From contig CP063166.1 in the NCBI GenBank assembly GCA_016806145.1, positions 5,890,001 to 5,954,000 on the forward strand: a DNA stretch of 64,000 nucleotides. The letters are read 5' to 3'. Every line of letters starts with the position of its first letter. Position 1 is the stretch's first letter. The translations under genes and the position numbers were made by a program. Positions 1-64,000 of the stretch are shown here, piece by piece. The notes beneath the pieces were generated by a model, which was not told the origin of the DNA, made no database searches, and saw only the letters and a program-made list of their open reading frames with translations. The stretch comes from Variovorax paradoxus. GTDB lineage: Bacteria > Pseudomonadota > Gammaproteobacteria > Burkholderiales > Burkholderiaceae_C.

Positions 1-1895
1 TCCTCGATCGGCGAAGGCTTGGCCTTGCGCGTCGGCGTGGCCAGCGCGGCCAGCTTCGACGCGATCTGGGCATCGACCTCCTCGATGCTGAGCAGCGGCT
101 CGGCGGCCGGCGCGGCCGCGCTTTCGGCCGCCTCGGCCTCGACGGCCTGGCGGCCCATCAGCGGCTTGAGCTCGCCGATCTCGGCGTCGAACACGAACAG
201 GCGCTTGGCCAGCGCGGGCTGGTAGCCCAGCATGTCGATCAGGAAGCCGAGCGCGCCGAGGTTGTTGCCCAGCGCGTCGAAGCCGGCCATCTCGTCGGCC
301 GGCGAGGCACTGCCCACCATGGACTCGACGTCGTCGCGCATGCGCTGCACGGTGTTCGCGGCCTGGTCGAGGCCCAGCACCGAGAACACGCCGCGCATCT
401 GCTGCAGCTGGCTCGGCACGGTGCGCAGCAGGCCCTTCTCGCCGGGGCGGCGGAAATACTGGTCGAGCGACTTCTCGAGCTCGCTCAGATGGCTGCGCAG
501 CTCGTCGACCACGGTGCCCATGGTCTGGCGGTCGCTGACGCGGCGGTACAGGTCCTCCATCCAGGGCTCGAGCGGCTCGGAATGGCCGCCCGCGCGCACG
601 CGCTCGATGCGCCCGGCGAGCTTGAGCATGCGCTGGGTGAGCTGCGGGTCGCTGGGGTCGAGGTCTTCGAGCGCGGCCTCGAGGTAGAGCACGGAGGTCG
701 CGACTTCCATCGCGAGCTCGGTGTCGGGCGGCTGGCCGCTGCGCACCGAGGCGTCGACGGCATGCGCGAGCGCCTGCACCATCGGCTCGCTCGGCGGATG
801 CAGCCGGTGCAGCGATTCGCCGAGCTGGGCGAAGGTGTCGGCCACCTGGCGGGTGCGCGTGATGTCGCCGCCCGAGAGGCCCGACCACATCTCCTTGGCG
901 GTCTCGATGCGCTTGCGGGCCTGGGCCAGCACCAGCGGGTCGAAGCGGCCGAACTGCTCGACCGTGTAGTCGACGCGTTGTTCATGCGCGATGCCCCAGG
1001 CCGTGCGCACGCTGCGCAGGGTGGCGGCTTCGTCGCGCGCGGTGGGCACGGCCTGGGCGCAGAAGAACAGCAGGTCCTGGCCGAGCCGGTCGGACACCAC
1101 GCTGTCGCCGCGCGCGAGCGTGGCGTACTGCAGCAGCACGCGCGAGGCGGCGCGCTTGACGTAGCTGTCGGCGGGCACGAGGCCCAGCGCCAGCGCCTCG
1201 AAGAAGCCGGCCGCCAGGGTCCAGAAGCTGGCCACGCGCGGCAGCAGCGCGCCGCGGCCGAGCCCCAGGCACAGCGCCTGCAGGCGGCGCGCGGCCTGCG
1301 GGTCGCCGGTCTTGACCAGCTGCAGCACCTCGCGGTCGAGCCGCGAGCGCACCGAGGGGTCGTAGGCCAGCGAGGCCTGCGTGAGCGCGGGACGGATCTC
1401 GACCCAGCGCCAGCTGGCGCTCCAGAGATCGGCCGGGTGCACGCGCTCGTTGCCGACCAGTTCGAGCACCTCGCGGTACTGCGGGAACAGCGCGATCGAG
1501 GACACGTTCTTGCCGGCCAGCAGGGCCTGCAGGAAATCGGTGACGGCGAAGCCCGCGCGCTCGATCTTCAGCGCGGCGCTGTCGGTGCAGCGCTGCGGTT
1601 CGGCCACGAAGCCCTGCACCGCGAACTCGATCGAGCCGAGCACCAGCGCGGGCGCGTTGTGGCCCACCATCTGCAGCGCGCCGACGGCCTGGTGCAGTTG
1701 CTGGCGCGCCATCTGCAGCGGGCCGCTCTCGATCTCGGCCGCATTGCCGACGTCGCGCGCGAAGCGGCGCAGCGACTTGCCGACGTTCTCGAGCGACTTC
1801 TGGATTTCTCCGAGCACCCAGGCCAGCGGCCCGAGGTCTTCGGTGGCCGGCGGATTGCCGGCGAGGGGGGCCGCGACGGGGGATTGGATAGCCAC
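1..1895 (-). CDS. chpA: ChpA/PilL-type hybrid sensor kinase of the Pil-Chp system, N-terminal part only
   Basis: By position and sequence this is the histidine-kinase component of the type IV pilus chemosensory (Pil-Chp) pathway, which receives signal from PilJ through PilI and phosphorylates PilG and PilH. Only about 631 N-terminal residues are in the window. They are alpha-helical and Hpt-like/FimL-like, as in the long N-terminus of ChpA; the kinase core and receiver domain would lie beyond the left edge and cannot be verified. I chose GTG at 1895 as start (Val-Ala-Ile-Gln-Ser), 25 nt after the pilJ stop; no ATG lies in that gap and the Shine-Dalgarno is weak. Expression is probably by read-through from pilGHIJ. 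Confidence 0.8.
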   Translation of the reverse strand, partial: MAIQSPVAAPLAGNPPATEDLGPLAWVLGEIQKSLENVGKSLRRFARDVGNAAEIESGPLQMARQQLHQAVGALQMVGHNAPALVLGSIEFAVQGFVAEPQRCTDSAALKIERAGFAVTDFLQALLAGKNVSSIALFPQYREVLELVGNERVHPADLWSASWRWVEIRPALTQASLAYDPSVRSRLDREVLQLVKTGDPQAARRLQALCLGLGRGALLPRVASFWTLAAGFFEALALGLVPADSYVKRAASRVLLQYATLARGDSVVSDRLGQDLLFFCAQAVPTARDEAATLRSVRTAWGIAHEQRVDYTVEQFGRFDPLVLAQARKRIETAKEMWSGLSGGDITRTRQVADTFAQLGESLHRLHPPSEPMVQALAHAVDASVRSGQPPDTELAMEVATSVLYLEAALEDLDPSDPQLTQRMLKLAGRIERVRAGGHSEPLEPWMEDLYRRVSDRQTMGTVVDELRSHLSELEKSLDQYFRRPGEKGLLRTVPSQLQQMRGVFSVLGLDQAANTVQRMRDDVESMVGSASPADEMAGFDALGNNLGALGFLIDMLGYQPALAKRLFVFDAEIGELKPLMGRQAVEAEAAESAAAPAAEPLLSIEEVDAQIASKLAALATPTRKAKPSPIE

Positions 1896-1920
1896 CTTGG
1901 ATGCTCGCCGTTCTTCTGTG

Positions 1921-4248
1921 TCAGGCAATCTTGAAACGGGCCACCGAGCGACGCAGTTCCTCGGCCATCTGCGACAGTTCGCGCACCTGCTGCGCGGTGG
2001 TCCGCGTGCCCTCGCCGGTCTGCTCGGTCACGGCGAAGATGTGCTGGATGTTGGCCGCCACCACGTTGGCCGAATCGGCCTCGCGGGACGCGGATTGCGA
2101 GATCTGCTCGATCAGCTCGGCGAGGCGGCGCGACACGCGGTCGATCTCGGACAGCGCGGTACCCGCGTTGTCGGACAGCTTCGCCCCCTCGACCACGCCC
2201 TGCGTGGAACGCTCCATGGCGCCCACCGCGTCCTGCGTGTCGGTCTGAATCGCCTTCACCAGCGCCGAGATCTGGCGCGTGGCGTCCGCGGAGCGTTCGG
2301 CCAGCCGCTGCACTTCTTCCGCCACCACCGAGAAGCCGCGACCGGCTTCACCGGCCGACGCGGCCTGGATGGCGGCGTTCAGTGCCAGCACGTTGGTCTG
2401 TTCGGTAATGTCCGAGATCAGCTCGGTGATTTCGCCGATCTCCTGCGAGGATTCGCCCAGGCGCTTGATCCGCTTGGAGGTTTCCTGGATCTGGTCGCGG
2501 ATGGCGTTCATGCCGCCGATGGCGTTCTGCACGGCCTGCAGGCCCGAGGACGCGGCCTGCAGCGACTGGCGCGCCACCGTGGCGGACTCCTGCGCCTGCG
2601 AGGACACGCCGTTGATTCGCTCCGCCATCGTCAGCACCGACTGGCCGGTTTCGCGGATCTCGCGCAGCTGTTCGGTCGAGGCCGCCAGCAGCTCGGTCGA
2701 GGTGCTTTCCACCTGCGAGGTGGTCAGCGCCACGCGGGTGGCCGTGTTCTGCACGTTGCCCACCAGCAGCCGCAGTTCTTCCACCGTGTAGTTCACCGAG
2801 TCGGCGATGGCGCCGGTGATGTCCTCGGTCACGGTGGCTTCCTGCGTCAGGTCGCCTTCGGCCACCGTCTGCAGTTCGTTCATCAGCCGAAGAATGGCGG
2901 CCTGGTTGGCGTTGTTGATGCGGCTGGCTTCCTCCGAAGCCTGCTCGGCCGACAGACGTTCGCGCTCGGCGTTGGCGGCGCGTTCGCGGCCTTCGCGCAC
3001 CTGCACGAAACCGATGGCGCCGGCCAGTGCCAGGGCGGCCAGCGAGAGCACGAACAGCAGCACGATGGTGCCGGCGCCCAGGCCGGTGCGCGCGGAGAGC
3101 TTGTCCTGCAGCTCGCCCAGCGATTTGCGCAGCGGTTCGCTGTCGGTCAGGATCGACGCCTGCGCTTCGCGCGCGGCCACCAGGCCCTGCAGGTTGCCCA
3201 GAATGGCCGAGGCCTGCGTGCGCATCTGCTCGTAGGTCTTCAGGATGGCTTCGAGCTGCTGGCGCGTCTGCGGGTCCTTCGAGCCGGGGAAGCGCTGCTG
3301 CGCGTTGCCGTCGAGCAGGCCGCGGGTGGTTTCCTGGAAGGTGTTCAGGTCCTTGCCGAGCAGGAACACGGCGTCGGGGTTCACGCCCTCGACCGTGAAG
3401 AACTCGTTGGTCGACTTGCCGATGCGCTGCGTCAGCATCACGAGCTGGCCCGCGGCCGAGATCTCGGGCAGCGTGGCGTTCTGCTGCATCTTGAGCGAGG
3501 CGACGGTCTCGGTCATCTCGAGCAGCGTGGACGACTGCTGATTGATGTCGCGCAAGGCGGCACCCACCTGGGTCAGGATCTGGCGCTGGGCCAGCACGGC
3601 CTTGGCGCTGGCATCGGCGCGCGCGACCAGCGGGCCGATCTTGCCCATGTCCTCGCCGTAGGCCTCGCCCACGGGCTCGAGGCGCAGTGCCTCGTCGCCG
3701 TTGGTCAGGCCGTTGACGCGGCGCGTGAGGTCGTCGGCGCTGTCCTTCACCTCGGTGAAGGCCGGCGCGCTGCCCACCAGGGCCTGCGAGATCGACTTGG
3801 CGAGGCGCTGCGACTGCATCAGCGACTGGCCGGTGGCCGCCACCTGCTGCGCGAGCCGTTCGGCGCGCAGGATGGCGAGGCCGGCGACCAGCAGCAGCGC
3901 CAGCACCACCACCGCCAGCAGGATCGCGAGCACGCGCTGCTGGCGCGCGGGACTCTGGCCGGCGCGGCCGTCGTCGGCGAGCAGGTCGGTGGAGGCATCG
4001 GGCCGGCCGGGCTCGTTGGCGGCCTCGCCGCCATCGACCAGGGCACCGCCCTCGCTGAAGGAGCTGGCGGCCGGCGCGCCGCCGAAGGAGGTGTCGCCCG
4101 GCGCGCGCGCGATGCGCACGGTTTTCTCGTCGGGGACCTGCACCGTGTCGACGTTGTCGATCGCGAGCGAACCCGAACCATCGACGCGGGCCTTGTCGTT
4201 GCCGCTGGCGGGCAGTAATTTCTTGAACTTGTCGGCGATCGAGCTCAC
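1921..4248 (-). CDS. pilJ: PilJ, methyl-accepting chemotaxis protein for twitching motility
   Basis: This inner-membrane receptor of the Pil-Chp pathway has 775 residues. Two hydrophobic helices are visible (about 107-126 and 392-414), bracketing a periplasmic sensor region of the PilJ_N kind. A HAMP-like linker follows, then a long coiled-coil signalling domain with the conserved MCP hairpin around residues 640-660 ([16 protein letters not shown]). Oddly, the first membrane segment is preceded by about 100 polar, acidic residues that would be cytoplasmic; typical PilJ proteins start close to TM1. It lies between pilI and chpA on the same strand, so it should signal through that CheW-like adaptor and kinase. 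No pilK methyltransferase gene is present between pilJ and chpA, unlike the Pseudomonas cluster. Confidence 0.93.
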
Positions 4249-4294
4249 GGTCGGTCCTTCAGGTGGTGGTCGGGTGCACAGGCGCTTGTGACAG

Positions 4295-4828
4295 CTAGGC
4301 GCCGATACTCAGAAACTGGGGCTGCTGCGACAGCGCCTGCAGATTGACTTCCTGCCAGCGTTCGCCGGCGGCGTCGGTGTAGAGATGCCCGGCCCAGGGC
4401 GGCGCGTCGGCGCCCGGGGGCTCGGAGGACGCGAAGGCCTCGACGCCGCGCAGCCCCGCGAGCCGATCGACCAGCAGGGCGCAGTTGACGTCGAGCAGCT
4501 CGTTGAGCGCGACCAGCCGGGACTGGATGCGGGCCGCTTCGCTGGCGGCCGGACCGCTGGGCGCGCCGCCGGCGAAGGCCGACAGCTGCACCACGCCGTA
4601 GAGACCGCCGCGCAGGTTGGCCACGCCGAGGAACCACGGCGCCGTGTAGGGCACGGGCTGCGGCGGGGTCCAGGGAAAGATTTCGCCGGCATGGCCGAGC
4701 GGGAACAGGTACTTGCCCTCGCCGGCCTCGACCGCGAGCCAGGTCGCGGCCACGCCGGTGGTGCGCGCGGCCTGCAGGCGGCTCGCCAGCCGGGACTGGA
4801 AGGCTCTCAGTGCGTCGCGATTCGCCAT
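4295..4828 (-). CDS. pilI: PilI, CheW-like coupling protein
   Basis: This 177-residue soluble adaptor couples the PilJ receptor to the ChpA kinase. The sequence has CheW-fold features: a central stretch reading [26 protein letters not shown], containing the CheW-type NLRG motif, and a later [14 protein letters not shown] segment. The start at 4828 is the first ATG after pilH, 19 nt past the pilH stop. The gene sits in the pilG-pilH-pilI-pilJ order seen in other Pil-Chp clusters, so the assignment rests on both motif and position. Confidence 0.9.
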
Positions 4829-4847
4829 GGACTCGGCAGATCCGCGC

Positions 4848-5213
4848 TCAGTTCAGCGCGCTGATCTTCGACATCAGCTCCTGCGCGTTCACCGGCTTGA
4901 CGATGTAGTCGCGCGCGCCCTGGCGCATGCCCCAGACGCGGTCGGTTTCCTGGTTCTTGCTCGTGCACAGGATGATCGGGATCGCGGCGTACTGCGGGTC
5001 GCGGGCGATCGCGCGCGTGAGCTGGAAGCCGTTCTGGCCGGGCATGACCACGTCCATCAGGATCAGGTCGGGCTGGTCTTCCTCGAGGCGGCGCATGGCG
5101 TCCTCGGCGTTCTCGGCGGTCTTCACGGCGAAGCCGTTCTTGTGGAGCAGGTCGGACAGGAACACCAGTTCAGTCTTGGAGTCGTCGACGACGAGGATTT
5201 TTCGAATGGGCAT
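4848..5213 (-). CDS. pilH: PilH, single-domain response regulator
   Basis: This is a 121-residue stand-alone receiver domain. The acidic pair (VVDDS near residues 8-12), the phospho-acceptor Asp in LILMDVVMPG (about residue 53), and the conserved Thr/Ser (LCTSKNQ) and Lys (IVKPVN) are all present, so it should accept phosphate from ChpA. PilH is thought to act on pilus retraction, opposite to PilG. Its ATG directly abuts the pilG stop codon (no spacer), which implies translational coupling. It lacks an output domain. Confidence 0.92.
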   Translation of the reverse strand: MPIRKILVVDDSKTELVFLSDLLHKNGFAVKTAENAEDAMRRLEEDQPDLILMDVVMPGQNGFQLTRAIARDPQYAAIPIILCTSKNQETDRVWGMRQGARDYIVKPVNAQELMSKISALN

Positions 5214-5612
5214 TTACTGCACTTCCTGTGAAACGTTGCCGAACTGCTGCACGGCCTGCAGCAGCTGGTCTTTGGTGAAAGGCTTGGTCAGGTAGTCTTG
5301 CGATCCGACCATGCGGCCGCGCGCCTTGTCGAACACGCCGTCCTTGGACGACAGCATCACGACCGGGACCTTGGAGAAATGGGCGTTGCGCTTGATGATG
5401 GCGCAGGTCTGGTAGCCGTCCAGCCGCGGCATCAGGATGTCGCAGAAAATCAGGTGCGGCTTGTGGTCGTTAACCTTGGAGAGCGCGTCGAAGCCGTCTT
5501 CGGCGAGGAGAACCTCGTGACCACCCTGCTTCAGAAAAATCTCGGCACTGCGCCGGATGGTGTTGCTGTCGTCGATGACGAGCACCTTGTAACCTGATCC
5601 ATTCGGGCCCAT
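5214..5612 (-). CDS. pilG: PilG, single-domain response regulator
   Basis: This 132-residue CheY-like receiver is the first gene of the Pil-Chp run. Visible features are the acidic pair VIDDSNT, the phospho-acceptor Asp in LIFCDILMPRLDG, the MLSSKDG switch Ser region and the TKPF lysine. PilG is the regulator associated with pilus extension in the Pseudomonas system. The start at 5612 has a good Shine-Dalgarno (AGGAG, 8 nt upstream). The rubredoxin gene lies 81 bp upstream on the same strand and may be co-transcribed. Confidence 0.92.
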   Translation of the reverse strand: MGPNGSGYKVLVIDDSNTIRRSAEIFLKQGGHEVLLAEDGFDALSKVNDHKPHLIFCDILMPRLDGYQTCAIIKRNAHFSKVPVVMLSSKDGVFDKARGRMVGSQDYLTKPFTKDQLLQAVQQFGNVSQEVQ

Positions 5613-5693
5613 TGCAAAAGCTCCTGCTCATGAGACTTGGATGCCCGCCGCGCCGTACACCGGCGCAGATCGCGTAGCTCTATGCCATGCTTT

Positions 5694-5864
5694 TCAGATT
5701 TCAACCATTTCGAAGTCTTCCTTGCGCGCACCGCACTCGGGGCAGGTCCAGTTCATCGGGACGTCGGCCCAGGCAGTGCCTGCCGCAATCCCGTCTTCCG
5801 GTACACCTACAGCTTCGTCATAGATCCACCCACAAATCAGGCACATCCAAGTTTTCGTATTCAT
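5694..5864 (-). CDS. Rubredoxin
   Basis: A small cytoplasmic electron carrier of 56 residues with one iron bound by four cysteines. Both metal-binding knuckles are intact: MCLICGWIY (Cys8, Cys11) and WTCPECGA (Cys41, Cys44), with the usual PEDG and W-x-D-V-P segment between them. The frame starts ATG-AAT-ACG at 5864 and stops with TGA at 5694. It is divergent from thiD and 81 bp upstream of pilG in the same orientation. Its electron-transfer partner cannot be identified from this window. Confidence 0.93.
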
Positions 5865-5975
5865 CGGAGCTTAAAGTCCTTGTTCATTAAATGCAACGAG
5901 TGTATCTATGCGTATCTCACTGGCGCCCTGTAAACGTCGCGCCCATGCCACCATCCAGCGGATTCCGCCCGGCGT

Positions 5976-6941
5976 ATGACCTTCCACTTACATCCAGCAG
6001 ACAGCGTTGACAAACCGGGCGATCTTAACGATCCCCTGCCCCACGGCGATGCCTTGGCGGATCAGGACCTGAATCCCCCCTGCGTCCTGGTGTTCAATGC
6101 CAGCGACCCGAGCGGCGCCGGCGGCCTGGCCGGCGACGGGCTGGCCATGGGGTCGGTGGGCGCCCACATGCTGCCGGTGGTGACCGGCGCCTACGCGCGC
6201 GACACGGCCGAGATCTTCGACCACTTCGCGTTCGACGAGGAGGCCATCGCCGAGCAGACCCGCGCCATCCTCGAGGACGTCGAGGTGCAGCTGATCAAGG
6301 TCGGCTTCGCCGGCACGCCCGAGGCGCTGAGCACCATCGCCGAGACCGCCGCCGACTACCCCGAGGTGCCCGTGGTGGCGTACATGCCCAACCTCTCGTG
6401 GTGGGACGAGAACGAGATCGACGCCTACCTCGACGCCTTCCGCGACCTGGTGCTGCCCCAGACCACGGTGCTGGTCGGCAACCACAGCACGCTGTGGCGC
6501 TGGCTGCTGCCCGACTGGAGCGGCGAGCGCCCGCCGGGCGCGCGCGACATCGCGATGGCGGCCGGCGAGTTCGGCGTGCCCTACACCCTGGTCACCGGCC
6601 TGGTGCTGCCCGACCAGTTCATCGACAACGTGCTGGCCTCGCCGCAGTCGGTGCTGACCAGCGAGAAGTACGAGCGCCTCGAGGCCGTCTTCTCGGGCGC
6701 CGGCGACACCCTGTCGGCCGCGCTGGCCGCGCTGCTGGCCAGCGGCACCGATCTGGTGGCCGCCACCACCGAGGCGCTGGCCTACATGGACCGCTGCCTC
6801 GACGCGGGCTTCCGCCCCGGCATGGGCCACGTGCTGCCCGACCGCCTGTTCTGGGCCGAACCCGAGCCCGAGGAGGACGACGGCGAGCCCGGCGACGACG
6901 TGCCCGACTTCGCCCTGCCGCCCCACGACACCCGCCACTGA
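5976..6941 (+). CDS. thiD: Hydroxymethylpyrimidine/phosphomethylpyrimidine kinase (ThiD-like)
   Basis: A 321-residue ribokinase-fold enzyme that would phosphorylate HMP and HMP-phosphate for thiamine synthesis. The N-terminal [17 protein letters not shown] segment (about residues 40-56) corresponds to the ThiD substrate loop, and [15 protein letters not shown] (about 245-259) is the anion-hole/catalytic-base motif. The C-terminus ends in an acidic tail ([14 protein letters not shown]) not needed for the fold. It lies 19 bp before hemL, so the two cofactor genes are probably co-transcribed. No clear Shine-Dalgarno precedes the ATG. The substrate assignment is by family; a related pyridoxal kinase role cannot be excluded. 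Confidence 0.85.
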
Positions 6942-6960
6942 TCCACTTCCCCCGTTCCAG

Positions 6961-8247
<1,287 letters not shown>

Positions 8248-8256
8248 GCGGGAGAC

Positions 8257-9657
8257 TCAGGCCGGGTCGATGGGCATCACCGGCCCGGCCTCGGTCTCGA
8301 GCACCTCGGCCGCCGCGAGGCACAGGTCCTCGCGGAAGCGGTCGCTCACGAGCTGCACGCCCGTGGGCAGCCCGCGGCGCAGCCCCATCGGCACCGACAA
8401 CCCCGGCAGGCCCAGGATCGCGGTCGCCAGCAGCGGGCTCTGCGCATCGAGCAAGTCGCGCATCGCGTCCGCGCCGCGCTGGTCGGCATCGACCGGGAAC
8501 GGATGGCGCCACGACACCGGCATCAGCAGCAGCGGATGGCGCTGCAGGAACAGCGCCCACTCGCGCATCAGCCCCGTGCGCGCGGCCAGCGCGCGCATGT
8601 AGGCCTCGGTGTCGAACGACGGCGCATGCGCGTCCATCGCGCGGTAGGCCTGGCGGATGGTCTGGTCGCCGTCGCGCAGCAGCGCCGGTTCCACCAGCAG
8701 CCGGCTGTCGGCCATGGTCAGCGCCAGCCACAGCTCGGCCGCCTCGCGCAGCCGCGGCGGCTCCACCGGCTCGACGCGGTAGCCCGCGCCCTCGAGCCCG
8801 CGCGCGGCGCGCTGCAGGGCATCGGCCACCTCGGGATCGCAGGCGTAGCCAGGCAGCGCGGTGCACAGCGCCACGCGCAGCGGGCCGGCCGGCGGCGCGC
8901 CCTCGAGCGGCGCGGGCACCCACCACGGGTCGCGCGCGTCGCGCGCGGCCATCGCGGCGAAGGCCAGCCGCAGGTCGCGCACGCTGCGCGCCAGCGGCCC
9001 CTGGACCGAGCTGAGCTGCACCACCGGCGGCCGCTCGCCGGTGCCCGACGGGTTGAAGGCCGGCACGCGGCCGAAGCTCGGGCGCAGGCCGTAGACGCCG
9101 CAGGCATAGGCCGGATAGCGGATCGAGCCGCCCTGGTCGTTGCCATGCGCGATGGCGCCGATGCCGACCGCGACCGCGGCCGCCGCGCCGCCGCTCGAGC
9201 CGCCGGGCGTCAGCGCCGCATCGTGCGGATTGAGGGTGCGCCCGTGGGCCGCGTTGTCGGTGAACCAGCGCATCGAGAACGCGGGCGTGTTGGTGCGGCC
9301 GATCGGAATCGCGCCCGCGCGCCGCAGGTTCGCGACCACCGGGCTGTCCTCGGCGGCCACGACCTTGCGGTAGGCCGCCACGCCGTTGGTGGTGGCATGC
9401 CCGCGCTGGTCGACGTTGACCTTGATCGTGACCGGCACGCCGTGCAGCGGCCCGGTCGCCTCGCCGCCGGCCAGCGCCGCGTCGGCCTGGCGCGCGGCCT
9501 GCAGCGCTTCCTCGGCGCCGCCGTCGACCACGGCATTGAGGCGCGGATTGACGGCCTCGAGCCGTTCCAGGCTGCTGCGTACCGCCTCCACGCACGAGAG
9601 CTCGCGCGCCGCGATGCGCCGCGCGAGTTCGGCGGCCTCCAGTTGCCAGGGTTGCAT
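8257..9657 (-). CDS. Amidase signature family hydrolase
   Basis: A 466-residue amidase-signature enzyme. The Ser-cisSer-Lys triad is visible: Lys79 (VTIKVNVD), cis-Ser154 (TPGGSSGG) and nucleophile Ser178 (GNDQGGSIRYPA), with the usual 24-residue spacing between the serines. The substrate is unknown; the family covers amide hydrolysis from small amides to aryl carboxamides. The start at 9657 is backed by GAGGAGAC 5 nt upstream. It lies 29 bp downstream of a Bug receptor gene in the same direction, and a LysR regulator is divergent from the pair, suggesting a substrate-induced uptake and hydrolysis unit. Confidence 0.9.
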   Translation of the reverse strand: MQPWQLEAAELARRIAARELSCVEAVRSSLERLEAVNPRLNAVVDGGAEEALQAARQADAALAGGEATGPLHGVPVTIKVNVDQRGHATTNGVAAYRKVVAAEDSPVVANLRRAGAIPIGRTNTPAFSMRWFTDNAAHGRTLNPHDAALTPGGSSGGAAAAVAVGIGAIAHGNDQGGSIRYPAYACGVYGLRPSFGRVPAFNPSGTGERPPVVQLSSVQGPLARSVRDLRLAFAAMAARDARDPWWVPAPLEGAPPAGPLRVALCTALPGYACDPEVADALQRAARGLEGAGYRVEPVEPPRLREAAELWLALTMADSRLLVEPALLRDGDQTIRQAYRAMDAHAPSFDTEAYMRALAARTGLMREWALFLQRHPLLLMPVSWRHPFPVDADQRGADAMRDLLDAQSPLLATAILGLPGLSVPMGLRRGLPTGVQLVSDRFREDLCLAAAEVLETEAGPVMPIDPA

Positions 9658-9686
9658 GGCTTGTCTCCTCGAAAAAGATGGATGGA

Positions 9687-10676
9687 TCAGTCGCCCTTGA
9701 CGCCCGCGCGCCGCACCGCCTCGGCCCAGCGCGGCTTCTCGCGCTGCATCAGCGCGCTGAGTTCCTCGGGGCTCGAGGGCAGCGCCTCGATCGACAGCGC
9801 GGCATTGGCGCGCACCACGGCCGGGTCGGCCAGCGCGGCGCGCAGCGCGGTGTTGAGCCGGTCGACGGTCTTGCGCGAGGTGCCCGCGGGCGCCATCAGC
9901 GCGCCCCAGGCCACCACCTCGAATCCCGGCACGCCGCTCTCGGCCACGGTCGGCACCTCGGGCAGCACCGCGGCGCGCTTCGCGCTGGTCACGGCGATCG
10001 CCTTGACCCGGCCCTGCTGCACGAAGGGCAGCACCGCCGAGATGTTCTCGATGGTCACGTCGAGCTGGCCGTTGACCATGTCGGCGACCGCCTGGGTGCC
10101 GGTCTTGTAGGGCACCTGCACCATCGTGAGCCCGGTCTCGGTCTTCAGCAGTTCGCCGGTCAGGTGGCCCGCGCTGCCGATGCCGGGCGTGCCGACCGAG
10201 AGCTTGCCCGGGTGCTCGCGGCCATAGGCGACCAGCTCCTGCAGGCTGCGCACCGGCAGGTCCTTGCGCACGATCAGCACGTAGGCGTTGCTCGAGATCA
10301 GGCCGACCGGCACCAGGTCCTTCTCGGGCACGTACGACAGCTTCGAGAAGAAGGCCGGATTGATGCTCAGGGTCACGAGGTTGCCGTAGCCGACCGTGTA
10401 GCCGTCGTTCGCCGAGCTCACCAGGGCCTGGGTGCCGACGATGCCGCCCGCGCTGGGCCGGTTGTCGACGATCATGGCCTGCCCCAGCTCGCGCGCCATC
10501 GCGTCGGCCACCGGCCGCATCGCCACGTCGACGCCGGAGCCGGCGGCATAGGGCACGATGAATCTCACCGGGCGCTCGGGGTACGGGGCCGAAGCAGCCA
10601 GCGCGGCGGTGGCCAGGGCGGCCAGGGCGGCCACCGCGGCGCGGCGGGTCCATGCGAATGACAGCAATGCAGGCAC
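9687..10676 (-). CDS. Bug/TctC-family periplasmic solute receptor
   Basis: A 329-residue extracytoplasmic binding protein of the Bordetella-uptake-gene family. It has an Ala-rich signal peptide (about residues 1-28) followed by the typical YPERPVRFIVPYAAGSGVD start of the mature domain. The PYKTGTQAVADMVNGQLDV and EVPTVAESG segments are also characteristic. I chose GTG at 10676 because GAGGAG lies 9 nt upstream. No TctA/TctB membrane partners are encoded nearby, as is common for orphan Bug genes. It is probably co-transcribed with the downstream amidase, so its ligand may be the amidase substrate or product (inference). Confidence 0.92.
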   Translation of the reverse strand: MPALLSFAWTRRAAVAALAALATAALAASAPYPERPVRFIVPYAAGSGVDVAMRPVADAMARELGQAMIVDNRPSAGGIVGTQALVSSANDGYTVGYGNLVTLSINPAFFSKLSYVPEKDLVPVGLISSNAYVLIVRKDLPVRSLQELVAYGREHPGKLSVGTPGIGSAGHLTGELLKTETGLTMVQVPYKTGTQAVADMVNGQLDVTIENISAVLPFVQQGRVKAIAVTSAKRAAVLPEVPTVAESGVPGFEVVAWGALMAPAGTSRKTVDRLNTALRAALADPAVVRANAALSIEALPSSPEELSALMQREKPRWAEAVRRAGVKGD

Positions 10677-10760
10677 GAAGCATCTCCTCTTGGGGAATCC
10701 CGCCGTTCACCACGAGCCGGCTGGTGGCCGAAGTCTAGGAACCGGGCCCGCGCCGCAAAA

Positions 10761-10796
10761 GACAATCGCTTGTCGCGATGACAACCTGCGTTTGTC
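10761..10796. promoter_or_regulatory. Two tandem GACAA/TTGTC dyads, candidate LysR operator
   Basis: Two inverted repeats lie side by side between the divergent Bug receptor and lysR genes: GACAATCGCTTGTC (10761-10774) and GACAA-N7-TTGTC (10780-10796). Four copies of the same half-site within 36 bp, 41 bp before the lysR start, fit a multi-site LysR-type binding region controlling both directions. The assignment to this regulator is inference from position. Confidence 0.55.
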
Positions 10797-10836
10797 GGTA
10801 GATTCCCGCGCCGGGCCGCGCGGCAGAATCGGCCGC

Positions 10837-11733
10837 ATGAAGGATCACCAGCTCAAGGCCTGGCTGCGGCTGGCCGACACCGGCAACATCCGCGCCGCCG
10901 CGCGCAGCCTGCACCTGAGCCAGGCCGCTGTGACCAAGGCGATCCGCGAGCTCGAGGCCGAGGTCGACGCGCAGCTGGTGCTGCGCAGCTCGCGCGGCAT
11001 CGAGTTCACCGAGTCCGGGCGCCAGCTCACGGTGCGCGCGCGGCTCGCGCACCAGCAGCTCGAGCTCGCGCGCCAGGACATCCGCATCCTGCAGGGGAGC
11101 CAGCACGGCCGCGTGGCGGTGGCGGTCACGCCGATGGTGTTCCTCGGCGTGCTGCCCGAGGTGGTGCGCGCCTTCCGCAAGGCCATGCCGCACGCGCAGC
11201 TCAAGCTGTTCGACGGCCTGATCCCGCAGGTTCTGCCGCTGCTGCGCGAGGGCGCGGTCGACTTCGCGGTGGCGGGCCCGGTGGCCTCGGCCCTCGATGC
11301 CGACTTCGCGTTCGAACGGCTCGACATGATCGAGATGGCCGTGCTGTGCCGGCGCGGCCATCCGCTGCGCCACGCCACGCGCTGGGAGGAGATCGCGGGC
11401 GCCGAATGGCTGATGCACCTGGCACCGGGCAGCCAGCACAGCTTCCTGCTCGAGCAATACGCCGCGCAGGGGCTGCCGCTGCCCGAGCACCGCATCGAGG
11501 TCGCCTCCTTCGGCGTGAGCTGGGGCCTCCTGACGCGCAGCGACGCGCTGATGGTCGGCCCGGCGGGCATGCTCACGATGCCGCCCTATGACGCGCTCGT
11601 GGAGCGCGTGCCGCTCGCGATGCCGGTGCCGCCGCTCGAGCTGGGCATCGTCTCGCCACGCGGCAAGCCGCTGTCGCTGGCCGCGCTGCGGCTGGCCGAG
11701 CTGTTTCGCAAGTACCTGGCGCGGCCGGCCTGA
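10837..11733 (+). CDS. LysR-family transcriptional regulator
   Basis: A 298-residue LysR-type regulator. The N-terminal winged helix-turn-helix is clear (residues 1-60, with TGNIRAAARSLHLSQAAVTKAIRELEAEV), followed by a periplasmic-binding-protein-like effector domain. It is divergent from the Bug receptor-amidase pair and separated from it by two tandem dyads, so it is the likely regulator of that pair and of itself. I use ATG 10837; a CAGAAT hexamer ends 7 nt before it, which may mean a leaderless transcript. An open frame extends further upstream but overlaps the operator region and lacks LysR homology. Confidence 0.92.
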   Translation: MKDHQLKAWLRLADTGNIRAAARSLHLSQAAVTKAIRELEAEVDAQLVLRSSRGIEFTESGRQLTVRARLAHQQLELARQDIRILQGSQHGRVAVAVTPMVFLGVLPEVVRAFRKAMPHAQLKLFDGLIPQVLPLLREGAVDFAVAGPVASALDADFAFERLDMIEMAVLCRRGHPLRHATRWEEIAGAEWLMHLAPGSQHSFLLEQYAAQGLPLPEHRIEVASFGVSWGLLTRSDALMVGPAGMLTMPPYDALVERVPLAMPVPPLELGIVSPRGKPLSLAALRLAELFRKYLARPA

Positions 11734-11874
11734 GCGGCGGCACGCACGCAGGTGCCACGGCGATGACAGCGGCGGCGTGTATATTGCGCCCGCGCTTCGC
11801 GGAGCGCGACGACACCAGGGAAGAAGACATCGCGGCCAGCCTCGAGCCGCACGAGATCTCCAGAACATCCAGCC

Positions 11875-12378
11875 ATGAAATCCCTGCGCCTGCTGCCGGT
11901 CCTGAGTGCCGCCCTTCTCGTCTGTGGTCCGGCGCTCGCGCAGTCGGTGGACTTCACGCTGCCGACCTTCGACCAGCCCTTCGAGATCCAGAAGACCTGG
12001 ATCAACCTCGGCTTCTACTCGGCCCACTTCGACCGCGACAAGGGCCTCGAGAACAAGAACCCCGGCCTGGGCTTCGAGTACCCGCTCAACGACGTCTACC
12101 GCGTCACGCTCGGCACCTTCCACAACAGCGACCGGCGCCAGTCGCACTACCTCGGCCTCTACGTGCTGCCCTTCGAATTCCACGGCATGCGCTTCGGCGC
12201 CGTGGTCGGCGGCTTCGACGGCTACCCCAACTACCGCAACGGCAACTGGTTCCCGGCGCTGATCCCCACCGCGGCGATCGAGGGCAAGAACTGGGGCCTC
12301 AACATCGCCTACGTGCCGACGGTCAAGAACCGGCTCTATGGCGCGCTGAGCTTCCAGCTCAAGTACCGCTTCGAGTAG
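11875..12378 (+). CDS. PagP-like outer-membrane beta-barrel protein
   Basis: A 167-residue exported protein with a clear signal peptide (cleavage near ALA-QS, residue 23). The mature part alternates polar and aromatic residues and ends in aromatic-rich KYRFE, as in small beta-barrels. The segments YSAHFDRDKG, NPGLGFEY, FHNSDRRQSHY and NWFPALIPTAAIEGKNWG line up in order with PagP (lipid A palmitoyltransferase) and with related PagP-like proteins of phages and bacteria. PagP's catalytic His has a counterpart in SAHFD and its Ser in HNS, but the catalytic Asp position appears to be Asn, so activity is uncertain. It is a single gene followed by a strong terminator. Confidence 0.75.
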   Translation: MKSLRLLPVLSAALLVCGPALAQSVDFTLPTFDQPFEIQKTWINLGFYSAHFDRDKGLENKNPGLGFEYPLNDVYRVTLGTFHNSDRRQSHYLGLYVLPFEFHGMRFGAVVGGFDGYPNYRNGNWFPALIPTAAIEGKNWGLNIAYVPTVKNRLYGALSFQLKYRFE

Positions 12379-12397
12379 TCGGCCGCCGAGGCCCATG

Positions 12398-12428
12398 AAA
12401 AAAGGCGGCCGAGGCCGCCTTTGCTTTT
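12398..12428. terminator. Rho-independent terminator between PagP-like gene and purH
   Basis: AAAGGCGGC and GCCGCCTTT pair around a CGAG loop, with A-runs on one side and T-rich sequence on the other. It sits between two convergent genes and should work in both directions. Confidence 0.85.
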
Positions 12429-12443
12429 CGAACCGTGCCCGGC

Positions 12444-14051
12444 TCAGTGCCGGAAATGACGCACGCCCGAGAGCACCATCACCACGCCGCGCTCGTCGGC
12501 CGCGTCGATCACCTCCTGGTCGCGCATCGAGCCGCCCGGCTGGATCACGCAGCCCGCGCCCGCGTCGACCACCACGTCGAGACCGTCGCGGAACGGGAAG
12601 AAGGCGTCGCTCGCCACCGCCGTGCCCTGCAGCGACAGGCCCGCATGCTCGGCCTTGATGCTCGCGATGCGCGCCGAGTCGAGACGGCTCATCTGGCCCG
12701 CGCCCACGCCCATCGTCATGCCGTCGGCGCAGAAGACGATCGCGTTGCTCTTCACGTACTTGGCGACCTTCCAGGCGAACAGCAGGTCCTGCAGCTGCTG
12801 CGGCGTGGGCTGCTTCTTGCTCACGACCTTGAGGTCGGACAGCGCGAGCTCGTGGTTGTCGGCGGTCTGGATCAGCAGGCCCGAGCCGACGCGCTTCACG
12901 TCCATCGCGTTGCGGCCGTTGTCCCAGTCGGTGGCGCCGCCCGGCGGCAGCGCGATCTCGAGCACGCGCACGTTGAGCTTGGCCTTGCTGGCCTGGAACA
13001 CCTCGAGCGCCTCGTGCGTGTAGCCCGGGGCCATCAGCACTTCGACGAACTGCTTGGCCACGGCCTGCGCGGTGGCGGCGTCGACGGTGCGGTTGAAGGC
13101 GATGATGCCGCCGAAGGCCGAGGTCGGGTCGGTCTTGAAGGCCTTGGCATAGGCCTCGGCCGCGTCCTTGCCGATCGCCACGCCGCAGGGGTTGGCGTGC
13201 TTCACGATCACGCAGGCCGGCACGTCGAAGCTCTTCACGCATTCCCACGCCGCATCGGCGTCGGCGATGTTGTTGTAGCTCAGCTCCTTGCCCTGCAGCT
13301 GCCTGGCCGACACCAGCGAACCGGGCGCCGGATGCAGGTCGCGGTAGAACGCGGCCTGCTGGTGCGGGTTCTCGCCGTAGCGCAGGTCCTGCACCTTCAC
13401 GAAGCGGCCGTTGCTCTGCGCCGGGAACAGCGAGCGCGTGGGCGACGACTGCCCCTGGCTGGTCTCGAAGTCGATCGCCGAGAGGTAGTCGCTGATCGCG
13501 CCGTCGTAGTCCGCGATGCGGTTGAAGGCGGCCACCGAGAACGCGAACTTGGTCTTGTCGCTGAGCTTGCCGTCGGCCTTGAGTTCGGCCAGTGCCACCG
13601 CGTACTGCGAGGCGTCGGTCAGCACGCCCACGTCCTTCCAGTTCTTGGCGGCGCTGCGCACCATGGCCGGGCCGCCGATGTCGATGTTCTCGATCGCGTC
13701 CTCGAGCGAGCAGCCGGGCTTGGCCACGGTGGCCTCGAACGGGTAGAGGTTGACGATCAGCAGGTCGATGGTGTCGATGCCATGCTGCTCGATGGCCGCC
13801 ACGTGCGCCGGCAGGTCGCGCCGCGCGAGCAGGCCGCCGTGGATCTTGGGATGCAGCGTCTTCACGCGGCCGTCGAGCATCTCGGGGAAGCCGGTGTGGT
13901 CGGCCACCTCGGTCACCGGCAGGCCGGCGTCGGCCAGCAGCTTGGCGGTGCCGCCGGTGGACAGCAGCTTGATGCCCAGTGCATGCAGCGCCTGCGCGAA
14001 TTCGAGGATGCCGGTCTTGTCGGAGACGGAAATCAGTGCGGTCTTGGCCAT
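12444..14051 (-). CDS. purH: Bifunctional AICAR transformylase/IMP cyclohydrolase
   Basis: This enzyme catalyses the last two steps of IMP synthesis. The N-terminal IMP cyclohydrolase domain shows [15 protein letters not shown] and [11 protein letters not shown]; the C-terminal AICAR transformylase domain shows [24 protein letters not shown] and [22 protein letters not shown]. Length is 535 residues from ATG 14051, normal for the family. An in-frame upstream ATG at 14081 overlaps the fis stop as ATGA and would add ten residues; neither start has a strong Shine-Dalgarno, so translational coupling from fis could use the upstream one. It is the last gene of dusB-fis-purH. Confidence 0.96.
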
Positions 14052-14077
14052 GGTGTCGTTACGCCGTGCGTTCTCGT

Positions 14078-14314
14078 TCATTTCAAAAGTTTGTGTTCGA
14101 CCAGCTTCTTGCGCAGCGTGTTGCGGTTCAGGCCCAGCCATTGGGCGGCCTTCGACTGGTTGCCCTCGGCACGCGTCATCACGACATCGAGCAGCGGCTT
14201 CTCGACCACGCGCACGAGCATGTCGTACATGCCGTCGGGTTCGGTGCCGCGCAGGTCGCGAAAGTAGCTCTCCAGACTGGCGCGCACGCAGTCCTCGATG
14301 TGTTTCTTGCTCAT
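14078..14314 (-). CDS. fis: Fis family DNA-bending regulator
   Basis: A 78-residue nucleoid protein/transcription factor. The C-terminal helix-turn-helix is conserved ([21 protein letters not shown]), preceded by [12 protein letters not shown], typical of Fis. It follows dusB in the same direction, the classic dusB-fis arrangement, and its stop codon overlaps a possible purH start (ATGA). A purine-rich tract upstream of ATG 14314 can serve as ribosome-binding site. Confidence 0.95.
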
Positions 14315-14334
14315 GCTTTTCTTCTCTTCTTCTC

Positions 14335-15393
14335 TCAATCGGCGGCGCAGGCCGCCTCCTCTTCGCCGGACAGCTCTTCGGCCGCCTGGTGCTGCGGGAT
14401 GCGGTCCATCTGGTCCGCGAGCCCGTCGAAATACTCGCCGACCGCGCGCAGCTGCGCCTCGCAGTCCTCGATGGCGTTCATGCGCGAACGGAATTCCTCG
14501 CCGCCGGGCAGCGCGCGCACGTACCAGCCGATGTGCTTGCGCGCGGTGCGCACGCCGCTGTAGTCGCCGTACAGCGCGTAGTGCTCCACCAGGTGGTCGA
14601 GCAGCAGCCGGCGCACCTCGGCCACCAGCGGCGGCGCGAGGTGCGTGCCGGTGTCGAGGAAGTGGGCGATCTCGCGGAAGATCCACGGCCGCCCCTGCGC
14701 GGCGCGGCCGATCATCACCGCGTCTGCGCCGGTGGCCGCGAGCACCTCGCGTGCCTTCTCGGGCGAACGCACGTCGCCGTTGGCCACCACCGGCACGCGC
14801 ACCGCGGCCTTCACGGCGGCGATGGTGTCGTACTCGGCGTGGCCCTTATAGCCCTGCTCGCGCGTGCGGCCGTGCACGGTGAGCATCTGCACGCCGGCCG
14901 ATTCGAAATCGCGCGCGAGCTTCACCGCATTGCGGTGCTCCATGCTCCAGCCGGTGCGCATCTTGAGCGTGACCGGCACGCCGTGCGGCTGCGCGGCATC
15001 GACCACCGCGCTCACGATCTCGAGCGCCAGCGGCTCGTCGCGCATCAGCGCCGAACCGGCCCACTTGTTGCAGACCTTCTTAGCCGGGCAACCCATGTTG
15101 ATGTCGATGATCTGCGCGCCGCGCTCGATGTTGTAGACCGCAGCCTCGGCCATCATGGCCGCATCGGTGCCCGCGATCTGCACCGAGATGGGACCCGGCT
15201 CGCCGTCGTGGTTGGCACGGCGCGAGGTCTTGAGCGAATTCCAGAGGTCCTTGCGCGAGGTCACCATCTCGCTGACCGCGTAGCCCGCGCCGAGCGCGCG
15301 GCACAGCATGCGGAAGGGCCGGTCCGTCACGCCGGCCATGGGCGCGACGAACAGGCGGTTCTCCAGCGTGTGGTTGCCGATCTGCAGGGTCAT
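14335..15393 (-). CDS. dusB: tRNA-dihydrouridine synthase DusB
   Basis: A flavoenzyme that reduces specific uridines in the tRNA D-loop. The 352-residue sequence has the FMN-binding TIM-barrel start ([18 protein letters not shown]), the catalytic cysteine motif [20 protein letters not shown], and the phosphate-binding [13 protein letters not shown] and [19 protein letters not shown] chose ATG 15393 ([10 protein letters not shown]), which matches the start of DusB proteins; the open frame extends a further 63 nt. It heads the dusB-fis-purH cluster. Confidence 0.96.
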
Positions 15394-15588
15394 GGCGGGG
15401 GAAGGCTGTGCGCGTCGGCTGCTGAAAAATGAGGCACGATTGTAGCCACCTGCCATTTCAGTGACTGAAACGATTTGCGCCGATTCGCGTCGCCGCGACG
15501 GGTGTAAACACGGGTGGAAATCCCATGCGCGGCGGCGCCTCCTCCGACCTGGCCCTCTCGGATCCGCTGCCTATACTGCGCCGACCTT

Positions 15589-16059
15589 ATGCAAGCCTGG
15601 CTCGACGCACTCCTCGCGCTTCTCGCGCTGCCGCAATACGGCCTCTCCACGCTGTTCATCGCCGCCTTCATCTCGGCGACGCTGCTGCCCGTGGGTTCGG
15701 AGCCCGTGCTGTTCGGCCTGCTCAAGCTCAACCCCGAGCTGTTCTGGCCCGCGATCGCAGTCGCGACCGTGGGCAACACGCTGGGCGGCGCGGTCGACTG
15801 GTGGATGGGCTACGGCGCGCACAAGGTGGCCGACAAGTACTCGCACTCGAAGCACCACGTGCGCGTGCTCGGCTGGCTCGAGCGGCTCGGCCCGAAGGCC
15901 TGCCTGCTGAGCTGGCTGCCGCTGGTCGGCGATCCGCTGTGCGCGGTCGCGGGCTGGCTGCGGCTGCCGTTCTGGCCCTGCCTGGCCTACATGGCGATCG
16001 GCAAGTTCCTGCGCTACGTCACGATGACGGTGGCGCTGCTCTACATCTTTCCGTCCTGA
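15589..16059 (+). CDS. YqaA/DedA-family membrane protein
   Basis: A 156-residue inner-membrane protein with several hydrophobic segments, recognisable as YqaA (SNARE-associated/DedA superfamily) from VGNTLGGAVDWWMGYGAHK, then CLLSWLPLVGDPLCAVAGWLRLPFW. The amphipathic GDPL region and the G-x-x-x-R-Y helix near the end are conserved. Its exact function is unknown; DedA relatives act in membrane homeostasis and lipid flipping. ATG 15589 is preceded by TATACT (15572-15577), a likely -10 box, giving a very short leader. Its stop lies inside a 6-bp hairpin (16051-16067) shared with the convergent GST gene. Confidence 0.85.
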   Translation: MQAWLDALLALLALPQYGLSTLFIAAFISATLLPVGSEPVLFGLLKLNPELFWPAIAVATVGNTLGGAVDWWMGYGAHKVADKYSHSKHHVRVLGWLERLGPKACLLSWLPLVGDPLCAVAGWLRLPFWPCLAYMAIGKFLRYVTMTVALLYIFPS

Positions 16060-16069
16060 ACGGACGGCT

Positions 16070-16744
16070 TCAGTTCAGCAGTTCGTACGGGCCGCCGCGC
16101 GCGAGTGCCTGCTGGTAGGCGGGTCGCGCATGGATGCGCGCGAGCCAGGCCATGAGCTTCGGCCGCTTCGCATCGAGCCCGCCGCGCGCATGCGCGGCCT
16201 CGACCACGAAGCTCATCTGGATGTCGGCGCCGCTGAACGCATCGCCCGCGAACCATTCGCTCTTGCCGAGTTCGGCTTCCATGTAGTTCAGGTGGCTCGC
16301 GATGTTCGGCAGGATGAACGCCGACTTGGCCTTGGCGGCGATGGCCTTGGCCACCGGCTTGGCGAAGAAGGGCATCTTGCTGCTCTCGATGCGGTCGAAT
16401 ACCAGCTTGAGCAACAGCGGCGACATCGCCGTGCCCTCGGCGAAGTGCAGCCAGTAGCGGTAGCGCAGCGCCTCGGGCGTGAGCGGCGCGGGCGCGAGGC
16501 GGCCCTGGCCATAGCGCTCGATCACGGTCTCGATGATCGCGCCCGATTCCGCGAGCACGAGTCCATCGTCGGTCGTCACCACCGGCGACTTGCCCAGCGG
16601 ATGCACCGCGCGCAGCGAAGCGGGCGCCAACATGGTGTTCGGATCGCGCTGGTAGTGGACGATCTCGTAGGGCAGGCCCAGTTCTTCGAGCAGCCAGAGC
16701 ACGCGCTGCGAACGCGAGTTGTTGAGGTGGTGGACGGTGAGCAT
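16070..16744 (-). CDS. Glutathione S-transferase family protein
   Basis: A 224-residue soluble protein with an N-terminal thioredoxin-like domain (residues 1-80) and a C-terminal all-helical domain. Visible are LNNSRSQRVLWLLEELGLPYE, the cis-Pro LGKSPVV and the glutathione gamma-glutamyl contact LAESGAIIE (Glu-Ser). The N-terminal Asn-Ser-Arg-Ser-Gln region points to a Ser/Cys-type bacterial GST. Substrate unknown. It is a single gene convergent with the YqaA gene. Confidence 0.92.
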   Translation of the reverse strand: MLTVHHLNNSRSQRVLWLLEELGLPYEIVHYQRDPNTMLAPASLRAVHPLGKSPVVTTDDGLVLAESGAIIETVIERYGQGRLAPAPLTPEALRYRYWLHFAEGTAMSPLLLKLVFDRIESSKMPFFAKPVAKAIAAKAKSAFILPNIASHLNYMEAELGKSEWFAGDAFSGADIQMSFVVEAAHARGGLDAKRPKLMAWLARIHARPAYQQALARGGPYELLN

Positions 16745-16831
16745 GGCGGGGTTGGAATGATGCGAGGGCGACGGGGCGCGGCAGTCTAGCCTGCCGCGCG
16801 CCGATGCGCAGTCCCCGCAGCCGCCCTCGGC

Positions 16832-17260
16832 TCAGCGCGCGAAGAGGGGTGCCGCGATCAGCCGGTGGAACGATTCCCAGCTGTCGGACACGGTCCACAC
16901 GCCATTCACGCGCGCCACGGCGAAGACCAGCGGCTGCATCACCGCCTCGGGCAGTTCGACCTGGACATAGATCCGGCCCCGTCCGCGCTGGTACAGCACG
17001 GTCGACACGGCGACCACATCGTCGCGCTGCCGGACGATGGCGCGAAGCCGCTCGTGCACGCGCTCCTGGAGCCGCTCGCCATCGAGGTTCTTCGCCCGGT
17101 CCTCTTCGTGCGGGTTGACCAGCTGGAACTCGTCGCCCTCGCGCAGGAACGCGAGGCCCAGCGGAGGCAGCGCTGCGTCCCTGCGCATGAGCTTCTCGGC
17201 CGCCTGGATCGAGGCGAACACGACCTGGGCGAAGCGTTCGTCGGTGGAAGTCGAAGCCAT
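16832..17260 (-). CDS. Conserved protein of unknown function
   Basis: I do not recognise this family. From ATG 17260 it has 142 residues with no signal peptide or membrane segment; it looks soluble and mixed alpha/beta, ending in HRLIAAPLFAR. An in-frame ATG at 17311 would overlap the upstream gene by 34 bp and is less likely. It follows the 17278-18174 gene by 17 bp in the same direction, so the two probably form an operon. Confidence 0.65.
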   Translation of the reverse strand: MASTSTDERFAQVVFASIQAAEKLMRRDAALPPLGLAFLREGDEFQLVNPHEEDRAKNLDGERLQERVHERLRAIVRQRDDVVAVSTVLYQRGRGRIYVQVELPEAVMQPLVFAVARVNGVWTVSDSWESFHRLIAAPLFAR

Positions 17261-17277
17261 GGCGGTCCGCGGCGAGC

Positions 17278-18174
17278 TCAACCGCCGGTGTTTTCCCTGC
17301 GGATCAGCCACTGGCCGCCCGAGCGCTGCAGCTCCAGCGTCTTGCGGCTCACCTCACGCAAGGCGTCCGCGCGGTAGTTCTGCCGGAACCGGGCGCTCGC
17401 GGTCTCGCCAACGACACTGATCACCAGGTCCTCGAGGGTGACGCCGATGCTCGACTTGCTCGTGATGCGGGCGCGGCGTTCCTCTTCCCACCGGAAGCGG
17501 CTCTGGCCGCGGGCCGGCGTGAAGTCCGGCGCATAGGCCGCCAGGTAGCGATCCACGTCCCGGGCCGACCAGGCCGAGGCCCAGGCTTGCACCGCGGCCT
17601 CGACCTCGGCGGTGCCGGCAGGGCGCACCGCAGGCGCGCCCGGTTGGGGTGCGGGCTGGGTTGCGGGTTGGGTTGCGGGCTTGGCGGGCGCCGCCGATGC
17701 ATCCTGCGTCGCGGCGGTATCCGGCGCCTCCCGCGCTATTGCATAGCCGGTGAAGATCCAGCGGTTGTTCTCGCGCGCGAAGCTGATTCTCTCGGAGGCT
17801 TTCCTGCCGCTGTCCAGCTGGGTGGAGAACACGACATTGGCATAAAGGCCCGCGGGAAAACCGGATTCGTTGTCGGCCTGGTACTTGAGCCGTGTCACGC
17901 TCGACCACTCGCGATCGGTGACGGGCCCCATCGACAGCCGCGCCTTTCGCGTGGCCCGCACGAAGGCGGTCTTGCCCATGCGACTCTTCAGCACGCTGGA
18001 GCCCGACTCCCAGAGCTCGTTCACCTGGTCGGCGTCGGCCTTGCGAAGGATGTCGGCCGCGACGCGCAGCAATTCGTCGGATGCCGCATCCGACACCGAT
18101 GGCGCCGCGGCGGCGATCCGCAGGCCCGCGACCATGAGGCATGCGGCAAGCCAGCCCGTGAATATCCGGTTCAT
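17278..18174 (-). CDS. Exported protein with DUF4019-like and NTF2-like (Cds6-type) domains
   Basis: A 298-residue protein with a signal peptide (about residues 1-24, ending IAAAAP). Residues 30-140 resemble the DUF4019 fold (a helical start, then a curved sheet with SSVTRLKYQADNE). A Pro/Ala/Gln-rich linker (about 150-185) follows, with PATQPATQPAPQP repeats. A C-terminal SnoaL/NTF2-like domain (VQAWASAWSARDVDRYLAAYAPDF to SGGQWLIRREN) resembles the Cds6 C-terminal region of L,D-transpeptidases. Likely periplasmic; no enzymatic role can be assigned. Its promoter should lie in the AT-rich gap upstream. Confidence 0.75.
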   Translation of the reverse strand: MNRIFTGWLAACLMVAGLRIAAAAPSVSDAASDELLRVAADILRKADADQVNELWESGSSVLKSRMGKTAFVRATRKARLSMGPVTDREWSSVTRLKYQADNESGFPAGLYANVVFSTQLDSGRKASERISFARENNRWIFTGYAIAREAPDTAATQDASAAPAKPATQPATQPAPQPGAPAVRPAGTAEVEAAVQAWASAWSARDVDRYLAAYAPDFTPARGQSRFRWEEERRARITSKSSIGVTLEDLVISVVGETASARFRQNYRADALREVSRKTLELQRSGGQWLIRRENTGG

Positions 18175-18521
18175 TTGAATTTCCTCCCCTTTTTTATTCC
18201 TGGATGCCTGAACATCCCTCGAAAATTCCGAATCGAACCAAAATTCAAATCAATGAATTATTTGGCTTCGATTTCAATCAGAATTCGTCGGATTTCGCAG
18301 GAAACTCATCCCCGGAAACCCAAAAAACGCCCGGGATAATACACACGCGGGAATTCAGGAATTGCCGCTCAATTCGCGGACGCGCGAATTTCCGAGAAGC
18401 AAATCACGCCGACGCGAGCGGGAGGCGGCGCGGCTGGCCAGCGTGAAGGGAGAGATGTGGAGGGCGCCGGACCCGTGACGCTGCGGATCACGGCGCTTTC
18501 TTCGCGCGGGGCGCGAAAGGT
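18175..18521. other. Unusually AT-rich intergenic gap
   Basis: About 350 bp without a convincing gene. The stretch 18181-18400 is clearly richer in A/T than the rest of the window, with several copies of AATTC/GAATT (for example near 18240, 18288, 18350 and 18380). It contains GATAAT-like hexamers on the plus strand near 18334 and probably holds the promoter of the minus-strand gene ending at 17278. A short open frame (18204-18446) has atypical composition and no family features, and I do not call it a gene. Confidence 0.6.
18501..18517 (-). terminator. GC hairpin just downstream of ychF
   Basis: TTCGCGC and GCGCGAA form a 7-bp perfect stem with a 3-nt loop, 4 nt after the ychF stop. There is no T-run, so termination function is tentative. 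Confidence 0.35.
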
Positions 18522-19613
18522 TCAGGAGCTGAACAGGAAATTCATCACGTCGCCATCCTTGACGACGTATTCCTTGCCTTCGGAACGCATCTTCCCCGCG
18601 TCCTTGGCGCCCTGCTCGCCCTTGAAGGCGATGTAGTCGTCGAAGCCGATGGTCTGGGCGCGGATGTAGCCCTTCTCGAAATCGGTGTGGATCACGCCGG
18701 CCGCCTGCGGGCCGGTGTCGCCGACGTGGATGGTCCAGGCGCGCACTTCCTTCACACCGGCGGTGAAGTAGGTCTGCAGGCCCAGCAGCTTGAAGGCGGC
18801 GCGGATCAGGCGGTTGAGGCCCGGCTCGTCCTGGCCGATCTCGGCCAGGAACATCTTCTTGTCCTCGTCGTCCATCTCGGACAGGTCGGCCTCGATCTTG
18901 GCGCAGATCGCCACCACGGGCGCGTTCTGCTTGGCGGCGTACTCGCGCAGGCGGTCGAGGTAGGGGTTGTTCTCGAAGCCGTCTTCCGCCACGTTGCCCA
19001 CGAACATCGCGGGCTTGGCGGTGATCAGCGTGAAGCTCTTGACCAGCGGCTGCTCTTCCTTGGTGAACTCGAGCGCGCGCACGGGCTTGTTCTCGTTGAG
19101 CGCGGCCTGGCAGCGCTCGAGCAGGCCGACCAGCTTCTGCGCCTCCTTGTCGCCCGAGCGGGCCACCTTGGTGTGGCGCTGCAGCGCCTTCTCGACCGTC
19201 GACAGGTCGGCCAGGCACAGCTCGGTCTGGATCACCTCGATGTCGGAGATCGGATCGACCTTGCCGGCCACGTGCACCACGTTGTCGTCGTCGAAGCAGC
19301 GCACCACGTTCACCGTGGCGTCGGTCTCGCGGATGTGGGCCAGGAACTTGTTGCCCAGGCCTTCGCCGGTGCTGGCGCCCGCCACGAGGCCCGCGATGTC
19401 CACGAACTCGACGATGGCGGGCACCACGCGCTCGGGCTTGACGATGTCGGCGAGCTGGGCGAGCCGCGGATCGGGCACCTCGACGATGCCCACGTTGGGC
19501 TCGATGGTGCAGAAGGGATAGTTTTCCGCTGCGATGCCGGCCTTGGTCAGCGCATTGAAAAGGGTGGATTTACCGACGTTGGGCAGGCCGACGATGCCGC
19601 ACTTCAAGCTCAT
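18522..19613 (-). CDS. ychF: Redox-regulated ATPase YchF
   Basis: A ribosome-associated Obg-family P-loop protein of 363 residues that prefers ATP over GTP. Visible are the P-loop [14 protein letters not shown] (residues 9-22), switch [22 protein letters not shown], the altered NKxD region (AKIEAD) that explains ATP preference, and the C-terminal TGS-like domain ending [12 protein letters not shown]. It is a single gene, divergent from the ribose operon, with a 4-nt gap to a GC hairpin downstream. Confidence 0.97.
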
Positions 19614-19726
19614 GGGGGGTCCTCAGGTGAACCGGCGATTTTAGGCGAGGCGGCCCGAGCGGCGGTTTGCGCCGGGCGCCAAACCGGGCCGGCGGGTCAG
19701 GGTAAAACCCGATGAAAACCCGATAA

Positions 19727-19750
19727 GCAAACGTTTGCGCAAACGTTTTC
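19727..19750. promoter_or_regulatory. Two abutting LacI-type operators upstream of rbsB
   Basis: GCAAACGTTTGC (perfect palindrome, 19727-19738) is followed without a gap by GCAAACGTTTTC (19739-19750). Both have the central CG and GCAAACG half-site of LacI/PurR/RbsR-family operators. They lie 73 bp before rbsB; the cognate repressor is very probably the RbsR encoded in the operon. Confidence 0.85.
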
Positions 19751-19822
19751 GTCCATTACCATCGGCGCCGGGCCGCCAGATCGGTCATCGTTCGTTCCAA
19801 CACACCTCAGGAGACACGCACC

Positions 19823-20779
19823 ATGAAGTTCACCCGCCGCACCGTGCAGACCGCCGCCGCCCTCGCCCTGCTGGGCACCTTCGCCGCCACGCCGGCGTTC
19901 GCGCAGGACAAGCCCAAGGTCGCGCTGGTGATGAAGTCGCTGGCCAACGAGTTCTTCCGCACCATGGAAGACGGGGCCAAGGCGCACCAGAAGGCGAATT
20001 CGGGCAAATACACGCTGGTGACCAACGGCATCAAGGACGAGACCGACACCGCCGCGCAGATCAAGATGGTCGAGCAGATGGTGGCGCAGAAGGTCAATGC
20101 GCTGGTGATCGCGCCGGCCGATTCGAAGGCGCTGGTGCCGGTGGTCAAGGCCGCCATCGACAAGGGCATCCTGGTGGTCAACATCGACAACCGCCTCGAC
20201 GCGGCCGCGCTGAAGGAGAAGAACATCCAGGTGCCCTTCGTCGGCCCCGACAACCGCGCCGGCGCCAAGCTGGTGGGCGACTACCTCGCCAAGAGCCTGA
20301 AGTCGGGCGACAAGGTCGGGATCATCGAAGGCGTGTCGACCACCTTCAATGCGCAGCAGCGCACCCTCGGCTACCAGGACGCGATGAAGGCCGCCGGCAT
20401 CAACGTCGCGGGCGTGCAGTCGGGCCAGTGGGAAATCGACAAGGGCAACACGGTGGCCGCCGGCATGATGCGCGAGAACCCCGACCTCAAGGCCCTGCTG
20501 GCCGGCAACGACAGCATGGCGCTGGGCGCGGTGGCCGCCGTGAAGGCCGCGGGCAAGGCCGGCAAGGTGCAGGTGGTGGGCTACGACAACATCGGCGCCA
20601 TCAAGCCGATGCTGGCCGACGGCCGCGTGCTCGCCACGGCCGACCAGTTCGCCGACAAGCAGGCCGTGTTCGGCATCGAGACCGCGCTGAAGGCGATCGC
20701 CGACAAGAAGAGCCAGGCCGACATGCCGGCCGAGATCAAGACCGACGTGGTGCTGGTGACCAAGGATTCGAAGAAGTAA
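19823..20779 (+). CDS. rbsB: Ribose ABC transporter substrate-binding protein
   Basis: A 318-residue periplasmic sugar-binding protein of the LacI-fold (Peripla_BP_4) type. Signal peptide about residues 1-26 (ending TPAFAQ), then KPKVALVMKSLANEFFRTMEDGAK and a hinge region with GNDSMALGAVAAVKAAGK near residue 233. AGGAG lies upstream of ATG 19823. As first gene of rbsBACRKD it delivers ribose, or a similar furanose/pyranose, to RbsAC. The ribose assignment rests mainly on the accompanying rbsK and rbsD. Confidence 0.93.
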   Translation: MKFTRRTVQTAAALALLGTFAATPAFAQDKPKVALVMKSLANEFFRTMEDGAKAHQKANSGKYTLVTNGIKDETDTAAQIKMVEQMVAQKVNALVIAPADSKALVPVVKAAIDKGILVVNIDNRLDAAALKEKNIQVPFVGPDNRAGAKLVGDYLAKSLKSGDKVGIIEGVSTTFNAQQRTLGYQDAMKAAGINVAGVQSGQWEIDKGNTVAAGMMRENPDLKALLAGNDSMALGAVAAVKAAGKAGKVQVVGYDNIGAIKPMLADGRVLATADQFADKQAVFGIETALKAIADKKSQADMPAEIKTDVVLVTKDSKK

Positions 20780-20837
20780 GCACCGCGCCGCTTCCACCGC
20801 TGTCACACACCTCGAGAGACCACCCTTGCCGGCGCCC

Positions 20838-22406
20838 ATGTCCGCAACACCCGCCACGCCGCTCTTCGCGCTCCACGACATCGGCAAGGACTACGCCGCG
20901 CCGGTGCTCGACGGCGTGAGCCTCACGCTGGAGGCCGGCGAGGTGCTCGCGCTGACCGGAGAGAACGGTGCCGGCAAGAGCACCCTCTCCAAGATCGTCT
21001 GCGGCCTCGTCACGCCGACGCGCGGCACGATGCTGCTGGGCGGCGCGCCGTTCCAGCCGGGCTCGCGCCGCGACGCCGAGGCGCACGGCGTGCGCATGGT
21101 GATGCAGGAGCTCGGGCTGGTGCCCACGCTCACGGTGGCCGAGAACCTGCTGCTCGACCGGCTGCCGCAGCGCATGGGCTGGCTGCAGCGCGCCGAGCTG
21201 CATGCGGCCGCGCGGCTGCAGCTGGCCAAGATCGGCCTCTCGCACATCGACCCGGCCGTGCCGGTCTCGCGCCTGGGCATCGGCCAGCAGCAGATGGTGG
21301 AGATCGCGCGCAACCTGCTCGACGACACCCGCGTGCTGATCCTCGACGAACCGACCGCGATGCTGACGCCGCGCGAGACCGAGCACCTGTTCGAGCAGAT
21401 CGCGCTGCTCAAGGCGCGCGGCGTGGGCATCGTCTACGTCTCGCACCGGCTCGAGGAACTGCAGCGCATCGCCGACCGCGTGGCGGTGCTGCGCGACGGC
21501 CGGCTGGTCGACGTGCGGCCGATGGCCGGCGTGCGCGAATCCGAGCTGGTCGAGCGCATGGTCGGCCGCGCGGTGCACGAGCACGACGGCCGCCCGCGCC
21601 GCGTGGCCGGCGCGCCGATGCTGAGCGCGCACGGCATCGGCCGCGGCAGCGCGGTGCGCGACGCCGACCTGCAACTGCGCGCGGGCGAGGTGATGGGCAT
21701 CGCCGGGCTCGTGGGCTCCGGCCGCACCGAGCTCGTGCGGCTGCTGTTCGGCGCCGACAAGGCCGAGCGCGGCACGATCGAACTCCATTGGCCCGGCGCG
21801 CAGCAACCGGCCGCGGGCCGCTGGCGCTCGCCGATGCAAGCGATCCGCGCCGGCATCGGCCTGGTCACCGAGGACCGCAAGTCGCAGGGCCTGCTGATGA
21901 CGCAATCGATCCGCGTCAACGCCACTCTCAGCGACCTCGGCGCGGTCTCGCGCCTGGGCTGGCTGCGCGCGGCCGCCGAGCGCGGCATCGCGCGCCGGCT
22001 GGTGCAGACGCTGCGCATCCGCTCGCGCAGCGAGGAGCAGAGCGTGGCCACGCTCAGCGGCGGCAACCAGCAGAAGGTGGTGTTCGCGCGCTGGCTGCAC
22101 CGCGAATGCAAGGTGCTGCTGCTCGACGAGCCGACGCGCGGCGTCGACGTGGGCGCGCGCGCCGACCTCTATGCCGAGCTCGACCGCATGGCCGAGGCCG
22201 GCAAGGCGCTCCTGATGGTGTCGAGCGACCTGCGCGAACTCATGGCCATGTGCGACCGCATCGGCGTGATGCACGCCGGCCGCCTGGTGGCGGTGTTCGA
22301 GCGCGGCGCCTGGGACCAGCAGTCGATCCTGGCCGCGGCCTTCGGCGACACCGGCCGCGCCACCTCCGCAGCCCCCACCGCTCACGCTCTCGCGACCGCC
22401 GCCTGA
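20838..22406 (+). CDS. rbsA: Ribose ABC transporter ATP-binding protein
   Basis: A 522-residue double-ATPase subunit of a monosaccharide importer. Domain 1 has Walker A GENGAGKST (about residues 42-50), signature RLGIGQQQMVEIAR and Walker B VLILDEPTAML. Domain 2 (from about residue 265) has the degenerate P-loop GLVGSGRTEL, signature LSGGNQQKVVFARWL and Walker B LLLDEPTRGVDVGA. I use ATG 20838; an in-frame TTG at 20826 has better spacing to a GAGAGA sequence and would add four residues. Between rbsB and rbsC in the same operon. Confidence 0.95.
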   Translation: MSATPATPLFALHDIGKDYAAPVLDGVSLTLEAGEVLALTGENGAGKSTLSKIVCGLVTPTRGTMLLGGAPFQPGSRRDAEAHGVRMVMQELGLVPTLTVAENLLLDRLPQRMGWLQRAELHAAARLQLAKIGLSHIDPAVPVSRLGIGQQQMVEIARNLLDDTRVLILDEPTAMLTPRETEHLFEQIALLKARGVGIVYVSHRLEELQRIADRVAVLRDGRLVDVRPMAGVRESELVERMVGRAVHEHDGRPRRVAGAPMLSAHGIGRGSAVRDADLQLRAGEVMGIAGLVGSGRTELVRLLFGADKAERGTIELHWPGAQQPAAGRWRSPMQAIRAGIGLVTEDRKSQGLLMTQSIRVNATLSDLGAVSRLGWLRAAAERGIARRLVQTLRIRSRSEEQSVATLSGGNQQKVVFARWLHRECKVLLLDEPTRGVDVGARADLYAELDRMAEAGKALLMVSSDLRELMAMCDRIGVMHAGRLVAVFERGAWDQQSILAAAFGDTGRATSAAPTAHALATAA

Positions 22407-22426
22407 GCCTCATCCTCCTTCGCCCC

Positions 22427-23419
22427 ATGACGACCACCACCGCTTCCGCTCCCCCCGCCTCCGGCGCCGGTTCCCTCAAGGGCCAGCTCGGCACCTACAT
22501 CGGCCTGGCCGTGGTGCTGCTCGGCATGATCGCGCTGTTCGGCAGCCTCAGCGAATACTTCCTCACGGTCGAGACCTTCGTCACCATCGCCAACGAGATC
22601 CCCGCGCTGGCCGTGATGGCCGTGGGCATGACCTTCGTGCTGATCATCGCGGGCATCGACCTCTCGGTGGGCTCGGTGCTGGCGCTCAGCGCGGCGGTGG
22701 CCGCCGCCGCCATCCTGCAATGGCACCTGCCGGTGCCGCTGGCCGCGCTGCTGGGCCTGGCCACGGGCCTGATCTGCGGCGCGATCACCGGCGCCGTGTC
22801 GGTGGCCTGGCGGCTGCCGAGCTTCATCGTCTCGCTCGGCATGCTCGAGGCCGTGCGCGGCGGCGCCTACCTGGTGACCGACTCGCGCACCCAGTACGTG
22901 GGCGATGCCATCTCGGGCCTGGCGGCGCCGTGGATCGGCGGCATCTCGGCGGCCTTCGTGCTCGCGGTGGTGCTGGTGATCGTGGGCCAGCTGGTGCTGT
23001 CGCGCACCGTGTTCGGCCGCTACGTGGTGGGCATCGGCACCAACGAGGAAGCGATGCGCCTCGCGGGCATCGACCCGCGGCCGATCCGCATCGTGGTGTT
23101 CGCGGTCACGGGCCTCTTGGCCGGCCTGGCGGGGCTGATGCAGTCGGCGCGCCTCGAGGCGGCCGACCCGAACTCGGGCGTGGGCATCGAACTGCAGGTG
23201 ATCGCCGCGGTGGTGATCGGCGGCACCAGCCTGATGGGCGGGCGCGGCTCGGTGGTCAACACCTTCTTCGGCGTGCTGATCATCGCGGTGCTCGAGGCCG
23301 GCCTGGCGCAGGTCGGCGCCAGCGAGCCGAGCAAGCGCATCATCACCGGCGCGGTGATCGTGGTTGCGGTGATCATCGACACCCTGCGCCAGCGCCGCGC
23401 CGATCGCCGGCTGGCCTGA
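22427..23419 (+). CDS. rbsC: Ribose ABC transporter permease
   Basis: A 330-residue inner-membrane permease with 8-10 predicted hydrophobic helices. It carries BPD_transp_2 family signatures: MTFVLIIAGIDLSVGSVLAL, RLPSFIVSLGML, FGRYVVGIGTNEEAMRLAGI (coupling loop to RbsA) and GIELQVIAAVVIGGTSLMGGRG. It starts 20 bp after rbsA. Confidence 0.95.
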   Translation: MTTTTASAPPASGAGSLKGQLGTYIGLAVVLLGMIALFGSLSEYFLTVETFVTIANEIPALAVMAVGMTFVLIIAGIDLSVGSVLALSAAVAAAAILQWHLPVPLAALLGLATGLICGAITGAVSVAWRLPSFIVSLGMLEAVRGGAYLVTDSRTQYVGDAISGLAAPWIGGISAAFVLAVVLVIVGQLVLSRTVFGRYVVGIGTNEEAMRLAGIDPRPIRIVVFAVTGLLAGLAGLMQSARLEAADPNSGVGIELQVIAAVVIGGTSLMGGRGSVVNTFFGVLIIAVLEAGLAQVGASEPSKRIITGAVIVVAVIIDTLRQRRADRRLA

Positions 23420-23468
23420 CGCTCCCCCTCCCCACGAAGCAGCACCCCGCAACAGGAACACCCAGGCC

Positions 23469-24554
23469 ATGGCCACCATCAAGGACGTCGCACTGCGCGC
23501 GGGCGTGTCGGTCACCACCGTCTCGCACGTGGTCAACGACACGCGCCACGTCAGCGCCAAGGGCCGCGAGCGCGTCGAGCTCGCGATCCGCGAACTCGGC
23601 TACGTGCCCAACGCGATGGCGCGCAGCCTCAAGAGCAACACCACCTCGACGCTCGGGATGCTGATCCCGAACAGCTCGAACCCCTACTTCGCCGAGATCG
23701 TGCGCATCATCGAGGACCGCTGCTTCGGCGCCGGCTACACGCTGATCCTGTGCAACACCGACGACGAGCCGCACCGCCAGAGCGTGTACCTGCAGGTGCT
23801 GGCCGAGCGCCGCATCGACGGGCTGATCGTGGTGTCGACCGGCGACGACGACTCGCTGGCCAGGCAGCTCAACGGCCTCAAGGTGCCGACCGTGCTGCTC
23901 GACCGCGAGATCGCCGACCCTCACTGCGACCTGGTCGAGACCGCCCACATGCAGGGCGGCCTGCTCGCGGTGCGCCACCTGCTGTCGCTGGGCCACCGCC
24001 GCATCGCCTGCATCGGCGGGCCGCAGGGCGTGTCGCCGAGCGAGCAGCGCATCGCGGGCTGGCGCATGGCGCTGGCCGAGAGCGGCAACAGCACGGGCGC
24101 GGCCGACGCCGACGCGCTGCTGTGGCGCGGCGGCTTCACCAGCCAGGGCGGCTACGAGGCGATGCACGCCATCCTGCGCGCCGGCACCAACGACATCCCC
24201 TCGGCGGTCTTCGTCTGCAACGACCTGATGGCGATCGGCGCGCTGCGCGCCGCGCACGAGAGCGGCGTGCGGGTGCCCGACGAGCTCTCGATCGTCGGCT
24301 TCGACGACATCGAACTCTCGGCCTACACCAGCCCCGCGCTCACCACCGTGGCCCAGCCCAAGGAGCGCATCGGCGCGCTGGCCGTCGACATGCTGCTCGA
24401 GCGCGTGGGCGGCCGCCGCCGCGATGCGCGCAAGGTGGTGCTGCAGCCCGAGCTGCACGTGCGCGCCTCGACCGCGCGCTATTCCGGAGCGCCCGCGGCC
24501 GCACCGGTATCCGTCCCCTCTTCCGCCGACACCCGAAAGTCCCGCACCCCGTGA
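23469..24554 (+). CDS. rbsR: LacI-family ribose operon repressor (RbsR-like)
   Basis: A 361-residue repressor. The N-terminal LacI helix-turn-helix is textbook ([28 protein letters not shown]) and is followed by the hinge helix with [10 protein letters not shown], then a ribose-binding-protein-like effector domain. The C-terminal 25 residues (after about 335) are a low-complexity Ala/Pro/Ser tail. It lies inside the operon it probably controls, giving autoregulation through the two operators at 19727-19750. Its stop overlaps the rbsK start (GTGA). Confidence 0.92.
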
Positions 24555-25510
24555 GCCCGACGTCTTCCTCCCGCCCCGCGGCACCGCGCATCGTGGTGCT
24601 CGGCAGCCTCAACATGGACCTGGTGCTGCGCGTGCCGCATGCGCCCGCCGCGGGCGAGACCCTGCTGGGCCGCTCCTTCGCCACCATCCCCGGCGGCAAG
24701 GGCGCCAACCAGGCCGTGAGCTGCGCGCGCGAGGGCGCGCAGGTGCGGATGATCGGCTGCGTGGGCGACGACGACCACGGCCGCGCGCTGCGCCAGGCGC
24801 TCGAACGCGACGGCATCGACACCGAGGCCCTGCGCACCGATGCGGCCGAGCCCACGGGCACCGCGCTGATCATGGTCGAGGACAGCGGCCAGAACCGCAT
24901 CGTGATGATCGCGGGCGCCAATGCCGGCGTCGACCTCGACGCGGCGGACCTGCGCACCCGGCTCGAGGGCGCGGCCTTCCTCGTGACCCAGTTCGAGACC
25001 CCGATGGCGCAGGTCGAGCGCGCGATCGCGGTGGCGCACGAGGCCGGCTGCAAGGTGCTGCTCAATCCCTCGCCGGTGCAGGCCATCGCCGAGCCCCTGT
25101 GGCCGAAGATCGACACGCTGGTGGTCAACGAGATCGAGGCGCGCACGCTCAGCGGCCTGGGCGCCGACAGCCCGCAGGAGGCCGCGGCCGCCGGGCAGGC
25201 GATGCGCGCGCGCGGCATCGCGCGCGTGGTGGTCACGCTCGGCGCGCGCGGCGCGGTGGCGGTCGATGCCGACGGCGCGCGCCACCATCCGGCGCTGGTC
25301 GTGCAGGCGGTCGACACCACGGCCGCCGGCGACACCTTCCTCGGCGCGCTCGCCACCGCGCTCGGCGAAGGCCAGTCCTTCGACGAGGCCGTGCGCCTGG
25401 GCATCCGCGCCGCCGCGCTGTGCATCCAGCAGCCCGGCGCCCAGCCTTCCATCCCGCAGCGCGACGCCGTGCTGCGCAGCCCCCTGCCCCCCGACTGGAT
25501 TCCGCTGTGA
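24551..25510 (+). CDS. rbsK: Ribokinase
   Basis: A PfkB-family kinase that makes ribose 5-phosphate; 319 residues. The [12 protein letters not shown] start, substrate-binding [14 protein letters not shown] (about residues 48-61), and ATP-site/catalytic-base motif [13 protein letters not shown] (about 262-274, catalytic Asp in AAGD) are intact. The start is GTG at 24551, overlapping the rbsR stop by 3 nt (GTGA), so translation is coupled. The same GTGA overlap links it to rbsD. Confidence 0.95.
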
Positions 25511-25905
25511 AACGTACTGCCCTGCTGCACTCCGAACTGTCCCAGGTCATCGCCACCATGGGCCATGGCGACATGCTCGTGATCGGCGATGCCGGCCTGC
25601 CGATTCCCGACGGCCCGCGCCGCATCGACCTCGCGCTCACGCCCGGCGTGCCGCGCGTGGCCGAGGTGCTGAAGGCGGTGCTCAGCGAACTGCAGGTGGA
25701 GCGCGCGCTGCTCGCGCGCGAGGCGGTCGAGGGCCGCGCCACGGGCGAACTGCCCGAATGGTGCGCGGGGCAGCTCGCGGTCGTGCCCGAGACGGTGTCG
25801 CACGAGGAACTGAAACGCCTGAGCGCGCGCGCCAGGGCAGTCGTGCGCACGGGCGAATGCACGCCCTACGCGAACATCATCCTGTGCGCGGGCGTGACGT
25901 TCTAG
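25507..25905 (+). CDS. rbsD: D-ribose pyranase
   Basis: A 132-residue mutarotase that interconverts beta-pyranose and furanose forms of ribose so that RbsK can use it. Family signatures: [24 protein letters not shown] (catalytic His in GHGD), [11 protein letters not shown] near residue 40 and [14 protein letters not shown] at the end. GTG start at 25507 overlaps the rbsK stop. It is the last gene of the operon, convergent with the MOSC gene (4 bp between stops). Confidence 0.95.
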
Positions 25906-25909
25906 CCGT

Positions 25910-26797
25910 TCATTCGAACTTGTAGTTCGCTCCCACGGGCTGCCCGACCTTGAGCATCTGCTCCACGCCCTGGATCACGATGCAGTTCATGCCGAAGGTG
26001 ATGCCGCCGTCGACGCGCGGATCGGCGCGGTAGGTGCGCAGCGTGTCGTTGACCTCGGGACTGCTGAGCGCGGTGGCCGGGTCGATGTCGGGAATGGGGC
26101 AGCGGGTGCAGGGCTTGACCGGCTGCAGCTGCGCGCCGTCCGCCGAGCCCCCGGCTCCGCTGGCGACATGCAGCATCTCGACGCGGTCCTCGTCGTGCGA
26201 CTCGATGCCGGCCAGCACGATGTTGGGCCGGAAGCGCTCGATGCCCACCGGGCCATGGCCGTCGCGCGCCAGCCGCTCGTTGAGCTCGGCCAGCGAGCCC
26301 TCGCTGGCCACCAGCAGCGCGAAGCCGTCGGCGAACTGGGTCTGGGCCTCGATGCCGCCGGTCCACTTGAGGCTCGACAGCCGCTTGACCTCGGGGTCGA
26401 AGCGCACCAGGCGCAGCTGCTGCGGCTTGCCGGGCTCGGAGAGGAAATCGCTGAACCACTGGGCCGCGATGTCGCCCATGTCGTAGGCATCGACCTCGTC
26501 CTTCCAGACCCGCACCCGCATCGGCTGCTCGACCCGGTCGAAGGCCAGGTGCAGCGCCAGCATGCCGGGCGCGCGCAGCACCACCTCGGTGTGCTTCATC
26601 TGCGGCTTGATCAGCGCCATGCGCGGCAGTTGCCGCTGCGTGACGAACTCGCCCTGCGCGTCGACCACCATCCAGGCCCGGTCGAACTCGAGGCCGGTCT
26701 CGGTCAGCAGCGCTTCGGGCAGCTCGACGCCGGCGCAGGACTTGACGGGGTACACGAACAGGCGCGCGATGGTGGCCTGGAGATCGAAATCTGTCAC
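25910..26797 (-). CDS. MOSC domain-containing protein
   Basis: A 295-residue protein with an N-terminal MOSC beta-barrel domain (ARLFVYPVKSCAGVEL) and a C-terminal MOSC domain. The likely cofactor/sulfur cysteine lies in QPVKPCTRCPIPDID, and ERFRPNIVL is conserved. MOSC proteins are molybdenum-cofactor sulfurases/carriers or mARC/YcbX-type reductases; which one applies cannot be settled. No 2Fe-2S ferredoxin domain is fused. GTG 26797 is preceded by GAGGAG with ideal spacing, so I prefer it to the ATG further upstream. Divergent from the UbiH-like gene. Confidence 0.9.
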   Translation of the reverse strand: MTDFDLQATIARLFVYPVKSCAGVELPEALLTETGLEFDRAWMVVDAQGEFVTQRQLPRMALIKPQMKHTEVVLRAPGMLALHLAFDRVEQPMRVRVWKDEVDAYDMGDIAAQWFSDFLSEPGKPQQLRLVRFDPEVKRLSSLKWTGGIEAQTQFADGFALLVASEGSLAELNERLARDGHGPVGIERFRPNIVLAGIESHDEDRVEMLHVASGAGGSADGAQLQPVKPCTRCPIPDIDPATALSSPEVNDTLRTYRADPRVDGGITFGMNCIVIQGVEQMLKVGQPVGANYKFE

Positions 26798-26889
26798 GGG
26801 GGCTCCTCGGATGGGGACTCGATTGTCCTCGCTCCCGGCATACCCCCATGGACGGTTTCCCCACGGGGCCGGCCGCAAGAGCCTCCTCC

Positions 26890-26895
26890 TACAAT
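26890..26895 (+). promoter_or_regulatory. TACAAT -10 box directly before the UbiH-like gene
   Basis: TACAAT ends 6 nt before ATG 26902, so transcription would begin at or next to the start codon. No Shine-Dalgarno is present. The -35 region is not clear. Confidence 0.5.
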
Positions 26896-26901
26896 GCCGC
26901 G

Positions 26902-28047
26902 ATGGCCCTCCCCCCCGAAGTCTGTATCCGCGGCGCCGGCATCGTCGGCCGCACGCTGGCCCTGCTGCTCGCGCGCGAACGCGTGCGCGTGGCGCTGGTG
27001 GCGCCGCCCGCCGCCGTCGAGCGGGAAGACGTCCGCGCCTATGCGCTCAACGCCGCCTCGCGCGAACTGCTGGTCTCGCTGCGCGCCTGGCCCGAAGGCA
27101 TCAGCGCCACGCCGGTGCGCGAGATGGTGGTCGACGGCGACGAGGGCGGCCGCGTGCAGTTCAGCGCCGCGCGCCAGAAGGTCGAGGCGCTGGCCTGGAT
27201 CGTCGACGTGCCGGCGCTCGAGAAGCAGCTGGCCGACGCGGTGCGCTTCCAGCCCCAGATCGAGGTGGTGAGCGAACCGGTCGCCGCGCCGCTCACCGTG
27301 GTCTGCGAAGGCAAGGCCAGCGCCACGCGCGAGGCGCTCGGCGTGAGCTACGCGGTCACGCGCTATCCGCAGCATGCGATCGCGGCGCGGCTCGAGGCCG
27401 AGCAGTCGCACGACGGCACGGCACGCCAGTGGTTCAACGACAAGGGCGAGGTGTTCGCGCTGCTGCCGCTCGACGGCGTGCACGGCCGCAGGCTGGCGCT
27501 GGTGTGGTCGGTCGATCAGCTGCGCGCGCCGGCGCTGCTCGCGCAATCGGCCGAGGAATTCAATGCCGCCGCGACCGAGGCCAGCCACCAGGCCTTCGGC
27601 GCGCTGCGGCTGGTGAGCGAGCGCGCCGCCTGGCCGCTCTCGCGCGCCATCGCCGACCGCTGGACCGGCACCCTGCCCGCCACCGAGCAGACCGCCGGCC
27701 AGGCGCCGCGCACCTGGGCACTGGCCGGCGACGCGGCCCACACCGTGCATCCGCTCGCGGGCCAGGGCCTGAACCTCGGCCTGGCCGACGCGGCCGCGCT
27801 GGCCACCGTCATCAAGGAGCGCGACTACTGGCGCAGCGTGGGCGATCCGCGCCTGCTGCGCCGCTACGAACGCGCGCGCCGCACCGAGGTGCTGCAGATG
27901 AGCCTGGCCACCGACGGGCTGCAGCAACTCTTCTCGCACGGCCTGGGCCCGCTGCCCGCGCTGCGCAACTGGGGCATGCGCGGTTTCGACCGCACGCGCC
28001 TGGTCAAGCACTGGGTCACGCGGCAGGCCATGGGCCTGAAAGCCTGA
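26902..28047 (+). CDS. UbiH/UbiF-family FAD-dependent monooxygenase
   Basis: A 381-residue flavoprotein hydroxylase of the ubiquinone-biosynthesis type. The FAD dinucleotide motif is GAGIVGRTLALLLAR (about residues 9-23). The UbiH-family YALNAASRELL segment follows, and the second FAD motif is ALAGDAAHTVHPLAGQGLNLGLADAAAL (about 279-306). Which ring position it hydroxylates cannot be told from sequence alone. A longer frame from 26848 exists, but ATG 26902 fits the conserved N-terminus. The stop lies inside a short tandem repeat; dsbC follows 59 bp downstream. Confidence 0.88.
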   Translation: MALPPEVCIRGAGIVGRTLALLLARERVRVALVAPPAAVEREDVRAYALNAASRELLVSLRAWPEGISATPVREMVVDGDEGGRVQFSAARQKVEALAWIVDVPALEKQLADAVRFQPQIEVVSEPVAAPLTVVCEGKASATREALGVSYAVTRYPQHAIAARLEAEQSHDGTARQWFNDKGEVFALLPLDGVHGRRLALVWSVDQLRAPALLAQSAEEFNAAATEASHQAFGALRLVSERAAWPLSRAIADRWTGTLPATEQTAGQAPRTWALAGDAAHTVHPLAGQGLNLGLADAAALATVIKERDYWRSVGDPRLLRRYERARRTEVLQMSLATDGLQQLFSHGLGPLPALRNWGMRGFDRTRLVKHWVTRQAMGLKA

Positions 28048-28065
28048 AGGCCTGAAGGCCTGAAG
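28034..28065. repeat. Four tandem 8-bp units, GCCTGAAG
   Basis: GCCTGAAA followed by three perfect GCCTGAAG copies (28034-28041, 28042-28049, 28050-28057, 28058-28065). The stop codon of the UbiH-like gene lies at the end of the first/start of the second unit, so copy-number change would mostly alter the gap before dsbC. Confidence 0.9.
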
Positions 28066-28106
28066 ACCCTACTCCGGACGAACCGAACAACGACCTCCTC
28101 GAACCC

Positions 28107-28841
28107 ATGAAGACACTCGCACGCCACCTGCTTCCCGCCGCCTTCGCGTCGCTCGCGCTCTTCGCGGTTTTCGGCGCCCATGCCGGCGAAGCCGAGATCC
28201 GCAAGAACCTCAAGGAACGCATCCCGCAGTTCCCGACCATCGACGAGGTCAGCAAGTCGCCGATGCCCGGCCTCTACGAGGTGCGCGTCAACGGCGCGCA
28301 GATCTACTACACCGACGAGCAGGGCAACTACCTGCTCGAGGGCAACATGATCGACGTGAACGCGCGCCGCAACCTCACCGAGGAACGCGTGGCGAAGCTG
28401 TCGGAGGTGGCCTTCGACAAGCTGCCCGTGAAGGACGCGATCAAGATCGTGCGCGGCAACGGCAAGCGCAAGCTCGCGGTCTTCGAGGACCCGAACTGCG
28501 GCTACTGCAAGCGCTTCGAGAAGGACATGAAGTCGGTCGACAACGTCACCGTCTACCTGTTCCTCTACCCGGTGCTGGGACCCGATTCGACCGTCAAGTC
28601 GCGCGACATCTGGTGCAGCAAGGACAAGGGCAAGGCCTGGAGCGACTGGATGGAAGCGGGCACGCGCCCGGCCACCGCGCCCGGCAGCTGCGACGTGACC
28701 GCGCTGCAGCGCAACGTCGAGTTCGGCCGCCGCTACAACATCACCGGCACGCCCACCCTGATCTACAGCAACGGCACCCGCACCCCGGGCGCCGTGCCCG
28801 CCGAGCAGGTCGAGAAGCAACTCGCCGCCTCCGCCAGCTGA
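28107..28841 (+). CDS. dsbC: Thiol:disulfide interchange protein DsbC
   Basis: A periplasmic disulfide isomerase of 244 residues with a signal peptide (about residues 1-26, ending AHA). The N-terminal dimerisation domain (IYYTDEQGNYLLEGNMIDV) is followed by a thioredoxin-fold domain with the redox motif DPNCGYCKRFEKDM (CGYC) and the cis-Pro segment NITGTPTLIYSNG. A second, structural cysteine pair (IWCSKD and GSCDVT) is also present. Its stop codon overlaps the ATG of the M61 peptidase gene (TGATG), so the two periplasm/proteolysis functions are co-expressed. Confidence 0.95.
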   Translation: MKTLARHLLPAAFASLALFAVFGAHAGEAEIRKNLKERIPQFPTIDEVSKSPMPGLYEVRVNGAQIYYTDEQGNYLLEGNMIDVNARRNLTEERVAKLSEVAFDKLPVKDAIKIVRGNGKRKLAVFEDPNCGYCKRFEKDMKSVDNVTVYLFLYPVLGPDSTVKSRDIWCSKDKGKAWSDWMEAGTRPATAPGSCDVTALQRNVEFGRRYNITGTPTLIYSNGTRTPGAVPAEQVEKQLAASAS

Positions 28842-30715
28842 TGGCGACGAAGTCCCCCTCGCGGCGCGCGGCCGCGACGCCCGCGGCCGTGGCCGCGCCC
28901 GGCGTGCACTACCGCGTGGAATGCGCCGACCTGCATGCGCGCCTGTTCGAGGTCACGCTCACCATCGACCGCCCCGCGGCCGAGCAGCAGCTGACGCTGC
29001 CGGTGTGGATCCCGGGCAGCTACCTCGTTCGCGAGTTCGCCAAGAACCTGCAGGGGCTGCAGGCCTCGCAGGGCCGGCGCAAGGCACCGGTGCTGACGCA
29101 GCTCGACAAGTGCAGCTGGCGCGTCGAATGCACGGCCGGCCAGCCGCTGGTGCTGCGCTACAAGGTCTGTGCCTACGACAACTCGGTGCGCACCGCCTGG
29201 CTCGACGCCGAGCGCGGCTTCTTCAACGGCACCAGCCTGTGCCTGCGGGTCGAGGGCCAGACCGACGCGCCGCATGCGCTCGAGATCGTCGCGCCCGCCG
29301 CCTCGGCGCTGCCCGAGGGCGCCGCGCCCTGGTCCTGCGCCACCGCGCTGCCGCCGCTGAAGACCGACCGCCATGGCTTCGGCCGCTACCTCGCGGCCGA
29401 CTACGACGAGCTGGCCGACAGCCCGGTCGAGCTCGGCGCCTTCTGGAGCGGCGAGTTCGAGGCCGGCGGCGTGCCGCACCGCTTCGTGGTCGCGGGCGCC
29501 GCGGCCTCGTTCGACGGCGATCGGCTGCTGGCCGACACCAAAGCCATCTGCGAAGCCGAAATGCGCTTCTGGCACGGCGACAAGGTCGGCAAGCGCGGCG
29601 GTCCCAAGCCGCCGATCGACCGCTATGTGTTCATGCTCAACGCGGTCGACGACGGCTACGGCGGCCTCGAGCACCGCCATTCGACGGCGCTGATCTGCAA
29701 CCGGCGCGACCTGCCGCAGCTCGGCATGAAGAAGGCCGGCGACGGCTACGTCACGCTGCTGGGCCTGATCAGCCACGAGTACTTCCACACCTGGAACGTG
29801 AAGCGGCTGCGGCCCGCCGAGTTCGCGCGCTACGACTACGGCCGCGAGAACTACACGCGGCTGCTGTGGTTCTTCGAGGGCTTCACCAGCTACTACGACG
29901 ACCTGCTGCTGCGCCGCGCGGGCCTGATCGACGACGCGGCCTATCTGCGGCTGGTCAACAAGACCATCAACCAGGTGCAGCAGACGCCGGGCCGGCAGGT
30001 GCAGTCGGTGGCCGACGCGAGCTTCGACGCCTGGGTCAAGTACTACCGGCAGGACGAGCAGACGCCCAACGGCACCGTCAGCTACTACACCAAGGGCGCG
30101 CTGGTCGCGCTGTGCCTCGACCTCAAGCTGCGCGCCGAGGGCCGCGGCACGCTCGACGACGCGATGCGCCACCTGTGGAATGCGAGCGGCGGCGGGCCGG
30201 TGAGCGAGGCCGACATCGCGGCCGCGCTCGAAGCCGCCGGCGGCCGCTCGTACGCGGCCGAGCTCGCGGCCTGGGTGCATTCGACCGCCGAGCTGCCGCT
30301 GTCCGAGCTGCTGCGCCTGCACGGCGTGGCCGCGCTCGACGATCCCTCGCAGCCCGCGCAGACGCTGGGCCTGCGCGTGGCGGAGAGCGGCGGCAGCGTG
30401 CAGGTCAAGGTGGTGCTGCGCGGCGGCGCGGCCGAGAAGGCCGGCTTCGCGGCCGGCGACGAATGGATCGGCATCGAGCTGCCGGCCGCGGGACGCAAGC
30501 CGGCGCAGGGCTGGCGCATCGGCAGGCTCGACGATCTCGCGCTCTACCTCGGCGCGGGCAAGCGCTGCACCGCGCTGGTCGCGCGCGACCGCAAGCTGGT
30601 GAAGCTGCCGCTGGTGCTGCCCACGGGCGTCACGACCTGGCGCCTGCTCGCGCAGGACACGGGCCGGGTCTCGAAGTGGCTGGCGCCGGTGGCGATCGCG
30701 GCGACGAAGGCTTAG
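28841..30715 (+). CDS. M61 family zinc metallopeptidase with PDZ domain
   Basis: A 624-residue peptidase of the M61 (glycyl aminopeptidase-like) family. An N-terminal beta domain contains LPVWIPGSYLVREFAKNLQ. The zinc site is HEYFHTWN (His312, His316; Glu313 catalytic), with Glu346 in FFEGFTSYYDD as third ligand. The C-terminal ~150 residues form a PDZ-like region (QTLGLRVAESGG to GAAEKAGFAAGDEWIGI). I see no signal peptide, so it may be cytoplasmic. It starts within the dsbC stop (TGATG) and is followed by a bidirectional terminator. Confidence 0.92.
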   Translation: MATKSPSRRAAATPAAVAAPGVHYRVECADLHARLFEVTLTIDRPAAEQQLTLPVWIPGSYLVREFAKNLQGLQASQGRRKAPVLTQLDKCSWRVECTAGQPLVLRYKVCAYDNSVRTAWLDAERGFFNGTSLCLRVEGQTDAPHALEIVAPAASALPEGAAPWSCATALPPLKTDRHGFGRYLAADYDELADSPVELGAFWSGEFEAGGVPHRFVVAGAAASFDGDRLLADTKAICEAEMRFWHGDKVGKRGGPKPPIDRYVFMLNAVDDGYGGLEHRHSTALICNRRDLPQLGMKKAGDGYVTLLGLISHEYFHTWNVKRLRPAEFARYDYGRENYTRLLWFFEGFTSYYDDLLLRRAGLIDDAAYLRLVNKTINQVQQTPGRQVQSVADASFDAWVKYYRQDEQTPNGTVSYYTKGALVALCLDLKLRAEGRGTLDDAMRHLWNASGGGPVSEADIAAALEAAGGRSYAAELAAWVHSTAELPLSELLRLHGVAALDDPSQPAQTLGLRVAESGGSVQVKVVLRGGAAEKAGFAAGDEWIGIELPAAGRKPAQGWRIGRLDDLALYLGAGKRCTALVARDRKLVKLPLVLPTGVTTWRLLAQDTGRVSKWLAPVAIAATKA

Positions 30716-30733
30716 GCCGGACACGCACCATGC

Positions 30734-30764
30734 AAAACGGGCCGTCGTCGGCCCGTTTTCTTTT
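30734..30764. terminator. Bidirectional Rho-independent terminator
   Basis: AAAACGGGCC and GGCCCGTTTT pair around a 6-nt GTCGTC loop, followed by CTTTT. It separates the M61 peptidase gene from the convergent DUF2325 gene. Confidence 0.9.
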
Positions 30765-30770
30765 GGCACT

Positions 30771-31394
30771 TCAGCCCGCGGGCAAGGCCCGTTCGGCCGC
30801 GGCCTCCTCGGCCGTCTCGCGCCGCACGAAATGAATCGGCTGCGGCTCGCCCACCATCACGCAGGGCTTGCCGGTGCGGCGGCAATGGTCCTGCACGCGC
30901 CAGCAGGCGTCGTGGCTCAGGCAGCCGGTCTGGCAGATGACGAGGTCGGCCGCGCGCAGGCTGGCCTCGAACGCGGGATCGTCGGCGCCATCCGCGCCTT
31001 CGAGATGCAGGAAGCGGCCACCGGCGATCTCGACCAGTTGGCGCGCGAGCGAAGGCGTGCGCTCGTCGCCGCCCACGCAGAGCACGGCCTTCTCGCGCAG
31101 GCCGGCAGGCACCGGCGCCTGCGCCGGCACGGCCAGGCGGCGCGCGGTGCCCGGCGCGAGCAGCGCATGCAGCCGCTTGGGCAGGGCCGCGCCGACGGCC
31201 GCGCGCGCGGCCAGTTCCTCGCGCACCATCGCCATCGCCGAATCGCGCGCCACCAGCGCGCCACGCAGGCGCACGATCTGCGCCTCCAGCCGCTCCACCA
31301 GCGCGGCCTGCTCGGTCAGCAGCTGCGAGCAGCGCTCCTGCACGCGGGCATAGGCCCGCAGCAGCACGGCATCTTCTTGCATCGGGAACTCCAT
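30771..31394 (-). CDS. DUF2325 domain protein
   Basis: A 207-residue protein: an N-terminal coiled-coil helix (about residues 10-60; QERCSQLLTEQAALVERLEAQIVRLRG) and a C-terminal Rossmann-like DUF2325 domain (AVLCVGGDERTPSLARQLVEIAGGRFLHLEG, then DLVICQTGCLSHDACW). The cysteines in this region could bind metal or be redox active (inference). A TAGAAT box ends 8 nt before ATG 31394, and a Fur-like dyad lies at 31409-31427. An internal ATG at 31382 is preceded by GGAG with 6-nt spacing and may be the true start (203 residues). Function unknown; the operator suggests a link to iron. Confidence 0.85.
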   Translation of the reverse strand: MEFPMQEDAVLLRAYARVQERCSQLLTEQAALVERLEAQIVRLRGALVARDSAMAMVREELAARAAVGAALPKRLHALLAPGTARRLAVPAQAPVPAGLREKAVLCVGGDERTPSLARQLVEIAGGRFLHLEGADGADDPAFEASLRAADLVICQTGCLSHDACWRVQDHCRRTGKPCVMVGEPQPIHFVRRETAEEAAAERALPAG

Positions 31395-31408
31395 GGCCGC
31401 GGATTCTA

Positions 31409-31427
31409 GTTGAGAACAATTCTCAAC
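31409..31427 (-). promoter_or_regulatory. Fur-like operator over the DUF2325 promoter
   Basis: GTTGAGAA-CAA-TTCTCAAC is an 8-bp perfect inverted repeat whose core (TTGAGAAT..TTCTCAA) resembles the GAGAATnATTCTC form of Fur boxes seen in Burkholderiales. It fills the space just upstream of the TAGAAT -10 box (31403-31408) of the minus-strand gene, where a bound repressor would block RNA polymerase. Confidence 0.6.
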
Positions 31428-31539
31428 AAAGCCATGCAGCGGGAAGGGCAAAGGCCGCGGCGAGCAGCCCCGTGTCGCGGTGGCGCACGGCACGGTGGGT
31501 ATAGTGAAGCGCGTTTTTCTTCCCTTCCCCGGAGACACC

Positions 31540-32319
31540 ATGAGCTACGAGAACATCGAAGTGCGGACCGAAGCTGGCAAGGTCGGCATCATCACCCTCA
31601 ACCGACCGAAGGCGCTCAACGCGCTTAACGACGCGCTGATGACCGAGCTGGGCCAGGCCCTGAAGGCCTTCGACGCCGACGACGCCATCGGCTGCATCAT
31701 CCTGACCGGCAGCGAGCGCGCCTTCGCGGCCGGCGCCGACATCGCGGCGATGGCCAAGTACAGCTTCATCGACACCTACCGGGGCGACTACATCACGCGC
31801 AACTGGGAGACCATCCGCTCGATCCGCAAGCCGGTGATCGGCGCGGTGGCCGGTTTCGCGCTCGGCGGCGGTTGCGAGCTCGCGATGATGTGCGACTTCA
31901 TCATCGCGGCCGACAACGCCAAGTTCGGCCAGCCCGAGATCAAGATCGGCGTGATCCCCGGCGCCGGCGGCACGCAGCGCCTGCCGCGCGCGGTGGGCAA
32001 GAGCAAGGCCATGGACATGGTGCTGACCGCCCGCATGATGGACGCCGCCGAAGCCGAGCGCGCGGGCCTCGTGAGCCGCGTGGTGCCGTTCGAGAAGCTG
32101 GCCGACGAGGCACTGGGCGCCGCGCTGGTGATCTGCGGCTTCTCGCAGATCTCGGTGATCGCGGCCAAGGAGTCGGTCAACCGCGCCTTCGAGAGCGGCC
32201 TGAGCGACGGCGTGATGTTCGAGCGCCGGCTGTTCCATGCGCTGTTCGCGACGCAGGACCAGAAGGAAGGCATGGACGCCTTCCTGACCAAGCGCCAGCC
32301 GGACTTCAAGAACGCCTGA
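31540..32319 (+). CDS. Short-chain enoyl-CoA hydratase
   Basis: A 259-residue crotonase-fold enzyme of fatty-acid beta-oxidation, adding water to trans-2-enoyl-CoA. The CoA/oxyanion-hole segments [12 protein letters not shown] and [15 protein letters not shown], and [25 protein letters not shown], contain the two catalytic glutamates in GGGCE and GQPE. The start at 31540 has GGAG 5 nt upstream; TATAGT (31500-31505) is a plausible -10 box. It is transcribed alone and ends at a strong terminator. Confidence 0.95.
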
Positions 32320-32325
32320 GGGCGG

Positions 32326-32351
32326 GCGGGCCGAGAGGCCCGCTTTTTTTT
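32326..32351 (+). terminator. Rho-independent terminator after enoyl-CoA hydratase
   Basis: GCGGGCC-GAGA-GGCCCGC followed by eight T residues, 6 nt after the stop codon. Confidence 0.95.
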
Positions 32352-32370
32352 GCCCTGGGGCCCGATGCCT

Positions 32371-33738
32371 TCAGCGCTGCGGCGTCGAAGGCGTTGTGCG
32401 TGCGCGCTCGAGCGCGGCGCGCAGCGAGGCGAGCGCCTGCGCGGGCGGCGTGCCGATGAAGGCCGAAGCACCGGGCTGCGGCGACCAGCGCACCTGGTCG
32501 CCCGCGATCTCGAGCAGCGCGACCAACGTACGACCACGGTAGAGCGCGATGCGCGCTTCGACCGGCGCGGCCAGCACCGCATCGGGCTGGATGGCCGAGC
32601 GCGCCACCGCGCCCAGCAATGCGGGGAAGGCTTCGATGTCGGCACGGCCATGGCGCGGTGCCGCGTCGCCCGAGTCCGACCAGGCGGTCCAGCGATCGAG
32701 TGCGGCAAAGGACGGCGCGCGCTCGGCGGCCAGGCGGGCACGCGATGGTGGCGGGTGCGCGGCGGACTCCGCTTGCGAGAGCTGCGCGGATGGCGCGGCG
32801 GCGGCGCCGCGGGTCGAGGCCCGTTCGCTTTCGCTCTTCTTGTAGGACTGCTCGGCCGCCGGTTGCGAGGCGCCAGGGGCGGCATCGGCGACGGGCGGTG
32901 CTGCGCCCGGTGCGGGTGGCGTGGCGGCGATGGCGGGCGCGGGCGCCGCAGGCGGTGGTGGAGCCACGGCCGCGGGCGGTGGGGCCATGGCTGCCGGAGG
33001 CGGCGGTGCCTGCGCGGGCGCGGGGGCAGGCGGCGGGGGCGCCGGCGCCGCGGCTGCCGCAGCGACTTCGGCCGGTGGCGGCGCCACGGCCGCGGCCGGC
33101 GGCGGAGTCGCTGGAGCCGGCACGGCCCGCTCCCGCGATGCCGGCTCGCGCGACTTGGCAACCGGCTCGGCCGGAGCCTGCCGCCGCTCGGCCTGCGGTG
33201 CCGGCGCGCGTTGCGCAGCCGCCGCGGGCGCGGGCGGTCGACGGACCGCGTCGGCATTGGCGGTCGCATCGGCCGCCGCACCCGAAGGCGCAGCGGGCGC
33301 AGAGGGCGCAGCGGGCGCAACGGGCGCGGCAGCTTCGGGCCGCGCCTCGGGCACCACCGCGGGCGCCTCGCGCGGTGCCGGCGGCGCTTCAGCCACCGTG
33401 CCACCCACGCGCGCCTCGCCATCGAGCCGCGCATCGGGCACCGGCTCCTGCCGCCACAGCACGGTGACGAAGCCGACCACCAGCAAGGTCGCGAAGGCCG
33501 CGTTCCACGGCATGCGTCCGCGCGCTTCGCCGCCGCCGAACAGGCGCCGCCACCACGGCTGCGCGGCCGGCACCTTGGCGGCGGCCGGCGGCGTGGCGGC
33601 CGCGAGGTTGTGCGCCATCTTGAGGATCGCCTCGCGCGTGCGTGCCTCGGGCAGCGCCTCGTTGTCGGGCGCGTGCGCGAGCGCGCGACGCAGGCGCGCG
33701 TCGCGCAGGTCGTCGTCCTCGTCGAATCCGGCGCTCAT
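32371..33738 (-). CDS. Putative membrane-anchored anti-sigma factor with Pro/Ala-rich stalk
   Basis: A 455-residue single-pass membrane protein. The N-terminal ~75 residues are cytoplasmic and charged (EDDDLRDARLRRALAHAPD); one hydrophobic helix follows (about 78-95, AAFATLLVVGFVTVLW). A ~220-residue Pro/Ala-rich stretch (PPPAPAPAQAPPPP-type) would span the periplasm, and a small C-terminal globular domain ends the protein (IALYRGRTLVALLEIAGDQVRW). Its ATG overlaps the stop of the ECF sigma gene (ATGA), the usual arrangement for an anti-sigma factor. No zinc-binding ZAS motif (HxxxCxxC) is visible, so the role is inferred from topology and position. Confidence 0.65.
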   Translation of the reverse strand: MSAGFDEDDDLRDARLRRALAHAPDNEALPEARTREAILKMAHNLAAATPPAAAKVPAAQPWWRRLFGGGEARGRMPWNAAFATLLVVGFVTVLWRQEPVPDARLDGEARVGGTVAEAPPAPREAPAVVPEARPEAAAPVAPAAPSAPAAPSGAAADATANADAVRRPPAPAAAAQRAPAPQAERRQAPAEPVAKSREPASRERAVPAPATPPPAAAVAPPPAEVAAAAAAPAPPPPAPAPAQAPPPPAAMAPPPAAVAPPPPAAPAPAIAATPPAPGAAPPVADAAPGASQPAAEQSYKKSESERASTRGAAAAPSAQLSQAESAAHPPPSRARLAAERAPSFAALDRWTAWSDSGDAAPRHGRADIEAFPALLGAVARSAIQPDAVLAAPVEARIALYRGRTLVALLEIAGDQVRWSPQPGASAFIGTPPAQALASLRAALERARTTPSTPQR

Positions 33739-34427
33739 CGCGCGCCCTCCAGCACCGCGAGGTAGCGTTCCATGCAGCCGCGCAGCTTCTGCAGCCCGTA
33801 GCGCAGCCGGCTGCGCACCGTCTCGAAACCGATCTGCAGGCTGGTTGCCAGCGCCTCGACCGTGAGGCCGTCCTCGTGGTGCAGCAGGAAGGCCGCGCGC
33901 TGCTCGGTGGGCAGTTCGTCGAGGCAGGCCAGCAGGCGCCGGCCCGCGGCGCGCCAGAACGCGAGTTCCTCGGCCGAGGGATGCGTGGCCACGTCGTCGG
34001 AGGCGCCGTGCACGCCGCGCTCGAGCGCGGGAATGGCCTCGTCGTCCTCGCCCGCGTGGCCGTCGAGGGCCACTTCGCGCCCGCTCACGCGCAGCCGGTC
34101 CATCGCGAGGTTGTGCGCGATCGTGAAGGCCCAGGTGCGCCAGGCCGCGCCCTGCGGCGAGAAGCTCTCGCGCGCCGTGATGATCCGCACCCAGGTGTCC
34201 TGGAACACCTCGTCGGCCTGCGACGCCAGCCGCGCACCCAGCAACCGCCGCACGAAGCGGAACAGCCCGCCCTCGTGGCGCGCATAGAGCACGTCGAAGG
34301 CGGCGGCGTCGCCGCGCGCGTAGGCCAGCATCAGCTGATCGTCGGGCATGGCGTCGCGGCCGGTCCCTTCGGGCGCGGCCGGGCTGGCAGGGGCGGTGGA
34401 GGAACGGGCGCGGGGCAGCGCGGACAT
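33735..34427 (-). CDS. ECF-type RNA polymerase sigma factor
   Basis: A 230-residue sigma-70 family factor with only regions 2 and 4. Region 2 spans about residues 30-115 (DDQLMLAYARGDAAAFDVLYARHE, VFQDTWVRII, WRTWAFTIAHNLAMDRLR). Region 4 is about 165-220 (LDELPTEQRAAFLLHHEDGLTVEALATSLQIGFETVRSRLRYGLQKLR). It is followed by the putative anti-sigma gene with an ATGA overlap and is divergent from a VWA lipoprotein gene, the likely regulon partner. A GAGAAT hexamer ends 6 nt before the ATG. A start at 34349 (MPDDQLM) is also possible. Confidence 0.93.
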   Translation of the reverse strand: MSALPRARSSTAPASPAAPEGTGRDAMPDDQLMLAYARGDAAAFDVLYARHEGGLFRFVRRLLGARLASQADEVFQDTWVRIITARESFSPQGAAWRTWAFTIAHNLAMDRLRVSGREVALDGHAGEDDEAIPALERGVHGASDDVATHPSAEELAFWRAAGRRLLACLDELPTEQRAAFLLHHEDGLTVEALATSLQIGFETVRSRLRYGLQKLRGCMERYLAVLEGAR

Positions 34428-34567
34428 CGGTGGATTCTCACCTCAGCTGGTACGCACGGCGGCGCCGGTCGGGGTTGGCGCGGCGCAAAAAAAGACGCAT
34501 CGGCTTAACCCCGCTGGCGGCGGCGCGCCGTAACAGCCTGCACCGATTCACTTCACGGAGCCGTTCC

Positions 34568-36163
34568 ATGATCCCGTCACCGGCCTTTCGCCCTCGCCGC
34601 CCCCTCGTCGCGCTGCTGTGCGCCTCCCTGGTCCTGAGCGCCTGCGGCGCCACCGAGCCGCGGCCGGCGGGCCGCGACGATGCCGCCGTCGCCACCGCTG
34701 ACAAGCGCTGGCCCGCGCCGGCGGTGCAGGCCACCGAGGCCATCACGCCCGCGCGCCGGATCGAGCCGGCGATGCCGAACTTCGAGGCGCCATCGGCGAA
34801 GCATTGCGCGCGCCCGATCCGGACCAGCGAGACCCCGGGCAGCGGCGGGAGCGCGCGGCACCGGTCCGCCCTGGGTGCCGTCGGCGCGCCCGCCGCGATG
34901 CCCGCACCCATCGCGCCGGGCACGGCACCGCCCGCCATGGCCGCGCCACCCCTCGCGTCGATGGCGGCACCGATGACCCCGGCACCCGGCGCCGCCCCCA
35001 TGGCCGAAACCCGCGCCAGCGCGAAGATGGCGCGCCCGGCCATCGTGGAATCGGCTCCGGCCGCCGCGCCGCGCGACGCCCGCGCAGCCGTCGTCGCCCA
35101 ACGTCCCGCGAGCGAGCCCGTCACCGCCGGCATGGTCGACGACAACGCCGACTTCGGCGAGTACCTGGCCTTCCGCAACCGCACCCAGGTCGCGCACCGC
35201 GAGCGGGACGTCAGCGAGCGCTACCTGCTGCAGGTGCGCGATGCGCAGGGCAGCGTCGTGCCCGATGCCGAGGTCGCCGTGCAGGCCGCGAACGGCGCCG
35301 CGATGTGGGCCCGCACCGATGCGGGCGGGCGTGCCTGGCTGCATCCCAAGGCCTTCGATGCCGCATCGAGCCCGGTGTACGAAGTGACCGTGCGCAAGAA
35401 CGGTCGCCAGGCGACCTCGTTCCTGCGCCGCGGCCAGAAGAACGCGGTCGACGTGGTGCTCGAGCGTCCCGGCGCCCGCCCCGCGCGCGCGCAACTCGAC
35501 CTCGTGTTCCTGATCGACGCCACCGGCTCGATGGGCGACGAGATCGCGCGCCTGCGCAGCACGCTGCGCGACATCGCCGACCAGGTCGCGCGCCTGCCGA
35601 GCCGTCCCGACACCTGCTTCGGCCTCGTCGCCTACCGCGACATCCATGACGAGTTCGTGGTGCGCCGGCACGACTTCACCAACGACCTCGACGCCTTCCA
35701 GGGCGTGCTCGACGCGCTGCAGGCCGCGGGCGGCGGCGACTATCCCGAGGCGATGAACGAAGCCCTGCACGAGACGGTGCAGCGCCTGAGCTGGCGCGGC
35801 GACGACACCACGCGGCTCGTCATGCTGCTGGCCGATGCGCCGCCGCACCTGGACTACCCCGGTCCGCAGTACGACGACAGCATGGTTGCGGCGCTCGGCA
35901 AGGGCATCAAGGTGCTGAGCGTGGGCGCCTCGGGCCTCGACAAGCAGGGCGAGTACGTCCAGCGCCAGATCGCGCAGTACACCGGCGGGCGCTTCGTGTT
36001 CCTGACCTACCGGAACGCCGCCGATCCCGCGAGCGGCCCGGGCACGCAGACCGTGCACGACGTGGGCAACTACTCGGTGCAGACGCTCGACAAGCTGGTG
36101 GTGCGGCTGGTGTCCGAGGAGCTCGGCAAGCTGCCCGACGCGCAAGCTTCGCAAGGTGGTTGA
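34568..36163 (+). CDS. VWA-domain lipoprotein
   Basis: A 531-residue predicted lipoprotein: signal peptide with lipobox LVLSAC (Cys about residue 24). A long Ala/Pro/Met-rich linker follows (about 60-190), then a Ig-like/carboxypeptidase-regulatory-like region (SERYLLQVRDAQGSVVPDAEV), then a von Willebrand factor A domain. Its MIDAS motif is DATGSMG, a DxTxS variant with Asp317. CGGAG lies 8 nt before ATG 34568. It is divergent from the ECF sigma/anti-sigma pair and may be its target. The segment after about residue 78 (KHCARPIRTSETPG) has unusual composition, but no frameshift could be demonstrated. Confidence 0.88.
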   Translation: MIPSPAFRPRRPLVALLCASLVLSACGATEPRPAGRDDAAVATADKRWPAPAVQATEAITPARRIEPAMPNFEAPSAKHCARPIRTSETPGSGGSARHRSALGAVGAPAAMPAPIAPGTAPPAMAAPPLASMAAPMTPAPGAAPMAETRASAKMARPAIVESAPAAAPRDARAAVVAQRPASEPVTAGMVDDNADFGEYLAFRNRTQVAHRERDVSERYLLQVRDAQGSVVPDAEVAVQAANGAAMWARTDAGGRAWLHPKAFDAASSPVYEVTVRKNGRQATSFLRRGQKNAVDVVLERPGARPARAQLDLVFLIDATGSMGDEIARLRSTLRDIADQVARLPSRPDTCFGLVAYRDIHDEFVVRRHDFTNDLDAFQGVLDALQAAGGGDYPEAMNEALHETVQRLSWRGDDTTRLVMLLADAPPHLDYPGPQYDDSMVAALGKGIKVLSVGASGLDKQGEYVQRQIAQYTGGRFVFLTYRNAADPASGPGTQTVHDVGNYSVQTLDKLVVRLVSEELGKLPDAQASQGG

Positions 36164-36189
36164 ACTGTGCCAAAAGCCTGGGCTATAAT
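36160..36189 (+). promoter_or_regulatory. Promoter of the tRNA gene
   Basis: TTGAAC (36160-36165) and TATAAT (36184-36189) with an 18-bp spacer. The -35 box overlaps the stop codon of the VWA gene; the -10 box ends 9 nt before the mature tRNA. Confidence 0.8.
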
Positions 36190-36198
36190 CGCGGGCTC

Positions 36199-36275
36199 GG
36201 CTCTTTAGCTCAGTCGGTTAGAGCGATGGAATCATAATCCACAGGTCCGCGGTTCGAGTCCGTGAAGAGCCACCA
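36199..36275 (+). tRNA. tRNA-Met (CAU anticodon, elongator type)
   Basis: A full cloverleaf: acceptor stem GGCTCTT/AAGAGCC, D-arm GCTC..GAGC, anticodon loop ATCATAA (CAU), T-arm GCGG-TTCGAGT-CCGT, and encoded CCA end (36272-36275 region). The outermost anticodon-stem pair (A27-C43) is mismatched. CAU is also used by tRNA-Ile2 (lysidine), but that tRNA normally has C4-G69 and C5-G68; here position 4-69 is T-A, favouring elongator Met. Confidence 0.93.
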
Positions 36276-36285
36276 CACAAAAGAG

Positions 36286-36318
36286 AAGCCCGCTGTCCAT
36301 CGGACAGCGGGCTTTTTC
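36286..36318 (+). terminator. Rho-independent terminator of the tRNA gene
   Basis: A 13-bp stem, AAGCCCGCTGTCC with GGACAGCGGGCTT, around a 3-nt ATC loop, followed by TTTC. Confidence 0.95.
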
Positions 36319-36360
36319 TTTGGTCCTGGCGCTGGCTTGCACCGGCGACGGGCCAGTACT

Positions 36361-36624
36361 TCAGTTCACATCGGGACTGCGCTTGGGCACATCATTGAGC
36401 ACGGGAGCCTTCCGCTCGCCCAGCCGAGCCCCCGCCGGGTAGCGCGCGGCCCTCGATGCATGGGCCGCCAGCGCTTCATTGACCGCACGCGGCGACAGCA
36501 GCTGGACCTTGCCGCAGTTGCTGCACTGGTAGGCGCGCAGCCAGGGAAAGAAGCGCATCCAGGTGCTGCGCTTGACCCGGTTCAGGTGGGTCACGCTGCA
36601 TTGACAGCAGGTAAAAACCGACAT
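36361..36624 (-). CDS. Small zinc-ribbon protein
   Basis: An 87-residue protein with two cysteine knuckles, CCQC (about residues 6-9) and CSNC (34-37), around a basic/aromatic segment (KRSTWMRFFPWLRAY), the layout of a zinc ribbon. The C-terminal 40 residues are basic and probably disordered. Similar short ribbon proteins occur widely without known function. Base composition is less GC-rich than the neighbours. It is a single gene facing the tRNA terminator. Confidence 0.7.
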   Translation of the reverse strand: MSVFTCCQCSVTHLNRVKRSTWMRFFPWLRAYQCSNCGKVQLLSPRAVNEALAAHASRAARYPAGARLGERKAPVLNDVPKRSPDVN

Positions 36625-36673
36625 TGTGTTGATACCTGCGTATTAATGGTTAGCCCTTATTATTGCGCCCCAA

Positions 36674-36718
36674 CGTGACAAAAGTCACGCCGTGAATGCC
36701 GACCAGACGTAAAGTCTG
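36674..36718. promoter_or_regulatory. Two dyads in the gap between the small divergent genes
   Basis: CGTGAC-AAAA-GTCACG (36674-36689) and CAGAC-GTAAA-GTCTG (36704-36718) lie in the 169-bp gap (36625-36793) between the zinc-ribbon gene and the 71-residue gene. The gap is locally AT-rich (TTATTATT near 36657). They could be operators or RNA hairpins; the binding factor is unknown. Confidence 0.35.
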
Positions 36719-36793
36719 TTTCGTGACGCTCGAGTCTATTTTCGTGCGTCCAGTCTGCGCGGCAACTGCGCGCAGCAGCCTTGGAGACGTGAA

Positions 36794-37009
36794 ATGCCCA
36801 TGGACTTTCTTCGCCGCATCGAAGACGCTTCGTTCCCGCTGGTCATCGCGGATGAGAAAGACGTCCGCAGCGCAATCGTTCTGGAGGCCGCCGGGATGAT
36901 CAAGGCGCAGCTGCCGAATCCGGAGCGGCCCGATGCCCGCCCGGCGGTGATCTTCGCCATCACGCCGCTGGGCCGACGACGCCTCAACGAGGACGCCGCC
37001 CCGCCTTGA
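36794..37009 (+). CDS. Small winged-helix-like protein of unknown function
   Basis: A 71-residue protein, MPMDFLRRIEDASFPL to RRRLNEDAAPP. The core RSAIVLEAAGMIKAQLP and the closing FAITPLGRRRL resemble the end of a small winged-helix domain, and short proteins of this type are common in Burkholderiales. GGAGACGTGAA gives a good Shine-Dalgarno 7 nt before ATG 36794. Function unknown. Confidence 0.7.
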   Translation: MPMDFLRRIEDASFPLVIADEKDVRSAIVLEAAGMIKAQLPNPERPDARPAVIFAITPLGRRRLNEDAAPP

Positions 37010-37025
37010 GCGTGGTCCGCGCCGC

Positions 37026-37727
37026 TCACCAGGCCACCGTCCGCCCCCGGTAGTCCAGGTACTCCAGCCCGGGCCGGCCGCGCTTCGCGAGCATCACCTC
37101 CACCAGGCTCGGCACGCTCTGCCCGATCGTCAGCCGGCCCTCGGGCCCGCCGAGCTCGGTGCGCACCCAGCCGGGCGCCATCGCCAGCAGGGCACGCGGC
37201 GTTCCGGCCTGGCGCGCGGCGAAGCTGCGCAGCAACTGGTTCAGCGCCGCCTTGCTGCCGCGATAAACCTCGCGCTGGCCCGTCTCGTTGTCGGCGATGC
37301 TGCCCTGCCCCGACGACATGACGCCGATCAGGCCGTCCGGCGGCACGTTGCCCGCGAGGCTTTCCACCACCCGCATCGGGCTCAGCGCATTGGCGACCAT
37401 GAGGTTCACGAAGTCCTCGGTCGACACCTCGCCGATGGTCTGGGTCGGATCGGGGTTGGTGGTGCCGGCATTGACGAACAGGATGTCGAACAGGCGGCCC
37501 GCCAGCCGTTCGCGCAGGGCCTGGATCTGGCCGGGATGCGTGATGTCGAGCGACTCGATCTCGACACGGCCGGGATGCGCGTCGGCCAGGTCGTGCAAGA
37601 GGGTGCGGGCCGTGCCGCGGACCGTGCCCATGACGTTCCAGTCTTTCGTGAGGAATTCGGCCGCGATGGCATGGCCGAGGCCACGCGAGGCGCCGACGAC
37701 GAGGATGCTGTGGCGAGGATGGGACAT
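37026..37727 (-). CDS. Short-chain dehydrogenase/reductase
   Basis: A 233-residue Rossmann-fold oxidoreductase. The cofactor motif VVGASRGLGHAIAAEF (about residues 10-25), LFVNAGT (NAG-type) and active-site Ser (VMSSGQGS)/Tyr-x-x-x-Lys (EVYRGSKAA) are all present. Lack of a basic residue pattern means NAD/NADP preference is uncertain. I chose ATG 37727, preceded by AGGAG 9 nt upstream. It is divergent from a LysR regulator that probably controls it. Substrate unknown. Confidence 0.92.
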   Translation of the reverse strand: MSHPRHSILVVGASRGLGHAIAAEFLTKDWNVMGTVRGTARTLLHDLADAHPGRVEIESLDITHPGQIQALRERLAGRLFDILFVNAGTTNPDPTQTIGEVSTEDFVNLMVANALSPMRVVESLAGNVPPDGLIGVMSSGQGSIADNETGQREVYRGSKAALNQLLRSFAARQAGTPRALLAMAPGWVRTELGGPEGRLTIGQSVPSLVEVMLAKRGRPGLEYLDYRGRTVAW

Positions 37728-37858
37728 GAGGCGTGCTCCTTGTTGGCTGCGATGCCACCCATTCTGGGAACGGGCTCCCGTTTGCACCAGACGCCCGGCC
37801 TGCAACCAACGATTGCGCCTGACGCCACATATCGTCCCTTCGGCCCTATGCTGGCGCC

Positions 37859-38782
37859 ATGCCCCGCGTCGACCTCAACCTGCTGCCCGCCCTCGATGCC
37901 CTGCTGACCGAGGGCAGCGTGACCGGCGCGGCGCGGCGGCTCGAGCTCAGCGTGTCCGCCATGAGCCGCACGCTCACGCGCCTGCGCGAGGCCACGGGGG
38001 ACCGGCTGTTGCTGCAGGCCGGCCGCGGCCTGGTGCTCACGCCCTACGCGATGCAACTGCGCGAACGCATCCCGGCACTCGCGCGCGAGGCGCAGGCCGC
38101 GCTGGCCCCGGCCGACCACGCGCTGCAGATCGCCACGCTCGACCAGTGCTTCACGCTGCGCGTCGGCGAGGGCTTCATCGACCTGCTCGCCGCGCCCCTG
38201 CTGGCACGCATCCGGCAGGCCGCGCCGCGGGTGCGGCTTCGCTTCGCGCCCAAGCCCGACTGGGACGCCCGGCCGCTGCGCGAGGGCGGGATCGACCTGG
38301 AGATCGGCACGGTGAAAACCACGGCGCCCGAACTGCGCACGCGCCGGCTGTTCCGCGACCGCTACGTGGGCGTGTGCCGCGTCGGCCATCCGCTGCTCGA
38401 CGCGGCGGAGATCGCCGCCGAACGCTATGCCGCCTGCGGCCACGTGGTGGCCTCGCGCGCCGGCGAGATGGACCATCCGGTCGACGAAGCGCTGGCGTCG
38501 CTCGGTCTTGCGCGGCAGGTGGCGATGGTGGTGCCGGCCTACACCCACGCGATGCAGGTCGCGCGGCAGTCGGACCTGCTGGCCGTCATCCCGCACTCCT
38601 GCCTCGGCAACCCGTTCACGCCCGGCCATGCCGCGGCCCTGGGCCTGCGGCACTTCGAGCTGCCCGTGCCGACAGCGCCCTTCAACGTCTCGGCGATCTG
38701 GCATCCGCGGCTCGACCAGGAGGCCTCGCACCGCTGGCTGCGCGGCGAGGTGCTGGCGCTGTGCGAAGCCGCCTATCCCTGA
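37859..38782 (+). CDS. LysR-family transcriptional regulator
   Basis: A 307-residue LysR-type regulator of the NodD/LinR-like subgroup: DLNLLPALDALLTEGSVTGAARRLELSVSAMSRTLTRLRE forms the winged helix, and a type-2 periplasmic-binding fold follows. It is divergent from the SDR gene across a 131-bp gap containing TTGCA-N14-TGCAA (37782-37805), a possible binding site. TATGCT (37847-37852) ends 6 nt before ATG 37859, suggesting a leaderless message. Its stop lies in a hairpin shared with the convergent lpxH-like gene. Confidence 0.92.
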   Translation: MPRVDLNLLPALDALLTEGSVTGAARRLELSVSAMSRTLTRLREATGDRLLLQAGRGLVLTPYAMQLRERIPALAREAQAALAPADHALQIATLDQCFTLRVGEGFIDLLAAPLLARIRQAAPRVRLRFAPKPDWDARPLREGGIDLEIGTVKTTAPELRTRRLFRDRYVGVCRVGHPLLDAAEIAAERYAACGHVVASRAGEMDHPVDEALASLGLARQVAMVVPAYTHAMQVARQSDLLAVIPHSCLGNPFTPGHAAALGLRHFELPVPTAPFNVSAIWHPRLDQEASHRWLRGEVLALCEAAYP

Positions 38783-38799
38783 GCGGCCCGCGGCTCAGG
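38778..38799. terminator. Dyad containing both convergent stop codons
   Basis: CCTGAGC (38778-38784) and GCTCAGG (38793-38799) pair around an 8-nt GC loop. The stem contains the TGA of the LysR gene and of the lpxH-like gene. There is no T-run. Confidence 0.4.
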
Positions 38800-39664
38800 C
38801 CGCGACGGCCTCGCGCGCCGGCGCGACCTTCGACGGCACCGGCATGTGCGCCGACCACTCGATGATCTCGAGCTGTCCGTCGGCATGCTCGGCCAGCGCC
38901 GTGAGGCTCTCGACCCAGTCGCCGTCGTTGCAGTAGAGGATGCCGTCGATGTCGCGCATCTCGGCATGGTGGATGTGGCCGCAGACCACGCCCTGCGCGC
39001 CGCGGTTGCGGGCCTCGCGCGCCACGGCGTTCTCGAAGTCGCCGACGTAGCTCACGGCGCGCTTGACCTTGCCCTTGAGGTACTTCGACAGTGACCAGTA
39101 CGGCAGCCCCAGGCGCGCGCGCATCGAGTTGAGATGGCGGTTGAGCTTGAGCGTGAACTCGTAGAGCGAGTCGCCCACGTAGGCCAGCCACTTGGCGCAC
39201 TGGATCACGCCGTCGAACAGGTCGCCGTGGATGATCCAGAGCTTGCGGCCGTCGGCGGTCTCGTGGATCCATTCCTCGGCCACGTCGATGCCGCCGAAGT
39301 TGTGGTTCAGGTACTTGCGCGCGAACTCGTCGTGGTTGCCCGGGATGAAGATCACGCGCGTGCCCTTGCGGGCCTTGCGCAGCAGCTTCTGGATCACGTC
39401 GTTGTGCGCCTGCGGCCAGTACCAGTGCCGCTTGAGCTGCCAGCCGTCGATGATGTCGCCGACCAGGAACAGGGTCTCGCACTCGGTGTGCTTGAGGAAG
39501 TCCAGCAGCGCCCGGGCCTGGCAGCCCGGCGTTCCGAGGTGCAGGTCGGAGATCCACAACGTTCGAAACCGCTGCATCGGCCGCGAAACGTCCTCGTCCT
39601 CCGCCTCGGGGGGGCGGGCATCGGTGTCGCGCCATGCGCGCAGAAAAGCATCGTCGCGTTGCAT
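38795..39664 (-). CDS. UDP-2,3-diacylglucosamine diphosphatase-like metallophosphoesterase
   Basis: A 289-residue calcineurin-like phosphoesterase of the LpxH/LpxH2 kind, which hydrolyses UDP-2,3-diacylglucosamine to lipid X in lipid A synthesis. All metal motifs are present: ISDLHLG (about residue 39), GDIIDGW, GNHDE, HGDLFD and GHIHHAE. The W-x-Y-W-P and KYLKGKVKRAV insert region is typical of LpxH2-like proteins. I chose ATG 39664; an internal ATG (MQRFRTLW, residue 30) matches the usual family start better and may be used. A different phosphodiester substrate cannot be excluded. It opens the lipid-related stretch of this window. Confidence 0.83.
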   Translation of the reverse strand: MQRDDAFLRAWRDTDARPPEAEDEDVSRPMQRFRTLWISDLHLGTPGCQARALLDFLKHTECETLFLVGDIIDGWQLKRHWYWPQAHNDVIQKLLRKARKGTRVIFIPGNHDEFARKYLNHNFGGIDVAEEWIHETADGRKLWIIHGDLFDGVIQCAKWLAYVGDSLYEFTLKLNRHLNSMRARLGLPYWSLSKYLKGKVKRAVSYVGDFENAVAREARNRGAQGVVCGHIHHAEMRDIDGILYCNDGDWVESLTALAEHADGQLEIIEWSAHMPVPSKVAPAREAVAA

Positions 39665-39758
39665 GGACCGATAGGTTGGCTGTCTTGCGTGACCTGGCCA
39701 TGGCAAGTGCGTGACATCCCGATGACGTCCCCACGCGTGCGCGGCCCACAATCGCGCG

Positions 39759-41501
39759 ATGCGTCCCGGCCAGATCATCGTCCTCGCGACCCCCGTCTTC
39801 TTCCTGCTGATCGCGATCGAGTTCGCGGTCGGCCGCGTGCGCGCGCGCCGCGGCACGGGGCAGGACACCTACCGCCTCGCCGACGCGGTCAACAGCATCG
39901 GCCTGGGCATGCTGAGCCAGATCAGCGCGGTGCTCACCGGTCTGCTGCGCGTCGGCATCTACACGGCGGTGTACTCGGCCGTGGCACTGTTCCCCGACAC
40001 CGACTTCTGGACCACCTGGTACGGCTGGCTGCTGGCGCTGGTGTTCTACGACTTCTGCTACTACTGGCTGCACCGCATGGGCCACGAGTCGGCCGTGCTC
40101 TGGGCCGCGCACGTGGTGCACCACCAGAGCCAGCACTACAACCTGTCGACCGCGCTGCGCCAGACCTCGAGCGGCGCGCTGCTGGGCTGGATCTTCTACC
40201 TGCCGATGGCGGCCGCGGGCGTGCCGCCGCTGGTGTTCGCCGTGGTCGCGCTGGTCGACCTGCTCTACCAGTTCTGGGTCCACACCGAGCAGGTCGGCAA
40301 GCTCGGCTGGTTCGACCGCTGGTTCTGCTCGCCCTCGAACCACCGGGTGCACCACGCGGTCAACGACCGCTACCTCGACCGCAACTACGGCGGCATCCTG
40401 ATCGTGTGGGACCGGCTGTTCGGCAGCTTCAAGGAAGAGGACGAGCGCTGCGTCTACGGCACGCGCAGCCCGCTCGCGAGCTGGGACCCGCTGTGGGCCA
40501 ACGCCGAGGTCTACTGGGGCCTGGCCAGGGATTCATGGCACGCGCGCAGCTGGGGCGACAAGCTGCGCGTGTGGCTCAAGCCGCCGGGCTGGCGACCGGC
40601 CGACGTGGCGGCGCGCTTTCCGAAGCCGGCCTTCGACATCGCGCAGGTGCGGCGCTACGAGCCCGAAGTGGGCCGCGGCGCGCAGTGGTTCGCGGGCGTG
40701 CAGTTCCTGCTGCTGCTCGCGGCCGTGGCGGTGTTCCTCTGGTTCTCCGACGGCCTGCCGCTCTCGCGCTCTGCCGTGTGGCTGGCCGCGCTCACCGCCG
40801 CGCTGTGGGCCATCGGCGGCGTGCTGCAGGGGCGGCTCTCGATCGCCGAGGCCCTGCTGGTGGAAGCCGCCGCGCTGGCGACCGCGAGCGCCGCGCTCGG
40901 CCTGCCCTGGCTGCACCACGCGACCAAGCCGCTGGCGCTCGCGATCGCGGTCTTCATCGCCGCGCGGCGCGCGCTGGCGCGGCCCGGTGGCATGACACGC
41001 TTCGATGTGCTGCTGGTCGCGGGCCTCGTCGGCTCGCTCGCGGGCGACGTGCTGCTGATGGGCCCGGCCTCGCTGTTCGTGCCCGGCCTCGTGTGCTTCC
41101 TGCTCGCGCACCTGGCCTACATCGGCGTGTTCCGCATCGGCGTGGGCTTCTTCCCGCGGCCCGCGGCGCTGGCGGTCACGCTGGCGATCGGCGCGGCGAT
41201 GTACGCCTTCCTGTGGCAGGGCGGGCTGCCGGTCGCGCTGCGCATCCCGGTCGCCCTCTACGTGCTGGTGATCGCCTGCATGGCGGCCCAGGCGCTGGGC
41301 CGGGCCTTCGTGCTGCGCGACACAACGGCTGGATGGGGCGCGGGCTGGGTGGCGACCGGCGCCTGCTTCTTCATGCTGAGCGACGCGCTGCTCGCGACCA
41401 ACCGCTTCGTGGCGCCGCTGCCGCTGGCGCAGCTGTGGGTGCTCGCGACCTACTACGTGGCGCAGACGCTGATCGTGCGGCACGCGCGGCCGCCGGGCTG
41501 A
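39759..41501 (+). CDS. Fusion: sterol desaturase/alkylglycerol monooxygenase-like domain + YhhN (lysoplasmalogenase-like) domain
   Basis: A 580-residue polytopic membrane protein. Residues 1-290 form a fatty acid hydroxylase/sterol desaturase domain with the di-iron histidine motifs WLHRMGHE, HVVHHQSQHYN and NHRVHHAVN, and sequence style of alkylglycerol monooxygenase (WVHTEQVGKLGWFDRWFCSPSNHR). A linker with one hydrophobic segment follows. The C-terminal ~210 residues match YhhN/TMEM86: TKPLALAIAVF, LVGSLAGDVLLM, FVPGLVCFLLAHLAYIGVF and FFMLSDALLATNRF. Both human counterparts act on ether lipids (AGMO cleaves alkylglycerols, TMEM86 lysoplasmalogens). CACAAT ends 6 nt before the ATG. Substrate unproven. 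Confidence 0.88.
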   Translation: MRPGQIIVLATPVFFLLIAIEFAVGRVRARRGTGQDTYRLADAVNSIGLGMLSQISAVLTGLLRVGIYTAVYSAVALFPDTDFWTTWYGWLLALVFYDFCYYWLHRMGHESAVLWAAHVVHHQSQHYNLSTALRQTSSGALLGWIFYLPMAAAGVPPLVFAVVALVDLLYQFWVHTEQVGKLGWFDRWFCSPSNHRVHHAVNDRYLDRNYGGILIVWDRLFGSFKEEDERCVYGTRSPLASWDPLWANAEVYWGLARDSWHARSWGDKLRVWLKPPGWRPADVAARFPKPAFDIAQVRRYEPEVGRGAQWFAGVQFLLLLAAVAVFLWFSDGLPLSRSAVWLAALTAALWAIGGVLQGRLSIAEALLVEAAALATASAALGLPWLHHATKPLALAIAVFIAARRALARPGGMTRFDVLLVAGLVGSLAGDVLLMGPASLFVPGLVCFLLAHLAYIGVFRIGVGFFPRPAALAVTLAIGAAMYAFLWQGGLPVALRIPVALYVLVIACMAAQALGRAFVLRDTTAGWGAGWVATGACFFMLSDALLATNRFVAPLPLAQLWVLATYYVAQTLIVRHARPPG

Positions 41502-41526
41502 CGCCGTGCGCCAGCGGTCGCGTCAG
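41498..41526. terminator. Dyad at the convergent stops of the fusion gene and the CDF gene
   Basis: CTGACGC (41498-41504) and GCGTCAG (41520-41526) form a 7-bp stem with a 15-nt loop; each arm contains one of the two TGA stop codons. There is no T-run. Confidence 0.35.
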
Positions 41527-42491
41527 TCGTGGCAGCGCTGGATCTCGACCGTCGAGTGCCGGATCTCCTCGTGCATCGAGAAGCAGGCCCGCACCTGGTC
41601 CGCCGTGAGCGTGGCCGAATGGGTGACCACCGTCAGCGCGCAGGCATAGGCCTCGCGGCCCACGCGCCACACGTGCAGGTCGGCCACGCGCGTGAGCGAA
41701 TCGACCAGGCCGGCCTCGATGCCCTCGCGGATCTCCTCGGCCACCGGGTGGTCCATCTCGCGGTCGAGAAGCACCTTGCCGGTTTCCTTCAGCAGCCCCT
41801 TGGCCCAGACCGCGACCAGCACCGCGCCGACGATGCCCATCGCCGGGTCGAGCCAGGCCCAGCCGTAGAACCAGCCGCCCAGCAGCGCCGCGATCGCGAG
41901 CACCGAGGTCGCGGCATCGGCCACGACGTGGATGTAGGCCGAGCGCAGGTTCAGGTCGTGGCCATGCGCGCCGTGCGCGTGGTGATGGTCGTGGTCGTGG
42001 GCGTGCGCATGCCCGTGATCGTGGCCATGGTGGTGGTGCGCCCCGCCCAGCAGCCGCGCGCAGACCAGGTTGACCACCAGTCCCAGCACCGCCACCGAGA
42101 TCGCCTCGGGATAGTGGATCGCCGACGGCGACCACAGCCGCTCGAGCGAACCCACCACCATCAGCGCCGCGATGCCCAAGAGCACCAGCGCGCTCGCGAA
42201 GCCGCCGAGCACCTCGATCTTCCAGGTGCCGAAGGCGAAGCGCGGGTCGCGCGCATAGCGGCGCGCGGCCGCATAGGCGAAGGCGCTCAGGCCGATGGCC
42301 AGCGCGTGCGAGCTCATGTGCCAGCCGTCGGCCAGCAGCGCCATCGAGTTGAACCACCAGCCGGCGCCGATCTCGAGCGCCATCATCGCGGCGGTGATCC
42401 ACATCACGAGCCGCGTGCTGCGCTCGGCGCGTTCGTTGTCGCTGCCGAAGTGGTGCTCGTGCTGCCACGCGCTCAGGTCATGGGTGTGCAT
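41523..42491 (-). CDS. dmeF: CDF-family divalent metal efflux transporter (DmeF-like)
   Basis: A 322-residue inner-membrane cation diffusion facilitator. It has six hydrophobic helices, with transport-site acidic residues in LLADGWHMSSHA (helix II) and HVVADAATSVLA (helix V). A very His-rich loop (about residues 150-177) with repeated HDHGHAH lies between helices IV and V, and a cytoplasmic C-terminal domain follows. The N-terminal HTHDLSAWQHEHHF is characteristic of DmeF (cobalt/nickel export). Metal preference is inferred. It is 13 bp upstream of ruvB's stop on the same strand, but an operon link is uncertain. Confidence 0.88.
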   Translation of the reverse strand: MHTHDLSAWQHEHHFGSDNERAERSTRLVMWITAAMMALEIGAGWWFNSMALLADGWHMSSHALAIGLSAFAYAAARRYARDPRFAFGTWKIEVLGGFASALVLLGIAALMVVGSLERLWSPSAIHYPEAISVAVLGLVVNLVCARLLGGAHHHHGHDHGHAHAHDHDHHHAHGAHGHDLNLRSAYIHVVADAATSVLAIAALLGGWFYGWAWLDPAMGIVGAVLVAVWAKGLLKETGKVLLDREMDHPVAEEIREGIEAGLVDSLTRVADLHVWRVGREAYACALTVVTHSATLTADQVRACFSMHEEIRHSTVEIQRCHD

Positions 42492-42504
42492 GGCGAAAAG
42501 TCCT

Positions 42505-43569
<1,065 letters not shown>

Positions 43570-43678
43570 GGGCGCGGGGGGTGCGGCGAGTTTAGTGGCT
43601 GCATCGCCGTTGCGGACGGCCCGCGGCCCCGGCGCCACGAGGGCCTTTCTCGGCCATTAGCAAGCATTCGCGGGCTTT

Positions 43679-43695
43679 CGCAGGCGCGGCCTGCG
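43679..43695. promoter_or_regulatory. Perfect dyad upstream of the ynb-like operon
   Basis: CGCAGGC-GCG-GCCTGCG, a 7-bp inverted repeat in the 190-bp gap between ruvB and the ynb-like operon. CAGAAT at 43722-43727 is a possible -10 box for the operon. Operator or hairpin role is not proven. Confidence 0.3.
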
Positions 43696-43759
43696 CCTAC
43701 GAGGCGCCCGTCATGCACTGGCAGAATGCGCCGACCAGAATGAAGAGGGGATCACGACA

Positions 43760-44404
43760 GTGTCGATCTACGAACTGAAGCCGCGTTTCCAGGCCCTGCT
43801 TCGGCCGCTCGTGGTCGCACTGCATGCCCGGGGGGTCACCGCCAACCAGGTCACGCTGAGCGCCTGCGCGGTCTCGGTGGCCCTCGGCCTGTGGCTCTAC
43901 CTGGCCGCGACCTCGCTCGCGGCCTTCGCATTGATCCCGGCCTGGATGTTCCTGCGCATGGCCTTCAACGCCATCGACGGCATGCTGGCGCGCGAGCACC
44001 ACCAGCAAAGCCGGCTCGGCGCCTTCCTCAACGAACTCACCGACGTGGTCTCCGATGCCGCGCTGTACCTGCCCTTCGTGCTGGTGCAGCCCTTCAGCCC
44101 GGCCTGGGTCGGCACCGTGATCGTGCTGGCCGGCCTCAGCGAATTCGCCGGCGCGCTCGGCCCCACGGTCGGTGCCTCGCGCCGCTACGATGGGCCGCTC
44201 GGCAAGAGCGACCGCGCCTTCGTGTTCGGCGCGCTCGGCCTCTACGTGGCGCTCGGCGGCCCGCTGCCGGGCTGGACCGCGCTGCTGATGCCGCTGCTGG
44301 CGCTGCTGGTGGCCTGGACCGTGGTCAACCGCGTGCGCCGCGCGCTCGCCGAAGCCGATGCCGCGGACAGCGCCACGCCAAAAGAAACAACAGGGATTCA
44401 ATGA
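43760..44404 (+). CDS. ynbA: YnbA-like CDP-alcohol phosphatidyltransferase
   Basis: A 214-residue membrane enzyme expected to transfer a phosphatidyl group from a CDP-lipid to an alcohol. The family motif is present at residues 70-95 but altered: NAIDGMLAR-x8-G-AFL-N-ELT-D, so the first and third of the four canonical Asp residues are Asn (N70, N91) while D73 and D95 remain. Four or more hydrophobic helices follow. The sequence and gene order recall E. coli YnbA. GTG 43760 is preceded by AGAGGGG. Its stop overlaps the next start (ATGA). The alcohol substrate is unknown. Confidence 0.85.
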   Translation: MSIYELKPRFQALLRPLVVALHARGVTANQVTLSACAVSVALGLWLYLAATSLAAFALIPAWMFLRMAFNAIDGMLAREHHQQSRLGAFLNELTDVVSDAALYLPFVLVQPFSPAWVGTVIVLAGLSEFAGALGPTVGASRRYDGPLGKSDRAFVFGALGLYVALGGPLPGWTALLMPLLALLVAWTVVNRVRRALAEADAADSATPKETTGIQ

Positions 44405-46206
44405 ACGACAACACCACCGACCTCGACACCGGCGCCTCGCCGTCCTCGCTCACGCAACGGCCGCTGGCCGAGCGCCAGTTCCGCACCCACGACGGCGAAT
44501 CGCTGTTCTACCGCCACTGGCCGGCCACCGGCCCCGCGCGGCGCGGCGCCATCGTGCTGTTCCACCGCGGCCACGAGCACGGCGCGCGCATGGCGCACCT
44601 GGTCGACGAGCTCGACCTGCCCGACTTCGACGTCTTCGCCTGGGATGCACGCGGCCACGGCCGCTCGCCGGGCCAGCGCGGCTACAGCCCCAGCTTCGGC
44701 ACCTCGGTGCGCGACGTGCAGACCTTCGTGCAGCACATCGTCGGCACGCACGGCGTGGCCGAACACGACATCCACGTGATCGCGCAGAGCGTGGGCGCGG
44801 TGCTGGTCGCGACCTGGGCCCACGACTACGCGCCCAAGGTGCGCGGCCTCACGCTGGCCTCGCCGGCCTTCAAGGTCAAGCTCTACGTGCCGTTCGCGCG
44901 GCCGGGCCTGGCGCTGATGCACAAGCTGCGCGGCCTGTTCTTCGTCAACAGCTACGTCAAGGCCAAGTTCCTCACGCACGACCCCGAGCGCATCGCGAGC
45001 TACGAGAGCGATCCGCTGATCACGCGGCCGATCGCGGTCAACATCCTGCTCGGTCTGTACGAAGCGGCCGAGCGCGTGGTGACCGACGCCAACGCGATCA
45101 CCTTGCCGGTGCAGCTGTTGATCTCGGGCGCCGACTGGGTGGTGCACCACAAGCCGCAGCACCAGTTCTTCGAACGGCTGGGCAGCGCGGTCAAGACCAA
45201 GACGGTGCTGCCGGGCTTCTTCCACGACACGCTGGGCGAGAAGGACCGCGCACCCGCCGTGCAGGCCATCCGCGAATTCGTGCTGCGCCTGTTCGACGAG
45301 GCGCCCGCGCCGGTCGACCGCCGCGGCGCGCACCTCGAGGGCGAGACCGCCGAGGAATCGCGCGCGCTGGCCGCGCCGCTGCCGGCGCTGTCGCCGCGCG
45401 GCCTCTACTGGTCGCTCACGCGCGCCGGGCTGCGCTTCGGCGGCGGCCTGTCCGAGGGCGTGAAGCTGGGCCACGACACCGGCTTCGACTCGGGCAGCAC
45501 GCTCGACTACGTCTACCGCAACGTCGCGCAGGGCAAGGGCGCCATGGGCCGCGCCATCGACCGCAACTACCTCGACGCCATCGGCTGGCGCGGCATCCGG
45601 CAGCGCAAGATCCACGTCGAGGAGCTGCTGCGCATCGCGATGGAACGGCTGGCCGAGATGCACCGCGAGGTGCGGCTGATGGACATCGCGGCCGGCCATG
45701 GCCGCTACGTGCTCGACGCGGTGCTCGCGAGCCCGGTCAAGGCCAGCTCGATCCTGCTGCGCGACTACAGCGAGATCAACGTGCGCGACGGCCGTGCGCT
45801 CATCGCCGAGAAGGGCCTGGAGGACGTCGCCCAGTTCGTGCAGGCCGACGCCTTCGACCGCATGAGCCTCGCGAGCGTCACGCCGCGGCCCACGCTGGCG
45901 GTGGTGTCGGGGCTGTACGAGCTGTTCCCCGACAACGAGATGGTGCGGCGCTCGCTCGCGGGCGTGGGCGACGCGGTGGAGGACGGGGGCTACCTGGTCT
46001 ACACCGGCCAGCCCTGGCATCCGCAGCTCGAGATGATCGCGCGCGCGCTCACCAGCCACCGCCAGGGCGAGGCCTGGGTGATGCGCCGCCGCACGCAGGT
46101 CGAGATGGACCAGCTGGTGGAGGAGGCGGGCTTCCGCAAGATCGACCAGCGCAGCGACGAGTGGGGCATCTTCACCGTCTCGCTGGCCCGGCGCACCGAG
46201 CACTGA
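44401..46206 (+). CDS. ynbC: YnbC-like fusion of alpha/beta hydrolase and methyltransferase
   Basis: A 601-residue two-domain protein. The N-terminal domain (about 20-310) is a monoglyceride-lipase-like hydrolase: VLFHRGHEHG, WDARGHGRSPGQRGY, nucleophile elbow AQSVGA (Ser130), with Asp245 (ISGADWVV) and His275 (GFFHDTLGE) completing the triad. The C-terminal domain (about 360-600) is a class I SAM methyltransferase with VRLMDIAAGHGRYVLDAV near residue 425. This architecture matches E. coli YnbC. ATG 44401 overlaps the ynbA stop. Acting on a lipid made by the operon is inference. Confidence 0.87.
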   Translation: MNDNTTDLDTGASPSSLTQRPLAERQFRTHDGESLFYRHWPATGPARRGAIVLFHRGHEHGARMAHLVDELDLPDFDVFAWDARGHGRSPGQRGYSPSFGTSVRDVQTFVQHIVGTHGVAEHDIHVIAQSVGAVLVATWAHDYAPKVRGLTLASPAFKVKLYVPFARPGLALMHKLRGLFFVNSYVKAKFLTHDPERIASYESDPLITRPIAVNILLGLYEAAERVVTDANAITLPVQLLISGADWVVHHKPQHQFFERLGSAVKTKTVLPGFFHDTLGEKDRAPAVQAIREFVLRLFDEAPAPVDRRGAHLEGETAEESRALAAPLPALSPRGLYWSLTRAGLRFGGGLSEGVKLGHDTGFDSGSTLDYVYRNVAQGKGAMGRAIDRNYLDAIGWRGIRQRKIHVEELLRIAMERLAEMHREVRLMDIAAGHGRYVLDAVLASPVKASSILLRDYSEINVRDGRALIAEKGLEDVAQFVQADAFDRMSLASVTPRPTLAVVSGLYELFPDNEMVRRSLAGVGDAVEDGGYLVYTGQPWHPQLEMIARALTSHRQGEAWVMRRRTQVEMDQLVEEAGFRKIDQRSDEWGIFTVSLARRTEH

Positions 46207-46214
46207 GCGACGCC

Positions 46215-47575
46215 ATGCGCGCCTGGTTCGCGGCGAGACCCTGGAAGCGCGCCGCCGGCTGGCTGGCGGTGCTGGGGCCGCTGTTCTACCTGACCTACGG
46301 CCTCGCCAACTGGTGGGCCACCACGCGCGCGCAGGTGCCCTCGATGGCCTTCGCGTGGGAACGCCAGGTGCCGTTCTGGCCCTGGACCATCTTTCCCTAC
46401 TGGACCATCAACGTCTTCTACGCGCTGTCGCCGTTCCTCGCGCGCGACCGCCACACGCTCGACCGCCACGGCGCGCGGCTGCTCAGCGCCACGCTGATCG
46501 CCTGCTCCTGCTTCGTGATCTGGCCGCTGCACTTCAGCTTCGGCCAGCCCGCGGTCGAGGGCGCGCCGGCCTTCCTGTTCGCGGCGCTGCGCGGCTTCGA
46601 CCAGCCCTACAACCAGGCGCCCTCGCTGCACATCGCGCTGGCGGTGATCCTGTGGGACTGGTATCGGCAGTTCATCCGGCCGCTGTGGGCGCGCTTCGTG
46701 CTGCACCTGTGGGCCTTCGCGATCTGCGCGTCGGTGCTGACCACCTGGCAGCACCATTTCATCGACATCCCGACCGGCGCGCTGCTGGGCCTGGTCTGCA
46801 TCTGGCTGTGGCCGCTGCGGCGCACGGTCTCGATGCCGCGCGCCTGGCGGCTCGCGCGCGATCCGCAACGCTGGAAGCTCGCGGCCTGCTATGCGCTGGG
46901 CGCGCTGGCCTGCCTCGGGCTCGCGCTGTGGGGCGGCGGCTGGGCGCTGTGGCTGGCCTGGCCCGCGGCCTCGCTGTCGCTGGTGGCGCTCAACTACGCG
47001 GGCTTCGGCGCGCGCGGCTTCCAGATGGACGGCCAGGGCCGCATGGGCTGGGCCGCGCGCTGGCTGTTCGCGCCCTACCGGCTCGGCGCGGCGCTCAACG
47101 CACGGCTGTGGACGCGCGGACTGCCGCCCGCGGCCGAGGTGGTGCCCGGGCTCTGGCTCGGCCGCCTGCCCACGCCGGCCGAATGGCAGGCCGCGGGCCG
47201 GCCGCGGCTGGTGAGCCTCTGCGCCGAGCTGCAGGTGCCGGGCGGCACCACGGGCGCGCGCTGCGTGCCGCTGCTCGACCTCGTGGTGCCGCCCCGCAGC
47301 GGCTGCGGCGCGCGGCCGCAGCGATCGAGGGCCAGCGTCGCGCCGCGCGCGGCCCGGTCTGGGTCTGCTGCGCGCTCGGCTTCTCGCGCAGCGCGGCCGC
47401 GACCATCGCCTGGCTCGGCACGCACGGCGTGGCCAGTGCCGCCGACGGGCTGGCGACGGCCGAGGCCGCGGTGCGCCGCGCACGGCCGCAGATCGTGCTG
47501 CGGCCGGCCTGGTTCGCCGCGCTCGCGCCGCTCGGCGCCCCCAGCTTCACCTCCGGAGCAGCGCCCCATGAATGA
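46215..47575 (+). CDS. ynbD: YnbD-like PAP2 + dual-specificity phosphatase, apparent one-base frameshift
   Basis: A membrane phosphatase with two parts. The first ~270 residues form a PAP2-like domain with PSLH (136-139) and QHHFIDIPTG (His180/181, Asp184), plus several hydrophobic helices. The second is a small dual-specificity phosphatase domain whose Cx5R loop (CALGFSRS, Cys codon 47369-47371) lies in a different reading frame. The frames join if one base is missing near the C4 run at 47292-47295. Without it, the first frame reads on through the next gene to 48008. This is either a true mutation or a sequencing error. It overlaps the downstream ATG by 8 nt and starts 8 nt after ynbC. Confidence 0.75.
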
Positions 47576-48008
47576 CACCGACCGCGCCACCTGCGCCGCG
47601 CTCGCCGGCCTGCTGCGCGCGGCCGGCGTGCTGGCCCTCTGGGGTTTCGCGCTCAGCGCGATCGCGGCGCTCGTGCTCGCGCTCACCTTGCGCTCGCTGC
47701 CCACCACGCCGAGCATGGCCTTCGGCGCCGTCGCCATCCTCGGCGTGCTCGAGCGCTATTTCGCGTTCCGGCTGCGGCTCGACCAGGCGCTGTTCGAAGA
47801 CCTCGCGCGCGGCGCCATCGCCTCGCTCGAAGCGCTCGACCAGGCGCTGGCCCGGCTCGGCCTGCGCGCCAGCGATGCTTCTTCCGCCGCGCGGCCGCTG
47901 GCCGACCGCACCCAGGGCACCCGCCAGCTGCTGCAGCGCCACGCCATCGTGGTCGCCTGCCAGAGCGCGATGTTCCTGCTCGCCCTCATGACACAGGACC
48001 TCACTTGA
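47568..48008 (+). CDS. Small membrane protein of the ynb-like operon
   Basis: A 146-residue protein of unknown family, with two or three hydrophobic helices (about 15-40, 48-65 and 125-140) and a helical, charged middle (LDQALFEDLARGAIASLEALDQAL). GGAG lies 11 nt before ATG 47568. It overlaps both neighbours (ynbD by 8 nt, the acyltransferase start by TTGA), so it is firmly part of the operon. E. coli ynbABCD has no counterpart that I recall. Confidence 0.8.
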   Translation: MNDTDRATCAALAGLLRAAGVLALWGFALSAIAALVLALTLRSLPTTPSMAFGAVAILGVLERYFAFRLRLDQALFEDLARGAIASLEALDQALARLGLRASDASSAARPLADRTQGTRQLLQRHAIVVACQSAMFLLALMTQDLT

Positions 48009-48730
48009 ACGACGCCGCTCCTCCCCCAGAAGAAAAACAACCCGACAGCGGCATCGTGCGCCGCGCGCTCGCCGTGGTCGCGGGCAAGCTGATCATCGGC
48101 GCCGCGGGCCTTTTGACCGGCGTGCGCGCCATCTGGTCGGGCACCAGCCCCAAGGCCGAGCAGACGCTCTACTTCGCCAACCACACCAGCCATGGCGACT
48201 TCGTGCTGCTGTGGGCCACGCTGCCGCCCGATCTGCGCGCGCTCACGCGGCCGGTGGCGGGGCTGGACTACTGGATGGCCTCGAAGCTGCGCCAGTTCAT
48301 CGGCGCCGACGTGTTCAACGCGCTGATGATCCGGCGCGACGGCTCGGGCCAGGGCGACAACCCGGTCGAGCAGATGAAGGCCGCGCTCGAGGCCGGCGAC
48401 TCGCTGATCATGTTCCCCGAGGGCACGCGCAACACCGGCGACGAGATCCTGCTGCCGCTCAAGAGCGGGCTGTTCCACCTCGCGCGCGCCTGCCCCAACG
48501 TGCGGCTGGTGCCGGTGTGGATCGAGAACCTCAAGCGCGTGCTGCCCAAGGGCACGCTGGTGCCGATCCCGCTGGCCTGCACGGTGCGCTTCGGCACGCC
48601 GATCGTGCTGGCCGAGGGCGAGGACAAGCTGAGCTTCCTGGCGCGTGCGCGCAGCGCCATGCTCGATCTGCGGCCCGAGTACGACCGCCTCGACGAGAAG
48701 CCCAAGCCGGCCTCCGGGAGCGCCGCATGA
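48005..48730 (+). CDS. 1-acyl-sn-glycerol-3-phosphate acyltransferase-like protein (PlsC family)
   Basis: A 241-residue acyltransferase. Block I is ANHTSHGD (NHx4D, about residues 59-65) and block III FPEGTRNTGDE (about 140-150); one hydrophobic segment near the N-terminus would anchor it to the membrane. The expected role is acylation of lysophosphatidate or a related lysolipid. The start is TTG at 48005, overlapping the previous stop (TTGA); the gene ends in an ATGA overlap with the cdsA-like gene. In this operon it would supply phosphatidate for the CDP-lipid synthase (inference). Confidence 0.9.
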   Translation: MNDAAPPPEEKQPDSGIVRRALAVVAGKLIIGAAGLLTGVRAIWSGTSPKAEQTLYFANHTSHGDFVLLWATLPPDLRALTRPVAGLDYWMASKLRQFIGADVFNALMIRRDGSGQGDNPVEQMKAALEAGDSLIMFPEGTRNTGDEILLPLKSGLFHLARACPNVRLVPVWIENLKRVLPKGTLVPIPLACTVRFGTPIVLAEGEDKLSFLARARSAMLDLRPEYDRLDEKPKPASGSAA

Positions 48731-49683
48731 TCGAACTCTCGCCCTTCGCGCAGACCACGCTGCAGCTGTTCGGCGGCGTGCTCGGCGTGCTGCTGCTGGC
48801 CTCGGGCATCGGCGCCGTGCTCAAGTGGCGGGTGGCGCACGGCCAGCCGCATTCGGTGATCGACAACCTCAACGCGCGCGTCAATGCCTGGTGGGTGATG
48901 GTGGCGGCGATCGGCCTGGCCTTCGCGTTCGGCAAGGGCGGGGTGATCGTGCTGTTCTACCTGATCTCGTTCTACGCGCTGCGCGAGTTCATCAGCCTGG
49001 CCTACACCCGGCGCGGCGACCACCACGCGATCGCGGCCGCCTTCTACATCGGCCTGCCGGTGCAGTACTTCCTGGTCTGGATCGACTGGTACGGCCTCTA
49101 TTCGATCTTCATCCCGGTCTATGCCTTCCTGGTGCTGCCGATCCTCGCGGCCGTGGGCGGCGACACGCAGCGCTTCCTCGAGCGCACCTCGAAGATCCAG
49201 TGGGGCCTGATGATCTGCGTGTTCTGCATCAGCCACGTGCCGGCGCTGCTCACCCTGCAGATCCCGGGCTTCGAGGGCCGCAACCTGCTGCTGATCGCCT
49301 TCCTCGTGATCGTGGTGCAGGGCAGCGACGTGCTGCAGTACATCTGGGGCAAGCTGTTCGGCAAGCGCAAGGTGGCGCCCGAGCTCTCGCCCTCGAAGAC
49401 CTGGGAGGGCCTGATCGGCGGCATCGCGAGCGCCACCGCGCTCGGCGCCGCGCTGTCGTGGGCCACGCCCTTCAATGCGTGGCAGGCCGCGCTGATGTCG
49501 CTGACCATCTGCCTGATGGGCTTCTTCGGCGGCCTCGTGATGTCGGCCATCAAGCGCGACCGCGGCGTGAAGGACTGGGGCTCGATGATCGAGGGCCATG
49601 GCGGCATGCTCGACCGGCTCGACTCGGTGATCTTCGCGGCGCCGATCTTCTTCCACGCGCTGCGCTACTGGTGGGTGCCGTGA
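48727..49683 (+). CDS. ynbB: YnbB-like phosphatidate cytidylyltransferase (CdsA family)
   Basis: A 318-residue membrane enzyme with seven or eight hydrophobic helices. The C-terminal CdsA signature is complete: SAIKRDRGVKD then GHGGMLDRLDSV, preceded by ELSPSKTWEGLIGG. It should make CDP-diacylglycerol from phosphatidate and CTP, the donor for the YnbA-like enzyme. ATG 48727 overlaps the acyltransferase stop (ATGA); its own stop overlaps the YdeI start (GTGA). A housekeeping cdsA is presumably elsewhere, since this copy sits with ynb genes rather than dxr/frr. Confidence 0.9.
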   Translation: MIELSPFAQTTLQLFGGVLGVLLLASGIGAVLKWRVAHGQPHSVIDNLNARVNAWWVMVAAIGLAFAFGKGGVIVLFYLISFYALREFISLAYTRRGDHHAIAAAFYIGLPVQYFLVWIDWYGLYSIFIPVYAFLVLPILAAVGGDTQRFLERTSKIQWGLMICVFCISHVPALLTLQIPGFEGRNLLLIAFLVIVVQGSDVLQYIWGKLFGKRKVAPELSPSKTWEGLIGGIASATALGAALSWATPFNAWQAALMSLTICLMGFFGGLVMSAIKRDRGVKDWGSMIEGHGGMLDRLDSVIFAAPIFFHALRYWWVP

Positions 49684-50306
49684 CGGCGGCGAAGAAAGCG
49701 CCGGCGAAGAAGGCGACCGCCGCGGCCGAACGCATCGTCGACGACACGCCCATCGAATGCGCCGACGACGCCGCGCTCGCGCGCTGGTACGAGCGCCACC
49801 ACGCGAGCCATGCCGGCGTCTGGCTGCGGCTCGCGAAGAAGGCCAGCGGCATCGCCTCGGTCGACACCGCGCAGGCGCTCGATCTCGCGCTGTGCCACGG
49901 CTGGATCGACGGCCAGCGCAAGAGCGAGAGCGACACGCATTTCCTGCAGCGCTACACGCCGCGCACCAAGCGCAGCACCTGGTCGCAGATCAACCGCGCC
50001 AAGGCACTGCAGCTGATCGAGGAAGGCCGCATGCAGCCAGGCGGCCTGGCCGAGGTCGAACGCGCCAGGGCCGACGGTCGCTGGGCCGCGGCCTACGAGG
50101 CCTCGCGCGTGGCGACCGTGCCGCCCGACCTGCGGGCCGCGCTCGACGCCAACAGGAAGGCCGCGACCTTCTTCGCCGCGCTCGATGCGCGCAACCGCTT
50201 CGCGGTGCTGTTCCGCACCCAGAGCGCGAAGAAGCCCGAGACGCGCGCGCGGCGCATCGCGCAGTTCGTCGAGATGCTCGCCAAGGGCGAGAAGATCCAC
50301 CCCTGA
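49680..50306 (+). CDS. YdeI/OmpD-associated family protein
   Basis: A 208-residue soluble protein with a Lys/Ala-rich N-terminus. It carries the YdeI-family core: WYERHHASHAGVWLRLAKK, DLALCHGWIDGQRK, FLQRYTPRTKRSTWSQINRAKA and the C-terminal Lys/Arg-rich SAKKPETRARRIAQFVEMLAKGEK. Relatives have been linked to resistance to envelope-active agents, but the molecular role is unknown. GTG 49680 overlaps the ynbB-like stop, so it is translationally coupled to the lipid operon. It is convergent with the Crp/Fnr gene (1 nt between). Confidence 0.88.
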   Translation: MTAAKKAPAKKATAAAERIVDDTPIECADDAALARWYERHHASHAGVWLRLAKKASGIASVDTAQALDLALCHGWIDGQRKSESDTHFLQRYTPRTKRSTWSQINRAKALQLIEEGRMQPGGLAEVERARADGRWAAAYEASRVATVPPDLRAALDANRKAATFFAALDARNRFAVLFRTQSAKKPETRARRIAQFVEMLAKGEKIHP

Positions 50307-50307
50307 T

Positions 50308-51042
50308 TCAGGTGCCGGCCGCGATGCGCGCGAGCCGTTCGGCATCGACGATGCGGATGCGCTTGTAGCGCATGTCGATCGCGCCCTCCTCCACCAGCCG
50401 CCCCAGCTCCTTGTTGACGGTCTGGCGCGACAGCCCGAGCATGGCCGCGAGGTCGGTCTGCGACAGCCGCACCAGCGGCGGCGCGCCGTCCTCGCCCTGG
50501 CCGTTGTAGAAGTGCACCAGGTTCATCAGCGCGGCAGCCACGCGGCCGTGGATCGAGTTGAGCATCTGGTTCTGCAGCAGCACGATGCTCAGCCGCTGGC
50601 GCTGCAGGCCCAGCTTGGCCACGTCGCGCCACAGCAGCGGCTCGGCATCGAGCACGGCCAGCACCGCGTCGCTCGGCAGGTGCACGATCACCGAGTCCTC
50701 GTGCGCGTGGTAGTCGTAGGCCAGCGGCACCTCCTCGAGCAGGCGCACCAGCGGCGCCACCTGTCCCGGGCCGAGCAGCGCGTTCACGTACTTGCGGCCG
50801 TTCGGGCTCATGCTGCTGATCTCGAGGCAGCCCGACACCACCACCAGCAGCTCGCGCCGATGGCGATCGTGCGCCAGCACCTGCGTGCGGCGGCCGTAGC
50901 GCTCGAGCCGCGCCGACTTCATGAGCTCGGCGCGGCGCGCATCGGGCCAGCGCGAGAACAGCTCGTTCCAGCGCAGCGCGCGCTCGAGCAGCGCGGCGTT
51001 CTCCTCGGCCTCTCGTTCGGTGGTCTTGCGCGGTCGGGTCAG
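50308..51042 (-). CDS. Crp/Fnr-family transcriptional regulator, probable CTG start
   Basis: A cAMP-receptor-like regulator: cyclic-nucleotide-binding-fold domain followed by a C-terminal helix-turn-helix (RLSQTDLAAMLGLSRQTVNKELGRLVEEG). The first ATG (50922) gives 204 residues, lacks a ribosome-binding site and removes a conserved N-terminal helix. The frame upstream encodes RWNELFSRWPDARRAELMKS, which looks exactly like that helix. CTG at 51042 has AGGGAG 6 nt upstream and gives 244 residues; no ATG, GTG or TTG lies in between. It has no N-terminal FNR cysteines. It is divergent from the porin operon, across a TGTCA-N6-TGACA dyad that it probably binds. Confidence 0.82.
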   Translation of the reverse strand: MTRPRKTTEREAEENAALLERALRWNELFSRWPDARRAELMKSARLERYGRRTQVLAHDRHRRELLVVVSGCLEISSMSPNGRKYVNALLGPGQVAPLVRLLEEVPLAYDYHAHEDSVIVHLPSDAVLAVLDAEPLLWRDVAKLGLQRQRLSIVLLQNQMLNSIHGRVAAALMNLVHFYNGQGEDGAPPLVRLSQTDLAAMLGLSRQTVNKELGRLVEEGAIDMRYKRIRIVDAERLARIAAGT

Positions 51043-51068
51043 CGGGTTCTCCCTGCGGCGATGTTCGG

Positions 51069-51094
51069 GAATCTGTCAACGCTTTGACAGATTC
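51069..51094. promoter_or_regulatory. Perfect 11-bp dyad, candidate Crp/Fnr-type operator
   Basis: GAATCTGTCAA and TTGACAGATTC are separated by 4 nt (CGCT). The core reads TGTCA-N6-TGACA, the spacing of CRP/FNR/DNR sites. It lies 27 nt before the CTG start of the Crp/Fnr gene and 99 nt before the porin start. TTGACA at 51084-51089 also matches a -35 box for the porin direction, so the site overlaps a likely promoter. Confidence 0.75.
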
Positions 51095-51192
51095 GGGGGG
51101 CGGTCGTTTCTATCGTAAGCACCGGACACCGACAAGCACGCAAGCGGCAGCCGCCCTCGAGGGGCGACGAGCCCCACCGGAGACAACACGAC

Positions 51193-52257
51193 ATGAAGAA
51201 GACAGCCGCCGCGGGCCTCGCGCTCGCGGCCTCCTCCTCGCTCGCGCTCGCACAGGGCAGCGTGACGATCTTCGGCACCGCCGACCTCTACCTGGCCCAT
51301 GCGAAGTCGGGACCGAGCTCCTCGACGCGGCTCGAGGATGGCGGCCAGACCGCGTCGCGCCTCGGCTTTCGCGGCGCGGAGGACCTGGGCGGCGGGTTCG
51401 ATGCGCACTTCACGCTCGAGGCCGGCTTCGCGCCGGACACCGGCAAGGGCACGCTGGCCGGTCCCGAGATCGCGTTCACGCGCCAGTCCTTCGTCGGCCT
51501 GTCGACACCCTGGGGCCAGGTCGACGCGGGCCGCATGTACACGCCGATGTTCTACACGCTGTTCAAGGCCGATCCCTATGGCGTGAACTCGGTGTTCTCG
51601 CCGATCAACCTGGTCGCCGCGACCGACGCGCAGCCCGGCCTGCTGCCCTTCGCGGCGCGCGCCAGCAACATGGTGCGCTACCGCACGCCGGCCATCGCCG
51701 GCTTCTACGCCGACCTCGCCTATGCGCCCGGCGAGGCCAGCGCCGCGAGCCACCGCAGCGGCACGCTCTACGGCGGCAGCCTGAGCTGGGGGCGCCAGCC
51801 CTACTACGTGGGCTACGCCTTCCAGCGCGCGCGCTCGGGTTCGGCCGCCGCGCCCGTGGCCGAGCCGAGCACCAGCACCTACCAGGCGCTGAGCGCGGCC
51901 TACGACTGGGAGGCGATCGGGCTGCAGCTCTACGCCAACTACGTGCGCAACAGCACCAGCCTGCCCGGCGTGCCGAGCGCGAAGCTCGCGAGCCTCGGCC
52001 TCACCTACAACATCACGCCGGCCTCGAACCTGATGTTCGAGGCCATGCAGCGCAAGGTGGACGCGAGCGAGCGATCGCAGCTGGCCTGGACCCTGGGCTA
52101 CGACTACTACCTGAGCAAGCGCACCGTGCTCTACGCGCGCTGGCTGCGGCTGCTCAACCGGCATGGCGCCTCGGCCACGCTCGCCACGGTCGCGGTCGCG
52201 CCCGACAGCGGCAACGGCGTGCGCGTGCTCGCGACCGGCATCCGCCACAACTTCTGA
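51193..52257 (+). CDS. Outer-membrane porin (Burkholderiales OmpC-like)
   Basis: A 354-residue 16-strand-type porin with a signal peptide (about residues 1-20, ending ALA-QG). The mature start SVTIFGTADLYLAHA, the GSRLGFRG-like SRLGFRGAEDLGGGFDAHFTLE, RQSFVGLSTPWGQVDAGRMYTP (constriction-loop start) and C-terminal VLATGIRHNF are characteristic. It is the first gene of the operon that runs to 60418 and presumably admits its substrate. A possible -35 TTGACA lies at 51084. Confidence 0.93.
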   Translation: MKKTAAAGLALAASSSLALAQGSVTIFGTADLYLAHAKSGPSSSTRLEDGGQTASRLGFRGAEDLGGGFDAHFTLEAGFAPDTGKGTLAGPEIAFTRQSFVGLSTPWGQVDAGRMYTPMFYTLFKADPYGVNSVFSPINLVAATDAQPGLLPFAARASNMVRYRTPAIAGFYADLAYAPGEASAASHRSGTLYGGSLSWGRQPYYVGYAFQRARSGSAAAPVAEPSTSTYQALSAAYDWEAIGLQLYANYVRNSTSLPGVPSAKLASLGLTYNITPASNLMFEAMQRKVDASERSQLAWTLGYDYYLSKRTVLYARWLRLLNRHGASATLATVAVAPDSGNGVRVLATGIRHNF

Positions 52258-52277
52258 AACCCCTCGTCGCCTCTTCC

Positions 52278-54413
52278 ATGGATTTCTTCAGCTCCCAGAC
52301 CGAATCCCTGTCGGCCCTGTTCGCGCCGCGTTCCATCGCGGTGGTCGGCGCCTCCTCCAACCCGCAGAAGATCGGCGGCATCCCGGTCGACTACCAGCGC
52401 CGCTTCGGCTTCGACGGCGCGCTCTACCCGGTCAACCCGAACGCCGAGCGCATCCAGGACCTGCGGGCCTGGCCCAGCCTGCGCGCCATCGGCCAGCCGG
52501 TGGACCTCGCGATCCTCTCGGTGCCGGCCGCGCTGGTCGATGCGGCGCTCGACGATGCGATCGAAGCGAAGGTCAAGGGCGTGGTGCTGTTCTCCTCGGG
52601 CTTCGCCGAGACCGGCGCCGAAGGCACGGCCGCGCAGGCGCGGCTCGGCGCCAAGGCCCGCGCGGCCGGCCTGCGGCTCATCGGGCCCAACTGCCTGGGC
52701 TTCATGAACATCGCGCACAAGGTCTACGCCACCTTCTCGCCCGCGCCCGGCGTGGGCCGCGTGGCGCCGGGGCGCATCGGGCTGGTGAGCCAGTCGGGCG
52801 CCTTCGGTGCCTATGCCTACGCGATGGCGCGCGAGCGCGGCGTCGGCCTGTCGCTGTGGGCCACCACCGGCAACGAGGCCGACCTGCAGTTCGCCGACTG
52901 CCTGGCCTGGCTCGCGCAGGACCCGGCCACCGACGTGATCATGGGCTACATGGAAGGCTGCCGCGACGGCCCGCGGCTGCGCGCCGCGCTGGCGCTCGCG
53001 CAGGCCGCGGGCAAGCCGGTGGTGATGGTCAAGGTCGGCCGCACCGCGCTGGGCGCGCAGGCGGCGGCCTCGCACACCGCGGCGCTCGCGGGCGACGACG
53101 CGGTGTACGACGCGGTGTTCCGCCGCTACGGCGTGCTGCGCGCGCGCAGCCTCGGCGAGTTCTTCGACCTGGCGCACAGCGCCGCCGTGGCCGGCCGGCC
53201 GCGCGACCGCTCGATCGGGCTGTTCACGCTGTCGGGCGGCGTGGGCGCGCTGATGGCCGACGACGCCTCGGCCCAGGGCCTCGACGTGCAGCCGCTCGGC
53301 GAGGCTGCGCAGGCCACGCTGCGCGGCTGGGTGCCGTTCGCGGCGCCGCGCAACCCGGTCGACATCACGGGCCAGGTGACGAACGACATGAGCCTGCTCG
53401 AGCGCAGCGCGCGCCTGATGCTCGACGACCGCGGCTTCGCCTCGTGGATGGGCTTCCTCGCGGCCGCGGGCGCGTCGGACGCGTTCTGGCCCACGCTGCG
53501 CGCGCTGGTGGCGTCGCTGCGCGCGGCCTACCCCGACACGCTGCTCGCGATCAGCACGCTGCTCTCGCCCGAACGCCGCGCCGAACTCGAAGGCCTGCGC
53601 TGCCTGGTGTTCGCCGATCCGTCGGACGGCATCCGCACCATCGCCGCGCTCGCGGGATTGAAGAGCGGCGCCCTGCCCGAGGCCGATGCGCGGCCCGTCG
53701 GCGATCCGATCGCGCTCGCGCCCGGCGCGATGGCCGAACCCGCGGCGCTCGCGCTGCTCGCCGAGGCCGGCGTGCCGGTGGTCGCGCACCGCGTCGCGCA
53801 CAGCGCCGACGAGGCCGCGGCGGCGGCCGAGGCCTTCGGCGGCGCCGTGGCGCTGAAGATCGTGAGCGCCGACATCGCGCACAAGTCGGACGTCGGCGGC
53901 GTGGCGCTCGGCCTGCGCGGCGCGGCGCAGGCGCGCGCGGCCTTCGAGCGCACGCGCGACCACGCACTGAGCGCGCGGCCCGAGGCGCGGCTCGACGGTG
54001 CGCTGGTGGCGCGCATGGCGAGCGGCGGCGTCGAATGCATCGCGGGCGTGCACCGCGACCCGGTGTTCGGGCCGGTGCTGATGTTCGGCCTCGGCGGCAT
54101 CCACGTCGAGACCCTGCGCGACGTGGCGCTGCGCGTGCTGCCGGTCACGCGCGAGGACACGCTGGCGATGGTGCGCGAGCTGCGCGCCTTCGCGATCCTC
54201 GATGGCGCGCGCGGCCAGGCGCCGGTCGACCTCGCGTCGATCGCCGATGCGCTGTGCGCGCTGGCCGACTTCGCGCTGCGCGCCGGCGACTCGCTGGCGA
54301 GCGCCGAGATCAATCCGCTGATCGCGCGGCCGCGGGCCGAGGGCGGCTGCGTGGCGGTCGATGCGCTGATCGTGGGCCGCGACCCATCGCCGGCGGAAGG
54401 AGGCACCGCATGA
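52278..54413 (+). CDS. ADP-forming acyl-CoA synthetase (acetate--CoA ligase family)
   Basis: A 711-residue fusion of the alpha and beta parts of an NDP-forming acyl-CoA synthetase. The N-terminal CoA-binding Rossmann domain (SIAVVGASSNPQKIGG) comes first, then succinyl-CoA-synthetase-like domains with the phospho-His loop ASHTAALAGDDAVYDAV. The C-terminal ATP-grasp domain begins ALALLAEAGVPVV and ends LASAEINPLI. It would activate a carboxylic acid to its CoA thioester. Substrate unknown. It follows the porin gene by 20 bp and overlaps the Bug gene (ATGA). Confidence 0.92.
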   Translation: MDFFSSQTESLSALFAPRSIAVVGASSNPQKIGGIPVDYQRRFGFDGALYPVNPNAERIQDLRAWPSLRAIGQPVDLAILSVPAALVDAALDDAIEAKVKGVVLFSSGFAETGAEGTAAQARLGAKARAAGLRLIGPNCLGFMNIAHKVYATFSPAPGVGRVAPGRIGLVSQSGAFGAYAYAMARERGVGLSLWATTGNEADLQFADCLAWLAQDPATDVIMGYMEGCRDGPRLRAALALAQAAGKPVVMVKVGRTALGAQAAASHTAALAGDDAVYDAVFRRYGVLRARSLGEFFDLAHSAAVAGRPRDRSIGLFTLSGGVGALMADDASAQGLDVQPLGEAAQATLRGWVPFAAPRNPVDITGQVTNDMSLLERSARLMLDDRGFASWMGFLAAAGASDAFWPTLRALVASLRAAYPDTLLAISTLLSPERRAELEGLRCLVFADPSDGIRTIAALAGLKSGALPEADARPVGDPIALAPGAMAEPAALALLAEAGVPVVAHRVAHSADEAAAAAEAFGGAVALKIVSADIAHKSDVGGVALGLRGAAQARAAFERTRDHALSARPEARLDGALVARMASGGVECIAGVHRDPVFGPVLMFGLGGIHVETLRDVALRVLPVTREDTLAMVRELRAFAILDGARGQAPVDLASIADALCALADFALRAGDSLASAEINPLIARPRAEGGCVAVDALIVGRDPSPAEGGTA

Positions 54414-55384
54414 CGCCATCGAAGCGACGCCTGCTGCTGTGCGCGCTCGCGGCCTTCGCGGCCACCGGCGCCCGCGCCGAATTCCCGTCGAAGCCGCTGC
54501 GCATCGTCGTGCAGTACCAGGCCGGCGGCTCCTCCGACATCCTCGCGCGCCTGGTCGCCGAGGGGCTGTCGAAACGGCTGGGCCAGCCCGTGGTGGTCGA
54601 GAACCGCAGCGGCGCGGGCGGGATCATCGGCACCGACCACGTCGCCAAGAGCGCGCCCGACGGTCACACGCTGCTGCTGACGGTGCCGGGCCCGGTCACG
54701 GCCAACATCGTGCTCTACGGCAAGCTGCCCTACGACCCGCGCACCGACCTGCGCATGGTCTCGGACATCGCCACCACGCGCACCGTGCTCGCGGTGCACC
54801 CGTCGGTGCCGGCCAAGGATGTCGCCAGCCTGATCGCGGTGCTGAAGGCCGCGCCCGGCAAGTACGCGATAGGCTCCTGGGGCCCGGGCACGCAGCCGCA
54901 CCAGATCCAGGTCTACATGGACCGCGCCTACGGCCTGCGCACGCTGCACGTGCCCTACAAGGGCGAGAGCCCGATGGCGATCGACCTGATCGGCGGCGTG
55001 ATCCAGCTGACCGTGGGCTCGATCGCCACGCTGCAGCCCTACATCGCGGCCGGCAAGCTGCGCGCGCTCGCGGTCGCCGGGCCGCGCCGCGCCAAGGCGC
55101 TGCCCGAGGTGCCGACCTTCGCCGAGCAGGGCTTCGCCGACGAGGTCTACGCGCTGACCGGGCCGACCTCGCTGATGGCGCCCGCGAAGACGCCCGACGC
55201 GGTGGTCGAGCGGCTCGGGCGCGAGGTCGCGGCGGTGGTGCACCAGCCCGAGGTCGCGCGCCGCATCGAGGAACTCGGCGCCGAACCCGTGGGCAATCTG
55301 CCCGCGGAAGCCAGCGCCGCCTACCGCGCCTTCCTGCCCGTGACGCTGCGGCTCACGCAGGCCACGGGCGTGAAGCTCGATTGA
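54410..55384 (+). CDS. Bug/TctC-family periplasmic solute receptor
   Basis: A 324-residue binding protein with signal peptide (about residues 1-23, ending ARA). FPSKPLRIVVQYQAGGSSDILARLVAEGLSKRLGQPVVVENRSGAGGIIG and EVPTFAEQGF are family hallmarks. Its ATG overlaps the acyl-CoA synthetase stop. No TctAB partners are nearby. Probably binds the carboxylate imported or sensed by this operon (inference). Confidence 0.93.
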   Translation: MTPSKRRLLLCALAAFAATGARAEFPSKPLRIVVQYQAGGSSDILARLVAEGLSKRLGQPVVVENRSGAGGIIGTDHVAKSAPDGHTLLLTVPGPVTANIVLYGKLPYDPRTDLRMVSDIATTRTVLAVHPSVPAKDVASLIAVLKAAPGKYAIGSWGPGTQPHQIQVYMDRAYGLRTLHVPYKGESPMAIDLIGGVIQLTVGSIATLQPYIAAGKLRALAVAGPRRAKALPEVPTFAEQGFADEVYALTGPTSLMAPAKTPDAVVERLGREVAAVVHQPEVARRIEELGAEPVGNLPAEASAAYRAFLPVTLRLTQATGVKLD

Positions 55385-55430
55385 TTGCCTTCCCTTTCCT
55401 TCATCGCCACCAGCCAGAGGTTCCGTCCCC

Positions 55431-56819
55431 ATGAATGCTCCCGCCTCCCAGGCCACCGTCGACGCCGCGCGCCAGGCGCTCGCGCGCTCGATCGGCCTCG
55501 CCGCCTTCGTCTACGGCTATCCGCTGACCGAGACGTATCGCACCTGCGCGCTGCAGACCGGGCCGCGCGCCGAACGCCGCATCGGCACCTCGGCCGGCTC
55601 GGACGTGCGCGCGCCGATCAACACGCTGCACCATGCGCCGCGCCCCTCGACCCACGAGGACCGCGACGTGGTGACGCCGGCCAACGACTTGCTCTACACC
55701 ATCGCCTGGATCCACCTGGCCGACGGCCCGATGCTGCTGAGCGTGCCCGCGGCCGCGCGCCATCCGGGGCGCTACTTCGTGCTGCCGCTGTACGACGCCT
55801 ACACCGAGAACTTCGAGAACCTCGGGCCGCGCAACTGCGATCCCGCGGGCGAGACCGTGGTGCTCGTGGGCCCGGGCGGCACGGTGCCCGAGGCGCTGGC
55901 CGCGCACCGCGTGGTGCGCTGCCCGACCGACCTGGTGTGGCTGATCGGCCGCATCCTGGTCGGCGACGAGGCCGACTGGCCCGCGGCGCGCGCGCTGCAG
56001 TCCGAGATCCGGCTCGCGCCCGCGCCCGGCACGGTGCCGCGCGGCCGCCCGGCGGCGATCGAACGCTGGGTCGGCGAACCGGTCGATGCCATGGCGGCCG
56101 CCTTCGAGAACGGCGAGCCGGCCGCGCAGGTCGCGCCGCGCTTCTTCGCCAACCTCTGCCAGGCGCTCGCCGAAGCGCCGGGCCGCGTCGAGGACCGCGC
56201 GCTGGTGGCCTGGTTCGGCCAGGCCGGGCTGCGGCCCGACGCGGCCTTCGCATGGGACACGCTCGACGCGCCGCTGCGCGAGGGCCTGGTCGAAGGCTTC
56301 GCCGAGGGCGTGCGGGTGGTCGGCGCGGTGGGCCGGCACCACCGGCCCAAGGCCTGGGCCATGACGCCCGCCACCGGCCGCTACGGCAGCGAGTTCCTCG
56401 GCCGCGCGCGCACCGCCTACCTGGGCCTGGGCGCACTGGCCACCAGCGAGGCCGTGTACGCCGCCTCGCACCACGACGCGACGCTGGAGCCGCTCGACGG
56501 CCGGCGCCGCTATGCGATGCGCTTCGAGGCCGACGACATGCCGCCGGCCGACGCCTTCTGGTCGGTGACGCTCTACGACAGCGACCGCTTCCTCTATCCC
56601 AACGCCATCGGCCGCCATGCGATCGGCGACCGCACGCAGGGCCTGCGACGCGGTGCCGACGGCAGCCTGGAACTGGTGCTGGGCCATGCACGGCCCGCCG
56701 ATGCCGCCAACTGGCTGCCCGCGCCCGCCGGCCGCTTCTACCTGATCCTGCGCATGTACCACCCGCGCGAAGGCGTGCGCGCCTGGCGCATCCCGGCCCT
56801 GCAGCCGCAGGAGGACTGA
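55431..56819 (+). CDS. DUF1254/DUF1214 protein, first copy
   Basis: A 462-residue protein with an N-terminal DUF1254 domain (VYGYPLTETYRTC, then VVTPANDLLYTIAWIHLADGP and PGRYFVLPLYDAYTENFEN) and a C-terminal DUF1214 domain (DAFWSVTLYDSDRFLYPNAIGRHAIGDRT and NWLPAPAGRFYLILRMY). No signal peptide is evident. The family is common in proteobacteria but has no established reaction. It is paralogous to the next gene (4 bp apart); two copies in one operon suggest a hetero-oligomer or two related substrates. Confidence 0.88.
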   Translation: MNAPASQATVDAARQALARSIGLAAFVYGYPLTETYRTCALQTGPRAERRIGTSAGSDVRAPINTLHHAPRPSTHEDRDVVTPANDLLYTIAWIHLADGPMLLSVPAAARHPGRYFVLPLYDAYTENFENLGPRNCDPAGETVVLVGPGGTVPEALAAHRVVRCPTDLVWLIGRILVGDEADWPAARALQSEIRLAPAPGTVPRGRPAAIERWVGEPVDAMAAAFENGEPAAQVAPRFFANLCQALAEAPGRVEDRALVAWFGQAGLRPDAAFAWDTLDAPLREGLVEGFAEGVRVVGAVGRHHRPKAWAMTPATGRYGSEFLGRARTAYLGLGALATSEAVYAASHHDATLEPLDGRRRYAMRFEADDMPPADAFWSVTLYDSDRFLYPNAIGRHAIGDRTQGLRRGADGSLELVLGHARPADAANWLPAPAGRFYLILRMYHPREGVRAWRIPALQPQED

Positions 56820-56823
56820 CGTC

Positions 56824-58161
56824 ATGGCCGCGACGATCGACACCGGCATCGACACCCTGGCCGAGGAGGCCGTGGTCTACGCCTGGCCGCTCTACGAGAT
56901 GTGCCGCATGCGCGCGGCCACCTCGCCGCAACGCTGCGAGACCGCCGGCGAGGCACCGGCACCGCAACGCTGGTGCAACGTGTTCACCCATGCGCGCAAG
57001 CTGCTGGGCCCGGGCAAGAGCCGCGTCGTGACGCCGAACAACGACACGCTCTACACCCACGCCTGGCTCGACCTCGGCGCGGGCCCGCTGGTGATCGACG
57101 TGCCCGACACCACGGGGCGCTACTACGTGCTGGGCCTGCTCGACTTCCATACCAACCCCTTCGCCCACCTCGGCCAGCGGCTCACGGGCACGGCGGCGCG
57201 TTCCTTCGTGCTCGTGCCGCCAGGTTGGCACGGCGCGCTGCCGGCCGCCTTCGACGCGCCCGGCGCGCGCATCGAGGCGCCCACGCGCTGGCTCTGGGTC
57301 ATCGGCCGCATCCTGGTCGACGGGCCGCACGACCTGCCCGCGGTGCATGCGCTGCAGGACGGCTTCGTGGTGCGGACGCTGGCCGACTGGCAGGCCGGTG
57401 CGGCGCCCCAGCCGATGGCCTTCGATCCGGCCTGCGATCCGAAGGCGCCGCCAGACGCGGGGCATTTCGCGGCGCAGGTGCAGCGCGCGCTGCGCGAGAA
57501 CCCGCCGCCCGCGCGCGATGCCGACCGGCTTGCGCGCTACGCCGCGCTCGGCCTGCACCCCGATGCCGTCGTGCTCGACGACACGCAGCGCGAGCGGCTG
57601 CAGGACGCGATCGCCCGCGTGCTGCCAGGGCTGCGCGCCACGGAAGCCGGCCGCGCGGCCGCCAGCGGCTGGGTGGCCATGCCGACGGTCGAAGCGAGCT
57701 TCGGCGACGACCACCGGCTGCGGGCGCTGGTCGCGCTCAAGTACATCGGCATGCTCGAGAGCCGCGAGGCCACCTACCCGCTCGCCTGGCACGACGCCGC
57801 GGGCCGCGCGCTGCACGGCAGCCACCGCTACAGCTTGCGCTTCGGGCCCGGCGAGCTGCCGCCGGTCGAGGCCTTCTGGTCGCTCACCATGTACGACAGC
57901 CGCGACTGCATGCTGGTCGACAACCCGATCGACCGCTACGCCATCGGCGACCGCACCCCGGCGCTGCGCCACGACGCCGACGGCGGCCTCACGCTGCGCA
58001 TCCAGCATGCGGCGCCCGCGGACGATGCCGCGCGCGCGAACTGGCTGCCCGCGCCCGCGGGCGCCTTCTACCTCTGTCTGCGCGCCTACGTGCCGCGCGC
58101 GGAGATGCTCGACGGCCGCTATGCGCTGCCGCCGCTTCAACGACTGGGAGACGACGCATGA
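56824..58161 (+). CDS. DUF1254/DUF1214 protein, second copy
   Basis: A 445-residue paralogue of the preceding gene. Matching segments: VVYAWPLYEMCRMR, RVVTPNNDTLYTHAWLDLGAGP, GRYYVLGLLDFHTNPF, EAFWSLTMYDSRDCMLVDNPIDRYAIGDRT and NWLPAPAGAFYLCLRAY. Divergence between the copies is substantial, so this is an old duplication. ATG 56824; its stop overlaps the MBL gene start (ATGA). Function unknown. Confidence 0.88.
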   Translation: MAATIDTGIDTLAEEAVVYAWPLYEMCRMRAATSPQRCETAGEAPAPQRWCNVFTHARKLLGPGKSRVVTPNNDTLYTHAWLDLGAGPLVIDVPDTTGRYYVLGLLDFHTNPFAHLGQRLTGTAARSFVLVPPGWHGALPAAFDAPGARIEAPTRWLWVIGRILVDGPHDLPAVHALQDGFVVRTLADWQAGAAPQPMAFDPACDPKAPPDAGHFAAQVQRALRENPPPARDADRLARYAALGLHPDAVVLDDTQRERLQDAIARVLPGLRATEAGRAAASGWVAMPTVEASFGDDHRLRALVALKYIGMLESREATYPLAWHDAAGRALHGSHRYSLRFGPGELPPVEAFWSLTMYDSRDCMLVDNPIDRYAIGDRTPALRHDADGGLTLRIQHAAPADDAARANWLPAPAGAFYLCLRAYVPRAEMLDGRYALPPLQRLGDDA

Positions 58162-59414
58162 GCAGCACACAGGAACAGGAGAAGCCCTTCCTCATCGTCG
58201 GCAGCGGCACCGAGACGGTGGCGCCGGGCCTGCACATCCTGCGCGGGCAGGGACAGTCCTTCGTGGCCGAGACCGATGTCGGCCTGGTGGTGATCGACGC
58301 CGGCCCGGGCGGTGCGGTGACGCAGGGCATGATCGACGCGGTGCGCGAACTCAGCGACGCGCCGCTGCATGCGCTGTGCTACAGCCACGGCCATGTGGGC
58401 TACAACGCCGGCGTGCCGATGTGGCTCGCCCATGCGGCGCGGCGCGGCGACGCGCCGCCGCGCGTGATCGCGCACCGCAACGTGCCGCGGCGCCTCGCGC
58501 GCTACCGCGAGACCGAGGCGCTGCAGCACCGCATGGCCGAGATCCAGTTCAACCGGCCCGCGGGCTTCTTCGCGCAGCGGCTGTCGATGCATGCGCCGAC
58601 CGAGACCTTCGACGAGCGGCTGGCCATCGGCCACGGCGAACGCGCCATCGAGCTGCGCTGGGCGCCCTCGGAGACCGACGACGCGATCGCGCTGTGGAGC
58701 CCCGCGCAGCGCGTGCTCTACGGCGGCGCGGCGCTGATCGATTCGATCCCCAACATCGGCACGCCCTTTCGCACGCTGCGCGACACGGTGCGCTGGGCCG
58801 ACACGCTCGAGGCGCTGGCCGCGCTCGGCGCACGCAAGGCGGTGCGCGAGTTCGGCGCCACGCTCGAGGGCGAGGACCAGGTGCGGCACGTGCTCACGCA
58901 CACGGCGCGCGCCCTGCGCTGGCTGCGCGCCGAGGTGGTGCGGCTGATGAACGAGGGCCTCAACGAGCGCGAGCTGCTGGCGCGCATCCGCTGCCCCGAC
59001 GAACTGTTCGCGGTCGACTGGATGAAGCCCACCTACGGCGACCCGGCCTACATCGTGCGCGACATCTACCGCTCGGAGAACGGCTGGTGGGACCGCAACC
59101 CGACCAGCCTGCATCCCGAGCCGCCCGAGGCCGTCGGCCAGGCCGTGGCCGAGGCCATCACCGACAAGGCCGGCCTGATCGCGCGGGCGCGCGCGCTCGC
59201 GCAGCAAGGGCAATGGCAGCTCGCGCTGCACGTGATCGACCTGCTGGCCACCGCGCGCGGCGACGCGCCCGAGCTCGCCGAGGCGCGCGCGCTCAAGGCC
59301 GAGTGGCTGCGCCAGCGTGCGCGGCAGGTGCCCAGCTACGTGTCGCGCAACCTCTACCGCGTGAGCGCCGACATGATCGAGCAGGGCACGCAGGCGCGCT
59401 TCGGTATCCAATGA
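58158..59414 (+). CDS. MBL-fold protein with alkylsulfatase dimerisation-like region
   Basis: A 418-residue protein. Residues 20-280 are metallo-beta-lactamase-like (LVVIDAGPGG near residue 47). Residues 280-400 resemble the helical alkyl-sulfatase dimerisation domain (VDWMKPTYGDPAYIVRDIYRSENGWWDRNP). The metal motif expected as HxHxDH reads H77-G-H79-V-G81-Y82, so the Asp and last His are missing. It may be mononuclear, use another ligand set, or be non-hydrolytic. The LTHTARAL region could carry later histidine ligands. ATG 58158 overlaps the previous stop. Confidence 0.82.
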   Translation: MSSTQEQEKPFLIVGSGTETVAPGLHILRGQGQSFVAETDVGLVVIDAGPGGAVTQGMIDAVRELSDAPLHALCYSHGHVGYNAGVPMWLAHAARRGDAPPRVIAHRNVPRRLARYRETEALQHRMAEIQFNRPAGFFAQRLSMHAPTETFDERLAIGHGERAIELRWAPSETDDAIALWSPAQRVLYGGAALIDSIPNIGTPFRTLRDTVRWADTLEALAALGARKAVREFGATLEGEDQVRHVLTHTARALRWLRAEVVRLMNEGLNERELLARIRCPDELFAVDWMKPTYGDPAYIVRDIYRSENGWWDRNPTSLHPEPPEAVGQAVAEAITDKAGLIARARALAQQGQWQLALHVIDLLATARGDAPELAEARALKAEWLRQRARQVPSYVSRNLYRVSADMIEQGTQARFGIQ

Positions 59415-59434
59415 CTTCCCGAGGACCCGCATCC

Positions 59435-60418
59435 ATGACCGCATCCCTTCTCCGCACCGGCCTGTTCCTTGCCGGCCTCGCCGGCCTGCTGGCCACGGCC
59501 GCCGCGCAGGGCGCCGAGGCCTATCCCGACAAGCCCGTCACGCTGGTCGTGCCCACGGCCGCCGCGGGCGGCACCGACACCATCGCGCGGCTGGTCGCCG
59601 ACGCGCTGGGCAAGTCGCTCAAGCAGCCCTTCGTGGTCGACAACCGGCCCGGCGCCAACGGCATCCTCGGCACCGAGCAGGTGGCGCGCGCGGCGCCCGA
59701 CGGCTACCGGCTGCTGTTCACCTACGCCGCCGCGATGGTGGTGAACCCCAGCCTCTACCGCAAGCTGCCCTACGACCCGGTGAAGGACTTCGCGCCGGTG
59801 GCCCAGATCGGCCGCGGCGGCAACCTGCTGCTGGTGCGCAACGACCTGCCCGTGAAGACGCTGGCCGACTTCGTCGCCTATGCCAAGGCGCGGCCCGACA
59901 AGCTCAGCTATTGCTCGTGGGGCAACGGCTCGGGCGGCCACCTGGCGATGGAAAGCCTCAAGAAGCAGGCCGGCCTGGTGATCGAGCACGTGCCCTACAA
60001 GGGCAGCGGCCCCTGCGTGCAGGACCTGATGGGCGGCCAGGTCGAGGCGGCCTTCGCCGACATGTCCTCGACGGTGGAGCTGGTGCGCGCGGGCCGGCTC
60101 CGGGCGCTGGCCAACAGCGGGCCCTCGCGCATCCCGATGCTGCCCGAGGTGCCGACGATGACCGAGTCCGGCTACCCGTTCACCACCTATGCCTGGTACG
60201 GCGTGCTGGCGCCCGCGAAGACGCCGCCGGCGGTCGTGAAGAAGCTCAACGAGGCGGTGAACCGCGCGCTGCGCGACCCGGCCGTGGTGCAGCGCCTGCG
60301 CGAGCTCAACTTCACCGACCTGCCGCAGAACACGCCCGAGCAGTTCGCCGCGACCCTGCGCCAGGACCTGCGCGACTGGGGCGCGCTGGTCAAGGACATC
60401 GGGCTCCAGCCCGAATGA
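59435..60418 (+). CDS. Bug/TctC-family periplasmic solute receptor
   Basis: A 327-residue receptor with a signal peptide (about residues 1-25, ending AQGAEA). YPDKPVTLVVPTAAAGGTDTIARLVADALG, VDNRPGANGILGTEQVARAAPDGYRLL, VPYKGSGPCVQDLMGGQVEAAF and EVPTMTESGYPF are diagnostic. I chose ATG 59435 because GAGG lies 10 nt upstream; an ATG at 59411 overlapping the MBL stop would add eight residues. It is the second Bug receptor of the operon and its last gene. Confidence 0.92.
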   Translation: MTASLLRTGLFLAGLAGLLATAAAQGAEAYPDKPVTLVVPTAAAGGTDTIARLVADALGKSLKQPFVVDNRPGANGILGTEQVARAAPDGYRLLFTYAAAMVVNPSLYRKLPYDPVKDFAPVAQIGRGGNLLLVRNDLPVKTLADFVAYAKARPDKLSYCSWGNGSGGHLAMESLKKQAGLVIEHVPYKGSGPCVQDLMGGQVEAAFADMSSTVELVRAGRLRALANSGPSRIPMLPEVPTMTESGYPFTTYAWYGVLAPAKTPPAVVKKLNEAVNRALRDPAVVQRLRELNFTDLPQNTPEQFAATLRQDLRDWGALVKDIGLQPE

Positions 60419-60545
60419 GGCGGCGGCCGGACCGAGGGTAAGCAAGATGGTCAAGCGCTCGCGCTTCTTGCAGACTGCGCGCTGATCGGCACGGTTCCTG
60501 CTCGTCGGCTCGACGACGGCCCCCGTGCCAGCGTCCGCGCCGACC

Positions 60546-61508
60546 ATGACCGAGCTTCACTTCTCCCGCCACCTGAACGCCGAGGCCCAGGCACAGGCCT
60601 CGAGCCTGGACCACTGGGACCAGCACTACGAGCAGCTGTCGAACGGCCGCTTCGAGGGCCTGTCCGAGGACCTGCACCTGGGCTTCGTCCAGGTCTTCCA
60701 CGAGCATGCGAACCAGACCCTGCTGCAGAACGGCCAGGGCCGCCCGGGCACGGTCTCGTTCGCCGTCACCGAGGTCGCGGGCAGCGGCAGCTGGTACTGC
60801 GGCCACGAGATCGAGGGCCGGCGCCTGATCGCGCTGTCGCCGCGGCGCGAATTCGAACTGCTGGCCGGCGCCGGCATGGACCTGATGGCGGTGTGCATCG
60901 ACACGGCGCCACTGGCCGAGCTCGCGGCCACGCTGTTCGGCGCCGACTTCGAGCTGCGCCTGCCCGAGCCGGCGCCGGTGCGCCAGCCGGGCTTCGACGA
61001 GAGCGAGCTGTCGAAGCTGCTGGGCGCGGCGCTGTCGCTGGCGCGCGGCAACCTCGCGCAACTCGAGCAGCCGGCGGCGCGCCACATGCTGTCGCTGTCG
61101 CTGGCCGACGCGGTGCTGCACTGCATCGGCTGCGACGCCTTCGAAACCCGGCTGCCGCCCGGCACGGTGGCGCGGCGCCACATCGTGGCACTGGCGCGCG
61201 AGTACATGCGCGCCCATGCCGACGAGGCCATCAGCGTGCCCGACCTCTGCGCGGCCACCGGCGTGTCGCGCCGCGCGCTGCAGTACGCCTTCGAGGACGT
61301 GGTGCACCTGAGCCCCGTGACCTACCTGCGCGTGATGCGCCTGAACCGGGTGCGGCGCGAGCTGCAGACGCACCGGCGCGACAGCATCGGCGACGTGGCG
61401 GCGCGCTGGGGCTTCTGGCACCTGTCGCGCTTCGCGGCCGACTACAGCCGATTGTTCGGGGAACTGCCCTCGGCCACGCGCGCGCGCTGGCTTGCCGAAT
61501 CCGGCTAA
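60546..61508 (+). CDS. AraC-family transcriptional regulator (FeaR-like)
   Basis: A 320-residue activator. The C-terminal AraC double helix-turn-helix spans about residues 215-315: ISVPDLCAATGVSRRALQYAFEDVVHLSPVTYLRVMRLNRVRREL, then DSIGDVAARWGFWHLSRFAADYSRLFGELPS. The N-terminal ~200 residues form a cupin-like effector domain. It sits directly before the amine oxidase gene, as FeaR does near tynA in enterobacteria, so it may activate that gene when aromatic amines are present (inference). I use ATG 60546 rather than the upstream GTG 60525. Confidence 0.88.
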   Translation: MTELHFSRHLNAEAQAQASSLDHWDQHYEQLSNGRFEGLSEDLHLGFVQVFHEHANQTLLQNGQGRPGTVSFAVTEVAGSGSWYCGHEIEGRRLIALSPRREFELLAGAGMDLMAVCIDTAPLAELAATLFGADFELRLPEPAPVRQPGFDESELSKLLGAALSLARGNLAQLEQPAARHMLSLSLADAVLHCIGCDAFETRLPPGTVARRHIVALAREYMRAHADEAISVPDLCAATGVSRRALQYAFEDVVHLSPVTYLRVMRLNRVRRELQTHRRDSIGDVAARWGFWHLSRFAADYSRLFGELPSATRARWLAESG

Positions 61509-61580
61509 CCGCCGCCCGGGCCGCGCCCTTAACTTCGCTGTCGCTCGTCACAACATGCGAAGAAAAGGGAACAGTCGTCC

Positions 61581-63884
61581 ATGCGCAGCAGCCACCACCG
61601 AACGCCGGTCCGCGGCACCACCCGCACCCTTCTTGCCACCGCGCTCGCGCTGGCCCTCGGCCCGCTCGCGGCCGGCAACGCCCAGGCCCATGGCGGCGCT
61701 GCCCACATGGTGCCGCTCAAGAAGACGGTCGAGGATTTCGGCGCCACCGTGCGCTTCGACAGCTTCGCCAACGTCTGGACGGTGGCGCGCAACGGCACGC
61801 TGGTGCGCATCAAGCCCGGCTCGAAGACCGCGCTGATCAACGGCCAGCCGCTGCAGCTCGACGTGCCGGTGGTGCTGCGCAAGGGCGCGGCCTGGGTGCC
61901 GCACGACTTCATCAACCAGGTGTTCCAGTCCAGCCTGGACCGCACCTTCGTGGTCGAGCGCACGCCGAATCCGCTCAATCCGCTGTCGGCCGAGGAGATC
62001 CAGGCCGCGCTCGAGACGATCAAGGCCTCGGGCAACTACAGGCCCGGCCTGCGCTTCACCGAGATCAGCCTCAAGCGCCCGCCCAAGGACCAGGTCTGGG
62101 CCTTCGCGCTCTCGGGCCAGCCGGTGCGCGCCGCGCGGCAGGCGAGCTTCGTCGCGCTCGACGGCAAGAAGGTGATCGAGGGCAGCATCGACCTCGCGGC
62201 ACGCAAGCTGCTCGAGTGGAAGCCGGTGGAAGGCGCGCACGGCATGGTGCTGCTCGACGACTTCGCCACCGTGCAGAGCGCGATCGAGGCCAGCGCCGAC
62301 TATGCGAAGGCGCTCGCCACGCGCGGCATCGACGACGTGAAGAAGGTGGTGGCCACGCCGCTGACCGTGGGCTACTTCGACGGCAAGGATTCGCTGCGCC
62401 AGGAAGACCGCCTGCTCAAGGTGGTGAGCTACCTCGACGTGGGCGACGGCAACTACTGGGCGCACCCGATCGAGGGCCTGGTGGCGGTGGTCGACCTCGA
62501 GCAGAAGAAGGTGCTGAAGATCGAGGACGGCGGCCTGGTGCCGGTGCCGCTCAAGCCCACGCCCTACGACGGCCGCGATCGCGCCGGCACGCCCGCGCCC
62601 AAGCCGCTGGAGATCACCGAGCCCGAGGGCAAGAACTACACCATCGCCGGCAACATGCTGCACTGGCGCAACTGGGACTTCCACCTGCGGCTCGACTCGC
62701 GCGTGGGCCTGGTGCTCTCGACCGTGACCTACAACGACAAGGGCACCAAGCGCAAGGTGATGTACGAGGGCTCGCTGGGCGGGATGATCGTGCCCTACGG
62801 CGACCCCGACACCGGCTGGTACTTCAAGGCCTACCTCGACTCGGGCGAATACGGCATGGGCACGCTGACCTCGCCGATCGAGCCCGAGAAGGACGCGCCG
62901 CAGAACGCGGTGCTGCTCGACGCCACGCTGGCCGACTACACCGGCGCGCCCGTGAAGGTGCCGCGCGCGATCGCGGTCTTCGAGCGCTATGCCGATCCCG
63001 AGTTCAAGCACCAGGAGATGGGCAAGCCCAACGTGAGCACCGAGCGGCGCGAACTGGTGGTGCGCTGGATCAGCACGGTGGGCAACTACGACTACCTGTT
63101 CGACTGGGTGTTCGCCGAGAACGGCACCATCGGCATCAACGCGGGCGCCACCGGCATCGAGGCCGTGAAGGGCGTGAAGTCGCGCACCATGCAGGACGCG
63201 ACCGCCGCCGAGGACACGCGCTACGGCACCCTGCTCGACCACCACATCGTCGGCACCACGCACCAGCACATCTACAACTTCCGGCTCGACCTCGACGTGG
63301 ACGGCGAGAACAACTCGCTGACCGAGGTCGATCCGGTGGTGCTGCCCAACACCCGCGGCGGCCCGCGCACCAGCACCATGCAGACGGTGCAGCGCACGGT
63401 GGCGACCGAGCGGCAGGCGGCGCAGAAGTTCGACCCGTCGACGATCCGGCTGCTGAGCAATCCGGCCAAGAACAACAAGGTCGGCAACCCGGTCTCGTAC
63501 CAGCTCATTCCCTACGCGGGCGGCACGCACCCGATCGCCAAGGGCGCCAACTTCGCGCAGGACGAGTGGATCAACCACCGACTGAGCTTCATGGACCGCC
63601 AGCTCTGGGTGACGCGCTACGACCCCGAGGAGCAGTTCCCCGAGGGCAAGTACCCGAACCGCTCGAACAAGGACACGGGCCTGGGCCAGTTCACCGCCGA
63701 CGACCAGGCGATCGTGAACACCGACAACGTGGTCTGGCTCACCACCGGCACCACCCACGTCGCGCGCGCCGAGGAGTGGCCGATCATGCCCACCGAGTGG
63801 GTGCATGCGCTGCTCAAGCCCTGGAACTTCTTCGACGAGACGCCGACGCTGGGGCTGAACCGCCCGGCCAAGCCTGGCAAGTAA
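61581..63884 (+). CDS. tynA: Copper-containing primary amine oxidase
   Basis: A 767-residue periplasmic quinoprotein that oxidises primary (often aromatic) amines to aldehydes, with ammonia and H2O2. It has a signal peptide (about residues 1-36, ending AQA). The topaquinone precursor is Tyr503 in VGNYDYLFDW; copper ligands are His561 and His563 (THQHIYNF) and His726 (TTHVARAEEW); the catalytic base is Asp420 (YLDSGEYGMG). It contains an N-terminal Cu-amine oxidase domain 1-like region, as in E. coli TynA (DFGATVRFDSFANVW). Downstream of the AraC gene by 72 bp. Confidence 0.95.
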   Translation: MRSSHHRTPVRGTTRTLLATALALALGPLAAGNAQAHGGAAHMVPLKKTVEDFGATVRFDSFANVWTVARNGTLVRIKPGSKTALINGQPLQLDVPVVLRKGAAWVPHDFINQVFQSSLDRTFVVERTPNPLNPLSAEEIQAALETIKASGNYRPGLRFTEISLKRPPKDQVWAFALSGQPVRAARQASFVALDGKKVIEGSIDLAARKLLEWKPVEGAHGMVLLDDFATVQSAIEASADYAKALATRGIDDVKKVVATPLTVGYFDGKDSLRQEDRLLKVVSYLDVGDGNYWAHPIEGLVAVVDLEQKKVLKIEDGGLVPVPLKPTPYDGRDRAGTPAPKPLEITEPEGKNYTIAGNMLHWRNWDFHLRLDSRVGLVLSTVTYNDKGTKRKVMYEGSLGGMIVPYGDPDTGWYFKAYLDSGEYGMGTLTSPIEPEKDAPQNAVLLDATLADYTGAPVKVPRAIAVFERYADPEFKHQEMGKPNVSTERRELVVRWISTVGNYDYLFDWVFAENGTIGINAGATGIEAVKGVKSRTMQDATAAEDTRYGTLLDHHIVGTTHQHIYNFRLDLDVDGENNSLTEVDPVVLPNTRGGPRTSTMQTVQRTVATERQAAQKFDPSTIRLLSNPAKNNKVGNPVSYQLIPYAGGTHPIAKGANFAQDEWINHRLSFMDRQLWVTRYDPEEQFPEGKYPNRSNKDTGLGQFTADDQAIVNTDNVVWLTTGTTHVARAEEWPIMPTEWVHALLKPWNFFDETPTLGLNRPAKPGK

Positions 63885-63895
63885 GGAGCTGCCGC

Positions 63896-64000
63896 ATGGC
63901 GGACACCGAGGCCATCGGCCGGCTCGAGGACCTGATGACGCTGGCGCCCGAGCTGCAGGCGCCCACCTACCGCCACATGGACCGGCTCTATGCGACGCGC
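63896..64000 (+). CDS. N-terminal fragment of a gene running off the right edge
   Basis: Thirty-five codons from ATG 63896, with AAGGAG 7 nt upstream and 11 nt after the amine oxidase stop. The start (MADTEAIGRLEDLM and PTYRHMDRLYATR) recalls the N-terminus of some beta-lactamase-fold serine hydrolases, but that is a weak guess from this length. It is probably co-transcribed with tynA. Confidence 0.6.
   Translation, partial: MADTEAIGRLEDLMTLAPELQAPTYRHMDRLYATR

Follow-up and report, generated by a model that had tools for sequence, protein, structure and literature searches.

In the 64,000-nucleotide stretch of a Variovorax paradoxus (Variovorax-like) genome analysed here (the window), a ynb-type operon is present at 43760-50306, with homologues of the A, B, C and D genes of the ynb family lying together on one strand, as listed in Table 1. 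The initial annotation had described nearly all junctions as ATGA, TTGA or GTGA overlaps, which holds for four of the six, where exact 4-base overlaps occur (A/C ATGA, S/P TTGA, P/B ATGA and B/Y GTGA), but not for the C/D junction, an 8-base gap up to an ATG, or the D/S junction, an 8-base overlap. Scans for promoters and terminators revealed no signal above chance. The window copy of ynbD is interrupted by a frame break between its PAP2 and phosphatase halves, so that the single open frame first attributed to a PAP2 and dual-specificity phosphatase (DSP) protein does not exist in the window; 124 complete copies have been detected in the loci of relatives, and a PAP2-like sequence elsewhere in the same genome is a weak match (5e-10). 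This broken gene counts against the interpretation favoured below.

Table 1. Genes of the ynb-type operon and the adjoining Y gene, in window coordinates.
Feature	Positions	Strand	Evidence
A, YnbA-like CDP-alcohol phosphotransferase	43760..44404	+	Pfam CDP-OH_P_transf PF01066, 7e-10
C, YnbC-like fusion	44401..46206	+	Pfam Hydrolase_4 6e-71 and Methyltransf_20 6e-151
YnbD, PAP2 half, as far as frame break	46215..47300 (end approximate)	+	
YnbD, dual-specificity phosphatase half, different frame	47285..47575 (start approximate)	+	
S, small membrane-type protein, adjoins YnbD throughout	47568..48008	+	no Pfam family
P, PlsC-type acyltransferase	48005..48730	+	Pfam Acyltransferase 2e-17; NHxxxxD and FPEGTR present
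B, YnbB-type CDP-diacylglycerol synthase-like protein	48727..49683	+	Pfam CTP_transf_1 4e-71
Y, YdeI/OmdA-family protein, overlaps B, outside conserved set	49680..50306	+	Pfam OmdA/YdeI 5e-22

The order A-C-D-S-P-B recurs in 74 of 80 related loci, which indicates that the operon is not a chance arrangement. A survey of 398 genomes of the phylum revealed a nested occurrence, with YnbA in 38 genomes, YnbC in 27, YnbD in 26 and S in 26. The co-location expected by the initial annotation proved strict, the homologues not being scattered, since the 27 genomes with YnbC contain YnbA in 27 cases and YnbD in 26. Among the 11 loci with YnbA but without YnbC, a minimal A and B cluster occurs in eight, seven of which also carry P, and a ninth (L217) has a remote A-like match directly upstream of a B-like gene. 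Taken together with the nested distribution, these clusters suggest that the operon has a core of A, B and P, to which C, D and S are add-ons. Every locus with C has A, and A is the only gene of which this is true. Gene content, linkage and nested distribution are established by this survey. A match to PF12147 is absent from 11 of 37 genomes of the same genus and from all 10 genomes of other genera of the family, a patchy distribution which counts against the favoured interpretation. In one genome, the gene for a 717-residue WG-repeat protein is inserted between C and D.

All four genes of the Escherichia coli K-12 operon ynbABCD (b1408-b1411) have homologues in the window, which upholds the core match first proposed, and the likeness extends to both fusions and to the same asparagine changes in YnbA. 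The two operons differ in order, A-B-C-D in E. coli and A-C-D-S-P-B-Y in the window, and the E. coli operon lacks P, S and Y. Neither the hydrolase-methyltransferase nor the PAP2-phosphatase fusion is new, as both are already present in ynbABCD. The locus had also been regarded as an extended operon, whereas most of the loci seen have the six-gene set and it is the E. coli version that is shorter. YdeI, initially counted as a member, was matched in only eight of the 80 related loci and is a hitchhiker outside the conserved operon.

The window YnbA scores 39.9 bits against PF01066 (cut-off 22). The motif of the CDP-alcohol phosphotransferases, D1xxD2G..AR..G..D3..D4, contains four metal-binding aspartates described as "absolutely conserved". 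The window protein departs from this motif, with asparagine at both Asp1 (codon 43967-43969) and Asp3 (codon 44030-44032), and three paralogues in the same genome have the canonical form. Both asparagines are found in 132 of 134 YnbA homologues, that of E. coli included, as well as in 30/30 and 118/120 of further, partly overlapping homologue sets. Given this near-uniform replacement, the transferase activity of YnbA may have been lost, which counts against the favoured interpretation; no Asn-type CDP-alcohol transferase was described in the literature among the matches listed. Across 37 sequences, YnbA retains Asp2 and Asp4 together with the G and AR residues of the motif, and Arg152 and Arg191 are likewise invariant (numbering of the related locus L059), as are Arg66 and Glu92, which lie near the asparagine sites in sequence. 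YnbA is probably active through a remodelled metal site. The phosphatidylinositol phosphate (PIP) synthases (PgsA1/PIPS; PDB 6h53, 5d91) belong to the same superfamily, with Asp2 and Asp4 aligning, and according to passages of two studies their Arg155 and Arg195 are thought to bind the phosphate of the acceptor (PMC4634129, PMC6506517). Arg152 and Arg191 of YnbA are candidate counterparts of this pair, each matched in one of two alignments: the first pairs Arg155 but stops short of Arg195, and the second pairs Arg195 but places the Arg155 counterpart one residue off, an offset that counts against the favoured interpretation.

The acyltransferase motifs of P are kept in all 77 homologues, and those of B in 74 of 79. 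Like the phosphatidate cytidylyltransferase CdsA, B has PF01148 and the C-terminal signature; it differs in scoring 100.5 bits against a CdsA model with a cut-off of 385, and its 45% identity to the CdsA of E. coli extends across no more than 125 residues. In a midpoint-rooted tree of 20 rows, a 100/100 split separates the clade of the window B from one paralogue, itself a long branch, and from E. coli CdsA, which places B with the YnbB-type and not the CdsA-type synthases. Its BLAST score is 234 bits against a second YnbB-like protein of its own genome and 184 bits against E. coli YnbB. This closer paralogue belongs to a second P-B-like pair of the genome that lacks A, so that neither P nor B is tied to A alone, which counts against the favoured interpretation. 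Overproduction of YnbB in E. coli is stated, as data not shown, not to replace CdsA in the part of PMC6362211 covered, which counts against the favoured interpretation.

In PAP2 phosphatases the conserved motifs are C1 (KX6RP) and C3 (SRX5HX3D). Compared with members such as PgpB and the phospholipid phosphatases, YnbD keeps the catalytic His and Asp of PSLH and HHxxD but lacks, in alignments, the basic residues of C1 and C3 at the usual phosphate-binding positions, a loss that counts against the favoured interpretation. The PAP2 and PAP2_3 models match YnbD about equally (42/50 and 41/50). Scores for PAP2 and DSPc are below the Pfam cut-offs both for the window pieces and for the intact relative L059, and E. 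coli YnbD exceeds the cut-off for DSPc alone. The DSP loop CX5R is kept in 123 of 124 copies, with C387, R393 and the general-acid D355 invariant in 50, and the residue preceding the loop cysteine is Cys, not His, in at least 115 of the 124. The membrane linker and DSP domain are shared with diacylglycerol kinase fusions of the PRK12361 type, where, in the single protein checked (L205), a kinase domain is present and PAP2 is absent. This fusion suggests a lipid phosphate as the substrate of YnbD. S lies directly downstream of YnbD and occurs in the same 26 of 398 genomes; a Pfam search with S gave chance-level matches and no family, and among 842 significant homologues (7996 candidates scored) no Pfam domain was found in the 120 matches listed. 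The hydrolase part of YnbC resembles alpha/beta hydrolases of the monoglyceride lipase and lysophospholipase type (PDB profile, monoacylglycerol lipase, 3e-23), and its catalytic Ser, Asp and His and its SAM motifs are all present in 129 of 136 homologues. The pattern of retained and missing catalytic residues across the operon is established.

With a probability of roughly 0.45, the operon is best explained as an inner-membrane module for phospholipid production and remodelling. P would acylate lysophosphatidate and B would convert phosphatidate to CDP-diacylglycerol; phosphatidyl-X-P would then arise when A moves the phosphatidyl group onto X-P, a small alcohol carrying a phosphate. As an add-on, YnbD, with S as a membrane partner, would take off the phosphate through its DSP domain, and its non-standard PAP2 domain could be a second phosphatase or a head-group transferase. 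YnbC would act last, deacylating and/or methylating the lipid or its lyso form; methylation of the product is possible. The activities, the order of the steps and the identity of X are what we infer from the sequences. The initial lipid-pathway reading is supported, but the claim that every expected step is encoded is weakened: it presupposes a normal CDP-alcohol transferase, yet YnbA lacks two of the four metal-ligand aspartates, and PAP2 lacks its usual basic residues. The more specific proposal, that the product is an undescribed phospholipid made by YnbA with a rebuilt two-metal site on a phosphorylated alcohol and trimmed by a YnbD-S complex, is tentative and less likely than not.

In a somewhat less likely alternative, YnbA would be a scaffold devoid of catalytic activity, and the operon would rework or degrade phospholipids already present, with no new head group being made. 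The near-invariant loss of Asp1 and Asp3 and the occurrence of a P-B-like pair without any A are consistent with this, and a hydrolase, phosphatase and acyltransferase set would fit deacylation and reacylation. A dead scaffold would not, however, need the invariant Asp2, Asp4, G/AR positions and two arginines, and A is the very gene that accompanies every C.

It is improbable that the operon serves a phosphatidylinositol route, in which YnbA would make phosphatidylinositol phosphate from inositol phosphate and the YnbD DSP domain would dephosphorylate it. The closest curated and solved relatives of YnbA are indeed archaetidylinositol-phosphate and PIP synthases, with candidate counterparts of the phosphate-binding arginines, but its scores against the curated models lie below their cut-offs (72.9 vs 180 and 51.3 vs 170), and the inositol-pocket residues R94, K135 and R137 have no basic counterpart in YnbA. 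An inositol-1-phosphate synthase match, furthermore, is absent from 23 of the 29 YnbC-positive genomes among 61 surveyed, the window genome included, and present in six. Plain phosphatidylinositol is thus disfavoured as a general product.

E. coli YnbB has been reported to serve the MPIase/ECA-type glycolipid, but such a role for the operon is very unlikely, and the MPIase glycolipid is likewise disfavoured as a general product. The ECA/MPIase sugar-transferase family PF07429, which we take to be the WecF family, was matched in none of the 61 genomes (29 with YnbC), the E. coli control being positive, and A, C and D would be left unexplained. In the part of PMC6362211 covered, MPIase was raised by YnbB overproduction, but ynbB deletion brought no significant change; the title of another paper terms YnbB dedicated to MPIase.

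The weakest candidate is backup phosphatidylglycerol synthesis with YnbD as a PTPMT1-like phosphatidylglycerol phosphate (PGP) phosphatase, a route that fits the DSP fold and the presence of PTPMT1, named as an analogy at the outset, among the DSP profile matches (3.8e-9), but which is rejected as a general function because other DSPs outscore PTPMT1, three more CDP-alcohol transferases, all canonical, are encoded in the genome, and E. coli ynbD failed, in the portion of PMC7413402 covered, to complement a PGP-phosphatase-deficient strain, making the literal route unlikely there.

No functional study of the whole ynb operon was found in the open-licence literature among the matches listed, and the part of PMC12419801 covered holds nothing on it. 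In the literature found, ynbABCD as a whole has no assigned product, even though it belongs to the best-studied bacterium, and the window presents a fuller form of this unexplained set. The survey separates core genes (A, B and P) from add-ons (C, D and S), it brings forward the unnamed small protein S as the constant neighbour of YnbD in the sampled genomes, and it reveals in YnbA a departure from a motif that had been described as absolutely conserved.

The initial annotation had described a seven-gene run in this region, and reading frames together with Pfam matches bear out seven consecutive genes there, within a genome of 9.44 Mb (window at G000:C1:5890001-5954000). Overlapping junctions had also been proposed; an exact four-base stop/start overlap was found at four of them, but C and D are separated by an 8-base gap and the D/S overlap is 8 bases long. 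The ruvB gene lies upstream in divergent orientation. For YnbC (C), the best named database matches are from Variovorax; the top match overall is 99% identical.

Features of the operon and its flanks in the window
Feature	Assignment	Position	Strand	Basis
A	CDP-alcohol phosphotransferase	within 43760-50306	+	reading frame, Pfam
C	alpha/beta hydrolase + Methyltransf_20	within 43760-50306	+	reading frame, Pfam
D	PAP2 + dual-specificity phosphatase (DSP)	within 43760-50306	+	reading frame, Pfam
S	small membrane-type protein	within 43760-50306	+	reading frame
P	PlsC-type acyltransferase	within 43760-50306	+	reading frame, Pfam
B	CdsA-like synthase	within 43760-50306	+	reading frame, Pfam
Y	YdeI/OmdA	within 43760-50306	+	reading frame, Pfam
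Efflux protein	cation efflux protein with long His-rich loop	41523-42491	-	PF01545
Regulator gene	Crp/Fnr-type, convergent with the operon's end; may regulate it	50308-50922	-	

The suggested core match to E. coli ynbABCD holds, with A, B, C and D homologous to the products of ynbA, ynbB, ynbC and ynbD, which are adjacent in E. coli K-12. Identity to the window counterparts is 47% for YnbA, 39% for YnbB and 58% for YnbC, and 39% and 43% for the parts of YnbD corresponding to its two parts in the window. No match to P or S was found within the K-12 ynb locus. Since the E. coli ynb genes match the window proteins, the two striking fusions are known gene products. The window operon is the full-length relative of an already known operon.

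For the survey of operon order that had been called for, one genome per species was scanned, giving at least 590 pattern matches, at least 554 of them encoding a YnbC relative; only the best 80 loci were retained, a selection in which close relatives are over-represented. Family profiles detected A, C and D in all 80, and the order A-C-D-S-P-B in 74 of these best 80 of at least 554, including four loci where a further weak P match lies upstream, one where B has an additional weak match, and L075, where C is in two pieces. In four of the other six (L061, L073, L081, L132) the contig ends at or inside D, P is missing from L090, and the order is P-B-A-C-D-S in L094, an Acidobacteria MAG. These six genes belong together. 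Y, proposed as a further member, was matched in just 8/80 loci, all named Variovorax. Copies of ynbC in L007 and L075, and of ynbA in L017 and L061, match in two pieces, possibly through assembly errors, and in one genome a 717-residue WG-repeat protein lies between YnbC and YnbD (L221:7208-9361).

The distribution of the operon is patchy. Named hosts include Variovorax, Hydrogenophaga, Rhodocyclales, many Pseudomonas and Reyranella; PF12147, the YnbC marker, is absent from 11/37 genomes of the same genus, several of these assemblies being incomplete, and from 10/10 genomes of other genera of the family. Among 398 genomes of the phylum, the window's included, YnbA occurs in 38 (E <= 1e-20), PF12147 in 27, near-full-length YnbD in 26 (counting the window genome's broken copy) and S in 26 (E <= 1e-5). 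YnbA is present in all 27 YnbC genomes, G353 alone among them is without YnbD, and the genome sets with S and YnbD are identical. Comparison of position lists placed S downstream of YnbD within about 120 bases on the same strand in 26/26; in G262 the two lie together some 40 kb from the other operon genes. The loci of all 11 genomes positive for YnbA and negative for YnbC were retrieved. Eight (L207-L214) carry A and B, seven of them also P, with C, D and S absent; L217 has a remote A-like match (7.6e-21) directly upstream of a B-like gene, and the stretches with a degenerate (L215) or stop-interrupted (L216) YnbA have neither B nor P. This nested distribution and these reduced loci suggest a core of A, B and P, to which C, D and S would be a coupled add-on.

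At L209:1045-8506, A and B occur with none of C, D, P and S. By eye, the adjoining genes look like azoR and hrpA, which also neighbour ynb in E. coli, and the locus resembles an enterobacterial one after loss of C and D. Directly beside a minimal A-B-P cluster lies a membrane protein with a weak VTT/DedA-like match below cut-off (L212:858-1397), and a similar-looking one has no Pfam match (L211:10036-10719). Partial YnbD matches occur in 17 further genomes of the 398, and four were examined: a membrane-anchored protein that joins a DSP to a diacylglycerol kinase domain and has its linker and DSP in common with YnbD (L205:565-2226), and lone PAP2 proteins in L218, L219 and, by profile match only, L220. 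Those at L219:2227-2832 and L220:7685-8290 resemble the YnbD N-terminal half and have, by eye, Rieske-type and desaturase-like neighbours.

YnbA is, on its sequence, a non-standard transferase. In the tuberculosis enzyme, as the available part of the source describes it, two metals are bound by four Asp (PMC6506517), D1-D4 of the CDP-alcohol phosphotransferase motif. Of 134 YnbA sequences taken from loci, with E. coli among them and some genomes contributing two entries, 132 have Asn at both D1 and D3, the exceptions being the disrupted copies in L017 and L061. The same holds in two further, partly overlapping sets, in 30/30 loci and in 118/120 database sequences (one of the others has Thr at D3, one falls outside the pattern). 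Three other proteins of the family in the window's genome retain Asp at both positions. D2, D4, the G and AR positions, Arg152 and Arg191 (L059 numbering) are invariant in 37 diverse sequences. This arginine pair was aligned with the two PIP synthase arginines to which binding of the inositol phosphate's phosphate group is tentatively assigned: the Arg155 counterpart is aligned in one comparison and displaced by one residue in the other, and Arg195 is aligned in the other only. For the basic PIP synthase residues neighbouring that pair, R94, K135 and R137, YnbA shows no basic equivalent in either alignment. Together these residues suggest that the acceptor would be phosphorylated and probably other than inositol phosphate. 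Consistently, inositol-1-phosphate synthase was not matched in 23 of the 29 YnbC-positive genomes (of 61, the window's included); the remaining six have a match.

YnbB homologues separate from CdsA in a midpoint-rooted tree (20 rows, 100/100). In the window's genome a second PlsC-like and YnbB-like pair, without a CDP-alcohol transferase, lies near 1.205 Mb (L228:8513-10177), and the window B scores higher against the YnbB-like protein of this pair (234 bits) than against E. coli YnbB (184 bits). The pair adjoins a gene reading by eye as ruvC, as the main operon adjoins ruvB. The closest matches to the YnbC hydrolase are monoacylglycerol lipases (3e-23), and Ser, Asp, His and SAM-loop patterns are all present in 129/136 YnbC. 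Pfam found no family for S, annotated in sources as a hypothetical, uncharacterised or transmembrane protein.

Both halves of the PAP2 + DSP protein reported for the window are present, but in different frames, the change falling near 47300 within a G/C-rich stretch. No second copy of either half was found in the genome, only a weak PAP2-like match (5e-10); the break may be an assembly error or a real defect. From relatives' loci, 124 complete copies were obtained, each 400 residues or longer (some genomes counted twice). The PAP2 part of YnbD keeps PSLH and HHxxD, has Val at the motif-C3 arginine position of phospholipid phosphatases, and is matched about equally by the PAP2 (42/50) and PAP2_3 (41/50) models. 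The DSP loop CX5R is present in 123/124 copies, preceded by Cys in at least 115/124 and by His in E. coli.

No match to PF07429 (WecF), the sugar-transferase family of ECA/MPIase, occurs in any of the 61 genomes searched, among them 29 that are YnbC-positive, so MPIase is unlikely as the general role of the operon. In the passages available from earlier reports, YnbB overproduction raised MPIase, ynbB deletion did not change it significantly and CdsA was not replaceable by YnbB (PMC6362211). YnbD, described as without assigned function, failed to complement strains lacking undecaprenyl-pyrophosphate phosphatases or PGP phosphatases (PMC7413402). Excerpts elsewhere state that ynbC disruption made intron protein localisation more diffuse, an effect tied to polyphosphate, with polar effects possible according to the authors (PMC2435150), list, in a table row, ynbA insertions as enriched when c-di-GMP is low (PMC13031359), and cite earlier work for activation of ynbA by BglJ-RcsB (PMC12871917). 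A lipid-pathway reading of the operon is reasonable.
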